A stretch of 64,000 nt of DNA from Xanthostigma xanthostigma. Taxonomy: Eukaryota; Arthropoda; Insecta; Raphidioptera; Raphidiidae. Every line of letters starts with the position of its first letter. Within the stretch, counting starts at the first letter, position 1. Positions 1 to 64,000 of the stretch are shown here, piece after piece. The position numbers were made by a program, and so were the translations under genes. The stretch is from contig OY754465.1 in NCBI GenBank assembly GCA_963575645.1, positions 2,232,001 to 2,296,000 of the forward strand, in the 5' to 3' direction. The notes beneath the pieces are model-generated. The model was not told where the DNA came from, made no database searches, and saw only the letters and a list, made by a program, of their open reading frames with translations.

Positions 1-130
1 CATGAAAACAGATTTCTTCCTTGGCGATAATTTTTTTTTGCGAGTTGGTTGACAATATTTTAGCCCATGTAATCGAATTGTGTTACGTACTTAGGTTAAA
101 TACGATATAAATTTCCGTTCTAAAAAAAGA

Positions 131-703
131 TTGGTTGTCTGTAAAGTCGGTTTACGGACGATAGTTTTACGTGATAACGTATTCCGTAATACATAACCTA
201 AATTTATATAATAATTCGAATCTATGATATTGCATCTTTCGCTTCAAATTTAGGTTAATTTTATTTATTTAAATTACTCACCATATAATATAATTGTTTT
301 TTTTAACTTTCTTTCTTTCGTATTTATTTTAAGTCTCAAAGATTAGCTGTCATAATATTTATAAAACAATTGTTTCACTGTTTATATAAAATTCCAAAAC
401 CTACTTACAATATTTAAGTATTTTCATACGTCAAAAAATTGATTTTTATAATGATAAAATTTGTAAGAAAACGATTTTTTCGAGAGATGAGACCTAGCTA
501 AAACAATTTTTTGCCCCCCAAAATCCCTTTTCAGTAAATTTCATCCAAATCGTTAGGGCCGTTTTCGAGAAAAGCACGTACAGGGTCAGGCGGAACGTTA
601 CGACCGTTAGGAACGTTACACTTTTTCGTGCATGCAGCCGGTGTTTTATCAATTTATAAGATTGGTGATTCATCAATTTATAAGACGTTATCACGTCAAA
701 AAA
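131..703 (+). mobile_element. Non-autonomous repeat family A, copy 1
   Basis: First of six copies of one interspersed family. The left end has a short hairpin, GTCTGTAAA-gtcgg-TTTACGGAC, followed by TTTTACGTGATAACGT. The right end is the near reverse complement, ACGTTATCACGTCAAAA. The interior is AT-rich and non-coding apart from a GC-richer patch with repeated AACGTTA-like words near 590-640. I see no transposase remnant and no clear target duplication, so the superfamily is unassigned. Short ORFs crossing it reappear in copy 2 only because the DNA is duplicated. Confidence 0.8.
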
Positions 704-1106
704 TTCAAACACTCATCTCGAGACATTCCTGGACACGGTGTAAAACTATTACTTTTCGATTAATCTTATACTCGCAATGCTTTTTAAGCTCACTGGTATA
801 TACCATAAAGATAAGAATGTACATCAAGTCTTGCCAACCCATTTGCCAAATAGAAAAGAACTACGGAAAAATAAGCTTTCTATAATTGAAAACGTGGGGC
901 TGAATTATTGATAGGCTCAAAGACTCCGCACACAAAAAAAAAATAGGGGAAGAATATTGCTTTTTCATTTCTTTCACGGAAATACGCGTCGCTCAGTTCA
1001 TCTAAGTGCAAGAGCCACTGTTACCAACAAAAGAAGTAAATGGTTTGCATCGGGATTCGGGATAAATACAAGGGAATGTTTTAAGAAAGGGTGCAGAATA
1101 AAAAAA

Positions 1107-1678
1107 TTGGTTGTCTGTAAAGTCGGTTTACGGACGATAGTTTTACGTGATAACGTATTCCGTAATACATAACCTAAATTTATATAATAATTATAATAAT
1201 TCGAATCTATGATATTGCATCTTTCGCTTCAAATTTAGGTTAATTTTATTTATTTAAATTACTCACCATATAATATAATTGTTTTTTTTAACTTTCTTTC
1301 TTTCGTATTTATTTTAAGTCTCAAAGATTAGCTGTCATAATATTTATAAAACAATTGTTTCACTGTTTATATAAAATTCCAAAACCTACTTACAATATTT
1401 AAGTATTTTCATACGTCAAAAAATTGATTTTTATAATGATAAAATTTGTAAGAAAACGATTTTTTCGAGAGATGAGACCTAGCTAAAACGATTTTTTGCC
1501 CCCCAAAATCCCTTTTCAGTAAATTTCATCCAAATCGATAGGGCCGTTTTCGAGAAAAGCACGCACAGGGTCAGGCGGAACGTTAGGAACGTTACACTTT
1601 TTCGTGCATGCAGCCGGTGTTTTATCAATTTATAAGATTGGTGATTCATCAATTTATAAGACGTTATCACGTCAAAAA
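1107..1678 (+). mobile_element. Repeat family A, copy 2
   Basis: Nearly identical to the copy 400 bp upstream and in the same orientation, with the same hairpin left end and the same ACGTTATCACGTCAAAA right end. It differs by small indels, for example an extra TAATAAT near 1190. The flanks of the two copies differ, which suggests two insertions or an old duplication that has diverged around them. Confidence 0.8.
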
Positions 1679-1700
1679 GTAAACGCGATATACCTTCAAA

Positions 1701-1724
1701 AGCATTCCTGTAAACAGGAATGCT
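1701..1724. repeat. Short perfect hairpin
   Basis: AGCATTCCTG and its exact reverse complement flank a TAAA loop. It lies between family A copy 2 and the hairpin element at 1839. No T-run follows that would suggest a terminator, and function is unknown. Confidence 0.7.
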
Positions 1725-1838
1725 GAAATCCGCACCACAAGGAAAAAAGATTGTTTTTTGCTCGATGGGCAGAAAGCGTCCACTTTCGTCCCGCTGCGCT
1801 AAACGAAGTTGCCTCTTCCTGCCTACGTCGATCAAAAA

Positions 1839-1974
1839 AATAGTATACACACCACGGGAAGTAAAGTAAGAAAGCCTAAGATCACATCTTTGTTGACCTC
1901 GACTTCGCGTCGGCCATCAATTATATGTGATCTCAGACATTTCTTACTTTACTTCCCATGTGTAATATACTATT
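1839..1974. mobile_element. Hairpin element of the AATAGTATA family, copy 1
   Basis: Inverted-repeat arms of about 55 bp begin AATAGTATACACACC and end GGTGTAATATACTATT in mirror image, around a GC-richer loop. Four related hairpins occur at 2764, 7027, 23653 and 47466. The whole element can fold into one stem, typical of small foldback MITEs. No coding potential. Confidence 0.75.
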
Positions 1975-2410
1975 TATCAAACTAGTATTTTTAACGGACA
2001 TAAAAAAGAGGTTATTATAACGTCGTATTTTTTTATATATTTGTTCGGCCATAACTTTTCGAGGAGCTAACAGATTTTAAAAATTTCAATCCCATTTTGT
2101 TCCAAATGTTTACGGATTGGTTCGTTATTTTTTTTTAAATCGATTCAGTCGTTTTTAATAGACTTCAGCAAATATGATATTTTTTGTCAGGTATACATTT
2201 TATTAAATCGACTCAGCAAAACCTTAAAAAAAATCACTGTAAAACGAAATTGGCGCCGATCTATAGGCATTATTATTTTTCGCTTTTGATTGACTTTTTT
2301 TGAAGGAGTTACAATTTTTAAAAAAATTTTATTATCAAACTACAGTGGATATTATCTACTCAAAAGGTATGGGTGTTTGAAATTCGAAATTACGCATCTG
2401 CCCTTTAACG

Positions 2411-2720
2411 CAGCGATGTCAAAGATACGACCCGCGGGCCGCATTCGGCCCTCAAGCCATCTCAATGCGGCCGGCGACCAGAATCTATCCAGTGAGGATT
2501 TTAGACACCTCACATGAGCTTATCAGCTTATCAGGTGTCTGGAGTCTCAAGCTCAATATAATTTACTCTTTTTATTACCTTTGTATGAAAATTGATTTAC
2601 AACGAAATAAATAAAGATTTTAATTTAATATGTGTTTTAGTTTTTAATTTATAGTCTGGCTCGCGAACACACCCTAAAAATAAACGGCCCTTTAGAAAAA
2701 TCAGTCTGACACCCTTGCTG
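2411..2720. mobile_element. hAT-like MITE
   Basis: The left end CAGCGATGTCAAAGATACG is followed by a CCCGCGGGCCGCATTCGG block, and the right end reads TCTGACACCCTTGCTG. Terminal CAGNG...TGTCAAA with CG-rich subterminal sequence is a recognised layout of hAT MITEs. Flanking TTTAAC is seen on both sides but only about six of eight bases would match, so the target duplication is weak. Non-coding. Confidence 0.5.
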
Positions 2721-2763
2721 AGTTTAACAGACATTGCTGTATGACTTATTCTATGCTGTAAGC

Positions 2764-2913
2764 CTAGCTGAATAATAGTATATTGTGCGACTAGTGAGAG
2801 AAGGAGAAGATTCCACTCGCGTGTTACCGCACTCGCTACGCTCGTGCGGTACCACGCGAGTGGAATATATTCTCCTTCGATCAATGGTCGCACATAATAC
2901 TTTATTCAACTAG
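2764..2913. mobile_element. Hairpin element of the AATAGTATA family, copy 2
   Basis: Long inverted repeat with termini CTAGCTGAATAATAGTATA and its imperfect mirror. The central part is a strong stem in which CCACTCGCGTG pairs with CACGCGAGTGG over an apex of ACCGCAC/GTGCGGT. The apex is far more GC-rich than the flanks. An ORF on the minus strand across it is a by-product of the palindrome. Confidence 0.75.
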
Positions 2914-3057
2914 CACGAATAATATGTAATCGGGGCCCTGATAAAAGAGGGAAAAATAATAAATCACTTCATTGATTGACGTACTCACCGCCCTCGATGC
3001 ACACAAGATGGCCCTCACTTTGGCTGAATTGCGATGCTGTTTTCATGTATACAAATC

Positions 3058-3183
3058 GCTACCGCGTTCCTATTGATCCAGAAACTATGCAGTAATAATT
3101 CATTACCGTACAGTTTCGGCTGGCTACCGCGTTCCTATTAGTCCAGAAACTATGCAGTAATACATTATCGTACAGTTTCGGCT
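3058..3183. repeat. Two-copy tandem repeat, 65-bp unit
   Basis: Two adjacent units beginning GCTACCGCGTTCCTATT and ending CAGTTTCGGCT, nearly identical except for a small internal indel. Non-coding; no wider array is seen. Confidence 0.8.
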
Positions 3184-3189
3184 CATTAT

Positions 3190-3696
3190 TAGCACTCTAC
3201 GCGTCAACATGAAGCAATTTATTATTTCTCCCGAATTTAGCAGGGCTCCGAAATTATATATTACTCACGCGGGTTGAATAAAATATATTCTATTCTATTC
3301 AATAATTTAAGTAGGTGCTATTTCCGTGATTCAATTACAATTTCTCGTCATTTAGGGTTCGGATACAAATAATAATATTTATGGATTCCATTAGCTGAAA
3401 GATAATAGATCATTTAAACGCCTCTTACGAAATTACATAACTGGTACTTATGCATGCCTTTGTAACTAACTAAACATGTGCATATAGAAAATTGTTGCCT
3501 TATAACCAAAATAGTAACTGGTATCTAATTACATATTATTACACTACCAATGTTGTAACCGCATAATTTTTTCTATATACACATTTAGAATTGAAATTAA
3601 GTGAAAGTTTATGAAGATTTATAATATACACATGTCTATTCTACACTTGAACTTGATTTGATAAAACCTTGACAATCAACCCATTTGTAACTATAA
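3190..3696. other. AT-rich stretch without recognised features
   Basis: I see no ORF of note, no inverted terminal repeats and no copy elsewhere in the window. Probably intronic or intergenic background. Confidence 0.5.
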
Positions 3697-3742
3697 ATTT
3701 TCTTCATACCTCGATCGAAAGTACCTACATACTTTCGGCATC
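3697..3742. repeat. Short repeat with palindromic core, copy 1
   Basis: Contains CCTCGATCGAAAGTACCTAC followed by ACTTTCGG. The same block occurs inverted at 47853-47892, where the order is CCGAAAGTAGGTACTTTCGA. Both lie next to CATACCTCG-type sequence also seen near 23640 and 47600, so they may belong to one larger, broken element. Confidence 0.55.
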
Positions 3743-3766
3743 ATCTATACTAATATACAGTAGGTA

Positions 3767-4331
3767 TGTAAACGCGTAAGGTGCACATAGGGAAATTCGC
3801 ATTGGGAAAAAATACTTAAATCAGAGCTAGCCATGACTGCATTAATTGTTATTTCTATTGAATTATCGTGGTAATCTTGAGGATTTCTATTTTATTTTGA
3901 TTTATTTTTATTTTACTTGGCTTTTTTAATAACAAAAAGCTCTTATAAATCATTATTTTAATTTTTTTGTACAAAAATAAAACAAAAAAACAACTCCATC
4001 TGTTTGGAAACATTTCATTCAAAAATTGTCTGACTGGTATGACGTATGCGCGTTGGTAAATCAGTGACCCAATGTCTTTAGGTTCAACACGAATAGGCGG
4101 AGATATTTGATCTCGCACTATATTTAAGTATTTTTGGGAATTTAATGTCCCGTTAATAAAAAAAGTCCAATTATGTTGTAATCATTTGAATATTTTCTTC
4201 GGTAGTATACACATTCATTTTGCAAAAAGAATATTATCTGTAAAATTGAAAAACAAGATTTCAAGGCTCACTCTGATCCAGTCATTTTTTTCCCAATGTT
4301 AATTTCCCTATGTGCACCTTACGTGTTTACA
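3767..4331. mobile_element. Tc1/mariner-type element, TA target duplication, copy 1
   Basis: Terminal inverted repeats of about 60 bp start TGTAAACGCGTAAGGTGCAC and end in the mirror sequence, each side flanked by TA. The interior retains a short piece of transposase-like coding sequence on the minus strand. It is inserted in a Helitron. A near full-length copy lies inverted at 36201-36758 and a fragment at 11143. An internally deleted derivative of an IS630/Tc1/mariner element is the best reading. Confidence 0.8.
3984..4118 (-). pseudogene. Tc1/mariner transposase fragment
   Basis: About 45 residues, including VRQFLNEMFPNRW, which resembles the segment after the second catalytic aspartate in insect mariner-like transposases (typically ...LNE.FP.RWIGRRG). 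Here the reading departs from the family right after PNRW and runs into AT-rich sequence. No catalytic D is visible and the rest of the protein is absent. The same fragment, with two substitutions, is at 36403-36540 on the + strand. Assignment rests on motif memory, not on a search. Confidence 0.5.
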
Positions 4332-4576
4332 TACTAATCTCGGGAACTATTGGTTCGAATTGAAAAAAAAAATGTTGCTGGATAGCCCATTTATCGAGGA
4401 AGGCTATTAGTTCAGAAGCAAACAAACAACACTGTTTAGTGCCGAATATCGACATCTGTTAGAACTTGTAATTTGCTCAAAGCTATTAGTTCAGACGCCG
4501 GGCCACAAACGAAATACATTTTGCAGAATTATATCTATCGCACTCAGGTGAAACGGGACGGACCGCTATAATATTA

Positions 4577-5062
4577 TAAAGAGGTACCTAAAGTTTGTAA
4601 GTTTGGATGTAGGAGGCAATCTCCGAAACTACTCATCCGATTTCAAAATTTCTTTCACCAATATTTAGAATGGACCTTCAGGATGGATACAGGCTATATA
4701 TTATCGCATTTAAATAAAAACGCCTTTAGTGGAGACCAATTTTGCAACGCAAGTCGACAAAAATGAAAAAAACCCCTTTGCACTCAGGGAGTGCCGTCGA
4801 AAGTGAAAACTTGAATATTAACGTCTTACGAATTTTCGATCATAGATTTTGTATCATAGATTGCATTTTTATGTACGATATTTCAACGCTAGATGTCTAA
4901 CGTTGTATAAATAAAAGTTTTCGTCTTACGCATTTTCGATCAGGACACGTGACCCTGACGATCTGACGCGAGTTTAACATTTTTTACCCATTACAAAAAA
5001 AGTGTACAACTCCGATAAAGAAGTTTTCACTTCAAAAATTCGGGCGAAGCCGAACCGGACTG
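4577..5062 (-). mobile_element. Degraded interspersed repeat split by a MITE
   Basis: In reverse complement, the pieces near 5040-5060 and 4735-4770 match the beginning of the repeat at 17735 and the fragment at 56305: a GGTCCGGCTTCGCTCGAATT-like block, then CGTCGACTTGCGTTGCAAAA. The MITE at 4780-5034 separates them. The type of repeat is uncertain; a retroposon tail or Helitron derivative would both fit. Confidence 0.45.
4780..5034 (-). mobile_element. MITE with GAAGTGAAAACTT ends, copy 1
   Basis: The termini are AAAGTGAAAACTTGAATATT on the left and AAGTTTTCACTTC on the right. It is the reverse complement of the element at 8510 but has only one core unit where that copy has three. A GCACTC-rich mini-palindrome lies just outside the left end in both copies. 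Contains GGACACGTGACC with an E-box CACGTG. Confidence 0.65.
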
Positions 5063-5467
5063 AAAATTATTTTATAAATTAGAATCGTGTGTTCTTTTAA
5101 AACAAATATGGTCTCAAATTGGTTGATCGTAAATGCCGTTGCACATATTATACTATTATGTATAAAACTATATATTTCATACGTGGGATAATTTCCCGAG
5201 TTCAGATCCTCTCATTATTGTTGCTGCAATTCAATAAAAATAATTGCAGGTAGGTTTTATAAAAGAATTATTTCCTGGTTTCGTGTTTTGTATATATAGA
5301 AAAATAACGTTACTTTTTTATAAGCTCATATAAACTCCCTAAACTTTGTCTTGATATTTGTTTAATTAATTCGGTATTAAAAAACAATCACAGCACATAA
5401 TTATTATTAACTTCGTAATGTTACGCAAAACGCGTTTTTATGTTTTTGTTTTATATTGACATTTTAA

Positions 5468-6191
5468 CAATGAGCCTTTTTCATGAAGTACGAAAAATCA
5501 CTCACTAGTAGCGCTAGTAGTTCGGTAGGGACAAACACTGTCAAATCCCCATATAAACACACATTAAAGTGTACTTGAAAAAAAATGTTTTTAACAGAAG
5601 ATGATGTTCCTGGAACAAAACTAAAATTTGCAACTGTAAAAGATAACAATGTAGTAACATTAAAACGTTGGCTTGCGTGTCGTAATGTAAAAGTATCTGG
5701 AAAAAAATGAATTAATAGACAGGTTAGTATGCAAACTCTAGTAAAATATTAGCGATAAATTCAAACTGTAATAAGAGAAATTGAAAATAATTATGAATTT
5801 CAGATTTATTTCCAAATGAAATATGAATCAAAAATATATGGTAATAAAATAAATTTAATTAAATATAATAAATGAATATAATTTAATAAAAGATTGAGGT
5901 TATATCTCATTCTAATCAATGGTAATAAACTGTCAAAAATTTACTATTCATTTTTTATTCATTTAATTAATTTTAAAAATAATTTCGATAACATAATATG
6001 TAAATGATGACTCTCAGTGATAAGTTTATCAGTTCAAAATTTTTTTTATTTCAGATTTATATATTTTAATAATAAAATAATATCACGTAAATAACATTGG
6101 TTGGCATGTAAATATTTTATGTTTGTCCCTACTACTAGTGCTGCCTCTCGTGACACTTTCGCTGCACTATTCTCAGGAAAAAGGCTCATTG
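5468..6191. mobile_element. DNA transposon derivative carrying a SAP-like exon
   Basis: The terminal inverted repeats begin CAATGAGCCTTTTTC on the left and end GAAAAAGGCTCATTG on the right. They continue imperfectly through a GTAGTAG..GGGACAAACA block about 60 bp inside each end. Between them lies a small coding remnant at 5585-5722, followed by AT-rich sequence without ORFs. No target duplication could be read. A deletion derivative of a larger transposon is the likely origin. Confidence 0.65.
5585..5722 (+). pseudogene. SAP-like domain exon remnant, transposon-associated
   Basis: Begins MFLTEDDVPGTKLKF; a later stretch reads VVTLKRWLACRNVKVSGK, then a stop. One extra A in an A-run at 5701-5707 causes the stop; in the next frame the reading continues ELIDR and meets a consensus splice donor, AG|GTTAGT, at 5723. 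Pattern L..WL..R..K.SGKK.ELI.R is that of SAP-type DNA-binding helices, known at the start of some insect transposon proteins. Seen: the frame, frameshift and donor. Inferred: an intron-containing transposon gene. Confidence 0.55.
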
Positions 6192-6195
6192 CTTC

Positions 6196-6360
6196 AAATT
6201 TTGTTGTGTTTTACTTTCGCTAGGAAAAAAGGATTCGTCTGTCTGTCAAGAATCTTGGGTACTTCCCGTTGACCTGAAGTCATGAAATCTGGCAAAAAGC
6301 AATGTCTTATAGCACAAGTAAAGGGAAAAATCCGAAAACCGTCAATTTGTACCTAATTAC
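6196..6360 (-). mobile_element. Interspersed repeat fragment (57280 family)
   Basis: The reverse complement has GCCAGATTTCATGACTTCAG then GGTCAACGGGAAGTACCCAAG and a GACAGACAGACG run. The same order is seen on the + strand at 57300-57545. The type is unresolved; widespread insect repeats ending in GACAGACAGACG are usually annotated as non-LTR retroposon tails. Confidence 0.5.
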
Positions 6361-6479
6361 ATCAAAATAAAAAATAATGTTTTTAAACCGCAACAACATG
6401 CTACGCACGTACACAGTAACAGTTCTAATGCAAAACAAGCGTCCGCTACCGGTGAGTTTCTACAACACAATAGGAGAAC

Positions 6480-7020
6480 TCTCGCATACAACACGGTACG
6501 ACAACTAGACTATCAGATATAGACAGTTCAGTAGTCCATCTGAACTCATTGCAATTACACGCTTAGTTGGCAAACTTACCGCAACCTTTGCCGATGTATG
6601 GTTTTCCAACGGCTAAGCGGGAAAAATCTTCGAGACTCGATTCCCGTGATGGACGAACTATTTACATACCTATATACAAGTGTACGAAACCCTCGGTGCG
6701 CGAGTTCGACTCATTAATCTTATTTTGCTAAAAAATCGGGCATAAGCCACTGTTCATTGCGACTACAGATATATGTATAAATAGCCGGCAGAATGTCGTT
6801 CCCATGGCGATACACGCTGACTGACATGTTCGTCATTCTCCAGAGCTCACCTGTGCGTGAATATGAGCCGAGATTACACAGTGTTGTTTGGCCAGTCCAG
6901 CTAACTTCCTCATCGAGTCGTCGAGATAAACCGTTGTTTTTGATTGAACATAATAAAGTTGTATTCGTCCGGTTTTATTCAGTCTTAAATAATATACTGT
7001 ATGGTAAAATCGGATCTCGA
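6480..7020 (+). promoter_or_regulatory. Possible solo LTR or transposon promoter region
   Basis: A TATAAATA box at 6776-6783 is followed at 25-35 bp by a GCTGACTGACA initiator-like stretch and, about 170 bp downstream, by an AATAAA signal at 6952-6957. Base composition is higher in GC than the flanks. This promoter-to-polyA layout within 500 bp is what an LTR shows, but I could not define TG...CA ends or a target duplication. An unrelated promoter is possible. Confidence 0.25.
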
Positions 7021-7026
7021 ATGTAA

Positions 7027-7080
7027 AAATAGTATATTGTGCAACTAGTGCGACAATGCCGCACGAGTTGCACATACTAA
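7027..7080. mobile_element. Hairpin element of the AATAGTATA family, copy 3 (short)
   Basis: AATAGTATATTGTGCAACTA and AGTTGCACATACTAATTTT form an imperfect stem over a CGACAATGCCGCACG apex. It is the shortest member of the family found at 1839, 2764, 23653 and 47466. Confidence 0.6.
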
Positions 7081-7784
7081 TTTTTATTACGAATTAAATT
7101 AAACTAAATTTTATTATGAATTAATAAAAGAAATTAGAAGTAATAAAAATTAATAATTAAATCATTAAAAAGTTGAAAATTCAGTTAAAATTGTCATGAA
7201 TAAAAGTTCAAAATCGAAAATTTTAATCTCAAATCTGCTTCAAATGACAGTTTGTTTCGTTGACATTAACATCGTTATTATTTTGTTTTTTTTCTCTGAA
7301 TTTGCGTGCGGCAAACAATAATTTCAGTGCGACAAATAAAGTTTCCGCACGCAAAGGAAAACAGCTACTTTTCAACCGTAACAGCATGCGTAAAGATAGC
7401 ACTTTTCCCGCATGAGTAATAAAAAATATCTTGTCATTTAAAAAGTGAATAATGTCAGCGTCGGTCTGGTCTCAGGGAATACTGGGAGTTTTATTTATAG
7501 TTTGCAGTGTAGATTTTAATAGAGTTATTAAACTGAAAACCTGTCCTTAATTTCTTTGTCGACTTACGAAATAATTAACCACATCCGTGAGAAATATACA
7601 ATAATTATTATATATTTCACGCATCGAAAACTTCTAAATTGTCAAGTTTCTTATTAAAAAAAACCGCGAATTCACACATACCTGCATGACACGTATAAAA
7701 TAAAAGATGTATATAGATTTTTGCAACCAATGTTATATGCGTACAAGATCATTTTTATCATAACGTTAAATGTTTTATTTACTA
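7081..7784. other. AT-rich stretch without recognised features
   Basis: Low-complexity AT-rich sequence at 7080-7220 and otherwise unremarkable. No inverted ends, tandem units or coding frame that I can support. Confidence 0.5.
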
Positions 7785-8129
7785 CTGGCGGTCCGTCCCG
7801 GTTTCACCCGGGTGCGATAGATATAATTCTGCAAAATGTATTTCATTTGCGGCCCGGCGTCTGAACTAATAACTTTGAGTAAATTCTACCAGATTTGCTT
7901 CTGAACTAATAGTTTTGAGCGAATTCAATCAGATGTTTTTGTCGGACGGACAAATTTTGAGTTACATTATGATGCTCCGCTCCTATTGCTCGTAGCGTGA
8001 TATTATATAGCCTATAGCCTTCCTCGATAAATGGGCTATCCAACAAACATTTTTTTTTTCAATTCGAACCAGTAGTTTCTGAGATTAGCGCGTTCAAACA
8101 AACAAACTCTTCAGCTTTATATATTAGTA
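7785..8129 (-). mobile_element. Non-autonomous Helitron, chimeric (minus strand)
   Basis: Read on the minus strand, the 3' end has the hairpin CACCCGGGTGAAACCGGGAC and then CCAG in place of CTAG. The 5' end is the TCTATACTAATATATAAAGC start, interrupted by the palindrome at 8130-8276; the missing last bases reappear after it as TAGA. The 3' half contains the GACGCCGGGCCGCAAATG block of the 55905 family; the 5' half matches the 22114 family. Confidence 0.75.
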
Positions 8130-8276
8130 TATATGTTACGGTTAATACAAGAAAGTAGTTAATTCGCGAATTAACCGGCTAATACCCGAATTAACAAACG
8201 TCAAGAATTGGTTAATTCGGGTATTAGTCGGTTAATTCGCGAATTAACTACTTTCTTGTATTAACCGTAACATATA
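8130..8276. mobile_element. Palindromic foldback element inserted in a Helitron end
   Basis: Two arms of about 66 bp, near-perfect mirror images starting TGTTACGGTTAATACAAG, flank a 15-bp spacer, AAACGTCAAGAATTG. TATA occurs on both sides; removing the element with one TATA restores the expected Helitron terminus ATTAGTATAGAT, so insertion with a TATA (or TA) duplication is likely. Arms contain AATTCGCGAATT, itself palindromic. Confidence 0.8.
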
Positions 8277-8509
8277 GATATACATATAATTTAAAACATC
8301 GTGTTCAGTGACTTCGTCAGACAAGATCTTTATCTGACGACGCCCTTGTGTTGCGCGAAACCAATAAGCAGATATTAAAGTAGTTGACAAAAGTGTAAAA
8401 TAAATTTATTATGACACCGTAAATATTTTATCTCGATGCGACTAAAAGTGTATAAAATAGTCGGTAAGTGTATCGATGTTGATCCGTAATACGCTCTAAT
8501 GTTTTTTTT

Positions 8510-8834
8510 GAAGTGAAAACTTCTTTAGCGGCGTTGTACACTTTTTTTGTAATGGGTAAAAAATGTTAAACTCGCGTCAGGACACGTGACCTGATCGAAA
8601 ATTCGTAAGACAAAATTCGTAAGACGAAAACTTTTGTACACTTTTTTTGTAATGGGTAAAAAATGTTAAACTCGCGTCAGGACACGTGACCTGATCGAAA
8701 ATTCGTAAGACAAAATTCGTAAGACGAAAACTTTTGTACACTTTTTTTGTAATGGGTAAAAAATGTTAAACTCGCGTCAGGACACGTGACCTGATCGAAA
8801 ATTCGTAAGAGGTTAATATTCAAGTTTTCACTTC
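8510..8834 (+). mobile_element. MITE with GAAGTGAAAACTT ends, copy 2, internally amplified
   Basis: Ends are GAAGTGAAAACTTCTTTAG and TTCAAGTTTTCACTTC. The interior is a 100-bp unit present almost three times, against once in the inverted relative at 4780. Just outside the right end lies GCACTCCCGGAGTGC, a perfect mini-palindrome shared with the other copy. Confidence 0.75.
8534..8812 (+). repeat. 100-bp tandem repeat with E-box palindromes
   Basis: Units start at 8534, 8634 and 8734, exactly 100 bp apart and essentially identical. Each holds TCAGGACACGTGACCTGA, a near-perfect 18-bp palindrome centred on CACGTG, followed by repeated ATTCGTAAGAC words. The third unit is cut short by the MITE end. 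Confidence 0.9.
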
Positions 8835-8869
8835 TGCCGGCACTCCCGGAGTGCAACCCGTCTTTTTTT

Positions 8870-10110
8870 TATATTTTACGTAAGAGAAAATGGTCAACAG
8901 TGTATGTAACGTTGTAACAGTTACTTATGTGTTGTCACTATTTATACAATTTTTTTTTCATTTGATTCATCGTTCATACCACTCAACGCTCATAACAAAA
9001 CTCACTACAAGTTGTTATTATAAGTCTATAGGTACACAATCGTACAAAAAAACTTATTGAAACATATGTCAACATAGTCACCATATAAACTTATCCATAG
9101 CTATTATAAATTCTGCTTTCTTTAAAAGGCGTTTGCTGTTCCAACCATTCTTGCTCTTTCTATTTTGTTCTCAGTAAAAGATCGACTATCGAACGAATTC
9201 AATTCGAAAGAAGTCGAATCCTGACAAAAATACGACACTGGAAATTTTCGTGGTGTCTAATTCGTGTAGCGGTATATTTTTATTGATTTTCCTCTACTAT
9301 TTAAAACCAATGTCAGGACGTTTTTTATGATGCCTTGGCTGATTGCCTCTTCAACGTATGTTGTTACGAAATTGAATACCATAACGACATTATCTGTCAT
9401 TAAACATCGCCGAATCAACATTAAGTCATCAAGAAACCAAAAAAAATGAAACATATTTCGTCTAGTTCAAGTCAAAATATGGTGGAAGCAAAGAGTTTGC
9501 TAACGACGGTTAAAACAGAGCTATTGTTCTCCTTGATAAAACTACGCGATTTACGTAGTAATCGAGTTCTTATCAACATAATCGCGAAGGAGACAAAAAA
9601 GCAGACACGATATCGAGACTTTTTTTTGAACTCAGAAATCGGTATCCAAAGTATTCTATCAAATTAATTGTCCTTAAAATTAGTGCTCTTGGAGGAACAA
9701 AACCGTCATGTTTGGTAAATATAAAAGCTATCCCGGACATGTCAGGGTCCAGTATGTCTCATTCAGAAGGCTGTACTTGTAGATGCTAGGTACGAAGCTG
9801 GAAATGACGTCACTGCGGGCTGCCTTGCTAGCTCAGAAGATAGGTTTTAAAATTAGAACAGGGGCTATTTTCCCTGCTAGATTTGTTGCTAGGTATGAGT
9901 AAGAACCAATCAGGAAGCAGTATCTTCACGTGGGCACTTGAACAAACGCCCACATGGCGTCATTCTGCCAGACAACAGACACGTTTTGCTCTGTGTTTAA
10001 TGTTTATATTCGAATTGTCACTGCGCGCGCACCAGATCTATCCACATAACACGCTTGAAAAATAGTCTCGTGTAAAGCGAGCACTTAACAGCAATCAAGA
10101 AAACTAGCGA
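8870..10110. other. No supported gene
   Basis: Mixed sequence. A 73-codon + frame (9446-9667) opposes a minus frame over the same DNA; neither shows a motif I recognise or splice-site support. No inverted ends or copies elsewhere were noted. Confidence 0.4.
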
Positions 10111-10120
10111 TAGAAAAAAA

Positions 10121-10590
10121 TATAGTTTAAAAAAAACTAAAAAACACGCTTTATATCGAACTAAAAAGTAAAAAATAATTTTTTTAAAATAAGCTTAAAA
10201 AGCGTGGGGCGCTTTGTTCCACATTTTCGTACATCGAGCGCCCAACGCTTTTTAAGCTTATTTTAAAAAAATTATTTTTTACTTTTTAGTTCGATATAAA
10301 GCGTGTTTTTTAGTTTTTTTTAAACTATATTTATTTTTCACTTTTTAGTTTGAGGATCTATAAAAGAATTTATTAATCCTGGGGGTCCTAATAAGGATAA
10401 TGGGAAACTGTTATCAAATTATTGCATTGTCATCGGTCCTTGATACGTATGCAAAGTTTCAAATTAATCAGACTTCGGGAAATTGGTGAAAATTATGCTC
10501 AAAGATTCCGTTACATGCATACATACATACATAATACATACATACATACATACATAGTTAGTTACAACCCAAACTAATATAAAGCGTTTA
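10121..10590 (+). mobile_element. Foldback-headed repeat, copy 1
   Basis: The first 210 bp (10121-10330) form a near-perfect inverted repeat with arms of about 95 bp starting TATAGTTTAAAAAAAACTAA. The spacer is about 20 bp, GCTTTGTTCCACATTTTCGT. A 3' module then follows with TTTCAAATTAATCAGACTTC, a (CATA)n run and AACTAATATAAAGCGTTTA. The final ATAAAGCGTTT mirrors ACGCTTTAT inside the arms. A nearly identical copy is at 30366. The (CATA)n-plus-tail module resembles insect non-LTR/SINE 3' ends, but the foldback head points to a DNA element; unresolved. Confidence 0.75.
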
Positions 10591-10599
10591 ATTAGTAGG

Positions 10600-11140
10600 C
10601 AAATCTAGCAAGGAATCTAGCAGCATTTCTAGCCTCGTGTGCGGCGGCCCTTATTAAGGAATTTTTCCTTCTCTATATGTTATACTAATAATAAATAATA
10701 ATGTTTATTACTGATTCACATAATGTCAAAAGACCCGTTAAATGCATTTATGTAGTAAAAAACTCTTAATTAAAGAAAAATGTCTAAAAATATTTCCTCG
10801 TTTGGTACAGGAAATAAGATAATTTTATAGAAAAGAATGTATTTTTTTTTAAGTACGGTATTACTGGGCCATATTTAATAATTGGCTGTCAAAGAATAAG
10901 CATTGAAACCTGTGATATTTAAGTTTCATTTGATGTAAAGAAAAAAACAGAACAATACCCAAGTCTCAAGGGTAATTAGCATGCCCTTCAGAAGACGTAC
11001 TTTACCGTAACAGAGAACTTTGTTACACAACAGCGAGGTTGAAAGAACTTCTCTGCCTATATGAGTAATATGTGGTTACAATGTTTTATAAAGTCACTTT
11101 GCAGTGCCGGCTTAAATTCGAAACACCAATTAATATTGTT
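10600..11140. other. No supported feature
   Basis: AT-rich sequence. I see no terminal repeats, tandem units or coding signature. Confidence 0.5.
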
Positions 11141-11142
11141 AT

Positions 11143-11400
11143 ATTAATGTCTTTAGGTTCAACACGAATAGGCGGAGATATTTGATCTCGCACCATATTT
11201 AAGTATTTTTGGGAATTTAATGTCCCATTAATAAAAAAGTTCGATTATGTTGTCATCATTTGAATATTTTCTTCGGTAGTATACACATTCATTTTGCAAA
11301 AGAATATTATCTGTCAAATTGAAAAACAAGATTTCAAGGCTCACTCTGATCTAGTCATTTTTTCCCAATGTTAATTTCCCTATGTGCACCTTACGTGTAC
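11143..11400. mobile_element. Tc1/mariner-type element fragment (3767 family)
   Basis: Matches the right half of the element at 3767: TCTTTAGGTTCAACACGAAT through to the terminal repeat CCTATGTGCACCTTACGTG. The left half is missing, and CCTTACGTGT is duplicated at the right end. Confidence 0.75.
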
Positions 11401-11956
11401 CTTACGTGTTTGTCTCTTTTGAAGCGGACGAGCGTAACACCACACTTGAAGCGGTGGAGCGTAAAGCATCACCAATTGATTTTTAAAATTTCCGTATCGG
11501 GCCTTATAACTCAAAATCGTTTCTTACGGTGTAAACTTCAAAAACTATACTACCCATTAGTATATTTCATCATGCAACAAAAAAATTGCCACAAATAAAA
11601 AAAACGTAATTTATTCATCAAAGGATTACGGTTTATACATCCTATTTTCAGCGAGACAAAGCAATTTTTTGTTGTTGTGTTCCATTATTAACACCTTTAA
11701 AAAATGCTTAAATATTGACATAACGCATTACAATTTGTTTCATTAGGCTACAATGGCTTATGGTTTTATGATAATTTTAAATTTAAAAAATTGTCGAGAT
11801 TCATAACAAATGATCATGTATATTAGAATAATTTTTACAATTTACCATCTTAACTTGCATTGAGGTATGTTATAGTTTTAGTATTATCTATCTATAATGT
11901 TTATAATGTAAGTTAGAAATTATAATAATATATGTAACGAATATTATACATGTTCA

Positions 11957-12065
11957 TAGGCCCTGATGATGAAAGTATATTTTTCGAAACGTTGGCCACA
12001 AGCGATACACTGGTAAAGCTTATTTTCAATTGTTCCTCAACCAAATAAATCTCCTTCAATACATA
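11957..12065 (+). mobile_element. Penelope-like element fragment
   Basis: CCCTGATGATGAAAGTATAT, TTTTTCGAAACGTTGGCC and TGGTAAAGCTTATTTT, followed by CCTCAACCAAATAAATCTCC. The same order occurs at 47063-47135, and the last part recurs at 63844-63966. CTGATGA...GAAACGT blocks of this kind are known from Penelope-like retroelement terminal repeats of arthropods. No coding part is present. Confidence 0.4.
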
Positions 12066-12380
12066 TTTTGGAACAAAACTTCTACTAACAATGGCTTATG
12101 TTTGCAGTTGTTGCAATTTCTTTTCTTAGGCCGGCCCTGGATATGAGTATAATTTTTCTCACATTTTACGCATATGTAAATGATACGTGCATACGGGTTC
12201 ATAATGAATAATTATCACCTAACTAATAGAATTCATAGTAATACATTATGTTACAACAGAAAACAAAGTAAATTTGACTTTTTACATTTGTAGAAACTAG
12301 ACGAAAACACACTTCTAAAAACTGATAAGACCGATGACACATATAACTAGCAAAACTGTTAGTGCACTGCAAGAGATATT

Positions 12381-12546
12381 AGCTCTGTTCCAACCTCTCT
12401 GCGAACGCTAACAAATGGGTGAAGAGCGAGCCAAATCGAGATCTTGTACTAATACTTTCGAAACAATTTGAAACTTTAACAGCGTTCCAAACCATGGAAG
12501 ACCGTGACTATAGTATTATAGTTCGTAGAGAGGCTGGAACAAAGCT
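12381..12546. mobile_element. Small MITE
   Basis: Terminal inverted repeats of about 26 bp: AGCTCTGTTCCAACCTCTCT on the left and the mirror of AGCTTTGTTCCAGCCTCTCT on the right. Total length is 166 bp, non-coding. No clear target duplication, so the superfamily is not assigned. Confidence 0.7.
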
Positions 12547-12802
12547 TTAGTTAAAACATTAATTGTGTTAAAATAACGGACAATGCAAAAGACTTTGTTG
12601 TTCGGATATATGCTTTCTGCAACCCAGAATAACTGTATTTATTAAAGTGGAATGATATCTTTTATATTGTGTTGGTATCTGAATACAATAATGAAGTAGC
12701 ATACAAAATTTAAAAGTCTCGGTACATTCTCGAGTTTATTTACATAATCATTCTTATTCCTCCTCAACAAACAAATACAAAAGTAAACTACGATATACAT
12801 TA

Positions 12803-13590
12803 TAGGCCCCACTCACGATCAAACTTCATGCCACAGTTCAGTGTTCAGTGAAGTTGGACAGATTAATCGAAAGACTGACTGGCACCACACACAGTTCATG
12901 CAAACTGCTCAGTTTTTTAAATTTTTTGTGTTCAGTTTGGTTCAGTTGTTGGCATACACTCGTCGAGTATAGATACATAAGATATATTATATTATATACA
13001 CACTATAATATTATACTATAGAGTATAGTTCAATAATAAGAACTAAATGAGTAATTTAAATGGTGAGGATTGGCTGTTCAGAGCTATGGGATTGTATTTA
13101 AAACAGAGAAATAAGAAAAAAAAAGAAGAATATGGGTGAAAAATTGGTTAGAAATGCGTGATTCAAGAAGTCATGTTTATTTGATTAATGAATTACATCT
13201 TGAGCCGCTTGATTGCAATAATTATTTACGAATGAATGAATTAACTTACAATTATTTACTGGAATTAGTTATCCTATTTATTAAGAACCAGGACACAAAT
13301 ATGTGAAAATCTATTTCTGCACAAGAAAGGCAGCAACATTGAGATTTTTGGCTTCTGGTTGTACAAAACACAGAACTCCAAAAACTGAACTGAAAAACAC
13401 CCACACACACAACAGTTTACTTGAACACTGAACACTGAAGTCGTTCAAAAATCAAGATGCATTTGATGAGTTCATGCTTGACTTCAGTGTTGGTTTCAGT
13501 GTTTATTTGTCCCACACACTATCATGCTTCACTGAACTATAAGTTTGAACACTGAACTGTTGCATGAAGTGTGATCGTGAGTGGGGCCTA
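12803..13590 (+). mobile_element. PIF/Harbinger element, internally deleted, TTA target duplication
   Basis: The ends TAGGCCCCACTCACGATCA and their mirror match over about 45 bp with two mismatches and are flanked by TTA on both sides, the target site of PIF/Harbinger elements. The interior keeps the start of a Harbinger transposase in sense orientation, with a stop and a frameshift. Subterminal GTTCAGTGTTCAGTGAAG words repeat near both ends. The second half of the transposase and any Myb-like partner gene are gone. Confidence 0.9.
13124..13359 (+). pseudogene. Harbinger transposase N-terminal remnant
   Basis: The frame reads RRIWVKNWLEMRDSRS at the start, then YLRMNELTYNYLLELV and KNQDTNM followed by a TGA where the family has arginine. 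After the stop it continues KSISAQER and, in another frame, AATLRFLASG. The order W(V)..W..RD, FRM/LRM..., QDTN.RK(S/A)IS..ERLA.TLRFLA.G is characteristic of Harbinger (DDE_Tnp_4-type) transposases before the catalytic domain. The catalytic domain itself is absent. Confidence 0.85.
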
Positions 13591-13782
13591 TTAGATATAA
13601 TGGAAAAGATCGTATTTACTTTGAATGTTTCTCATTGAACTCTGCATAATATACTTCGAATAATAGGCATTGATTGTGTAATAGGCGTCAGTGATTTAAA
13701 TATTTATGTCTTTATAACCTCAAATGTGCGAATCCAAAAATGATAGATATATTATTGAATCAAATACTAACTGGCGAAAATA

Positions 13783-14300
13783 TACAGAGTGTCCCACGAC
13801 ATGACTGCCATATCCTGGGACTGTGTTGCTGGGGTGATTTCAAGTCAAAAATGTCTAATGAACATATACCCGGAACGCTATCCTAACTGAGCTAGATGCA
13901 TTTGAAATTTTAGGTAAGTAGTAGTAGGAATTCCCTACTAATTTAAAAATCATTTAAAAAGAAATCGCTTTTTTGAATTAGTTGCTCAAAATGTCCACCC
14001 AGTTGCTGTATACATAGTCTAGCTCTTCTTAGAATTGAAGTGGTAGCTCTGCGAAGAGTCTCAGCATCAGCATGAGTAAATACTAATGGTGATTCACAGC
14101 CACCTGGTCTTTTTAATAATAACAAAGCCAACAGCCGAACCTAATACCTGCATTAATGGGCTTACTTATTTAAAATTTCAAATGCTTCTAGCTCAGTTAG
14201 GATAGCGTTCCGGGTATATGTTCATTAGACATTTTTGACTTGAAATCATCCCAGCAACACAGTCCCAGGCTATGGCAGTCATGTCATGGGACACCCTGTA
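13783..14300 (-). mobile_element. Mariner-like element with long terminal repeats, TA duplication
   Basis: The ends TACAGAGTGTCCCACGACAT and GTCATGGGACACCCTGTA are the tips of terminal inverted repeats of about 140 bp, which include GTTAGGATAGCGTTCCGGG in both arms. TA flanks both sides. The central 230 bp are unique and code, on the minus strand, for the end of a transposase. Repeats that long are unusual for mariner-type elements. Confidence 0.85.
13943..14131 (-). pseudogene. Mariner-like transposase C-terminal remnant
   Basis: An open frame of 62 codons containing ETLRRATTSILRRARLCIQQ followed by LGGHFEQLI. The LC(I)...GGHFE(H/Q)L ending is a familiar C-terminus of insect mariner-type (IS630 superfamily) transposases. 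The catalytic DDE/D region is missing, and the sequence before GGCESP does not look like transposase. The apparent ATG is not a true start. Confidence 0.7.
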
Positions 14301-14730
14301 TATTAATATTGATTAAGGTAAACCAAAAATTCCAAAAACGGCACAATATTCGTATAAATTATTTTAAAGTAATAGTAAAACTGAGAGATTAATGTAATAA
14401 AATATTATAGCATTGTTGCGTAAGAAACTGCGGGTTATAATTTACAATGTCAAAGTGTCTTGTTAAGACTTCAATAAAAATAAGATATCTCCATTTTGTT
14501 GTTTCTAAAGCACATAATCCGCCGGTAAATCTTATTAATGTTCCTCTGTCTGACACAAAACATGCTGATAATAGATATCGGACATTAATTCTGCCCCCGT
14601 CTCCGATAAACTGTACGTATTATATCTGTGATCTCAAAAATTGAATCTATAAGCCACGTGCACCGACTTGGGTTAAAAAGCTAAGTTTAATTCTATATAC
14701 TATCGAATATCAATTGTTTCACTTTCTACT

Positions 14731-15210
14731 ATGGCCACATTCACCGAACGTGAGTAGTTATTTATTCGGTTCATTTGATTTTATTCCTCCGAATAAATAG
14801 TCATAATTCAATTCACCGTTGGGTGTCTATAATTCACAATCTCTCTTTCAATTCACCAACCATAATTATGTTTACCGCAGGTATAAATCTATTCTGTCTT
14901 ACTTCGAGGGTATAAATATTAATGAATTTATTTATGTGTTGTTTATAAACCTTTTGTGAAGTGTATATAGTTATAAAACGCTACAGTTTTGTGTGCAATT
15001 GGGTTAGGAATTAGGATAAAACATTATTATTTTGTGAAATTTTTTTTTGACGTTTACACTAACGCCATCGGTTGGATTTTTGGGTGAACGTCAAAATATT
15101 CAACAAAAAGAGCAAGGAGTATAGTGCAGTGTATGTTTATTCTTTAACTAACTTTTCTACCTAATATTTTGCTTGGTGAATTGAAAGTAAATTTTATCCT
15201 AAAGAATAAA
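14731..15210 (+). mobile_element. Repeat family E, copy 1
   Basis: Starts ATGGCCACATTCACCGAACG and contains TTATTCCTCCGAATAAATAG, CAGGTATAAATCTATTCTGT and TTTACACTAACGCCATCGGT. Copies are at 22894, 48419 and 63481 and a fragment at 37377 (inverted). The copy at 48419 shows matching inverted ends, so this is a non-autonomous DNA element; here the right end is lost. Confidence 0.75.
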
Positions 15211-15263
15211 TAAATAAACTAAAATAACATGATCTGTAGTAATTGAAATAATTCTAAAACATA

Positions 15264-15841
15264 TCATATATATTAATACGCCTCCCTTTTTAGAAAAAAC
15301 CTCACAATTTCTCCACATATAAATTATATATCATTTTACAGATAATTGCTTGCTCTACTGACATCGGCAACTAAAAAATTTATTATTGCTTATGTTTTTG
15401 TAAATTAATTAAAATACAGCAACGCTGAACAACGTCTGCCATCTAACGGCTTTAGTTTTGAAACAACGTCAACACTTCGATCTGTCATCTGACCTTCATA
15501 TTGTAATACAACAAACACAATACTGCATACTGCCATTTGACGGTTTTAATTTTGAAACAGCGAGCAACGCTGAACAACGTCACAGCAATGCTGCATGATG
15601 CCATATGACGGCTTAGCTCAACGCTTTTGCTACTTGCGCCTCTATATGACAATTTTAGTAAAATATTTCTTCGATCTGTCATCTGAGCTTCATATTGTAA
15701 TACAACAAAAAGAAGAACGTTATAAGCAGTGTGCAAAATTAGAAACTAATTGAATACCTGCAATCATATTTAAAAAATAATTTTGTAAAGTGATAATTAT
15801 TATATTTATTTAGTGCGAATAATTCGCACAGGTCACACTAG
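15264..15841 (+). mobile_element. Non-autonomous Helitron, hairpin GTGCGAAT family, copy 1
   Basis: Inserted between A and T: A|TCATATATATTAATACGC at the left, CTAG|T at the right. The 3' end has the hairpin GTGCGAATAATTCGCAC nine bases before CTAG, the standard Helitron arrangement. A segment with GAGCAACGCTGAACAACGTC and CTTCATATTGTAATACAAC is duplicated inside relative to the copy at 57739. The short coding-like segment kept in that copy is frameshifted here by a 2-base deletion. Confidence 0.85.
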
Positions 15842-15849
15842 TATGTATA

Positions 15850-16440
15850 TATAATAATTTGGAATGCATGGCATAATATTCGACCTTGCAATTGCAGGTC
15901 AACGGAAATGCATAATAAGGAAAAAAGTATCTAAGAAATCTCATAATTACTTTATGATGGACCGCATAATTTAAAAATAATTAAACAAGATTAACAACAA
16001 TTATTGTAAAATTGTTCCGACACTAATTAGTTAAAATTCAATTCAGTTGACTTGCCTTAGCGTTTATATATGAATAAAATTGCAGTTATGTTCGTTCGGT
16101 CGTCACATAAAAAGCATCTTTCGATACGTCAAAATATTTGAACTAAACTTATGCTTCATATCATATTTAGATTTTCAGTTGGACGTTAGGATTTTTGGAG
16201 AATGGTTTCCGATTCATATGAGAACAGGGAATATTTCAGTCAATTAAACTATAACAAATGGCATTATTGATTTTCAGACTAGTAATTATGCATTTTTAAA
16301 TAAGTATCAGAAAAACCAACATAATATGTAGTTTCGTGATAACAAGTGATAAAGTTTTCTCCTAGTAGAAAGAATTATTTTTATGGAGTTTTTTGCTCAG
16401 TAGTTATCTACCAAAAATCGTATTTTGTAGCTTGACTTTT
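15850..16440. other. No supported feature
   Basis: AT-rich sequence without inverted ends, repeats or coding frame that I can recognise. Confidence 0.45.
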
Positions 16441-16446
16441 AACAAA

Positions 16447-16830
16447 TCGTCGTTGGTTCTGTAATAGCTCTTATGTGCATAGTTGGCCGATTTTACGTTT
16501 TTTAGATGAAAAGATTCAGGAAACGGAGCTCTATACACTAGTAATACCTCCAAATTAATTTTACAGTAACCAACAAGGGGAAGTAACTCTTATGTGAAAA
16601 GTTGTATCAAATAATTCCTTCCATGTGCCAATAAATCCAAAATTAACGTTAAATATTTTTTAAGAAAATACTTCGTCTTAATTAAACACGTATAGTGAAG
16701 ATAAGTATGGACTAGTAATATACCTCTGAAATTGCTAGTTCTTACCATCGATTGCTGAAATAACCACTTTTTGGCCATTTCTGCAAATTTTCCTTTTTGC
16801 ACATAAGATATATTACAGAACCAACGACGA
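16447..16830. mobile_element. MITE with TCGTCGTTGG ends
   Basis: 384 bp bounded by TCGTCGTTGGTTCTGTAATA and the exact mirror of its first 20 bases, extended by an imperfect TCTTATGTGCA match. The interior holds a second TAACTCTTATGTGAAAAGTT block near 16585. Non-coding; superfamily unknown. Confidence 0.85.
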
Positions 16831-17149
16831 AATATACATTTTTTAGAAAAAGTGTCACTCTATGGAGTATATTTTTAACAAAACACTTGAACGTTTATCG
16901 ATAATTTCACGAAATTATGCAAATCGTGATTTATTTATAATAGTACTTGATCGGTTAAAAATAAGCCGACAAATCACGCCATTAATTAGACTCGAGGATT
17001 CCGAAGAAGTTAATTAATTCCTGCTTAATAGTTTTGTCACATCGCTGTTCTCTTGTCATTTGTACATAGATGCGTTGTGATCAGTGTCGTAGCGTACAAT
17101 TTTTATGACTTGTGCGCTCTTGTCCCCATCTCTTTGATTATTATACTAG

Positions 17150-17467
17150 TATAGTACGCGCCACGAATCTAAAAGGCTCGGAAGTTAGATGCGAAAGCGG
17201 GCTTGCGCTTGTACAGTCTGTTGAAAAACTACAAACTCGCAATTCAACGAAACTATAATAGCAATAACAACTTGACAATAGCGTACTCGACTGTACTTTA
17301 AAGCAGGAAAGCGACAAGTGACAAAGGCAACGAGCGATCACGGCCAATCACCGACGAGCGCACGTTCCGTGCAAGTAGCTGGTGTGTCACAACGGCTCTA
17401 AAATGTGCCTTTGCGACGCTATTTGTTACTAACTTCCGAACCTTTTAAATCCGTGGCGCGTACTATA
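17150..17467. mobile_element. MITE with GTACGCGCCACG ends
   Basis: 318 bp with inverted ends TATAGTACGCGCCACG...AAGG..CGGAAGTTAG of about 39 bp. TATA at each tip cannot be separated from the repeat, so a TATA or TA duplication is possible. The interior is GC-richer than the surroundings (GCGATCACGGCCAATCACCG region) and non-coding. Confidence 0.85.
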
Positions 17468-17734
17468 ATTTTACTAGCTTCGCTCAGACGTAAAAATAGA
17501 CAGCTCTAGACCCTCGCGCTTATTTACTCTAACATAAATCGGGAAGGGGAGACGCACCGAACTGGAAATATTTATACGGTTTTATACTAGTATGTAAATT
17601 TCATGATGCCTGTGGCACTGTCTGAGAGGTTTTTTGTCTGGCGGGAAAATACAAGTATTTTCTATTAACCTACTTAAAAAAAGAGGTTATAATTCGTCAT
17701 TTCGACTTTGATTCACAAGAAGTGCTTATTCGGT

Positions 17735-18110
17735 CCGGCTTTGCTCGAATTTGCCACCGTTTTTTCGTCGACTTACGTTGCAAAATTGATCCACACGAAA
17801 AGCGCTAAACATTAAAATGGGTATAGTAAGCTATCCTTAAAAGATAGACATATGCCATCGCGGACTTTTCTGTAGACCTATAAAAGAGGAACAATTCCAC
17901 CATACATTGTTTTGTTATATCTCAAAGGGATTAGGCAGTGTTTCCGATGAAAGCTTGATTTTTTCCGACATCTTCAACAATCATCGTCATATTTCAATCA
18001 ATTTATACACATAAACCTTTCTCTCGAATCACTCCGTCCATTGGTGAAAACCGTATGAAAATCTTTTCGGTAGTTTTTGAGTTTATCGCGTTCAGACAGA
18101 CAGACGCGGC
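17735..18110 (+). mobile_element. Interspersed retroposon-like repeat
   Basis: Starts CGGTCCGGCTTTGCTCGAAT, passes through CGTCGACTTACGTTGCAAAA and ends with TTTTTGAGTTTATCGCGTTC and CAGACAGACAGACG. Fragments recur at 4577 (inverted) and 56305. The 3' CAGACAGACAGACG type of tail is common in insect interspersed repeats. No ORF. Confidence 0.55.
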
Positions 18111-18942
18111 GTGCGGGTCTTAGTGATTTTGCGTATACGTTTCAACCGCATCGCCGCATGTCTCTCATTGCAACACTGGTTCTTACTACAGCGTTGTCTG
18201 GTGCTAAAAATAGATTTACCTTCGCAATGAACTTATAAATACTATTAAATATGTGCATATTATTCAAGGAAAAATGTTGTTTTACAAGAAGAATTACTTA
18301 TGCGCATACCAGACTTGTTTCAAGAACTACAGTGCAAAGATTAAAAACTATGTAAAAACTAAAATCACTTTGTGCAAGCTGTTATCGAAAGACAGATTAA
18401 ACTGAAGAAAAATATAAATGTCTTTCGGTAAAAAAATTCCAATAGTTCTAAAAGAACTGGTAAAAGTATTAATTCAAGTTCGGTTTATTTTTAAAAATAA
18501 TAATTAATTGAATGTATAAATTGATGTTATAAGATCAGATAACATTGGTGAGATAAAAAAAATTGTTTAATTGGATCGTTATAAAACGTGGCAACCTGAG
18601 TTTATGTTATTTTTTTTTTGTCTACAGTGGTCAGCAAATGGAAAGTCAACATGCTTTTTACTATGGTTCCAAATACATGTTATTAAAAAAATGTTTTTTT
18701 AGTTTTTACGAAATAATTAAGATTGCATTTTTGTAGCTCCTGTTTTTAAATACTTACATGGTTAGATTTATAATGCGAAAAAAAAATGTTATCTTAACTC
18801 CACCAAATTAAATTATAACAAAAATGCAACGTTATGTCTTCAAGAACTGACAATGACCATCTTGTTGAAGATGCTGAATCAAGAACTGTGCTAGATCAGC
18901 TTCATGATGATGCTAACCCAAAACATTATCATAATCAGAGGT
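18111..18942. other. No supported feature
   Basis: AT-rich sequence with several short poly-T and poly-A runs. Nothing else identifiable. Confidence 0.45.
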
Positions 18943-19205
18943 ATTCCATCAGGAAGATGATGATGATAATGTGAAATTGACTCTATTCCATAAATAGAGT
19001 AATTGTGATTCATTGAAGTTAATGAGAGGCATTTGGAAAAAATCCGTGGCGTAAGCATCAAAAGCAAATTCAGTATTGTTTTGCTGTGATCCTTACGCCA
19101 AGGAATTTTTTCCAAATACCTCTCATTAACTTCAATGAATCACAATTACTCTATTTATTGAATAGAGTCAATTTCATATTATCATCATCATCTTCCTGAT
19201 GGAAT
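18943..19205. mobile_element. Foldback element
   Basis: Arms of about 125 bp: ATTCCATCAGGAAGATGATG... on the left mirrors ...CATCATCATCTTCCTGATGG on the right, with AATGAATCACAATTACTCTA inside. Small substitutions and one indel separate the arms. Its right end overlaps the start of the 199-bp tandem repeat that follows. Confidence 0.85.
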
Positions 19206-19569
19206 TATTGCGATCACAAAATACGATCGCATTCATTTCATCAGGAAGAAGATTACTGAGATCATTCTTGATCAATAAATTATCTTAACCATCCATTTGA
19301 CGATGTTGAATCAAAACTGATCTTAAATCTCTGCCAAATATGGAACTGATTCTGGTTAGATTATGATTAATTTCATACTATCATAACCATCTTCCTGATG
19401 GAATTATTGCGATAATATAATACGATCGCATTCATTTCATCAGGAAGAAGATTACTGAGGTCATTCTTGATCAATAAATGATCTTAACCATCCGTTTGAC
19501 GATGTTGAATCAAAACTGATCTTAATTCTGTGCCAAATATGGAACTCATTCTGGTTAGATTATGATTGA
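19171..19569 (+). repeat. Two-copy tandem repeat, 199-bp unit
   Basis: Units at 19171-19369 and 19370-19569 share ATTTCATA, CATCTTCCTGATGGAATTAT, ATTCATTTCATCAGGAAGAA and TGGTTAGATTATGATT in the same order with about ten differences. Each unit itself holds a CTTCCTGATG / CATCAGGAAG mirror pair. Confidence 0.85.
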
Positions 19570-20828
19570 TGTTAACTCGATTAACAGAATACGAGGGGAG
19601 ATTTTAATCGAATAGGTTGGCTTTCGAGATAATTTATGATTTTTATAGATGTTATAAACAAAGATAAAATAATACGCATAAACATGCAATTCACATAATA
19701 AAGTGAAACGATAAGACTGTGCGTGATAGTATTAGTCATCAGTCATCGCTTATGTAATTACTGTAGCCAATTAGAGCAACGCGAGATCTAATTTCACATC
19801 TTCATTAATTATAATTCCGTCGTTTTAAATTTGCACAGGTACAATGTATTTTCTCTTCACATGATCAGGCCATCAACATAATGAGATTGAACTATTTTAA
19901 TGATCAACTGTCATACATATCAAGCGTACCAACCATGGAGTAGTAAATATTAATGATTTTGCTCTATCTAATAAAATAAGTATCATTAAAACAAATAAAA
20001 ATTTGCCACTTAATTTTAATATAAATATGTTGTCGTAATTCATCCATATTTGAAATGTACAACTTTGATTACTTCCTATGAAATCATATATGTCCAAAAA
20101 ATACATTTCTCCTATACGCACTTTTGAATCCTTATTGATAGGGTCTTATTTCAGTTCAGTAGCAATTTATAATTTTAAATCGAAAATTTAATGGATATTT
20201 TCCCCAATTTCCGAATTAGAACCCGGAAATCGGAAATCCCATCTTTCATCTCTTCGTCTTTAAGTTTGCGTCTGACAAATACCCAACCACAATAATTTTC
20301 TATGTCGCTGATTAATTACTATTATAGAAGAGTACATAATACGATAGAAAGATAGTTAAGCATTTATAACTCATGCGTATTGGTCATGTAAAATGTAATT
20401 GACACTAATTACAATATTACTAGATATAAAGAATTCCATCAATGCGCGGAATATCTTTTACTTCCTTCGTTTTTGCTACGCATCGGTTAGTTATGTACAG
20501 GTTCGGCTCAAATAACGGAAAGAAATATATAATAATATTGTTTTAAACAGAAATAATTATTAAGCGCGATGCAAATGGAAATAAATTACATATTATTTTA
20601 AACAAGTTTGGGCGTTGATTCTTAAATGACAGTATAGCATTGAAAACCGTTTCAGGTTTGTCAAAATTTATAGAATTTAAATATCGAATTTTTCTACTTA
20701 ATAAAACTCTAACACTGATTGACTTAGGTGAGCACTAAGAAAGGATTTTTGAAAGTTGCCTTAACCTATAAAATAGTTGTAAAAATTAAAAACATCGCCC
20801 AAAAAACGTTGTGTGATGGCTCGAGCCG
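19570..20828. other. No supported feature
   Basis: AT-rich sequence with no repeat structure or coding signature noted. Confidence 0.45.
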
Positions 20829-20910
20829 AATCACTAGTCAGCACAAACTCCTATCATTACTCACTAGTCGGCACAAACTGCCATCCCTATTTTCTAGTCG
20901 GCACATAAGA
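20829..20910 (+). repeat. Short minisatellite
   Basis: Three imperfect units of about 31 bp built on CTAGTCGGCACAAACT, at 20833, 20864 and 20894. An ORF across it is a by-product of the period. Confidence 0.65.
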
Positions 20911-22113
20911 TGCAGCTTTCAAAATTGCTTTAATTTTACATGCGTTACTATTTTTGTACAGAACCCAATAGTACCGTTTATAAGTTCCAGAGTAGGTTTT
21001 GATGTTCATTAAAACTTAAGGTAGTTTGGGAGTCGCAATCCGAAGTCAAATAAATGACTTTTTTTTTCCTCAAATAATTACCCAAATCGTGCTATAATAA
21101 TTAATAGAAATTCATATAAAAATTTATTTTATTTAATTTAATGAGAATTATAATTAAATAATTAATAAAATATTAATTGATTAGTACTCAGCTGTCACTA
21201 GCCACTGTCACTACAACAACAGAGATAGAGGCCATATGTCAGTATTAAAAAAATAATAAAATCAAAAGTACGTGGTAAATTATTCTGAAATTTTTGCAGT
21301 GTGTATTTCAGACATCGTTCTATCCATTAAAAAGTTTTTTTTGTGGGGTCAAATTTGTCAATTTTTTACAAACCTTCAATTTTCGGAGTTATTGAACAAG
21401 GACACTCATAACGGCTCGTGTATTTTTGCATAACTTCAATTAATTATATCTCTTAAACGGTGTGGTAAAAAAATATGATTCTTTTTCTGTATGTGTCTTT
21501 AATTATAATCTTTTGAATAAATATAAAAAAATGTAGGGTTTAAATCAGTTGACTGTTTAGTCCAACCATGTTCATATCTATAAAAAAAACTATAATATCT
21601 GGGTATGTTATAATTATTGCATAAGAGATATAGTTCTCCTTTTTAGAGTCAGCGTACCGGAAGTACTCGATCATTATGATTATTTTCACGTGATATACAC
21701 GGAGCATTTTGCGTTAGTATTTTGTTCTTGTTTAGGTCGTTGATCTTCACTTATTATTATATCAAAGTCAAACAATTCAGTGTCATTAACATGTGAAAAT
21801 TCACTTGTTTATGGGAAAAAAACAGAAAGAAATGTCGTTTATATACTTATATTCACTGTCGCTTCAATTCAGAGTATCTTACTCCTGTGTCTTCTCTTTT
21901 CTATGACACGCGATTTTTTCCACAGGAATTTCATTATCTACAAACACGAAACAACAAAAATTAACACTTCTCATTAAATCTGTATGGAAGATAAAGCAGT
22001 CTAAAAATTACTGGCAAATTCTTTGATATTAATCATCATTCTTCAAATTTAAATTAAAATATTTGCAGCGATACAGCTGTCAAACTATACACAGTCGAGG
22101 AACAAGGTTGTTA
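20911..22113. other. No supported feature
   Basis: AT-rich background. No terminal repeats, tandem units or homologous copies within the window were noticed. Confidence 0.45.
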
Positions 22114-22709
22114 TCTATACTAATATATAAAGCTGAAGAGTTTGTTTGTTTGTTTGAACGCGCTAATCTCAGGAACTACTGGTTCAAATTGAAAAAAAAA
22201 ATTGTTGGATAGCCCATTTATCGAGGAAGACTATAGGCTATATAATATCACGCTACGACCATTAGAAGCGGAGCATTACTGAAAAATGTTGCAAAATGTA
22301 TCTCAAAAATAAGCTTCTATTCAGGTGAAATGCACTAACTAAATATATTCATATTAGCGTTGTGAGTACACAACGTCGTAAGGCTCAATCGGTAGAGCAT
22401 GCGACTGTCAATATCAGGGTCGTGGGTTCGAGCCCCATGTTGGGCGAAAATATTTTCTACATTGCTTTCTTCTAAGGATTACATTTAAATTTATTTTAAT
22501 TTTATTTAATTAATTAAAAAAAATTATTAGTTTAAAAAAGTATAAATACTGCTTTTTATCGACAAAAGCTTTTGAACGGTAACTCTGATTATCATGAAAT
22601 TTGGACACAACATTCATCTCGATAAACTAAGATGAATGTGCGTGTACTCATGTTCCTCCCTTCCCCATTCGTTCTTTTACGCCCGGGTGAAACCGGACGG
22701 GGCCGCTAG
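22114..22709 (+). mobile_element. Non-autonomous Helitron with tRNA-like module, copy 1
   Basis: A|TCTATACTAATATATAAAGC starts the element and GGGGCCGCTAG|T ends it, with terminal hairpin GCCCGGGTGAAACCGGAC. Both flanking bases fit the Helitron A|T target. A tRNA-Lys-derived segment lies in the middle (22371-22446). No helicase or Rep coding sequence, so it would need an autonomous partner. Confidence 0.85.
22371..22446 (+). pseudogene. tRNA-Lys-like sequence inside a Helitron
   Basis: GGCTCAATCGGTAGAGCATG (D arm and A box) and GTGGGTTCGAGCCCC (B box, T arm) are intact and TTGGGCG closes the acceptor. The anticodon stem has decayed to GCGACTGTCAATATCAGGG, so no functional anticodon loop can be defended. 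The 5' acceptor strand is also changed. A tRNA-derived pseudo-tRNA. Confidence 0.75.
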
Positions 22710-22893
22710 TCTTTAATAATCCACAAAAAAATGGGACGTTGGAGAATCATGAATTGGGTAGAGGTTTGCTTTTTGTACGGGTCGTCCTTTCCGGGATTTA
22801 AAATTCCGGTTCGGAAGGTTCAGTAATCGATTTCAAATTAAAAAACAGAATTCGTTCAGGCTTTATTGACGCCAAAGAATAGGTTTATTATCC

Positions 22894-23150
22894 TAATGAC
22901 CATATTCACCGAACGTAAGTCGTTATTTGTTCGGTTCATTTGTTTTAAGATAGATAGATAGATAAAGATCTTTATTTTGTTGGTACAAATGTACATAAAT
23001 AGCGTCAACACAAAACAATTAATTATAAAAACTCGTCCAATCTAGTAGTTATTCCTCCGAATAAATAGCGATAAATATAATTATGTTTACTGTAGGTATA
23101 AATCTATTCTGTCTTACTTCGAGGGTATAAATATTTCTTCGCCTGATGAA
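22894..23150 (+). mobile_element. Repeat family E, copy 2, with a retroposon insertion
   Basis: TAATGACCATATTCACCGAA starts the copy, and CTCCGAATAAATAG with CAGTATAAATC-type sequence continues after an insertion at about 22947-23048. The copy is truncated near CTTCGCCTGATG, so it lacks the 3' half seen at 14731 and 48419. Confidence 0.7.
22947..23048 (-). mobile_element. 3' end of a non-LTR retroposon
   Basis: Read on the minus strand, this ends AATAAAGATCTTTATCTATC followed by further TATC units: a polyadenylation signal and a (TCTA)n tail, the form taken by many insect non-LTR elements. It is 5'-truncated to about 100 bp and interrupts repeat family E. Confidence 0.6.
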
Positions 23151-23510
23151 ATAAAAAAAATATTGCACGCACGTTTCTTATTATTTTTGTGTAACTTTAC
23201 TATAGTGCCGAAACGTTAGTTTATATATTTGATGTGGGTGGGCATGGCGGACATAAAACTGCATTAAGAAGGCGAAACCAATGTGCAAGTGCAACAAAGC
23301 GTCGTTTTCAATAAAACGAAATGTTTATTACCGTACCGTCTACTAACCATACAACACCAGTATAGGGACTACTTTTATTTATTTTGTTTAACACACATAC
23401 ATACATAGTTTTTTTACCACAAGGGCAGACAGTTTGAGATCCGTAAAGCATAAACAACTAATCAACTGTTGTTTAGATGCCGTTTCCATAGCAACCTTAT
23501 TATATTTCAG

Positions 23511-23652
23511 CTAATAGTCGCGAACAGCTGTCATTTTTTGTATAACCTCAAAGCTGCTTACTTGGAATTTATCTGTGTTTTATGTAATTAATACGTAATT
23601 AATTAATTAATGTATTTAATAAGCGTGCTTACGACCGAGGTATGAAGAAAAA
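23511..23652 (+). repeat. Flank module shared with 47588-47755
   Basis: AACAGCTGTCATT, then ATTTATCTGTGTTTTATGTA, then TTAATAAGCGTGCTTACGAC and CGAGGTATGAAG. The inverse of the same series occurs right next to the hairpin element at 47466. Hairpin and flank therefore moved or duplicated together. Confidence 0.7.
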
Positions 23653-23786
23653 TAGTATACACCACACTGGTCGGAAGCGTGATAACCTTGCCCTGCGCTT
23701 CATGATGGCATCGGCTTCGCCTCAGGCATCATGGCGCGCAGGGCAAGATATCACACTTTCGGCCCTTGTGGTGTAATATACTATTT
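23653..23786. mobile_element. Hairpin element of the AATAGTATA family, copy 4
   Basis: Strongest member of the family: AATAGTATACACCAC mirrors GTGGTGTAATATACTATT, and CCTTGCCCTGCGC mirrors GCGCAGGGCAAG, over an apex with CATGATG/CATCATG and GGCTTCGCC. The apex is GC-rich. A + frame beginning inside it is not supported as a gene. Confidence 0.8.
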
Positions 23787-23789
23787 TAC

Positions 23790-24505
23790 ACCTCGGCAGT
23801 GCATATTTTACGTCTATAGGCTGTGTGCACGAAGCCTACTAGCGCCGTTAGTGGGTAATAGAGAATTATTGAACTCACTTTTTATGGAAATCGCGACATG
23901 TTTCTATGGTGATAAGTCAAAAACTTTAGACGCCCGTGATGTGTCCAAAAAAAATGTAATAAGGAAAATTGATGTTAATTTGTTTACACTGACAGCGTAA
24001 CGTCAAATTAGGGCGCCAATGGTCTTTATTTTACTTAAATCGCCATCAGCGCAACAGCCCGGAACACAACAAGCAAGCATGTTTTCTTTGTAATTAAAAA
24101 ACTTCATAAAATTATAACTATTTTCACTTTTAATAAACATTGCTCACTGACATACGGAAAATTTGAGCTTGAAGTTTCCCCTAGTGCTCACCACAAACGC
24201 TCGCATCGAAACATTTGTAACTTCGCCTCGTTGCACATAGCCCATACATCCCTGGTTACTATTAAATAAATTCAAATCAGTTCAAAATAATTCAGCGATC
24301 AAAATGCGGTTAAATAATTGTGACTTTGTATGTTTTAATGCATTTCGCGTAAAAAAGACGTGAGATCAATGCAAATGTCATTGCAAGCATGAGTAAAGAC
24401 AGTCACTTGAATATTAATAAGATTTTTCTTTGCATAGCAACATGGCTCAATTTATTTTTGGTCTTTTCGAACAAATCAAATATTACTCCTATGCCTATTA
24501 GAGCT
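23790..24505. other. No supported gene
   Basis: The piece CACCTCGGCAGTGCATATTT after the hairpin may be the outer part of the same element as 23511-23786. The rest shows nothing recognisable. Confidence 0.4.
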
Positions 24506-25197
24506 AGAGCTGGCTACGGAGAAAATGGGTGACTCGGTGCAGAGCTGAAAATTTGCAGAATAATAGGAGATAGTACAAGTAAGTAGGGAAAAAATTGCCA
24601 GAAGGTTAGGCGGAAGATAAAGAGCCGCCAGAAGGCGCTAATGTTGCGAAAAATCAGTGCACTTCTGGCAATTTCTATACTTATTCTGTAATTCAAAACT
24701 AGATTATATATTATATAATTATATAGTTATAAGGGCATACTGAAAATTCAAACATGATATAATAATTACATTCGACAAATATTCAAAATTATTAATGACA
24801 TTTTGATAGAAATAAAATTAATCGTCATATATTTTCATTAATAAAATTACGTTGTTATAACAACGTAATTTTATTAATTTATTTAATTTTATTTCTATTA
24901 AAATGTCATTAATAATTTTGAATATTTGTCGAATGCAATTATTATATCATGTTTGAATTCTCACTATACCCTTATAACTATAGAATGTATAATATATAAT
25001 CTAGTTTTGAATTACAAAATAAGTATAGAAATTGCCAGAAGTGCACTGATTTTTCGCAACATTAGCGCCTTCTGGCGGCTCTTTATCTTCCGCCTAGCCT
25101 TCTGGCAATTTTTTCCCTACTTACTTGTACTATCTCCTATTATTCTGCAAATTCTCAGTTCTGCACCAAGTCACCCATTTTCTCCGTAGCCAGCTCT
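24506..25197. mobile_element. 692-bp foldback element
   Basis: Arms of about 345 bp start AGAGCTGGCTACGGAGA and meet at ACGTTGTTATAACAACGT. They differ by scattered substitutions and small indels. Each arm holds the same 60-codon open frame (24514-24696 minus; 24926-25189 plus) ending LQIFSSAPSHPFSP or a one-residue variant. That mirrored frame is expected from the geometry, and I see no domain in it. Confidence 0.9.
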
Positions 25198-25555
25198 CCG
25201 TCTATATTTACTTATCTGACGTAATGTTCATAAAATGTCCGTAATTCATCAAAATTATTACCGACTCTGGCGTTTCATAGACACAGGCAGTAAACTTTGA
25301 AAATATTCCTTGACTTTGTAACCACATTCTCAAAATAAATCATAAATGAATTATTTTAAAATATTTTGAATAAAATCTTGAAGAGAAAAAAATTACTTTT
25401 CAATTTTTATGCTGAAACACTGTACTTCCCTGGGCGTTCGATCTGAGATACCTAAGCGACATGTGAGGAGACATTTTGCGTGTGACAATTAGGAACTAAA
25501 AAGTTGAAAATACGTGATTAAATCAGTTGAAAATAGATGATTCCGACTGTATATA

Positions 25556-26030
25556 CAGTCGAACCTGGATAAGCAAGAGTTCAGGGGTACGCGATCTCTT
25601 CTTCGCTTATGGGGTTTTTTTGCTAACCCGAGTTTCTAGCTTATAGAGGTTCAGGAGTGGCCTTTCCCACTTATAGAGGTCTATAAAAATACAGTAAAAA
25701 TGTAGTGATAATCATGTATGTATTATTCGACATAGATGCTAAAAAAGAAAACCAAAAAAACAAAGGTACAATAACAATGTTAGTTAGTTGAGCTATTTAT
25801 GACTCGTTCTTAAATTTCGTGAAACTATTAATACATTCGACTATCGCTTATCGAGATGCAGGCAAGTAGTAGTCTCAGTTATAGAGGTCCATGATTGAAA
25901 AACGTCCTTATAGAGGTTTCTGTTTCTCACTTGTAGAGGTTTTAGAGGGTTGCAAAGACGGTACCTGGCAATTACTCTCACTTAGAGAGTTTTCTCGGTT
26001 ACCCAGTTCTCACTTACTCAGGTTTGACTG
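25556..26030. mobile_element. Pogo/Tigger-like MITE
   Basis: The ends CAGTCGAACCTGGATAAGC and CTTACTCAGGTTTGACTG fit the pogo-type CAGTC(G/A)AACCT..ATAA consensus. TA lies immediately left; on the right CATATA follows, so the TA duplication is not clean. The word TTATAGAGGT or a one-base variant occurs five times inside (near 25652, 25671, 25879, 25910, 25930), clustered toward both ends. Confidence 0.75.
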
Positions 26031-26338
26031 CATATATATTTATGGCTGGTTTCTGGGTGCGTACAGTTAAGCCTTAATTAATTCGTAATTATCATGGATT
26101 ATGTGTGACTTAGATGCACTTATTCATTGACGTTTTATCATGCCTTAGTGTCAACATATTTAAAAGCTTTCGCACGTCTTAAATGACAAATTCTTCTGAG
26201 AAGCTTAATATATATTATTTCAGCATAACGATATTTTAGTCATGTCTGGTATTAGAAAATACAATTGGAATTCTACAAAAACTTTAAGCGTAGAAATGGA
26301 CGTAGATTCTATTTTTACACTGAGAATTTTTTTGGAGA

Positions 26339-26636
26339 AGCAAAGCCAAATACTCTCCAACATTTTACTCCATTGCGGGATGACTTTTTTATGTTTATTT
26401 CCTACCTAAAACCTTGCATATTACTACCTTGAGGAATAATGGGTAATTCCCCATACAAGCTTTCATCCCCTATTTTACATCCTTCAGGTTTTTTTAAGAC
26501 AAATAATAGCTTATGTCCTTCCTCAAGATGCAATCTATCTCCTTGCCAAATTTTATCGAAATCTGTTCAGCGGTTTAGGCGTGAAACGATAACATACAGA
26601 CGGAGATATTTTTGCATTTATAATATTAGTATGGAT
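26339..26636 (+). mobile_element. Interspersed retroposon-like fragment
   Basis: CAAAGCCAAATACTCTCC, CAAATTTTATCGAAATCTGT, CAGCGGTTTAGGCGTGAAAC, CAGACGGAGATATTTTTGCA and TTATAATATTAGTATGGAT in that order. This succession is a familiar 3' end of insect interspersed repeats. No coding frame remains. Confidence 0.55.
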
Positions 26637-26722
26637 GACACCAGGCGGCAACAGTGGTACTCCTCATTTAGTGCCTTTTTTTCTGGTGGCAAATTTTAAC
26701 TAACACGTTTTATTATTTATTA

Positions 26723-27159
26723 CTAGCGGGTCCGGCCCGGTTTCACTGGGGTGCGATAGATATAATTCTGCAAAATGTATTTCGTTTGCGCCCTGGCGTC
26801 TGAAAGCAAATTCTACCAGACTTGGTTCTGAACTAATAGCTTTGAGCAGATTTTACCAGACTTGGTTCTGAACTAATAGCTTCGAGAGAATTATAACATA
26901 TCTCGCTACTTGGTACTAAAACAGTCTTTTTTGTTTGCTCCTTAACTAATAGCTTTGAGTAAATTCTGTCAGATGTCGACACATGTTACTAAAACAGTTT
27001 TTTTTTTTTGAGAAAATACCGTAATTTTGTATATAGTGTAAGTAGAACCAAGCAAGACACATTTACAAAATTTCATTAAAATCGGTTCAGTGGTTTCGGA
27101 GATTAGCGCGGCCAAAATTGTGACATGAGAATGTTTATATATATATATATATATATAGA
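26723..27159 (-). mobile_element. Non-autonomous Helitron, TCTATATATAT family, copy 1
   Basis: On the minus strand it starts A|TCTATATATATATATATA and ends GGACCCGCTAG|T. The 3' hairpin is degraded (CACCCCAGTGAAACCGGGCC). Contains CCGCGCTAATCTCCGAAACC near the 5' end and internal repeats of the AGCTATTAGTTCAGAACCAA unit. Confidence 0.75.
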
Positions 27160-27270
27160 TAGACTAGCTACGGTACTGGATATATTATGGATTATATGAA
27201 TGTATTTTGTCAAATATCCTAATTTAAAAAAGGTGAAAAATTGTGTGTCTTGTGGAACAAAAAATTTATA

Positions 27271-27411
27271 TTGGAAGATTAAAGGATGAATCCTGGTGGC
27301 ATAGGATCGATGAACTAAGCAAATATTGACAATAAAATGCAATAAAAAACCTTCAGTATTTGCATAGTTCATTGATCCTATGCCACCAGAATTCATCCTT
27401 TAATCTTCCAA
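27271..27411. mobile_element. Foldback element
   Basis: Arms of about 55 bp, TTGGAAGATTAAAGGATGAA and its mirror, include GGTGGCATAGGATC in both. The spacer is about 30 bp. The matching ORF on the minus strand only reflects the inverted arms. Confidence 0.8.
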
Positions 27412-28511
27412 CATTTAAACAGGATCATCATCACTCTAAATATTATTATTAGAGTTATTTTTCACAATCGAAAAATTTATAAGTAACTTCTAATATATTT
27501 ATTCACTGTAATAACCCGTAATTCTTAGACCGTGTCTACGATATGCCAACATACTAATGCAATTTATACACGACGTGTCAGTTTTTAACAAGTGAATTCC
27601 CACAAGTAATAATCATTGTTATGCTTGCCTGTTCGAAAAGTGAATTTTATTGTTTTTCTTTTTAATATACGGCAATTAACAATGAAAAAGTTCATTCAAA
27701 TGTTCGCACTTACATTGTAAGTGAAAATTCATTAATAGATTTATGTTCACTTTTCCATTTCTGTAAATATCTTAATCGGACGCAATTCTAAAATTTATAT
27801 CCATGGCGCAGAAACCGTACAATTACACAATTCTTAGATTCAAAAACGCGTTATAGGTATAATAATATTTTTAATAGTAGCATTGACGCATTGCGAGTTA
27901 CTTCCGGCTGTTTGTAAGCACGCATACTAAGATATTTTTGAAATTGACATTAAAACACGTAAAATAAAAAAAAAATATTCCGTGATAATAGAGAAATTGT
28001 ACCCCGTATCACGTCATCATTTAAATAGGTTTGCGGGACCTTTCCGGCTAAAAAACATTGGTTGGCCGGATTTTTTCTGAATAAGTACGAAATTTTGCAG
28101 AAAATTACCTAGGAAAGATCAAAATCCGCGATGACAGGGAAACATTAAAGACATTTAACAATATATAATTTTCGGCTAATAAAATCCACGCCGACCAAGC
28201 GCATCTTATTCGTCTAAGTATAAACTTTCAATTTTCATTAAAAATTTTATTATCCTTAATCACGGAGCTTTCAGGATTGCTGGCTCTGGGCTATTAGATA
28301 GATAAAGCGACCAATTCAACGGATATACAATATTGCAATTTAATTAAAAATAATCAACGTTTCCACCAATTGGTTCTATTTAAGATCCATTTAAATTAAA
28401 TGAAACATTGGAATTGATCGCTATATTGAACTACATATAATAATTTTCGTTAGCTCTTACCGGCCTCTCGGAAATTTCGTTCGATTCGGCAATCGTGATA
28501 TTCGTGTAGAT

Positions 28512-29125
28512 CAGAGGTTCCCAAACTTGTTTTTCTCATAGACCACTTTCAAAATTTAGCTAGTTCCGGTCAACCCCCTGCAGCTACATTTGTATTATAT
28601 TCCCAAAACTCGACACAAAATGTGAAGATTAGATCTAACTATATGGAAATTTGCGTTGCGGCTGAGTTCCAACCACAAATGGGGAGTTTTCTAAATGAAA
28701 TAAGTGAGAATTGATCCGGATTAATTAATTAATCGATTGTGCTGTGAGTGGATGTCAAAAAAGTGAAGTTGGCCAATCAAAAAAGTGATTCCATTCAACT
28801 TTTTTTGACATCTACTCACAGCACAAGGAACCAACCAATTCTCACTTATTTCATTTAGAAAACTCCCCATTCGGGGTGGTAACTGAATATGGAATATGCA
28901 AGTTTTTACAAGTAACAGTCGCTGAGCTTCTTAAAACATTATCTGCCTACATTGATAGGTAAAGTCAAGCCAACATTTTAGTTCTTCATTATCGAAAGCA
29001 GATACATTTTGGTGGACCCCCGCTTACGAATTGTGAACCCTATTTTTTTGTCACGCCAACGTAGACCCCCGTCGAGTCTCCCGTGGATCCCTGGGGGTCC
29101 ACCTGGACCACTTTGGGAACCACTG
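28512..29125. mobile_element. hAT MITE, 8-bp target duplication
   Basis: The ends CAGAGGTTCCCAAACTTG and CCACTTTGGGAACCACTG are flanked by GTGTAGAT and GTGTAGGT, an 8-bp duplication with one change. The subterminal CCTGGGGGTCCACCTGG region is typical of this MITE type, also seen at 60454. Non-coding. Confidence 0.9.
28679..28870. mobile_element. Foldback nested in the hAT element
   Basis: Mirror arms ATGGGGAGTTTTCTAAATGA and TCATTTAGAAAACTCCCCAT, with TGTGCTGTGAGT and GATGTCAAAAAAGTGAA further in. The left arm carries an extra ATTAATTAATTAATC piece. Length is 192 bp. Confidence 0.8.
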
Positions 29126-30365
29126 GTGTAGGTGCCTCGATATATCAATACGACGATGTTCTTTTCATTGCAGCGAATTGATAAATGGATCGTTCATCAA
29201 ACTGAATGATTTACCACAATTTCTACATGAGCCGTTTTGCTTTTTAACCGCAGATATATAGCGTAGCGAATGGATAATACATTTTATATATGTATATAGA
29301 ATACCGCTATGTCAATAAATTGAACTGCGTTCGATGCTATGTCAAACCAGTATTTATGTATAATGTCTGCTTCGATTCCTGTTCTTTTCTCAGCTCTGTG
29401 TGAGAACGAAGGGCCTGAACTGTTATTTATATGTCTCTCGCATCAGCTATGCTGATTATTATAAATAAATATATATCTATGTCAGTATCATGTGCGTCTT
29501 CATGAATGAAATAAAAAAATACGCGTAATTCCAAACTATTAAAATCGTTTTTTTTGGAATTGAGTACCCGAGTTGAGGGCAGATAGATGTTAGACATCCT
29601 GCACCAGGAAGAATGCATCAAAAATTAATTGAAAAAAATATACTTTGGAAAGACTATGTGCGGGATAAAGACAGACATTTCTTGATGGTCGTGGAAGTAA
29701 CGATCCTTTATAGTCCGGGACTCGGGAGCCAGCAATCCTGAAAGCTCCGTGATTAGGGATAATACAATTTTTAATGAAAATTGAAAGTTTACACTTAGAC
29801 GAATAAGATGCGCTTGGTCGGCGTGGATTTTATTAGCCGAAAATGTTTTAAAATAAAATATATATTGTTAAATGTGTTTAATGTTTCCCTGTCATCGCGG
29901 ATTTTGATCTTTCCTAGGTAATTTTGTGCAAAATTTCGTACTTATTCAGAAAAAATCCGGCCGACCAATTTTTTTAGCCGGAAAGGTCCCGCAGACCTAT
30001 TTAAATGATGACGTGATAGGGGGTACAATTTCTCCTTTATCACGGAGTCCTTTTTTTTTATTTTGCGTGTTTTAATGTCAATTTCAAAAATATCTTGGTA
30101 TGCGTGCTTAGAAACAGCCGGAAGTATCGCGCATACCAGTTTTTGAAAAAATATACTTTGGGAAGACTAACTGGATAAAGTCAGACATTTCTTGATGTGC
30201 GTTTGCACAACCCCTTAATAAAAAAGCTGCTTTTCATGCCTGCAGTATAGCAGTAGTAAAAAGACCGTTTTTCACACTAGTGCGTAATGGATTACAAAAG
30301 ATCGACATAAAATGCGCCCGGTCTATGTTGCATTTAAATAACTAACTGTAATAATATAATAATAA

Positions 30366-30820
30366 AATATAGTTTAAAAAAAACTAAAAAACACGCTTTA
30401 TATCGAACTAAAAAGTAAAAAATAATTTTTTTAAAATAAGCTTAAAAAGCGTGGGGCGCTTTGTTCCACATTTTCGTACATCGAGCGCCCAACGCTTTTT
30501 AAGCTTATTTTAAAAAAATTATTTTTTACTTTTTAGTTCGATATAAAGCGTGTTTTTTAGTTTTTTTTAAACTATATTTTATTTTTCACTTTTTAGTTTG
30601 AGGATCTATAAAAGAATTTATTAATCCTGGGGGTCCTAATAAGGATAATGGGAAACTGTTATCAAATTATTGCATTGTCATCGGTCCTTGATACGTATGC
30701 AAAGTTTCAAATTAATCAGACTTCGGGAAATTGGTGAAAATTATGCTCAAAGATTCCGTTACATGCATACATACATACATAGTTAGTTAGTTACAACCCA
30801 AACTAATATAAAGCGTTTAA
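30366..30820 (+). mobile_element. Foldback-headed repeat, copy 2
   Basis: Almost identical to 10121-10590, same orientation: arms starting TATAGTTTAAAAAAAACTAA, the same loop with TTCCACATTTTCGTAC, and the same 3' module with TCCTGGGGGTCCTAATAAGG and (CATA)n. The main difference is a shorter CATA run. High identity over 450 bp suggests recent activity. Confidence 0.85.
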
Positions 30821-31139
30821 AAACATTAATAACTTTGCAGTTACTATCAAACAGATGGTTTTCATTTCTTTCTAGAATATATATGTGACAGAAAAAAATA
30901 ATAGTCTGGCTTATGCGTATTTTACTTTCTCAAAAACCAGTTGCGAAAGTCTTTAGGTGGTTCTATCTTCACTTAAAGCAGTGATGGCGCACCTTTTTGA
31001 AAAGTGAGTGAAATTTTGTTAAATATTTTTTTTAATACTAGCTCGTCGGCCGCTAAGTCAGAGGCGTTACTTGTAAAGGGAGAGGGGGGATGGTTAAATA
31101 CTATTTTTTTTTAGTTCGAAGCATTTTTTGGACCACAAA

Positions 31140-31862
31140 AGTCGCATTTTTTTAAAGGGGAAATACTTGCAAAAAAGGATTCTTCAATTTACTTTTGAAA
31201 TTGAGAATGCTTACAGAGAAAATACGCTGAATTCAATGAGCGTAAGCAAACGTCTGCATCTCTTTTAGTTTGGAAACGACGGCCATTCGGAGGTTTTATA
31301 TGATTTTCTGAAAACTATAAACTCAAATAACTTCTAACCCAAAAGACATATAAACGTTTGTTTGTGCTCATTGGATTCAGCGAGTTTTTTTTTATAAGCA
31401 TGATGATTTTGCAAAAGTTCCGACAGATTCATGGCTTTCATCAAAAATCGCCTTTTTTAAAAGAGTATGCTTTGAAAAAATTGCAAAAATCAATTTCTTT
31501 AATATACTTTTGAAATTGAGACTGCTTACAGAAAAAATACGCTGAATTCAATGAGCGTAAGCAAACGTCTGTATCTTTTTTAGTTTGGAAACTGCGGCCA
31601 TTCGGAGGTTTTATATAATTTTCTGAAAACTATAAACTCAAATAACTTCTAACCCCAAAGACATACAAACGTTTGTTTGTGCTCATTGGATTCAGCGTGT
31701 TTTTTTTAGCAGCATGATGATTTTGCAAAAGTTCCGACAGATTCATGGCTTTCATCAAAAATCGCCTTTTTTAAAAGAGTATGCCTTGAAAAAATTGCAA
31801 AAATCAATTTCTTTAATATACTCTTGAAATTGAGAATGCTTACAGAAAAAATACGCTGAAAA
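31140..31862 (+). repeat. Satellite-like tandem repeat, about 315-bp unit
   Basis: Marker CTTTTGAAATTGAGA occurs at 31192, 31507 and 31821 (one change in the last), spacing 315 and 314. About 2.3 units are present. Every unit holds an internal mirror pair, CGCTGAATTCAATGAGC and GCTCATTGGATTCAGCG, about 150 bp apart. Non-coding. Confidence 0.9.
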
Positions 31863-32497
31863 AAATTGTTTTCGTAACATGCAGCGACATCCGATATAAT
31901 TTGTTTAAAGCTATTACTTCAGAAGCAAACAAAAAAAACCGTTTTAGTACCAAATAGCGACATCTGATAGAAGCTATCAGTTTAGATACGAATCCGGTAG
32001 AATTTGCTCAAAAATAATTGGTTCAGACGCCGGGCCGCAAACGAAATACATTTTGCAGTATTATATCTATTGCTTGACATGGCTGATTATGTCAGAGGAT
32101 GTAGAGGCCAATAAACCATATATAAAAAAAACAGTTGTGTGGTTTTAAGAAACCACGACGCAAGTGAAACTTTTATTGGATTGTAAGCGTTGGATTGTAT
32201 AGACACTTATCCATCACGATTAATTATAAACAACAATATTCACATGAATACACGAATAAAAACATGTAAACACTGTACAGCACTTGCCCGCATGACAGAC
32301 TGACTATGTGTTATACATACTACACGGTCAGCTGATGCTAACCATGGGCGCCGCCATATTGGCCTTGGCTGCTCTACCGAGCGCCTACTCCGAGCGCCTT
32401 TCACTTTACCCCTACTCCGCGGCCGCCTGTAATGCGACATGCAACACACGGCCAGAAAAAATCTATTGCACCCGGGTGAGACCGGGACGAACTGCTA
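31863..32497 (+). mobile_element. Helitron 3' half, split by an insertion
   Basis: Matches the 3' part of the element at 55905 (TACCAAATAGCGACATCTGA, then CAGACGCCGGGCCGCAAACG) up to ATCTATTGC, and resumes after the insertion with CACCCGGGTGAGACCGGGAC and CTGCTAATA. The final CTAG has decayed to CTAA. The 5' end is missing where the satellite begins. Confidence 0.7.
32074..32460. mobile_element. 387-bp insertion with 9-bp target duplication
   Basis: ATCTATTGC stands at both junctions, and the Helitron reads through cleanly when the insert and one copy are removed. The insert begins TTGACATGGCTGATTATG and ends CGGCCAGAAAAA. The short terminal A-run would fit a truncated retroposon on the + strand; a 9-bp duplication also fits Mutator-like elements, but I find no inverted ends. 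GC-rich patch at 32345-32430. Type unresolved. Confidence 0.65.
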
Positions 32498-32639
32498 ATA
32501 TACTTATAATAAGTGAAATGAAAGTTGTTTCGTTTGCGTAATAACTAAAAGTGAGTGAGAAATCCGTTTTCAATCTGTCAGATGTCGTAGAATAAAACAG
32601 AACAAGCTGCAGTTTAAAATACTCTCTTTTGTTATTGTG

Positions 32640-32985
32640 TGGTGTAACATGTCAGGCACTAGGCAGCCACGCTTCATCGCCGCCACATGGTCGCTCGTAA
32701 TGCGATGCACCGTGCGTTTTTCCTGCGGCGACTTTTATGTCAGTGCATTTTAAAATGGTCGAACCGAACAGATTCTCATTTGGCTTTGTGCAGTTATTTC
32801 CAGGGGTGCCCATTCCATGACTGCTCGGGGTCTCGGGCATCCACAAAAAATCAATAGCGGATGCGGAACACTCCCGATCACATGACACGTGAAGTCTACG
32901 AGTCATCTGCAGCGAGTCTTGCAGAACTTACTCTTATTATAGTTAGAGCTGACGCGCAAAAAAAATATCATGTCGTTCCAACCTT
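32640..32985. other. GC-richer unrecognised segment
   Basis: Holds an 84-codon minus-strand frame (32652-32906) including MPETPSSHGMGTPGNN. I recognise no family, and no acceptor or donor frames it convincingly. TTTTCCTGCGGCGACTTTTA and its surroundings look like interspersed insect repeat sequence, but no second copy is in the window. Confidence 0.3.
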
Positions 32986-33355
32986 CTGCCTAAAAACGGT
33001 TCGCGCTCTCCCGACGCTATTTTTAAAGCTAGAGGGTTCTGGTAAACGCCAAATGAAAGACAAAGAATCAGACTACAGATCCTTCAGGCGAATTTTTTGA
33101 AAAAAAATTCCTGAAAAAACTTACAACCTTTTGAAAAAAATAATAAGTTACGTAATATTTCACACGTAGGCGAAACTGTTTTTCAAAAAAATCGCCTGAA
33201 GGATCTGTAGTCTGATTCTTTGTCTTTCATTTGACGTTTACCAGAACCCTCTAGCTTTAAAAATAGCGTCGGGAGAGCGCGAACCGTTTTTAGGCGAGGG
33301 GAAAAGATTTGAGATGAAGGGTGCACGGGGTGTTTGCAGGGACGAATACTCTTAA
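32986..33355. mobile_element. Foldback element, copy 1 (left arm truncated)
   Basis: Arms share ACGGTTCGCGCTCTCCCGAC, GACAAAGAATCAGACTACAG and CCTTCAGGCGA. The right arm continues to CGAATACTCTTAA, while the left arm stops at CCTAAAAACGG. The complete version is at 43533-43961. The central unique part is in the opposite orientation in the two copies. Confidence 0.85.
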
Positions 33356-33683
33356 TATGGTTGATAGCACGTAACAAAGTTGGTGAACCGCTGATAATGC
33401 GTATATATATAATATATTTACTTAGTTAGTGTCTGAGTGATGAATTTCTTAGGTGCACTTACAAGTTCACTCTCTCCGAACACAATTAGTGCAGAGTAGA
33501 GAGTGACACATACATGTCCATTAATAACTTCTGCCCCTTTAAGTGAGACTGCAAAGCAATTTCTGTATTCTCCAAATGTCTCCTGTCTTTTTAATGTCAA
33601 ACTCCCCCCATGCGCTGCTTCTCTTCTCCGAGACATGACATCTCTGAACCCCAACGTTTCTCACTTTATCACGACTTCTGCAG

Positions 33684-33808
33684 TTAAAACTGGAAGAGTC
33701 CGGGGCGTGGCTTCATGGAATAAAACGATAGAAAACAAGTAACTAAAACTCATTGAGGTATCATAATCGAGACGAAGTCACGCCCACATACTCTTCCAAT
33801 TTTAAAAT
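33684..33808. mobile_element. Short foldback
   Basis: TTAAAACTGGAAGAGT mirrors ACTCTTCCAATTTTAA, and GGGCGTGGCTTC mirrors GAAGTCACGCCC, around a loop of about 60 bp. Confidence 0.65.
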
Positions 33809-34096
33809 TACCATTTCCTCGTGTGCTGTACTTGTTAATGACGCGTGGCTTGCCACAAAACCATATAACTATCTTTTTTGTCATTCGTAAAAATCTATAT
33901 TTATATTAAGTACGTATCTTTATCTATACTGTTACTGTTTTGATTGACAGCACTTTAATTATTATTAGCTTAGGGTTCTTCAAAGAAGCGGTACATAAAG
34001 TACCAAATTATATGCAGCCTATACGTATTATTTTAGAGTAATAATAATAAACCCCGCATTTGTGACAAGTTTTAGGAAAAATTTACTAGTTGAAAC

Positions 34097-34616
34097 TAGT
34101 GATGTGCCGGATATCCGTATCCGCGGATATCCGAGGGAGAAGAAAGATCCGTATCCGTTAGTTTTTGGCGGATCTTTTACCTTATTAATTTTCAATTCAT
34201 AGATGAAATTTTATATATATAGGTGATTAGGTAATAATGAAAAACTTAAATTCTATTCAGATTATTTTTTATTTTTTATAATCGTATTTGGCACCATTAT
34301 ATTGCAAACATTTATTGTAGTGAGTACCATACCAATAGTACATAACTTAAAGGTACTAAAAAACTATCTTTATAATGAGATATTGCACATCAATCTTTGG
34401 AAAGAGACAATCTGTTATGAGAGTTAACTCTTAAAGAGGTCAATAACTTTTTCCCATAACAGATAGTCTCTTTCCAAAGGTCGATGTGCAATATTTACTG
34501 CCGCGTACTCTAAGAAAGTTAAGATCCGTATCCGTATCCACGGATCTTGAAACCAAAAATCCGTATTCAGATCCGTATCCGCGGATATACATTTTTAACG
34601 ATCCGGCACATCACTA
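34097..34616. mobile_element. hAT MITE, perfect 8-bp target duplication
   Basis: GTTGAAAC flanks both sides. The ends TAGTGATGTGCCGGAT and ATCCGGCACATCACTA are perfect mirrors. Subterminal ATCCGTATCCGCGGAT-type words occur several times near each end, a known arrangement for hAT transposase binding. A small foldback is nested at 34380-34493. Non-coding. Confidence 0.95.
34380..34493. mobile_element. Foldback nested in the hAT element
   Basis: Arms ATATTGCACATC(A)ATCTTTGG and its mirror, with GGAAAGAGAC and CTGTTATG further in. Length is 114 bp. Confidence 0.75.
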
Positions 34617-35202
34617 GTTGAAACAGTAGCCGGCATGACAGCAAAAGTAATATATTTTTCTATTTGATTTTATAAGAAAAACTATCAGATATTTTAAACT
34701 TTTCTAGTAAAAAATATCTTTAATTTCAAAATTAGAAAAACAAATTACAGTATAAACTCTATATAGCGACACTAAAGGGACTGTGGCGTTATTGAGAGTT
34801 GTCGTTAAACGGAGAGAAGAAATAATCCATTAATATTCTTTTACTATAATAGGATGTATATTTTACTTATAATATTTAAAATTTAAAACTGACCAATAAA
34901 TATGATAACTTATCGATAAGCAGCTGAGCTAAACATATGAAATATAATCCCAACAAACAAAAGAACGAATTTCTTAGAATCTTCAGTACGCATGCTGCCG
35001 ACAACAAAATAACAAACACTATTTATTGCTTAATGATGACGTATTGTTGTCGTTATTTAGAGTGTATCATTGTATGAACAACAAGGTAAACCAACTGGAA
35101 TTAAAGAATTTCGACGTCGATTTATCGAGTGACGTTAAATGGAGTGTACACTGTACTGTCGACTTTGTTATAGTCCGTAAACGTGGCATTAACCTAACAT
35201 TA

Positions 35203-35400
35203 TTTTTTGACGTGATAACGTCTTAGAAATTGATGAAACACCGGCTGCATGCACGAAAAAGTGTCACGTTCCGAAATGTGTCACGTTCCGCGCACGATCG
35301 GCCCAAGTTTGACAGCTACTAAAATTTAGGTTATGTATTATTAAATATGATATTCGAGCGGAATACGTTATCACGTAAAACTATCGTCCGTAAACCGACT
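35203..35400 (-). mobile_element. Repeat family A, copy 3 (short form)
   Basis: On the minus strand it carries the hairpin-side end CGGTTTACGGACGATAG and the ACGTTATCACGTCAAAA end, with only about 200 bp. It lacks the long AT-rich interior of copies 1 and 2 and has GTGTCACGTTCC twice. The short form resembles copy 5. Confidence 0.75.
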
Positions 35401-35409
35401 TTTTTTATG

Positions 35410-36195
35410 TATTTGTGAAGACACATAATAAAAGTTTAATTTTGTACGCAGAGGCATCATAATAATATAACATTGTCAAATTTAGTTAAGGTACATGAAC
35501 TTGTGTGATGCAATCATTAATTAAATTCTTTTATAGCAGTACAATTTACAATGGTTAGTACCCAGAATGCGTCTGGTAAACCAGACCAATCCATGTACAA
35601 TGTTTAATCCATAGATAGCGAAAATAACGGAGATCTTAAAGAAAAGGCAAATAACTTTCCTACAACAAATAGCCGTTATTTTCTCACCAAACATGGACGT
35701 TCATTTTGTTTTTTTTTCTCACCTGTTGTACTCGCATCTCTGTATGGTCACAATCAACAAATCTGTCCTTTACTTCACCACAAGATGAATAATGATAGAT
35801 AGATATATAATTCCGGATGCTCTGTTTTATTTGGTTAATCTGTTGTATTATACAATATTTAATTCAGTGACCGTTACGTCTTCTGTGCTGCAGTTTCAAA
35901 GAAAGATAACAGGTTTACTCTCTAGCAGTATTACCTGTGCCATGTGCAGTAACATTTATGCCGGTATTTTTTATGAATGAATGAATGAAGGAATAGCATT
36001 ACGCTTATATTGATGAATTAGTCATATTTATGACTGAGAATGACTGTACACCTACACAAACCATTGAATTGTTCTTATCAATGGAAATCAAGATTGTAAA
36101 TATGTGTTTAACACAATTTACTCTACGCCTATTAATAAACGATTGTATGAAAAATAGTACAGAAAGAGTTCTTTAACAATAAACTCGAAGGTATA
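35410..36195. other. No supported feature
   Basis: A short mirror pair, GAAAATAACGG at 35619 and CCGTTATTTTC at 35668, and an ATGA microsatellite near 35977 are the only structures noticed. Confidence 0.4.
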
Positions 36196-36200
36196 TAGTA

Positions 36201-36758
36201 TGTAAACACGTAAGGTGCACATAGGGAAATTAACATTGGGAAAAAATGACTGGATCAGAGTGAGCCTTGAAATCTTGTTTTTCAATTTGACAGATAATAT
36301 CCTTTTGCAATGTGTATACTACCGAAGAAAATATTCAAATGATTACAACATAATCGGACTTTTTTTATTACTGGGACATTAAATTCCCAAAAATACTTAA
36401 ATATGGTGCGAGATCAAATATCTCCGCCTATTCGTGTTGAACCTAAAGACGTTGGGTCACTGATTTACCAACGCGCATACGTCATACCAGTCAGACAATT
36501 TTTGAATGAAACGTTTCCAAACAGATGGAGTTGTTTTTTTGTTTTATTTTTGTACAAAAAAATTAAAATAATGATTTATGAGAGCTTTTTGTTATTAAAA
36601 AAAGCCAAGTAAAATAAAAATAAATCAAAATAAAATAGAAATCTTCAAGATTACCACGATAATTCAATAGAAATAACAATTAATGCAGTCATGGCTAACT
36701 CTGATCCAAGTATCTTTTCCCAATGCTAATTTCCCTATGTGCACCTTACGCGTTTACA
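36201..36758. mobile_element. Tc1/mariner-type element, TA target duplication, copy 2
   Basis: TGTAAACACGTAAGGTGCAC and its mirror at the right end, each flanked by TA. Inverted relative to copy 1 at 3767 and about equally long. The transposase fragment is on the + strand (36403-36540). Confidence 0.85.
36403..36540 (+). pseudogene. Tc1/mariner transposase fragment, copy 2
   Basis: Same fragment as at 3984-4118, with ...VRQFLNETFPNRWSCFF; residue differences are V/I and T/M, plus an extra V near the start. The two copies keep the frame open over the same span, which may reflect only shared ancestry. No catalytic residues are visible. Confidence 0.5.
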
Positions 36759-36959
36759 TACTGTATAAAAGTAATTTTTTGATGTTAAACCAAGGTAATT
36801 TGTATCAAAAAATATAATTTATTTTGGTCATTTTATTGGTCCTAGTGGATACAATATTTACCATTCCAACTCCACAAAAATGGTACTTATATAAGAGAAA
36901 ATTCATTTTTCAAAATTTTACAAAAAAAATAGTTTTTTGGTCTGCTGAGTTCAAAAAAT

Positions 36960-37090
36960 ATATTTTTATAAAAAGTCTGTCTGTGACAATGGATGAGCGG
37001 ATTGACCCCAAATTTTGGAAAGATGTTTGACATCCAAATTACGTGAACTCCTATTGTTTTTGGGCAAAATCGGCACATACGCAGACGAGA
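36960..37090 (-). repeat. Degraded interspersed repeat, related to 42870-43030
   Basis: Its reverse complement (CGATTTTGCCC, AACATCTTTCCAAAATTTGG, CAATCCGCTCATCC, CACAGACAGAC) matches the order at 42890-43010 (CGATTTTCCC, AACATCTTCCCAAAATTTGG, CAATCCGTTCATCC, CACAGACAAACAGACG). Confidence 0.5.
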
Positions 37091-37376
37091 TACATGCATA
37101 ACGTTTTTATAACGGCATACTTTTAAAAACGATTCATTGTTCTATTTATTTGTAAAGAAAGTTTTGTAAATAATAATATCTAATAATAATGATAATTTAT
37201 TGCAGAAATTATTTTATAAAAAAAATCTACAAAAGGGATGAATTCAGTCTAAAAGACTGGTTTTCAATTCTGCCCATGTCTAAGCTGGCAAATACATCAA
37301 TAAATAATAATAAATGATTTTTTTTTAATTTTATAGTTTCAGATTATTTTTAAAAATAAAAAGAATCAAAACAAAT

Positions 37377-37426
37377 GAACCGAATAAATAACTACTTACG
37401 TTCGGTGAATATGGCCATTAAATAAA
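37377..37426 (-). mobile_element. Repeat family E fragment (copy 3)
   Basis: The minus strand reads TAATGGCCATATTCACCGAA, then GTAGTTATTTATTCGGTTC. Only the terminal 50 bp are present. Confidence 0.7.
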
Positions 37427-37647
37427 CAAATTCATTGTCATTGATAGTCACATTCATTTGTAAATATATCTGCATATTTTTGATAAATAACACCGCACGC
37501 AAATGTTAAATTATCTGAAGATTATCTAATAACTTATGTGCGAATTCTACTTCTATATATACATTTGACCGTTACGTTATTTTAGTAATGTTTAGATGTG
37601 TGAGATATTACTTATGTGAATAACAACAATATACCGAGTTTCTCTCT

Positions 37648-37735
37648 AATTTTGGCCGCGCTAATCTCCGAAACCACTGAAACGATTTTAATGAAATTTT
37701 GTAAATGTGTCTTGCTTGATCCAAATTACGCTATA
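37648..37735 (+). mobile_element. Helitron 5' fragment (55905 family)
   Basis: AATTTTGGCCGCGCTAATCT, then ATTTTGTAAATGTGTCTTGC, as near the 5' end of the element at 55905. It continues into a different repeat containing CCCGACTACGGCGAAGCC. Confidence 0.65.
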
Positions 37736-37950
37736 GGATAGTTTTTACCCGACTACGGCGAAGCCAAAATGAAGGGTTATGCGTTTAGCAGTCTATGTAT
37801 GTTTTTATTTACGGATGTTCCACCGTAGCGCCTGAACTATTCATCCGGTTTTGATAAATAAGGTGTCGATCGATTCGTTATTATAGCCCGGGTAACATAG
37901 GCTACATTTATTTTTGAATTTTGATCCCAGAGGGGAGCAAATCGACAACA

Positions 37951-38262
37951 AATAAAAAATAAGTTCAAAAAAAATAATTTAAATAAAAAACTAAAACACG
38001 ACTACTGAAAAGTATGAAACAAGAAAATATTCTCATCTGAGGATAGCCGTGGTCGTATGCCATCTCATATATATGAGGCTCCTCTAGATGTATAGCGTGA
38101 TGCACTTTGCCCTAGAGCTTATGATCGCTTGCTATACTGTTAAAATGTAATGTTTTGTTAGGGTGGGTGGTATATGACCACGGCTATCCTCAGATGAGAA
38201 TAGTTTCTTGTTTCATACTTTTCAGTAGTCGGGTTTTAGTGTTTGAACTTATTATTTTTTAT
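37951..38262. mobile_element. Foldback element
   Basis: Arms of about 105 bp. AGTATGAAACAAGAAA, CTCATCTGAGGATAGCCGTG and AACACGACTACTGAAAAG are all mirrored. The loop of about 90 bp holds TATATATGAGGCTCCTCTAG. Arms differ by insertions near the tips. Confidence 0.85.
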
Positions 38263-38942
38263 TAAATATTTTGCACAAAGAAAAACTCGCATTTATCAAC
38301 AGCTGTATATTTATGTACGCATCTAAATCGCACATGTACGCGCGTTCGGTTGTCCCACCATATTTCCAGGGGGGGGGGATAAATGCGCGATTTTCGACAT
38401 CGACGCGCACGGACGCATATTTTTGACAAGTCATTATTTTGCTGAATATGAATTTTTCAAAGTGTACAGTTTTTTCGGGTGACCCTGTATAATATGTCCA
38501 TATATACGCACAATTTAAAATCAAGAAAAAAACGCGGAATAAAGTTCGCGTACACAATGCTCGAGGGCTTTAAGTACAGCTCATGAAGTCTATCAATGAG
38601 GGCCGATTAACATTAAATAATAAATTTCCTGTAACGGTGAAAAGTGTTTAAATAAAAAAAGATATAGGTATTTGCAATTCACGTTTTTCTTAGTACTTAT
38701 ATTTAGATAACGTTTTTTTAACAAACATTGGAATGTTGTTATATTATATCTTAAAACTATTATATATGAATAACCGCGAATGATCATTTTTTATGAGTAG
38801 GTCGCAAACAATACGTACTAAAATAAGAATCAAACAGCAATAAATATCCAATTTGAAACACATCAAAGCGAACTAATATATATAATTTTTTTTTGACTAA
38901 TGAAACATTTCCTGGACAAGTCTTTTTAATATTAATCTAATA

Positions 38943-39300
38943 GTCAGAGTGCCCGTCGGCAAAAATTTAACATGAACCATTTAAAATGTCTGACACCTCG
39001 AATATGTCGACCATATTCGAGGTGTCAGACATTTTAAATGGTTCATGTTATTTGTCAGAGAACATTATTTTAGCGTTTTGGTTGAAGTTTTTAAGCTATC
39101 CAATTAAAAAACCAAACAGTATCTATAAATTTTTACATGTCGTCAAAACGACATCTTTCGGAAAGTTTAGAGGGAAAACGCCCCAAAATCAAAAAAAGTC
39201 ATAGAGGAAATAGGACGTGTCAGACTAGGCCTAATTAAGCCATATACAAAGTTTGGGGTGAGTACGTATCAATAAAATTCTTGCCGACGGGCACTCTGAC
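38943..39300. mobile_element. MITE with perfect GTCAGAGTGCCCGTCGGCAA ends
   Basis: 358 bp bounded by 19-20 bp perfect mirror ends followed by AATTT/AATTC. No unambiguous target duplication. Just inside the left end is a perfect hairpin (38969-39049). A + frame of 72 codons shows no recognised motif. Confidence 0.9.
38969..39049. repeat. Perfect 38-bp-arm hairpin
   Basis: AACATGAACCATTTAAAATG through CACCTCGAATATG, a five-base TCGAC loop, then the exact reverse complement. No mismatch over 38 bp. Confidence 0.95.
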
Positions 39301-39309
39301 GATAAAATT

Positions 39310-40160
39310 ATAGTTTAAAAAAACTAAAAAAAAACCGATCTAAAAAGTAGAAAATAATTTTTAAGTAGGTATAAGGAGTTTGTGTTACAGCAATAGAAAG
39401 TCTAACCAATCAATTATGACTAATTAGATTTGGAATAAGATTAAAATAAAAATTAAGTTATTAACACAATAATTCAAATATAGTAAGAAAGCTAATAAAA
39501 GCGTGTTAAAAATTGCTTTTGATCTTTAATCTTTACTGACGCTAGAATAACTCACTGAAATGTCGCGAAAATGACTCAAAAAGCTCCACCCTCATTGGCC
39601 AGCTGTCAAAAAATGCAGTGTATTTCAATCTGAATTTTTAAGTAACTCATAAGGTTATCTATAGAACTCACTAGTTTTGTTTTTTATACGTTCAATGACC
39701 AGGTGAAAATTTGGTTTGTTTGCGAACTGCAGTCTGCACATAACGTACCGTTTTTAGGCGCGAATAGCGTAAGCTAAAGCGTCTATATGTACCTATACCT
39801 ACTCGCTTTGTCTATGAATCTGTATGTCATGCTTTTTTGTGGATTCGTTTGTTCGATTCGTCTCCGGGTAACTTAGATCCTAACGTCGCCCGATTTTTTT
39901 TGTTTTAGTACTACACATTGATTATGAGTTTCTCTTTCAACTTTTTAGAAAATTAAAAATACTTTACTTTATAAAAGTACCTACTTGAAAACTCTGTAGT
40001 AGTATGTATCTCGAACGTAGTGACGATTAAAATTCGCTTACACTCGTTATAACATAATGCCACAGCTCGCAAATGCACAGTTCCGGTTCGCTTGGACCTT
40101 GGGTTAAGATTGTTTTTAATAGTTAAAGACAAATTTCTTGTGGTTAAACCAACGAAACAC
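39310..40160. other. No supported gene
   Basis: The first 60 bp resemble one arm of the foldback-headed repeat at 10121 (TATAGTTTAAAAAAACTAAA). Beyond that nothing recognisable. Confidence 0.4.
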
Positions 40161-40161
40161 A

Positions 40162-40545
40162 CAATGCCGCATTTAGAGGTCTGGAGGCTTCGGGACAACA
40201 AAGGAGTGGAGGCCCCCTGGCCCCAAATTATTTTCCAAATAAAATGGACAATTTTTTTCAGTCGAGTTTTCCATTAAATATAATTTATTGTGAAACCAAG
40301 TATAGATTCTTTTATTATTTAACAAACATATACCTAAATATAATCGAAAACAAGAATTGTCTGAAATTAAATTTTAGCGTTAACGAACGGAACTTTCCGA
40401 GCTTTTTTCGCCGAAAAATATCAAAGGAAAAGTTGTTTACTAGTCTAAATTTGATTTTTTTTTTCGAAGTCTATTGTGGGGGGCCCCTCTTTTGTGGAGC
40501 ATCCGAGGCTGCAGCCCCGGTTGCCCACCCCTAAATCCGGCCCTG
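40162..40545. mobile_element. hAT MITE, 8-bp target duplication
   Basis: The left end CAATGCCGCATTTAGAGGTC matches the mirror of the right end, CAGGGCCGGATTTAGGGGT. Flanks are GAAACACA and GAAACAAA, seven of eight identical. A GGGGGGCCCC-rich patch lies inside the right end. A 96-codon frame across it is chance. Confidence 0.85.
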
Positions 40546-41069
40546 GAAACAAACATCTTACCACTGGTTTCGTTGTACTTAGGTAATTAATTAGTAATAA
40601 TTACAACTTATACAGTGTACTTAACTATAGTGAACAATGCAGATACAATATATATAAGTAGATATTGAAGTCCACTATGCTATGTGTGTCAGAGATAATG
40701 TGAGCGGTTTTGCTTAACAACAAACCCATTATTTCCCATCATCTTCTAACGGTAATAACTAATGAGGCTTGTAACAATATATTATATACATATAAACAAA
40801 AAATACCTTCGGTCACTGTCATTCTAAAAATTGCCACCATACACCACTGTCAAAGTTGAAACCATAAAAAAACAGTAAGTAGTCGGAAAAGCGGGCAAAT
40901 TGTTTTCTCCGTTAATAACACAAAAGTTTTTAGGTATAATTAACTTAATCAGCTCAAATATCCCAGATAAAATCGTTAATAATCAATTAATTGCAAAAGC
41001 GTAGCTGCTTAGCATATACTGGGTTACTGTTCTACTTGATCATTAAAGTCTCCGTATTTTATTTTATGA

Positions 41070-41419
41070 CTAGCGTTCTCGCCCGGTTTCACCCGGGTGC
41101 AAAAGAACGAATGGGGGTGGGGAGGTACATGATACACATATTCATCTTAGTTTACCGAGACGAGACGAATGTTGTGTCCAAATTTCATGATGATCGGAGT
41201 TACCGTTCAAAAGTTTTTGTCGGACAGACAAATTTTGAGATATATTTTTCATTGATGCTCCACTCCTATTAGTCGTAGCGTGATATTATATAGCCTATAG
41301 CCTTCCTCGATAAATGGATTATCCAACAATTTTTTTTTCATTTCGAACCAGTAGTTCCTGAGATTAGCGCGTTCAACCCAACAAACAAACAAACTCTTCA
41401 ACTTTATATAATATTAGTA
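41070..41419 (-). mobile_element. Helitron, 5' end decayed
   Basis: On the minus strand the element ends with hairpin GCACCCGGGTGAAACCGGGC and CGCTAG|T. The body has GTAACTCCGATCATCATG, then GGCTATAGGCTATATAATAT and CGCGCTAATCTCAGGAACTA. The TCTA start is missing. No tRNA-like module, unlike 22114 and 52592. Confidence 0.8.
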
Positions 41420-41559
41420 CAAACATTCTGCTCTAAAGCCACTTTTCTAACGCTCTTTATTTACTGTGTAAAGCGCGGGACACTCGATTAAACGAAATTT
41501 AAGTACAGTGAGTATCCCACGGTTTTAAACGTTGTTGAAGAGAGAAAAAAATATTTTTC

Positions 41560-43080
41560 ACTTTTTTTTTAGATTTTTTTTAAACTATATAAGTTTTCTT
41601 ATTTTGATTCTAGACGACAGATTACAGACAAGAACGTTAGCGCTGGATGATTCGTATTTGTGACCTCTGCAAAAATATTGTCAATTTCCGGTTTCGCAAG
41701 TTCAAACTAAAAATAGTTAAAGTTTCTGTAATTCTGGAGTTTATTTTATCGATTAAACGTTGTATGTTGAAATCAATTGAAAATAGCTCGAAGAAAAAAG
41801 CTTGCATTATTGTTTTCTTTTGATTAAATGCACCGAGCACGATAACACATAACATTTGACATGCGTTTAAACGCATTATGGTTTACCGTGTGTGGCTAAT
41901 CTCCGATCATTTAAACCAACACCTGTAGTACCTGTATACAGAATGATTTTTAAGTCTAGGTATTCTTTTTTTTAACAGCGCGTAAAAATCAAGTAGACGA
42001 ACAAATATTTCAAGTAACTTTTTTATCAAAACTCAAACAAGAAAGAGTTACGGCCTTTCAAAGTTTTATTAAATTTTATCAAATTTTGAGGTCGGTCCTG
42101 GCGTTATGTTATGTCACTATGGACATATGTTATGTCATTATCACAGACATTGTTATTTTAAAACAAAAGGAAAAGTACAATTGAAAAATTAGTTGTCTAT
42201 TTTTGGTCTACAAACATTAAACCAACATTAACGTCGACGAATCTAAATATTGAAATGAATTTGTGATCACACTTTTTTAAAGTTATATAGGTACATTACC
42301 ATTGTACACAATTAGCAACGTACGGATATCTATATAAAATAGGAAATTCTGAACGATAATAATTACGTAACAATTTTTTAATAGAATTTATTATATCCGC
42401 AAAAAAATACTTTACAATAGGATACAATTAATTATTTTGAAACGACTTCTAAAAGGAAATATGTCACGTCTTTAATACTTTAACTATTGTAAAATTTAAA
42501 ATATGAACACAAGTAAAAAAATTCCAGCCAATTGGGCGACGGGATCATTCCAACTTCAAAATGTTGATATTTGATTATAATAAATAAAATCAAATTTCTG
42601 ATATCGCGGAAGGTGACGCGGGTAATTGCTAGTATTCAATATGATATTTGCTATTCGTTGCCATGGTTACCTACACAATATGTTCCACGTCATGTAAACA
42701 TTAATCAAAGCATGCCTAACTAGTTTATTTCTAACAGAACTATAAAACAAAAAAAACTATAAAGTGTAGAAACAAATTTTTTTGACGAAACTTTCTTGAA
42801 AAAATAATTAGAATAATAAGCCGTTATGAGAAGTGTACCATTATTATATAAAAAAAGTTCGTTATAGCATATATCTCTTCTGCGCGTGCGCCGATTTTCC
42901 CTAAATACAATAAGACTCTTTATATGTGCGTTTCAAACATCTTCCCAAAATTTGGATTCAATCCGTTCATCCGTTTGGCCTGTATCGTGCTCACAGACAA
43001 ACAGACGCACAGAGTTTTTTCAAGAACTCGTTTTTTGAGATTCGATAAGAGACATAGGCGTAGCACTGGGGAGAGGGAAT
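41560..43080. other. Mostly unassigned sequence
   Basis: 41557-41600 resembles a tip of the foldback-headed repeat (TTTTTTAAACTATATAAG). 42870-43030 is a degraded interspersed repeat related to 36960 with CACAGACAAACAGACGC. CCAATTGGGCGACGG at 42527 recurs at 54853. No gene supported. Confidence 0.4.
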
Positions 43081-43086
43081 TCTTTT

Positions 43087-43156
43087 AATGTTCATAGTCG
43101 TCCCAACTGGGGGCGCAACACAATGTTCATAGTCGTCCCAACTGGGGGCGCAACAA
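43087..43156 (+). repeat. Two-copy tandem repeat, 35-bp unit
   Basis: AATGTTCATAGTCGTCCCAA followed by CTGGGGGCGCAACA, repeated exactly once more at 43122. Perfect identity suggests a recent duplication. Confidence 0.9.
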
Positions 43157-43532
43157 TATTCTAAAATTTTGAAAAGTTAATTTTGACCTGAACTAGTACC
43201 ATTCCCCACTTGATAATACAATCTTGTTGACATAATATTTGCCTAGCTTACCGTTTTCACACGCGCTAAGTTAAGAATTAGCGATAGGCATTTTCAAAAC
43301 AGTGTGTATTTGTTTATGCACATGCAAGTTGGCTGTGGGTACATGTAATAAGTCATGTCTATTTGCGCACACACGGATTGTTAGCTACATAATTTAAAAT
43401 TTACTTTGAAGTGCCGACTAATTTGATTCTGTTTTGCCGCTTTAGTACATCGACATCGCGGTTAATCGGTTTGTTGTAATAAGCAAATGGAATTGGATAG
43501 GTCATGTACTAAGAAGTGCAAAATAAATATCG

Positions 43533-43961
43533 TTAAGAGTATTCGTCCCTGCAAATACCCCCTGCACCCTTCATCTCAAATCTTTTCCCCTCGCCTAAAA
43601 ACGGTTCGCGCTCTCCCGACGCTATTTTTAAAGCTAGAGGGTTCCGGTAAACACCAAATGAAAGACAAAGAATCAGACTACAGATCCTTCAGGCGAATTT
43701 TTTGAAAAACAGTTTCGATTACGTGTGAAATATTACGTAACTTATTATTTTTTTCAAAAGGTTGTAAGTTTTTTCAGGAATTTTTTTTCAAAAAATTCGC
43801 CTGAAGGATCTGTAGTCTGATTCTTTGTCTTTCATTTGGCGTTTACCAGAACCCTCTAGCTTTAAAAATAGCGTCGGGAGAGCGCGAACCGTTTTTTAGG
43901 CGAGGGGAAAAGATTTGAGATGAAGGGTGCAGGGGGTGTTTGCTGGGACGAATACTCTTAA
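43533..43961. mobile_element. Foldback element, copy 2 (complete)
   Basis: TTAAGAGTATTCGTCCC... and its mirror ...GGGACGAATACTCTTAA enclose arms of about 165 bp. A central unique part of about 100 bp has TTACGTAACTTATTATTTTT. The peptide KLEGSGKHQMKDKESDYRSF read in one arm is repeated by the relative at 32986. It is open in frame in each arm but shows no domain. Confidence 0.9.
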
Positions 43962-43967
43962 AGTCAC

Positions 43968-44262
43968 CGTCGATTGGGATCCTCAAGAAGCGAGGGGAAG
44001 AGAAAAATCCGAAAGAAGTCAATGAGCAATTAACGAAGAAGCGGACACGATCGGGTTAACTGAAGTCATTCAAAATTGAACTTTTTAACAGCGTATTGTT
44101 GAGTGTTTGAACTTGTCGATTGAGATCCTCAAGAAACGAAAACGAGAAGAAGAAAATCGGCGATAAGACAACGAACAATAATTGTATTGATCGGGTTAAC
44201 TGGAGTGAGTTTACGAAAGACACTCAAAATAGAGCTCTTTGACGTCGTCGTGTTGAAGCCTT
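43968..44262 (+). repeat. Diverged two-unit repeat, about 145 bp
   Basis: GTCGATTGGGATCCTCAAGA at 43970 and GTCGATTGAGATCCTCAAGA at 44114 are followed by similar series, ending in GATCGGGTTAACTG in both. Purine-rich. Weakly conserved otherwise. Confidence 0.6.
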
Positions 44263-45182
44263 GAGCTTCTGTATATTCATAAGACGTTATTTTTTCTCCC
44301 ACTTTTGCGTTAAGGGAGATTTCTTTTCGACGTGCAAGGTGTAAATATTCTGATCACGCGTGCAAAATTTGGGTAAAATCGTATGACGCACTAATAATAA
44401 CCAATCGATGTAATTAAAGAATGTTTACAACTCAGAAATTAGCATTTGAAACTTTGACAAATCTTAATTAACTTTTTGTCTTTCGTTGTATTGATGTTTT
44501 GTTTAAACTTGACATTGGAAGTAATTTGCATTTCATTTTAAATGAATGAACATGTTAAATGAAATGACAGTGAAATTATGATAATTTGTATCTGTACTGA
44601 CTAATGAATAATATTGTTATTGTTTGATGTGTCAGGTGTAACTACACTATGCAATCAAAAATTATGTTTATAATAATATAATTGTTTTATTTTTAATGAA
44701 ATTAATCTAATCATACAAGCTTTAGAAGAATTGTTGGTTGATTATGTCTTTAACAATTTTGTTTATTAAAAATTTTTCAATATACTAGCCAAGTTTGAGT
44801 TTTTTTTAAATTAATTGTAGAGTTAAGCAGAAACTTAATGGAAGCACAGTGTAATTAAAAAAGAAACAGTATTTAACTAGATATTCTATGTAGGTCAGTA
44901 AAATGGAGATGATTTGACCCTAAGCATTTCCACAAAATCGCAAAAGGGTGCAAATTTGAGAGACAATTTATAAAAGTATTATACAAAACCTGTGAAAATT
45001 GCACCTTCGAGCTATGACTGAAACTTGTTAAAAAACTGTGTTTCATCAGTTTTTTTGCTTGTATCTCCAGAACAGTTAGAACTATCCATATTTTTTCTTG
45101 ATAATATTGTAAAAGAGATAATGATTCGCGAAAGTCTTTAAAAATAATTTTCCACATATTGTCAAAAATTAATAAAAAAATA
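44263..45182. other. No supported feature
   Basis: AT-rich. A 94-codon minus-strand frame (44873-45157) has no motif I recognise and no splice-site support. Confidence 0.4.
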
Positions 45183-45186
45183 TTAA

Positions 45187-45896
45187 GGAGGTTGAGGCAG
45201 TAAACGAAGATAATGAAAAAAATCTGAAATAAAGTTTTTTTAATAGATTTTTTTATGGCAAAATTTTCTATAAGAAATCCAAAATTATTAGGAGATTTAT
45301 AAAGTCAAAAATTAAAAAAACTTTTACATGTAGTCTTATGGAAAATATGTCAACCTAGCATGCATACGGGGCATTTTAATTTTTTGCAAATAACCAAATA
45401 ATGTCAGCAGTTCCGAAAACTAACTATGTAAAGCATCGATGTCTTACGCATATTCCAATATTTTTTTCAATTTAATTATAGGAGACTTTTAATCAATAAA
45501 AAAAAATACTAAACCTTACCACTTTTCGATTATGGACTTTTATTCTTGACAATTTTAACAATTTTAACTGAATTTTCAACTTTTTAATATTGAATTTTAA
45601 TTTTTATTACTTCTAATTTCTTTTTTTTAATTATTTACTGCAAAAAATATGTAAAATACAGATATTCACATAAATTTATTTTTCCAACCTAACTTTGTAC
45701 AAAAAATTCAAAAGTTAGTCCATTAAGAAAATACTGAAATAATTAATTAAAATTTTAAAAAATGATTTATTTATGCCTTTATGACAATAATTTATTGGTA
45801 TCGTCGACTTATAACCTTATGTAAAAATGTATTATGGAAAAGTTCCCATTTAGAATTCGACTTATTTTTGATTGGGACTGTAACGCATCAACCTCC
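45187..45896. mobile_element. DNA element with TTAA target duplication
   Basis: TTAA|GGAGGTTGAGGC at the left and GCATCAACCTCC|TTAA at the right. The inverted ends are short and the 710-bp interior is very AT-rich without coding frames. TTAA duplications are made by piggyBac- and Kolobok-type elements, but the tips here do not let me choose. Confidence 0.75.
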
Positions 45897-46556
45897 TTAA
45901 AGTAGAGAAGTTCCGGTCTCAATTATGTGTAATCTCACAGCTTGAATTGTACTTAAAGTTGCGTAATGTGAATGATGCTTTATTACGACTTTTATATATA
46001 ACTGATTTTTGTCATTCTCAAACGAGACTGGTCCCCAGCATCACGCTTTGATGTGACAATGATTTTACCTTGACTACAAAAAAGACAGAATCTCTTCACC
46101 TATAGAAACCATAGTGAGCACGTACTTAACTGTAAAAAATACCGTGACAACAAAAAAAGAATTTTCGACGCAACGCTGTGGGAGGTTAAATATTTATTGA
46201 AGCATACGTTATTTTCTTAATTCTCACTTTTCATAATAAATTTGTTATAAACTTGTATATATTATAACTTAATTGCTTAATTGCATGCGTAAATTTTATA
46301 AAACATATTTCACGTCATTTCGTACAAAAAAAAAACTTTTGCTTTCGAGTTTTATTAAAATTTTTTGGAAATAAATTAATGATGCCAAAATGTGGCTTCG
46401 CCCGCACAACAAGAAAATTAGCATACTAATAAATAAAAAAAAGGCGGTACGTTTGTCTGCAATACATTTCGAAGCAAATGACCTCATAATATCAACTGAA
46501 TTTTTACACTACACACTACAAAAGTAAAACTTGTATTAAGTATTGCAAAAAAAAAC

Positions 46557-46640
46557 AATGCCATCATCGGATTCAAGCCTACGACCTTTAGGTTACTATA
46601 GTATTCTACCCATAAAGATATAAGTAACTAGAGTACGCTA
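46557..46640 (-). repeat. Possible decayed tRNA-derived sequence
   Basis: The minus strand has GTCGTAGGCTTGAATCCGAT, close to a B box/T arm, and TGGGTAGAATACTATAG upstream in place of an A box. It lacks a defensible anticodon stem. Could be a SINE head or chance. Confidence 0.25.
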
Positions 46641-46841
46641 GTTCGTATGCTTGCCATAAGTGAAAATGTCCTCAGTTTAGAGAGAGAACGCTGCAGAAAC
46701 CCCAGAAAACCAGATATTTGTTTACTCCAATCAGCATTGTTTTGTATCATTAGTTACCATAGAGATAAAGAACTGTTCTCTGTCTGAATTGCAGACACTT
46801 TCACGGCTAACTCGCGTACTCTAGTCTAATATCTCTATGAT
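46617..46841. mobile_element. Imperfect foldback or MITE
   Basis: TAGAGTACGCTAGTT mirrors CTAACTCGCGTACTCTA, and GTGAAAATGTC mirrors GACACTTTCAC. AGAGAGAAC and GTTCTCTGTCT lie further inside. Arms are diverged. Confidence 0.5.
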
Positions 46842-47062
46842 TCCACCTCGCCGCCAACTCAGATTAATGTTCTACAGCCAGTTTTTATTGCAACCCATTC
46901 GTTACATTTTCAATCTCAAGAATAATTTTATTCCACCGTAGCAAAAGAAGTTTTACTTTGAAAAAAAATAACAAATTGAAAATATGAATACCAGAAAATT
47001 CTGGCAGACTGCAGCCTTAAGGAATATTATTGACTCAATCGTTTAAGGGGTTATTATTCAGT

Positions 47063-47135
47063 ATATAGGGAATGAAAATAAATTTTTCGAAACGTCGGCC
47101 GCTAGCATAACATTGGTAAAGCTTATTTATGATCC
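47063..47135 (+). mobile_element. Penelope-like element fragment
   Basis: TTTTTCGAAACGTCGGCCGC, TTGGTAAAGCTTATTTATGA and CCTCAACTAAACCTTCTTCC, in the same order as at 11957. Lies about 95 bp before the exon at 47228, probably inside its upstream intron. Confidence 0.4.
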
Positions 47136-47227
47136 TCAACTAAACCTTCTTCCGTCGTTATAATTATTATTATGTATTTGAAATTCGTTTTCGATTTTTT
47201 CATTTATGTGTTTGTATTTTGTTTCAG

Positions 47228-47347
47228 ACTCGAAACAGTGGAAGAACGCCATGATGGCGTTGAATTTGGGGCCTAACGGGCCTTCGTTAAGCTTTATGAG
47301 CATCTGCGCATTTGTTCTCATTACGCTAGTGCAACAAACGCTAACTG
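47228..47347 (+). CDS. Signal-peptide exon of an unidentified secreted or membrane protein gene
   Basis: A long pyrimidine-rich tract ending TTTTGTTTCAG precedes the exon and CTG|GTAAGT follows it, both near-consensus splice sites. Of three frames only one is open. It holds ATG at 47251, again at 47254, then 32 codons to a phase-1 splice. The peptide MMALNLGPNGPSLSFMSICA continues with FVLITLVQQTLT: a short polar start, a hydrophobic core of about 12 residues and small residues near the end, as in a signal peptide. The first 23 bp are probably 5' UTR from an upstream exon, although that frame is open too. A phase-1 intron right after the signal peptide is frequent in immunoglobulin-domain and other extracellular genes. 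Only one exon is visible, and I do not recognise the gene. Confidence 0.7.
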
Positions 47348-47465
47348 GTAAGTAAAATATAAAATATTTTTCATCTATTTAAACTTACAATGAAAACCTG
47401 AAGTACAAACATTTGATCAAAAATAAATTTACGATTTTAGTGAGTCTTAAAAGCAGGCTCAATAC

Positions 47466-47587
47466 TATATTAGACCACAAGGGCCGAAAGTTTGGTATTC
47501 TTGCACTGCGCGCCATGATACCCACGGCGAGCCGACGCGCAGTGCAAGGATATCAAACTTTCAACCAGTGTAATGTATACTATTTTT
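47466..47587. mobile_element. Hairpin element of the AATAGTATA family, copy 5
   Basis: CCTTGCACTGCGCG mirrors CGCGCAGTGCAAGG with further mirrored GAAAGTTTG and ATAGTATAC-like tips. The right flank (47588-47755) is the inverse of the module at 23511-23652. It sits in the putative intron just after the exon at 47228. Confidence 0.75.
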
Positions 47588-47760
47588 TCCTTAATACCTC
47601 GGTCGTAATTACGCTTATTAAATACATTAATTAATTAACTACTTATTAATGACATAAAAACACAGATAAATTCCAAGCAAGTAGCTTGAGGTTATACGTA
47701 AAAACACGAATGACAGCTGTTAGCAATTGTTAGCTAAAATGTACAGTGAACAGTTGATAG
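47588..47760 (-). repeat. Flank module shared with 23511-23652
   Basis: Reverse complement carries AACAGCTGTCATTCG, ATTTATCTGTGTTTTTATGT and ACGACCGAGGTATTAAG. The arrangement next to a hairpin element is the same in both places. Confidence 0.7.
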
Positions 47761-47852
47761 ATTCTTTACTGCCGCCCGAACGTACGTACTTCCCGCATCA
47801 GTGCGTGTAATCCCATCAATGCGTAAATGTTAGACCTTCTGCCTTACAATTG

Positions 47853-47892
47853 ATGCCGAAAGTAGGTACTTTCGATCGAGGTATGAAGAAAA
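47853..47892. repeat. Short repeat with palindromic core, copy 2
   Basis: GATGCCGAAAGTAGGTACTT then TCGATCGAGGTATGAAGAAA, the inverse of 3697-3742. Confidence 0.55.
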
Positions 47893-48418
47893 AATATTTT
47901 GAACGTCTCTATCTGCTAAACTAAAACATATACAAAAGTCTGTTTACATATTTATGCTATTAGTAGACATAATTTATTTGAAAATGAACGAGATTTTTTT
48001 GAGTTTAGAAAAATATTTAAATTTCGCGACCGAAACTGACTATCAAATCAATAAATGGATTTAAAAAGATAAGTTTCCAGATAAGAATATCAATATGTTT
48101 TTTGTGTACATAAATAGCTATTATATTTTTTTATTGTATAAAGTTTGACAAACTAAAATTACCATCTAATTTACATATTAAAACACATAATAACGTTGTT
48201 TGATTTTGCACTTAGCTAAATCTTACTACAAATACTAAGAACGTCTTGAAAATATTCTCACTGATACCGTTATAGCTCAGACAGCTAACTGCCTATTTTT
48301 ATCTGAATAATTAAAACAGTGGCTTATGTAAGAATTATAGAATTATAGTCTTTTTTTTGCTTCCATCAAACTTCTATGTTCCATAAGACAGTATGGTGAT
48401 AGGATCAAAAAATCGTGT

Positions 48419-49012
48419 CTAATGGCCGTATTCACCGAACGTAAATAGTTATTTATTCGGTTCATTTGTTTTTCAGGTAGCTATTCCTCCGAATAAATAG
48501 CGATAATTCAATTCACCAAACACAATTATGTTTACTGTAGGTGTAAATCTATTCTGCCTTATTTTGAGAGTATAAATATATACCTATATATTCGCCTGAT
48601 ATGGCCACCACATAGATCAGAAAACCTAACCTATAAACGTTGAGTGTTATATTTGTAGTTTGCTCTTGTTAATTTATTTTTGTTGTTTATTAACCTTTTG
48701 TGAAGTGTATATAGCTGTAAAACATTAAAGTTAGTAGAAGTTTTGTGTGCAATTGGGTTATGACAAAACATTGTTATTTTGTGAAACTTTGTTTTGACGT
48801 TTACACTAACGCCATCGGTCGAATTTTTGGGTGAACGTCAAAATATTCAACAAAAAGAGCAAGGAATACAGTGCATTGTGTATTTATTGTGTAACTTACT
48901 TTTCCACCTAATATTTTGCTTGGTGAATTGAAAGTAGATTTTATTCTAACAAATAAAGTTCCAAGATTAGTAACTTCTATATCTTTAATAGTTTTCGGTG
49001 AATATGGGCATC
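48419..49012 (+). mobile_element. Repeat family E, copy 4 (both ends present)
   Basis: Left TAATGGCCGTATTCACCGAA; right TTCGGTGAATATGGGCATCA, an inverted match over about 20 bp. The interior matches copy 1: CTCCGAATAAATAGCG, then TTTACACTAACGCCATCGGT, then AATATTCAACAAAAAGAGCA. This copy defines the family as a 590-bp MITE; target duplication unclear. Confidence 0.85.
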
Positions 49013-49723
49013 AAAGGAGGCTTTGCCACTAAAATAGCTATTTTCGCTCACTGCTCCTCTCCTTTATACCGTGGCGTATAACCTATGTAACTAGTCAAGA
49101 AGTAGGCACTGAAAGAATGTTTCAAATCGGGTCAGTAGTTCACGAGTTTTGAACTAGCATAGATACAAACTACAATTTTCTTCGTTGCATCGCGAGTAAA
49201 ATCAAAATGCCAAAACCGTGTTTTCATTAACACAAAACCCGAAATTTCCTATTTTATTTTCATCATAAATGCCAAGTTTTACGGGCAATATTTTATATCT
49301 CGGAAATCGTATAACATGTTTAATGCTTCGTAAAAAAAATTTAATGTAACCTACATTTTAAAAACGTGTAATTTTGTTCACACCTGACTTGTAGCTATTT
49401 TGGCTAGAGGCACACACATAATAAGCATATAATATGTATGCTATAATATAGACGGTCAAGTTTCGAACTCCCGCCCACACAAATGATATAACCAACTGTT
49501 CAAATTAACATTGGATGTAAACATAGACTTGTAGTTGCATTTATTAATACACCGTTAACTTTCTTACAATAATCAATGGCACTTGTCTAGAGCGCTAAGT
49601 GGTGCGTCAATAAATTTTTGATTAATTATATTTATTTTAACAATAATAGCGACCTACTTCCTAAACTCTCCAAAATTTAGGGTCATAATCTTACAGTTCG
49701 CTTATGGACTATTTTGTTTTCAC

Positions 49724-50228
49724 TAATAGTTGCCTTGCCGGGTGCGATAGATATAATTCTGCAAAATGTTTTTCGTTTGCGGCCCATCGTCTGAACCAGA
49801 TTTGCTTCTGAACTAATTAGCTTTGAGGGAATTCTATCAGATGTCGCTACTTAGTACTAAAACAGTTTTTGTTTGCTTCTGAACTAATAGCTTTGAGTAA
49901 ACTTTCCGCGCCTGAACCATATTTGCTTCTGAACTAATTAGCTTTGAGGGAATTCTATCAGATGTCGCTACTTAGTACTAAAACAGTTTTTGGTTGCTTC
50001 TGAACTAATAGCTTTGAGTAAACTCTATCAGATGTCGTTACATGTTACTAAAACAGTTTTTTTTTTTGAGAAAACACCGTAATTTTATACAAAATATTTA
50101 ATAAAAACTATCCTATATAGCGTAAGTTGCACCAAGCAAGTCACATTTACAAAATATCATTAAAATTGGTTGAGTGGTTTCGGAAATTAGCGCGATCAAA
50201 ATTGTGACACGAGAATTTTATATATAGA
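49724..50228 (-). mobile_element. Non-autonomous Helitron, TCTATATATAT family, internally duplicated
   Basis: The minus strand starts A|TCTATATATAAAATTCTCGT and retains CGCGCTAATTTCCGAAACCA. The 3' end is damaged: GCACCCGGCAAGGCAACTAT. A 121-bp unit is tandemly duplicated inside (49793-49913 and 49914-50034), beginning GAACCA(G/T)ATTTGCTTCTGA. Confidence 0.75.
49793..50034 (-). repeat. 121-bp tandem duplication within a Helitron
   Basis: The two units differ at only a few positions and both carry ATCAGATGTCGCTACTTAGT and AGTACTAAAACAGTTTTTG. Confidence 0.85.
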
Positions 50229-50885
50229 TTACTGAATGTAAGGCCTGGTGCTAATGGAAAAGTTTTAATTGTGCAATTTTTCGGTCAGGTGTACGATGGT
50301 CAACACGCAATGATAAAACTGAATGATTTATAAAGTATTTTATTATTTAACAGCTGTTGTCAGTAAATTAACATTCTTAAGACTGCTTTATGAACACTTA
50401 TGCAACTTAACAGTTGACCAACTAATAATGCAGGATTGCGGTAAGCATTGTCAGAAATTTAGATCTGACAATGACCTTTAGATTGTGACCCTATATTCTA
50501 GATCACATGTCCCTTTTTGGTGAATTCCAGTCCTCCATCACCGAAAATTATGGTCATTCGGAATCTAGAAACTTTTTGAAAAAATTTAAGCGGGGGACCA
50601 AAGCATTGCAAAGATTATAAATATTTTAGTAAAGTAAAAAGAGGGGTTTGGTTTCTTGCGAATATCTCATAAACCATTGCAGTTAACTGAAAAAAAAGAT
50701 TATGAAGGAGCAGGAAATTTCCTGCAAAAAAGTCCCATCTTCTGTGGTCGCTCGAAAGTAAAAAGACACAAATTTTTTTTTAAATCGGCGTTTACTTTCG
50801 ATAGATTATATAGACCGTTCAAGAAATAATTATTACGGGACGGTTTATCGGCAGTGCCGGATGAAGACTCCTTGATGCCCTAAGC

Positions 50886-51877
50886 CAGTGGTTTCCAAAC
50901 TTGATGTTACTACGCCTCCCTTAAAAATATTTAATCATTTGGCGCCGCCCCTGAAGATTTTATAAAATAAAAACACAAACATTTTTACTCTTATAAAATT
51001 TATTCATACAAACTAATGGAAAACAATATTTTGACGTGATAACGTCTTATAAATTGATGAATCACCAATCTTATAAATTGATAAAACACCGGCTGCATGC
51101 ACGAAAAAGTGTAACGGTCGTAACGTTCCTAACGTTCGTAACGCGTAACGTTCCGCCTGACCCTGTGCGTGCTTTTTGCTAATTTCTCGCTCAATTTAAA
51201 TCAGATCGGTTTGAAACCAGTCTTAAACGAAAGAGGAGAACATTTTACATAGATTTCGTATAACAGAATTTGCCTAAACAGTTTTTTTTATACAAATTTA
51301 TATAGAAAAATAGCTGTATAAAATATAAATGCAATGTTGTCTAATGCATGGCGTGACGCGGTCGGTCGTCTTTGTTTGCCGTACATGGAAATTAGAATAT
51401 AACGTATGTCTTGTCTTAACATGAAAACGGCTGCATTTCTAATGTTTAATTCAATTTTTTGACATTAGTATTTTGTGAAATGCAACGCCTGCTAAGTTAA
51501 GTATTGGAATAACTAATTATTATTAGAACATAATACTTTGACAGTTGCAAACGTCACTTTTGACATTTCTTATCATTCCGACACCAAGGATAGCGGATTG
51601 AAACCAAATTTTGGGAGGTTTAGGTAATGTATTACGGAATACGTTATCACGTAAAACTATCGTCCGTAAACCGACTTTACAGACAACCATTTTTTTATTA
51701 TTGTTTTTAATGAGATGGATGTGCTTGTCTATTAGCACAAAGTTTATCAAATCTTGGTGGTTTATTCTCTCATTTTTTACATAGAAAACTTTAGCAGTAA
51801 TTTGGAAAATTGTTCACTGTGACTAATTTTCGCGGCTCCCTTTAGACTACTCCGCGCCCCCAGTTTGGAAAACGCTG
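50886..51877. mobile_element. Inner hAT element, perfect 8-bp target duplication
   Basis: The ends CAGTGGTTTCCAAACTTGAT and CCCCAGTTTGGAAAACGCTG have CCCTAAGC on both sides. The subterminal GGCGCCGCCCC and TCCGCGCCCCC blocks are mirrored. Contains repeat family A copy 4 (51029-51690). No transposase. Confidence 0.95.
51029..51690 (-). mobile_element. Repeat family A, copy 4, innermost of the nest
   Basis: The minus strand runs from GGTTGTCTGTAAAGTCGG to ACGTTATCACGTCAAAA. The interior here is partly different from copies 1 and 2, with TCTAATGCATGGCGTGACGC, so either a longer variant or a further insertion is present. Confidence 0.75.
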
Positions 51878-52591
51878 CCCTAAGCATTTCTTGCCTATGG
51901 GCACTCATCTCAACAGCAGTCTAAAAAAATTCTAATATTATCTGTTTCTGACATGTTCATTTTATAGAAAAAAAATAAAATTGTGAATGTTATAAGCTTA
52001 AAATTGATAGAAAAAATTAAAAAGCATAGAGTTTTAGGGGAAAAAAATTAATTTTACAATGAATGCTCTCATTAAAAAATTTGGTGCCTCCTGAGACATG
52101 ATTCCCTAAGCAGTTGCTTATAGGGTTAATCCAGCATTGTCTATCGGAAATAAAAATCGAATGTCAAGGAATTTATTGCACTGAAGAATTCTTTAGTAAC
52201 TTAAAATTACAAAACTCGAGAAAATCTAAAGTCATTGAAAGTCGTCGATACCGCAATACTGGTAATTTTTTTTCCGACCATAACGTAGCTTGAAACATAT
52301 TCTTCGTTCTTTGATGCACTTCACTGAGTATTTACAATTCTTGTAGATTGAGCGTTGAACACAAGCTAAAAATACCGTAGAACTTTTTCTTTTGGACTTT
52401 TTAACGAGAATTAGCAGTGACATTTCCGGCTGATCATCGCTTTGACGGTCGAGGTCGGATTGTTATATTGACTTAAAAATAAAAGTGAACACAGATCAAT
52501 AGGATTTCAGTTTACTGAACTCGAGAACAAAAATATACAAGGTGTACCACTGTGCAATACGGAATTTTGCCCCATGTAAGAAAAAATCTAA

Positions 52592-53314
52592 TCTATACTA
52601 ATATATCAAGCTGAAGAGTTTGTTTGAACGCGCTAATCTCAGGAACTACTAATTCAAATTGTAAAAAAAATATTTGTTGTATAGCCCATTTATCGAGGAA
52701 GGCTATAGGCTATATAATATTACGCTACCACCAATTGGAGCGGAACATCAATGAAAAATGTTGCAAGATGTATCTCAAAATTAGTCCGTCCGACAAATAT
52801 TATCAGGTGAAATGCCTTAACTAAATATTGCAATATTAGAGCGTGAAGTTTACAAGCCCGGATAGCTCAGTTAGTAAAGCGTAAGACTCTTAATGCCAGG
52901 GTCTAGGGTTCACGCCCCACGTCGGCGAATATATTTTTATTTTTTTTTTTTTTCTACTATGGTTTCTTCTAAGGCTTACATTTCAATTTTTTTAAATTTT
53001 ATTACGACTAATTAAAATTAAATAAATCTAATTAATAGCTCATTTGAAAACTGTTACAACTATAGGCACTTAAACAAAAATAATTTTTCTACAGTGTTTT
53101 CAATTAAATATTCATTATATTAAAAGAAATTTATTACTTAAAAAAAGTATAAATACTGCTTTTTAACGCCAAAAACTTTTGAACGGTAACTGCGATCATC
53201 ATGAAATTTGGACACAACATTCATCTCGGTAAATTAAGATGAATGTGTGTACTCATGTTCCTCCCTTCCCCATTCGTTCTTTTGCACCCGGGTGAAACCG
53301 GGCGGGACCACTAG
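52592..53314 (+). mobile_element. Non-autonomous Helitron with tRNA-like module, copy 2
   Basis: A|TCTATACTAATATATCAAGC to GGGACCACTAG|T, hairpin GCACCCGGGTGAAACCGGGC. The tRNA-Lys-derived segment is at 52856-52928. Longer than copy 1 because of AT-rich expansion after the tRNA. Confidence 0.85.
52856..52928 (+). pseudogene. tRNA-Lys(CTT)-like sequence inside a Helitron
   Basis: GCCCGGATAGCTCAGTTAGT gives the acceptor start and A box. The anticodon loop reads ACTCTTAA with CTT as anticodon. GGGTTCACGCC replaces the usual GGTTCGAATCC B box, and the closing GTCGGCG pairs with GCCCG only in part. Recognisably a lysine tRNA, but unlikely to be functional. Confidence 0.75.
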
Positions 53315-53429
53315 TAATACAATATATTCTTGATACATTTCGTAAAAAGCAAACGAGAAACGTTGATTTCTATTCATAATAATGCACTATAAATTTTATA
53401 ATTCAATTTAAGGCTAGGTTTGCATGAGA

Positions 53430-53640
53430 GGCGTTAAACGCGCGTTAGCCAAACGCGCGTTTACAATTTCAATACACTTGCGTATTAACTGTACATATGA
53501 TAACGCGCGTTGGTAGGCGACGCGCGTTCAACGCCACGATAACGCAAATACCCTGTCTACGCGCGTCAACGCGCGCTTAGATCATGTCTAACTAAACATT
53601 GATTATAGCATTGATGTGTTCAGATGCAACGCGCGATTTC
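53430..53640. repeat. Cluster of ACGCGCG words in AT-rich DNA
   Basis: AACGCGCGTT or a near variant occurs about seven times in 200 bp (53438, 53451, 53503, 53520, 53560, 53570, 53628). The core CGCG palindromes are extremely rare elsewhere in the window. It precedes the Harbinger remnant and may be the subterminal region of that element, but I could not find a matching right end. Confidence 0.6.
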
Positions 53641-53735
53641 AAGCGATAGGTTCCTGCTGTCCAATATTTTCGATTATTTTTTCTAAAAAGTTTTCTTTAA
53701 AATAAAAAATTGATGCAGAAGAATTTGATTATGAT

Positions 53736-53926
53736 CTATTCATCGACGAAATAGTAGTTGAAAAATTTAGGTTCATAATTCCTGAGATTCGGATAAAGTG
53801 TAATGTACAAGCTTGAGGTAACTCTATTTTGTAAAATAGGATGAACCCAATATTTTCGATTTTTTTTATGACGCTGTCTTCTTCGATTAGTAGCATACAT
53901 AAACAGATTGCATCTGCAACGGCCAT
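53736..53926 (-). pseudogene. Harbinger transposase N-terminal remnant, second locus
   Basis: One frame reads MAVADAICLCMLLIEEDSVI and the next frame continues KNRKYWVHPILQNRVTSS and LYPNLRNYEPKFFNYYF before a stop. A helical start, a basic RRR/KK..(Y)WVHP(I) motif and Y..L...LR.(D/E)..KF.NYFRM are the standard beginning of Harbinger transposases. One frameshift joins the two parts. The catalytic domain is absent. Confidence 0.75.
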
Positions 53927-54054
53927 CTTCGACAGAATACAACACTCGACTAGCGTATAAACTATAAAATAAAGGCGCTCTAAACGCATAAAAACGGTAA
54001 CCATGTGAACAGTGGTATAAATGTCAACGATTTTTAATCTGTTCTTCAAAAGTC

Positions 54055-54265
54055 TAGAACGCTGTTCGCCATGTTGGATTCCGGCGTGACGTCACTTCGC
54101 CTGTAAACTACCTACGTTTATGTTGTGCTGTGTGTTTTTTTGAAGTTATTTCGTGTTATTATCACGTTTATAGACTTCTATCCCATATTTTATTGATTTC
54201 GCATCATGGAAGACGGTTTCGTAAAAGCAGAAAGTACTGATCTACCAAGGATAAAAATAAAATAG
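54055..54265 (+). pseudogene. Possible 5' end of a transposon gene (YqaJ-type protein)
   Basis: CGCCATGTTGGATTCCGGCG and GTGACGTCACTT make a GC-richer upstream part with a CRE-like TGACGTCA. An ATG at 54206 encodes MEDGFVKAESTDLPRIKIK before a stop. The series EGFVKAES..LP resembles the start of transposon-associated insect proteins with SWIM and YqaJ-nuclease domains, as I remember them. Nothing downstream supports the rest, so this is a stub at best. Confidence 0.3.
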
Positions 54266-54884
54266 ACGCTTTTTTAATTGTAGTGTTACTATGGTTATTG
54301 GAGTGCACTATCGTTATTATTTACAATTCAAAAATTCAAAATTATAAATTAAGATATTTTTATAGGGATTTTAATAGATTAAAAACAGCTTATATAAGTC
54401 TTTCCTGGTCTGTTTTATGTGACCTTAACATTGTTAACTCTTCAAACGGAGTAGGAAATGGTCCGAGCTCGCATTAAACCGGTTGCAGTGCTGCAACAAC
54501 AACAAAAATAAAATAAAATGCCGATTCAAGAGGAAACGGTAATTTTGATTGAAATTAAATAACAATTTTTTGCTGATGCCGAACACTTTTAAAAGGAAGA
54601 ATTATACACACAAAAAAAATTAAATTTCAATTTAGTTGAATGAGAATATGTTTAATGCACGAATTGTTCGTCTTGATAAACACTTTATTTTCTATAGTTA
54701 CATGCATTTGTTATAACAGTACTAACAGCTTATTCATTTACATTCATAAACGATTTTGTATAGACACAGGCCCGGACTCGACGTGCAGGTTACCGAGCAA
54801 TTACACGGTGAAATAATCGAAGGGCCGTCAAAAAAATAAACAAAAAATTCACCAATTGGGCGACGGAACCATTTTTTTTTCTAG

Positions 54885-54940
54885 TTAGCAACGATTATAC
54901 CATATTTTTTCATTAGAAAATGTGGTATAATCGTTGCTAA
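54885..54940. repeat. Near-perfect hairpin
   Basis: TTAGCAACGATTATACCATA mirrors TGTGGTATAATCGTTGCTAA across a short AT-rich loop. CCAATTGGGCGACGG lies 30 bp upstream, as at 42527. Confidence 0.8.
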
Positions 54941-55249
54941 ATAGAAATTTTTTTTTTATTCTAAATTAATACGGTAGATCCCTTTTATATACTTTAATAC
55001 ATTTTTCATAAAAATATTGTTTTTTACCATGTCAGATTCAATTTTTAAGCGCCGTGACAGCGTTTTTTTTATAATCACATCAGCTTTTACAAGGGCCGTG
55101 TCAAAACACCACCTTAATTTTTTTCTGAAAGAAGGTTTGACATCTATTTTATGCATAAAAATTGGTCTGTCTGCGAAAAAATGTTTTTTACTATGACAGA
55201 CTTCATAAAAAAAATTTATAACAAATGAAGTCTGACAAATTTATTTACA

Positions 55250-55441
55250 AAAATAACTGAAATGTAGAAAATATGCCAAGTTCCTTGCCTAGACGTTTAT
55301 AAATATACACGCCAAACTTGGCAAGTTTTCATTAAAGGAGTGATCATTATTGAGACCCTTGAAAACTTGCCAAGTTTGGCGTGTAAATTTATAAACGTGT
55401 AGGCAAGGAACTTGGCATATTTTCTACATTTCAGTTATTTT
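55250..55441. mobile_element. Foldback element
   Basis: Arms of about 82 bp, AAAATAACTGAAATGTAGAA onward, with GCCAAGTTCCTTGCC and CGCCAAACTTGGCAAGTTTT mirrored. The loop is 30 bp. Only a few mismatches. Confidence 0.9.
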
Positions 55442-55904
55442 GTGTTTCAAAAATATAAAATTCAGGTTCGGAGGGGTTAAATCGGGACAGTTGGCAAGCT
55501 TTATACACCGTATATGGAAAAGGAAAAATATCTTGCATTCAAGAATGTTTTAAACGGTATATTCCGTGGCACGATATGTGTTTCACGGTTTAATTGAGAG
55601 TTCGTTAATCCGATATATAATCGATATTCAACTTGTAACTGGATACCATTAGTACACGGACATTTACAAGCTGTACCAACATAACAGATAATCGGACTTC
55701 TGGTTTCCTGTATCCACTTATCGATTTTGTATCGTTCGTTTTTATTTATTTCCTAAACAGTACATTTGCATGTTATTATTTATATATTTTGCACTTTATT
55801 TCGCAAAATGAAACACCTCTCAGGAAATATAATCCACTAGTTTTGCCTGAAATTCAAGTGCCCACATAAAAAGTGATCTATACTTTAAGTTGTGTTACCC
55901 AACA

Positions 55905-56291
55905 TCTATATATATCAAATTCTCGTGTCACAATTTTGGCCGCGCTAATCTCCAAAACCACCGAACCGATTTTAACGAAATTTTGTAAATGTGTCTTCCT
56001 TGATGCAACTTACGCTACAGGTGGTTTTTATTAAATATTTTGTACAAAATACGGTGTTTTCTAAAAAAAAAAACTGATTTAGTAACATGTAATGACATAT
56101 TTAGTCAAATTCTGTTAGTTCAGAAGCAAACAGAAAAAAAAACTGTTTTAGTACCAAGTACCGACATCTGATAGAATTCCCTTAGAAGCAAATCTGGTAG
56201 AATTTGCTCAAAGCTATTAGTTCAAACGCCGGGCCGCAAACCAAATACATTATATCTATCGCACCCGGATGAAACCTGGACGGACCGCTAG
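55905..56291 (+). mobile_element. Non-autonomous Helitron, TCTATATATAT family, reference copy
   Basis: A|TCTATATATATCAAATTCTC to GGACCGCTAG|T, both flanks fitting A|T insertion. The 3' hairpin is GCACCCGGATGAAACCTGGA. The interior has ATTTTGTAAATGTGTCTTCC and the GACGCCGGGCCGCAAACC block. 387 bp, non-coding. Confidence 0.85.
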
Positions 56292-56304
56292 TAAAATGAT
56301 ATAT

Positions 56305-56400
56305 TACAAGCGGTCCGGTCCGGCTTCGCTCGAATTTGTAGATTGCCACCGTTTTTTCGTCGACAAACGTTGCAAAAGTATCAAGACGTTAAAAATTATG
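56305..56400 (+). mobile_element. Repeat fragment (17735 family)
   Basis: GCGGTCCGGTCCGGCTTCGC then CCACCGTTTTTTCGTCGAC and GTTGCAAAAG, as at the start of the repeat at 17735. Truncated. Confidence 0.6.
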
Positions 56401-56416
56401 AAAAAAAAATGAAAAA

Positions 56417-56630
56417 TTGGTTGTCTGTAAAGTCGGTTTACGGACGATAGTTTTACGTGATAACGTATTCCGTAATACATAACCTAAATTTTAGTAGCTG
56501 TCAAACTTGGGCCGAAGCATACTGCGCTCTCGCTTGCACGCACAGGGTCAGGCGGAACGTTAGGAACGTTACACTTTTTCGTGCGTGCAGCTGGTGTTTC
56601 ATCAATTTATAAGACGTTATCACGTCAAAA
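56417..56630 (+). mobile_element. Repeat family A, copy 5 (short form)
   Basis: About 214 bp from TTGGTTGTCTGTAAAGTCGG to ACGTTATCACGTCAAAA. The interior has TTGGGCCGAAGCATACTGCG, CAGGGTCAGGCGGAACG and AACGTTAGGAACGTTAC. Probably close to the minimal mobile unit of the family. Confidence 0.8.
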
Positions 56631-57279
56631 GCTTTTGACAAAACAATTTAAAACTTTTACTTACACGCAAAGTTAAAAATATTAATTAAAGCGTAATCGA
56701 AAGTTATGAATTTAATTAAAGAAAACAGAGAAATTAATTTCATTAAAATGTTATAAAGAACGCTTTAAATTAACTTTTGCATTTTTGTTAAAAACATTGT
56801 GAGAGTGTTATAATTTAGAAATGGTATTTTTACAACTCAATGATAAATTGATTGGATGATTATAAATTATAGGACTTGGACGCTTCAAAATGATTAATTA
56901 TTTGAATATTGATAATGAACGACAACATCCGAGTTCTTTAACCTGTTTACTAGCGTCAGATTTTATAGTAGTTTGTCATGCCCATAAAAATGTTGTAACT
57001 TTTTACGATTTTGTGGCGGTTTAGTTATATGAAGGAAACAGTTTTTAAGTTCGCTATTTTTTGCACATCATTCTAAAACTTGAATTCATCTTTCTTCTTA
57101 ACATCTACTTTTGATTAAATCTCTGTAATCTATATAATTGTTATAAAAAGCAATATCCGTTTCCCTTATTAATTTGCTTCAATATTTTCAGCGACCACGT
57201 TTATAAGTTCATTGGCCATTTCAACTCCGAAATTTTAATTTTAATTAAGAATATCTATACTACATAATCTATATACATA
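56631..57279. other. No supported feature
   Basis: AT-rich background; nothing identifiable. Confidence 0.45.
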
Positions 57280-57580
57280 TATATGTGCTATAAGATATTG
57301 CTTCTTGCCAAATTTCATGATTCCGGATCAACGGGAAGTACCCTATAGGTTTTGATTCCCTTGCGAGTGTCCAAATATGCGGCACAAGCGGGCATATCTT
57401 TTGATTGCATCGATTTTTTCACAGCTTCAAGAGATTGCTGACCTGAGTATTTGATATTAATTTCAACTTGATAACTCCACTCGTTCCTGAGAAAAAGGGG
57501 CTTGACAGACAGACGGACAACGAAGTGATCCTATAAGAATTCCTTTTTTGAGGTAGGCCGTACGGAACCCTAAAAACTCT
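57280..57580 (+). mobile_element. Interspersed retroposon-like repeat
   Basis: GCCAAATTTCATGATTCCGG, GATCAACGGGAAGTACCC, CTTGACAGACAGACGGACAA and CGTACGGAACCCTAAAAA. This order is widespread in insect genomes. A relative lies inverted at 6196. Confidence 0.55.
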
Positions 57581-57738
57581 TCGCGTTATGACTCACCTAC
57601 CTAGAGGGATGCGTGATTTTTGCCGATGCATGTGGGATTTAGGATGTTAAAATTTTTGGAAATATTTCCATATGATTCTACTCATGGAGAGGCATTGACT
57701 GAACTGTTAAAAGAAGTAAAAAAATGATTTCGGTATTA

Positions 57739-58241
57739 TCATATATATTAATACGCTAAGGTTAAAGATGTTTGCCTCCCTTTTTGGAAAAAACCTCACA
57801 ATTTCTCCACATAAATTATATATCATTTTACAGATAATTGCTTGCTTTACTGACATCGACAATTTAAAAATTTATTATTGCTTTTGTTTTTATAAATTAA
57901 TTAAAATACAGCAACGCTGAATAACGTCTGCCATCTGACGGCTTGAATTTTGAAATAGCGAGCAACGCTGAACAACGTCACAGCAATGCTGCATGATGCC
58001 ATCTGACGGCTTAGCTCAACGCTTTTTCTACTTGCGCCTCTATATGACAATTTTAGCAAAATATTTCTTCGATCTGTCATCTGAGCTTCATATTGTAATA
58101 CAACAAAAAGAAGAACGTTATAAGCAGTGTGCAAAATTAAAAAAACGAATTGAATACCTGCAATCATATTTAAAAAATAATTTTGTAAAGTGATAATTAT
58201 TATACTTATTTAGTGCGAATAATTCGCACAGGTCACTCTAG
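57739..58241 (+). mobile_element. Non-autonomous Helitron, hairpin GTGCGAAT family, copy 2
   Basis: A|TCATATATATTAATACGC to GGTCACTCTAG|T, hairpin GTGCGAATAATTCGCAC. Lacks the internal duplication of copy 1 but has an extra TAAGGTTAAAGATGTTTG near the start. Keeps a coding-like segment at 58074-58193. Confidence 0.9.
58074..58193 (+). pseudogene. Coiled-coil-like coding segment within the Helitron
   Basis: LSSELHIVIQQKEERYKQCA continues KLKKRIEYLQSYLKNNFVK and two stops. Charged, leucine-spaced and helical, with composition unlike random AT-rich translation. The same segment in copy 1 (about 15670-15790) is broken by a 2-base deletion. Helitrons often carry pieces of host genes, and this could be one. 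I cannot name the source; an ELL/occludin-type C-terminus was considered but not shown. Confidence 0.4.
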
Positions 58242-58917
58242 TGTTCTATTAAAATTGTAGAGCCAAGCAAAAATGAAGCAGAATAGATGATGATGAAGAA
58301 CCGTGAATTTTAAAGAGGCATTATCTCTTCGCTTTTCTGATGCAGACAAAGCACCGCTCGAACGTCTTCCAATTTTTGACGTTGACTTTGAAACAATTGT
58401 TTTTTTTTTGTTTGACCGGTCTATGATTTTAAATTTGAATAAAATCTTTGTATGAATTATGTAATATAGTATATACCATTAACGTCTGATATTTTGATTG
58501 TAATTTTAGACGTACATATTAATAATAATTTACTTATGTAATAGTATATATACATTATACAATATAAAATATATAATATGCTGTTATATGTGCATATTAT
58601 ATTATGTCTGAAAATAAAAGGTACGAGTATAATATGTATTAGATATCTACAACGTGAAGTTTCTGTGGTCAAACTGGAATCACGAGTTTGCGGATGTTCA
58701 ATTCCCTATCCGGTCAACGAACCAAGAACCTCAACAGATTTGTTTTACAGTCGCCGTCAAACAAAAATCACTCAACTTGACATTAATAGAGCTTTTGAAA
58801 TAAACGTATTCTGTAGTAATTCTTCATCTCTAATTGTTCATTAATGATTTGACATCGAGGTTTTATTCGGTTCGATCTCAGCCGACGAAGGTAAATGTGA
58901 AAGAGAAATTTTTGGAA

Positions 58918-59170
58918 TTTTATACAATGAAACAATTGTTTTCAAAATATTATGACAGCTAATCTTTGAGACTTAAAATAAATACGAAAGAAAGAAAGTT
59001 ATATTATATGGTGAGTAATTTAAATAAATGAAATTAACCTAAATTTGAAGCGAAAGATGCAATATCATAAATTCGAATTATTATAATTATTATATAAATT
59101 TAGGTTATGTATTACGGAATACGTTATCACGTAAAACTATCGTCCGTAAACCGACTTTACAGACAACCAA
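58918..59170 (-). mobile_element. Repeat family A, copy 6 (partial)
   Basis: The minus strand starts GGTTGTCTGTAAAGTCGG and matches the long form through AGCTGTCATAATATTT and AACAATTGTTTCATTG, then stops; the CACGTCAAAA end is missing. Confidence 0.8.
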
Positions 59171-59274
59171 TTTTTTTCTTTTAATTTATCAGTCATCCTG
59201 TTTGGAGTTTATATAGACGCCCGAAAACAGATGTCATTATCCTCAAGTTTTTATTAAAATTCTATGAATTAACT

Positions 59275-59736
59275 AGCCGTTATCCGCGGCTTCGCACGCG
59301 ATTGAGACGAAACACGGATGCATTCCCATTATTTGACATAGTTACTTCTTTCTCGACTAATAAATTTCAAAATCGATGACATTCACGTGATCAACGTCCT
59401 GACAAACCTTGAAAATGACACCCATGTTGATTTTTAGACTATTTCACCCTCTGAAGGGGTTGTTTTTGAAAAAGCATAAAACACGTGTTTATTTATTTGT
59501 TGACAGGAGTAATCCTGCACATTTTCGAATTGACACATCTGTCTCCATGTAAATTTTGAACCCCCGTTACACCCTTTCAGGGGTCGAATTTCCAAAAATC
59601 TGTTCTTAGCGGATGTCTACGTCATAATAACTATCTCTGTGCCAAATTTCAGCCCAATCCGGCCAGTGGTTTGAGCTGTGCGTTGATAGATCAGTCAGTC
59701 ACTGACGGTTTCCATTTATATATTTAGATGATTTTG
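59275..59736 (+). mobile_element. Interspersed repeat
   Basis: TAGCCGTTATCCGCGGCTTC, TTCACCCTCTGAAGGGGTTG, CCAAATTTCAGCCCAATCCG and GATAGATCAGTCAGTCACTG, ending TATATATTTAGATGATT. The tail with GATAGATCAGTCAGTCA is a familiar ending of insect interspersed repeats. Only copy in this window. Confidence 0.5.
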
Positions 59737-60453
59737 CTTACCTTAACGAAAGACTTGTCCCTGCTGATAGTGCGTTTAGTCCAGTAGGAATCGGCGCATG
59801 AGTATCGAAAACTATTCCACCTCAATTTTTTTATGCGATTCTCTTCAAATTACCCTACTGATGATATAAATGCATGTTGCCAGGGGGCAACCCCGTGCCA
59901 TATTGTTTAAACCGAAATTGTTTAAACAATTGCGAGGAATTGTTATTTTTCAACCGGACAAATTTTTTTTGTATTCTTTGTTAAAATACAATTAAAAAAG
60001 GTCCTATGGCTTTTCACGATAAAGTTAATATTTTTAGAGATATCAATTTTTAAAGGTTCGAAAAATCTTAAATTTGGGTACTTTTGACCCATGAAAAATA
60101 TATTAAAAAAAAAATAAAATATAAATAATATTTTTTTTTTATTCTTTATACAATAGTTAACAATATCCTTAATTGCGATTTCTAAAAATTTAATTATTTA
60201 TACCTGTTTTTAATTGTTAATTTCGCGCGTTCACAAGTATGCGTTGCTTACCTATAAGTATCGTTGTCTCTCTCTGACTCATACGCTGCGTCGGCCTCTC
60301 GGTGTCCTGAATCATTATTTTACATTTATCTTTTAAATAAATAAAATTATCGACCAATTTTTCAGACAATATATTAACAAACAATATAATATAATAATAT
60401 TGTTTGTTAATATATTGTCTGAAAAATTAGTCGATAATTTTATTTATTTAAAA

Positions 60454-60989
60454 CAGTGATTCCCAAAGTGGTCTATATCGACCCCCAGGGGTCGACGACA
60501 ACTTGCAAGGGGTCCATGTCAGCGGGAAAAAAATTGGGGGTCCATGAAATGAAAATGGGGGTCCACGATAGTGAATCTCCTAACAAAAAAAGAAACAAAC
60601 TGGACATCGTTAACCGAAGAGATTTAAGATTAAATCTAACTAAATTGATGCCAAATGTTGAAAATTTATTATTAAAGCATCAGGTTCATACCTCACACTA
60701 AAAGCATTTATTTTTTGCTTAGTTATTTTATGTAACAGAAAGTAAATTTTAATTTGATTGGTTTAATATGAATCTAATTAATAAATGTATAAAACTAAAC
60801 ATTTCTCACTACATTTCACTACCGTTATAAATTTAAATCGTTCAAAGTGAGTAGCACTATACCGGTTGTCAAAAATATATTTGAAATTAATGAATTTGCA
60901 AAAAATCTATATCAGATAAGCAGGGGGTCTACCCAAAACCGAAAAACATGGCAAGTGGTCTACGAGACAAAAAAGTTTGGGGACCTCTG
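60454..60989 (+). mobile_element. hAT element, perfect 8-bp target duplication
   Basis: ATTTAAAA on both sides; ends CAGTGATTCCCAAAGTGGTC and AAGTTTGGGGACCTCTG. Inside are GGGGTC-rich subterminal blocks and the last codons of a hAT transposase. It is inserted in one arm of the giant palindrome. Confidence 0.95.
60585..60701 (+). pseudogene. hAT transposase C-terminal remnant
   Basis: The frame ends KKRNKLDIVNRRDLRLNLTK then LMPNVENLLLKHQVHTSH and a natural stop. K.RN(R/K)L.....DLR..L....P.I..L...(K)Q.H.SH is the usual C-terminus of ZBED/Buster-like hAT transposases, just after the dimerisation region. Residues before KKRN in the same frame are not transposase; that ATG (60456) lies in the terminal repeat. 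Confidence 0.8.
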
Positions 60990-62062
60990 ATTTAAAAGAT
61001 AAATGTAAAATAATGATTCAGGACACCGAGAGACCGACGCAGCGTATGAGTCAGAGAGAGACAACGATACTTATAGGTAAGCAACGCATACTTGTGAACG
61101 CGCGAAATTAACAATTAAAAACAGGTATAAATAATTAAATTTTTAGAAATCGCAATTAAGGATATTGTTAACTATTGTATAAAGAATAAAAAAAAAATAT
61201 TATTTATATTTTATTTTTTTTTTAATATATTTTTCATGGGTCAAAAGTACCCAAATTTAAGATTTTTCGAACCTTTAAAAATTGATATCTCTAAAAATAT
61301 TAACTTTATCGTGAAAAGCCATAGGACCTTTTTTAATTGTATTTTAACAAAGAATACAAAAAAAATTTGTCCGGTTGAAAAATAACAATTCCTCGCAATT
61401 GTTTAAACAATTTCGGTTTAAACAATATGGCACGGGGTTGCCCCCTGGCAACATGCATTTATATCATCAGTAGGGTAATTTGAAGAGAATCGCATAAAAA
61501 AATTGAGGTGGAATAGTTTTCGATACTCATGCGCCGATTCCTCCTGGACTAGTTGTCTCTCGCGCATAAATTGTCCGGACGGTGGCACTGAATTACGAAA
61601 TCGAAATTTCAAGTGTATAAAAATCAACGTACATAATATTATAAAATAAAATCACTATATATTGTCATTTATTATGGTTGTCTGTCAATCTTGTTGCGCA
61701 TAATACAGCGGCCGTCACTTGAAAGAAATCACTATAAAGGTTATAATTTTACCGGTTGCAATGTGTTATTTAATTTATTAATAGCTGCTACCGTCGGTAT
61801 ATTATGCAAATGTCACATTTATACGTACACTTGTATTATAATTTTAATAGTATAACAGTCACAACTGATTATTTACAGTGAAGACTGTTCTTCGTGTTCA
61901 TATACATAATTGCATTCGCAGTAGAGTAACAGTAGAATCGCACAGTTATGAGTTCACTACAGCTGACCCGCGGTAATCCCCTGTTTAATCCGGCACCCCC
62001 TATAATCCGACATGCCTATAACAGTACATTGTGTTTAGATTTGATCTTACCGTTTTTATAGT

Positions 62063-62382
62063 GTACCGTCCGGTTTGCAAAAGAACGAATGGGGAAGGAA
62101 GGAACATGAGTACGCACGTTCATCTTAATTTACCGAGATGAATGTTGTGTCCAAATTTCATGATGATCGGAGTTACCGTTCAAAAGTTTTTGTCGGACGG
62201 ACAAATTTTGAGTTTTTCATTGATGCTCCGCTCCTATTGGACGCGACGTGATATTATATAGCCTATAGCCTTCCTCGATAAATGGACTATCCAACAAAAA
62301 AAAGTGTTCAATTCGAACCAGTAGTTCCTGAGATTAGCACGTTCAACCAAGCAAACTCTTCAGCTTTATATATTAGTATAGC
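62063..62382 (-). mobile_element. Helitron, both ends damaged (22114 family)
   Basis: The minus strand retains TATACTAATATATAAAGCTG, CGCTAATCTCAGGAACTACT, GGCTATAGGCTATATAATAT and GGTAACTCCGATCATCATG. The 3' hairpin is partly deleted (TTTGCAAACCGGACGG). No tRNA module. Confidence 0.75.
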
Positions 62383-62389
62383 TGATGTA

Positions 62390-63480
62390 GTTTTTCGGAT
62401 TAAAAAAGTTCCGGACTACAAGAGGTTGGTGGCCGTACACTATAAATTCGATCGTCCGACACAAAACGTTTTTCGGATTACCGTGGGTCAACATTAGAGT
62501 TTTAGATCACGAATCGAGATTTTTTATTTGTTCAAAGTTCAAAAAAGTCAACTATATATGCCTACCCACGCACTGTTTTTATATTGAAGTACTTTCGTAA
62601 ATTCCTTTTTTTAACCACGTTAAAAATTAAAGGAAAATTAATAAAATTGAAAACACTCCACGTGGAACGATGTTAAATTTATAAATTCTACAATCGTACT
62701 GAACAATTAATTTGTTTTACAATAACCTTGAAAAAGTAATTACGTAACACAGATTTTGTTATAATTCAACAAAATACGAGGTGGTCCAACACTAGGCATT
62801 TTTAAAAAAGAAGAGGTTTTATGTTCGACGCGTATAATTTATGTATTTTCAGTCATAATTTTTCTAAGGATAAACCGATTGGTACCATAAAAATCGGTGC
62901 AGCCGTTTTTGACTGACTATAAAAAAATCGAATTGATATACTTTTACCAAATTAAAACACCGTCAAACAAAATTCAAATTGGTCCAGCGGTCTTATCAAA
63001 TCTAGACAGACACGAAACGGTTATTTTAGTAACAGAGTTAATTTTCAGTGAACCATTTTTACATAACATGTGTTCGCTTAATAATTATAAATTATTATAC
63101 GTATTGTTAAATTAATTGACTGAACAATTATAAATATATCATCAACGAAATGATGTTCATTGTTGGATACGTTTTAACTTATTTATTAAACTTATATCAA
63201 GTTGTTGAAACATTATACTGCACTACCCTATTATTTTTTTATGGTACAGTGAACATTTCATATGTACTTAAAGAACAAATTATTGTATTAAAGTGTAGAA
63301 TTTTAATTATCTAATAGGTTATGTCTGTCAATGGTTTCCGGGATTTCTTTATGTTTTTCTTGTAAATTGTGCTAATTTTATTCACCGTTTTTACAAACTT
63401 ATTTCGATTAAAAAAAAGAAAACAGTCGCAGTGCAAAACCTTACCGACAACATAGTGTTCATTTGTTCTTCGAGTAATTA
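62390..63480. other. No supported gene
   Basis: AT-rich. Minor ORFs show no motif. 61968-62020, upstream, has TTTAATCCGGCACCCCCTAT, possibly one tip of a pogo-like MITE, but no second end was found. Confidence 0.4.
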
Positions 63481-64000
63481 TTCCTCCGAATAAATATCGA
63501 TAATTCACAAACCATAATTATGGTTACTGCAGGTATAAATCTATCTTGTCTTAATTCCAGGGTATAAAGATTTATTCGCCTGATAAAATAATAATGGCCG
63601 CCACATAGATCATAATACCTAACCTAAAAACGTGGAGTAGTATATCTACAGTTTTAGTGGAAGTTTTGTGTGCAATTAGGTTAGGATAAAACATTATTAT
63701 TTTGTGAAACTTTTTTTGACGTTTACACTAACGCCATCGGTCGGATTTTTGGGTGAACTTCAAAATATTCAACAAAGAGAGCAAGGAATATATTCTTTAA
63801 CTAACTTTTCTACCTGGTATTTTGCTTGAAAGTAAATTTTATTAAGATGAAGGAAGGTATTGGTTGAGGATCATAAAATAAGCTTTACTTACAAGCTTAT
63901 TTTATGATCCTCAACCAATACCTTCCTTCATCTTAATATTCTATTGGATCAACACTACTTTAACTGAAGTAAATTTTATTCTAACGAATAAATTTATTCC
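63481..64000 (+). mobile_element. Repeat family E, copy 5, with Penelope-like insertion, runs off the window
   Basis: CTCCGAATAAATATCGATAA, CAGGTATAAATCTATCTTGT and TTTACACTAACGCCATCGGT as in the other copies. The 5' end (GGCC.TATTCACC) is missing. The insertion at 63844-63966 splits AAGTAAATTTTATT. Confidence 0.75.
63844..63966 (+). mobile_element. Penelope-like insertion with inverted partial duplication
   Basis: AAGTAAATTTTATT (14 bp) flanks both sides. Inside, AAGATGAAGGAAGGTATTGG is mirrored by CCAATACCTTCCTTCATCTT around AGCTTTACTTACAAGCT, and a unique tail TTGGATCAACACTACTTTAA follows. The right arm resembles GTAAAGCTTATTTT..CCTCAACC at 11957 and 47063. Inverted, truncated copies with target duplications over 10 bp are typical of Penelope-like elements. 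Confidence 0.65.

Follow-up and report, generated by a model that had tools for sequence, protein, structure and literature searches.

The window considered here (the whole stretch of DNA analysed, 64,000 nucleotides) is filled with repeats, and a lone 120-base segment within it, at 47228-47347 on the plus strand, looks like an exon that encodes a signal peptide. Is this segment a real exon, and if so, to which gene does it belong? We consider it highly probable that it is the signal-peptide first coding exon of a tenectin gene, whose product would be a secreted matrix protein of large size and mucin-like character. The DNA examined amounts to 304 kb in all, reaching from 40 kb before the window to 200 kb downstream of it (264 kb with the window); coordinates above 64000 continue the window numbering. 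The features of the proposed gene are as follows.

47204-47227, plus strand: 3' splice site, a T-rich tract with CAG, called from the sequence and from its resemblance to the downstream acceptors.
47228-47347, plus strand: predicted first coding exon of a tenectin-like gene, with a 23-base leader, ATG at 47251, 32 codons and one base over (phase 1).
47251-47347, plus strand: putative signal peptide MMALNLGPNGPSLSFMSICAFVLITLVQQTLT, with a hydrophobic core of approximately ICAFVLITLV.
47348-64000, plus strand: the part of predicted intron 1 that lies in the window, from the donor GTAAGT at 47348 toward the next exon at 80415, with many repeats.
80415-80879, plus strand: exon 2, from the exon scan, encoding the first two VWC domains.
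80990-85780, plus strand: exon 3, from the exon scan, encoding, together with exon 2, VWC-like sequence rich in cysteine and a long stretch rich in Ser, Thr and Glu.
85949-89048, plus strand: exon 4, added by inspection.
89278-89377, plus strand: exon 5, the terminal exon, added by inspection, with TGA at 89378.

The initial annotation had named an acceptor, the donor CTG/GTAAGT, a single open frame, a double ATG and a hydrophobic N-terminal segment, and we find every one of these in the sequence. The acceptor reads GTATTTTGTTTCAG/AC at position 47228, T-rich and terminating TTTGTTTCAG; it is similar to the acceptors of exons 2 to 5, where TTTCAG or TTTTCAG closes three and TTTTAG the other. 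The donor after 47347 (ACTG/GTAAGT) leaves one base of the next codon, that is, phase 1. Only the third frame is open across the exon, the other two forward frames containing stops. Its ATGATG occupies 47251-47256, a third ATG of the same frame lies at 47296, and the peptide MMALNLGPNGPSLSFMSICAFVLITLVQQTLT comprises 32 residues and one base of the following codon. One feature counts against a signal peptide: with the start at 47251 there is no basic residue in the n-region before the hydrophobic core, which is unusual. The frame is also open from 47251 back through SKQWKNA to the acceptor, and a start in an upstream exon would give the n-region a basic residue. The acceptor before 47228 implies that there is probably a further exon upstream, likely non-coding.

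Repeats flank the exon on both sides (47072-47144 and 47461-47900). Within the 304-kb region there is no second match to any of its 120 bases, as against 43% of the window, and in the 623-Mb genome (28 contigs) its single match is itself, in a search that skips very common words. Its GC content is 47.5%, compared with an average of 33.0% across windows of 120 bases; among those sampled, 3.1% were equally high. The 40-residue exon peptide gave nothing convincing against PDB (best E 3) and no match in Pfam, two pieces of it returned nothing useful from a full-text literature search, and scans of the window with Rfam (at gathering scores) and for tRNAs yielded 0 matches each.

We searched the 264 kb, on either strand, for combinations of acceptor, open frame and donor and scored them by splice weights and a codon table, with terminal exons outside the scan. 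The exon ranks ninth among the non-overlapping exon-like stretches; the eight that outscore it include one exon of the tenectin-like gene and a repeat at 32299-32475. Its codon usage is neutral (+0.6 bits with a lepidopteran-like table), and codon usage was dropped as proof of coding. Given this neutral score and the ninth rank, the case for the exon is not built on coding score. The stretch 32299-32475, which scores higher as an AG-ORF-GT unit, was rejected because a high-copy repeat accounts for 165 of its 177 bases.

That repeat, 32240-32463, deserves description in its own right. Among 40 candidates scored of 776, 39 are other copies, with 99-100% identity over 223-224 bases, and from this identity we conclude that the repeat has probably been active recently. 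The frame 32299-32475, which runs through it and just beyond, is deceptively exon-like.

Such a frame illustrates how splice-like signals and a hydrophobic frame might coincide by chance in repeat-rich DNA, a reading also favored by the neutral codon usage and by the ease with which short peptides of this type can be found by eye in 64 kb. A scan designed for signal-peptide exons (donor score at least 4, a hydrophobic 10-mer, few acids) found four candidates in the window (both strands, all phases), of which 47228-47347 was the best on each of three measures; the scan gives the third ATG at 47296, not the double ATG, as the start. The earlier claim that this is the only place in the window where splice signals and a sensible peptide coincide calls for a qualification, there being four candidates and one repeat that scores higher as an exon, but its first place on all three measures stands. 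At a low threshold, seven phase-1 donors in the 120 kb that precede exon 2 follow a frame with an ATG and a hydrophobic 8-mer; the donor at 47348 scores 7.2, the next two 4.3 and the remaining four at most 2.5. A stricter test was passed by three candidates between the window start and 80414.

We compared these results with sequences of 80,414 bases simulated under an order-3 Markov model. None of 60 runs, and none of a further set of 250, gave a phase-1 candidate equalling the exon on all three scores, the mean number of candidates per simulation being 0.23 and 0.21, respectively; with relaxed thresholds there was one candidate in 60 simulations, a point that chance can claim. Applied to the real 304 kb on both strands and in all phases, the stricter test returned six candidates, and the other five never equal the exon on all three scores. 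The nearest of them, in phase 0 on the minus strand at 195797-195868, surpasses the exon in its donor (8.3), again a point for chance, but is weaker in core and acceptor. Taking the simulations together with the single genome match, and with the fit in strand, phase and function to a start-less gene downstream, we regard a chance coincidence as very improbable.

That gene is the second part of the argument. Four exons on the same strand as 47228-47347, with compatible phases, begin 33 kb downstream. The frame of exon 2 runs back from 80415 to a stop without meeting any in-frame ATG; the gene therefore lacks a start there and needs a phase-1 start exon. When 47347 is joined to 80415, the last base of the first exon and the two leading bases of exon 2 form the codon G/AA (Glu), giving LVQQTLT-E-SNGCYYNF, and the five exons joined make one open frame of 2851 residues. 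Intron 1 as predicted from this exon model spans 47348-80414, 33,067 bases. A phase-1 intron after the signal peptide had been taken in the initial annotation to suit an extracellular gene, and this expectation is supported: the start-less gene downstream matches the phase, and its layout is that of Tenectin, a secreted protein. Phase-1 introns are over-abundant around signal-peptide cleavage sites according to PMC1626468, and PMC7259759 links long phase-1 introns to signal peptides in human-mouse data. A first guess made from the intron phase, an Ig-domain gene, gave way to the VWC domains of the downstream exons. The reading of the segment as a real signal-peptide exon, with a matching gene 33 kb downstream, is accordingly supported at the level of sequence.

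A real exon could also belong to a different secreted-protein gene, or tenectin could have several alternative first exons of which this is only one. The acceptor before 47228, with the further upstream exon that it makes probable, is compatible with this, as is the reach of the examined DNA to only 40 kb upstream of the window; furthermore, part of PMC2515642 reports that probes from different regions of fly tnc give different expression patterns, and mentions an isoform. For another gene, however, suitable partners are wanting in between: the three plus-strand AG-frame-GT stretches listed for 47348-80414 (terminal exons being outside the scan) all have negative coding scores, whereas the next gene downstream has no start and requires exactly phase 1. 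We therefore judge a different gene or an alternative first exon unlikely, if somewhat less so than chance, and in what follows assign the exon to the tenectin-like gene as its predicted first coding exon.

Of the 57 cysteines in the 2851-residue model, one belongs to the putative signal peptide, fifty form five blocks of ten, and the remaining six make up a smaller block. These blocks match five complete VWC domains and a partial one, the arrangement described for Drosophila Tenectin (five complete and one partial vWFC domain; PMC6040883). Pfam VWC was detected in all four of the pieces scanned (the last 34 residues, exon 5, being outside the scan), above the curated cut-off in one, the first VWC exon (28.1 bits against a cut-off of 27.6), and under it in the other three (E 0.0009-0.003). 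On the first VWC exon DUF1496 was also above its Pfam cut-off, with no stretch significant on its own; this exon had no PDB match at E<=0.01 and no close relatives in viral contigs or GTDB genomes. Two cysteine-free stretches, of 1437 residues (between the cysteines at 283 and 1721) and 912 residues (between those at 1784 and 2697), are rich in S, T, P and E; S, T and P together make up 34.2% and 37.4% of them and Glu about 20%, so that the two PTS regions of a Tenectin are present. The putative N-terminal signal peptide of the model is contributed by exon 47228-47347, and the model contains an ATG, a hydrophobic core, a phase-1 donor near the predicted cleavage site and a next exon of matching phase. 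We give the name tenectin to the gene by this domain layout, rather than by alignment to known Tenectins, and we are confident that exon and gene assignment would hold jointly.

Likeness to Drosophila melanogaster Tenectin (Tnc, Mur96B) extends to predicted secretion, a length of about 2800 residues, the five VWC domains plus a partial one, and the two long S/T/P-rich stretches. According to a section of PMC3410870, the fly protein has 2788 residues, is predicted to carry a signal peptide and lacks a transmembrane domain; that source also describes poor identity between species in the PTS domains; a part of PMC2515642 counts four predicted VWC domains. The name is also used in a butterfly, Melitaea cinxia, for gene MCINX005469 in a portion of PMC4079591. 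There are also differences. The S/T/P-rich stretches here hold about 20% Glu; Pfam, applied to four pieces at E<=0.1, did not find here the fibronectin-like domain with which a portion of PMC3410870 draws Tnc; and the RGD motif, a reported feature of Drosophila Tenectin, is absent from the 2851-residue model. The predicted first intron here is 33 kb long and repeat-rich. Matches to RGD-like patterns in the model are RYD at 184 (in the second VWC domain), KGD at 650 and SGD at 1311. That Tenectin in this insect lineage lost RGD while keeping its mucin and VWC layout is a tentative and rather doubtful proposal; were it true, Tenectin would be a space-filling luminal gel, or integrin would be bound through RGD-like motifs such as RYD.

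We propose the following course of expression. The 33,067-base intron 1 would be removed by a phase-1 splice from 47347 to 80415, and the signal peptide would direct the product of about 2851 residues into the secretory path. By the -3,-1 rule, the signal peptide would be cut near TLT/ES or TES/NGC, leaving two to four residues ahead of the first VWC cysteine. Judging from fly Tenectin, the product may be a secreted mucin-like matrix protein of epithelial lumina, basal matrix or synapses.

The gene model also bears on the repeats of the window, which the initial annotation had supposed to be intronic. For those downstream of the exon this is supported: from 47348 to the window end they would fall within the predicted first intron of 33,067 bases. 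For those upstream of 47228 there are two possible settings, an intron of the 5' UTR or the promoter region.

Several repeats and neighboring frames can be described further. The inverted repeat 59777-61551 has two 562-base arms, 100% complementary and 651 bases apart, and resembles a very young long-armed transposon. The elements 32988-33355 and 43533-43896, each with internal inverted arms and mutually 98% complementary over 364 bases, look like two members of a single foldback or MITE family. Beyond the window, 183927-185298 (plus strand) is a long open exon with a coiled-coil-like translation, 432 residues of which gave no match in Pfam at E<=0.001. A run of exon-like frames that lies beyond the tenectin gene, at approximately 131873-160643 (minus strand), some with negative coding scores, may represent a neighboring gene or genes.

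Annotation easily overlooks first exons that lie far from the rest of their gene, leaving secreted proteins without a signal peptide. The locus described here indicates that an isolated signal-peptide exon of 120 bases can be recognized in a window full of repeats and assigned to its gene through intron phase and the missing start. The biology to which it leads is ordinary: a first coding exon of the usual kind, in an ordinary gene of a known insect family.
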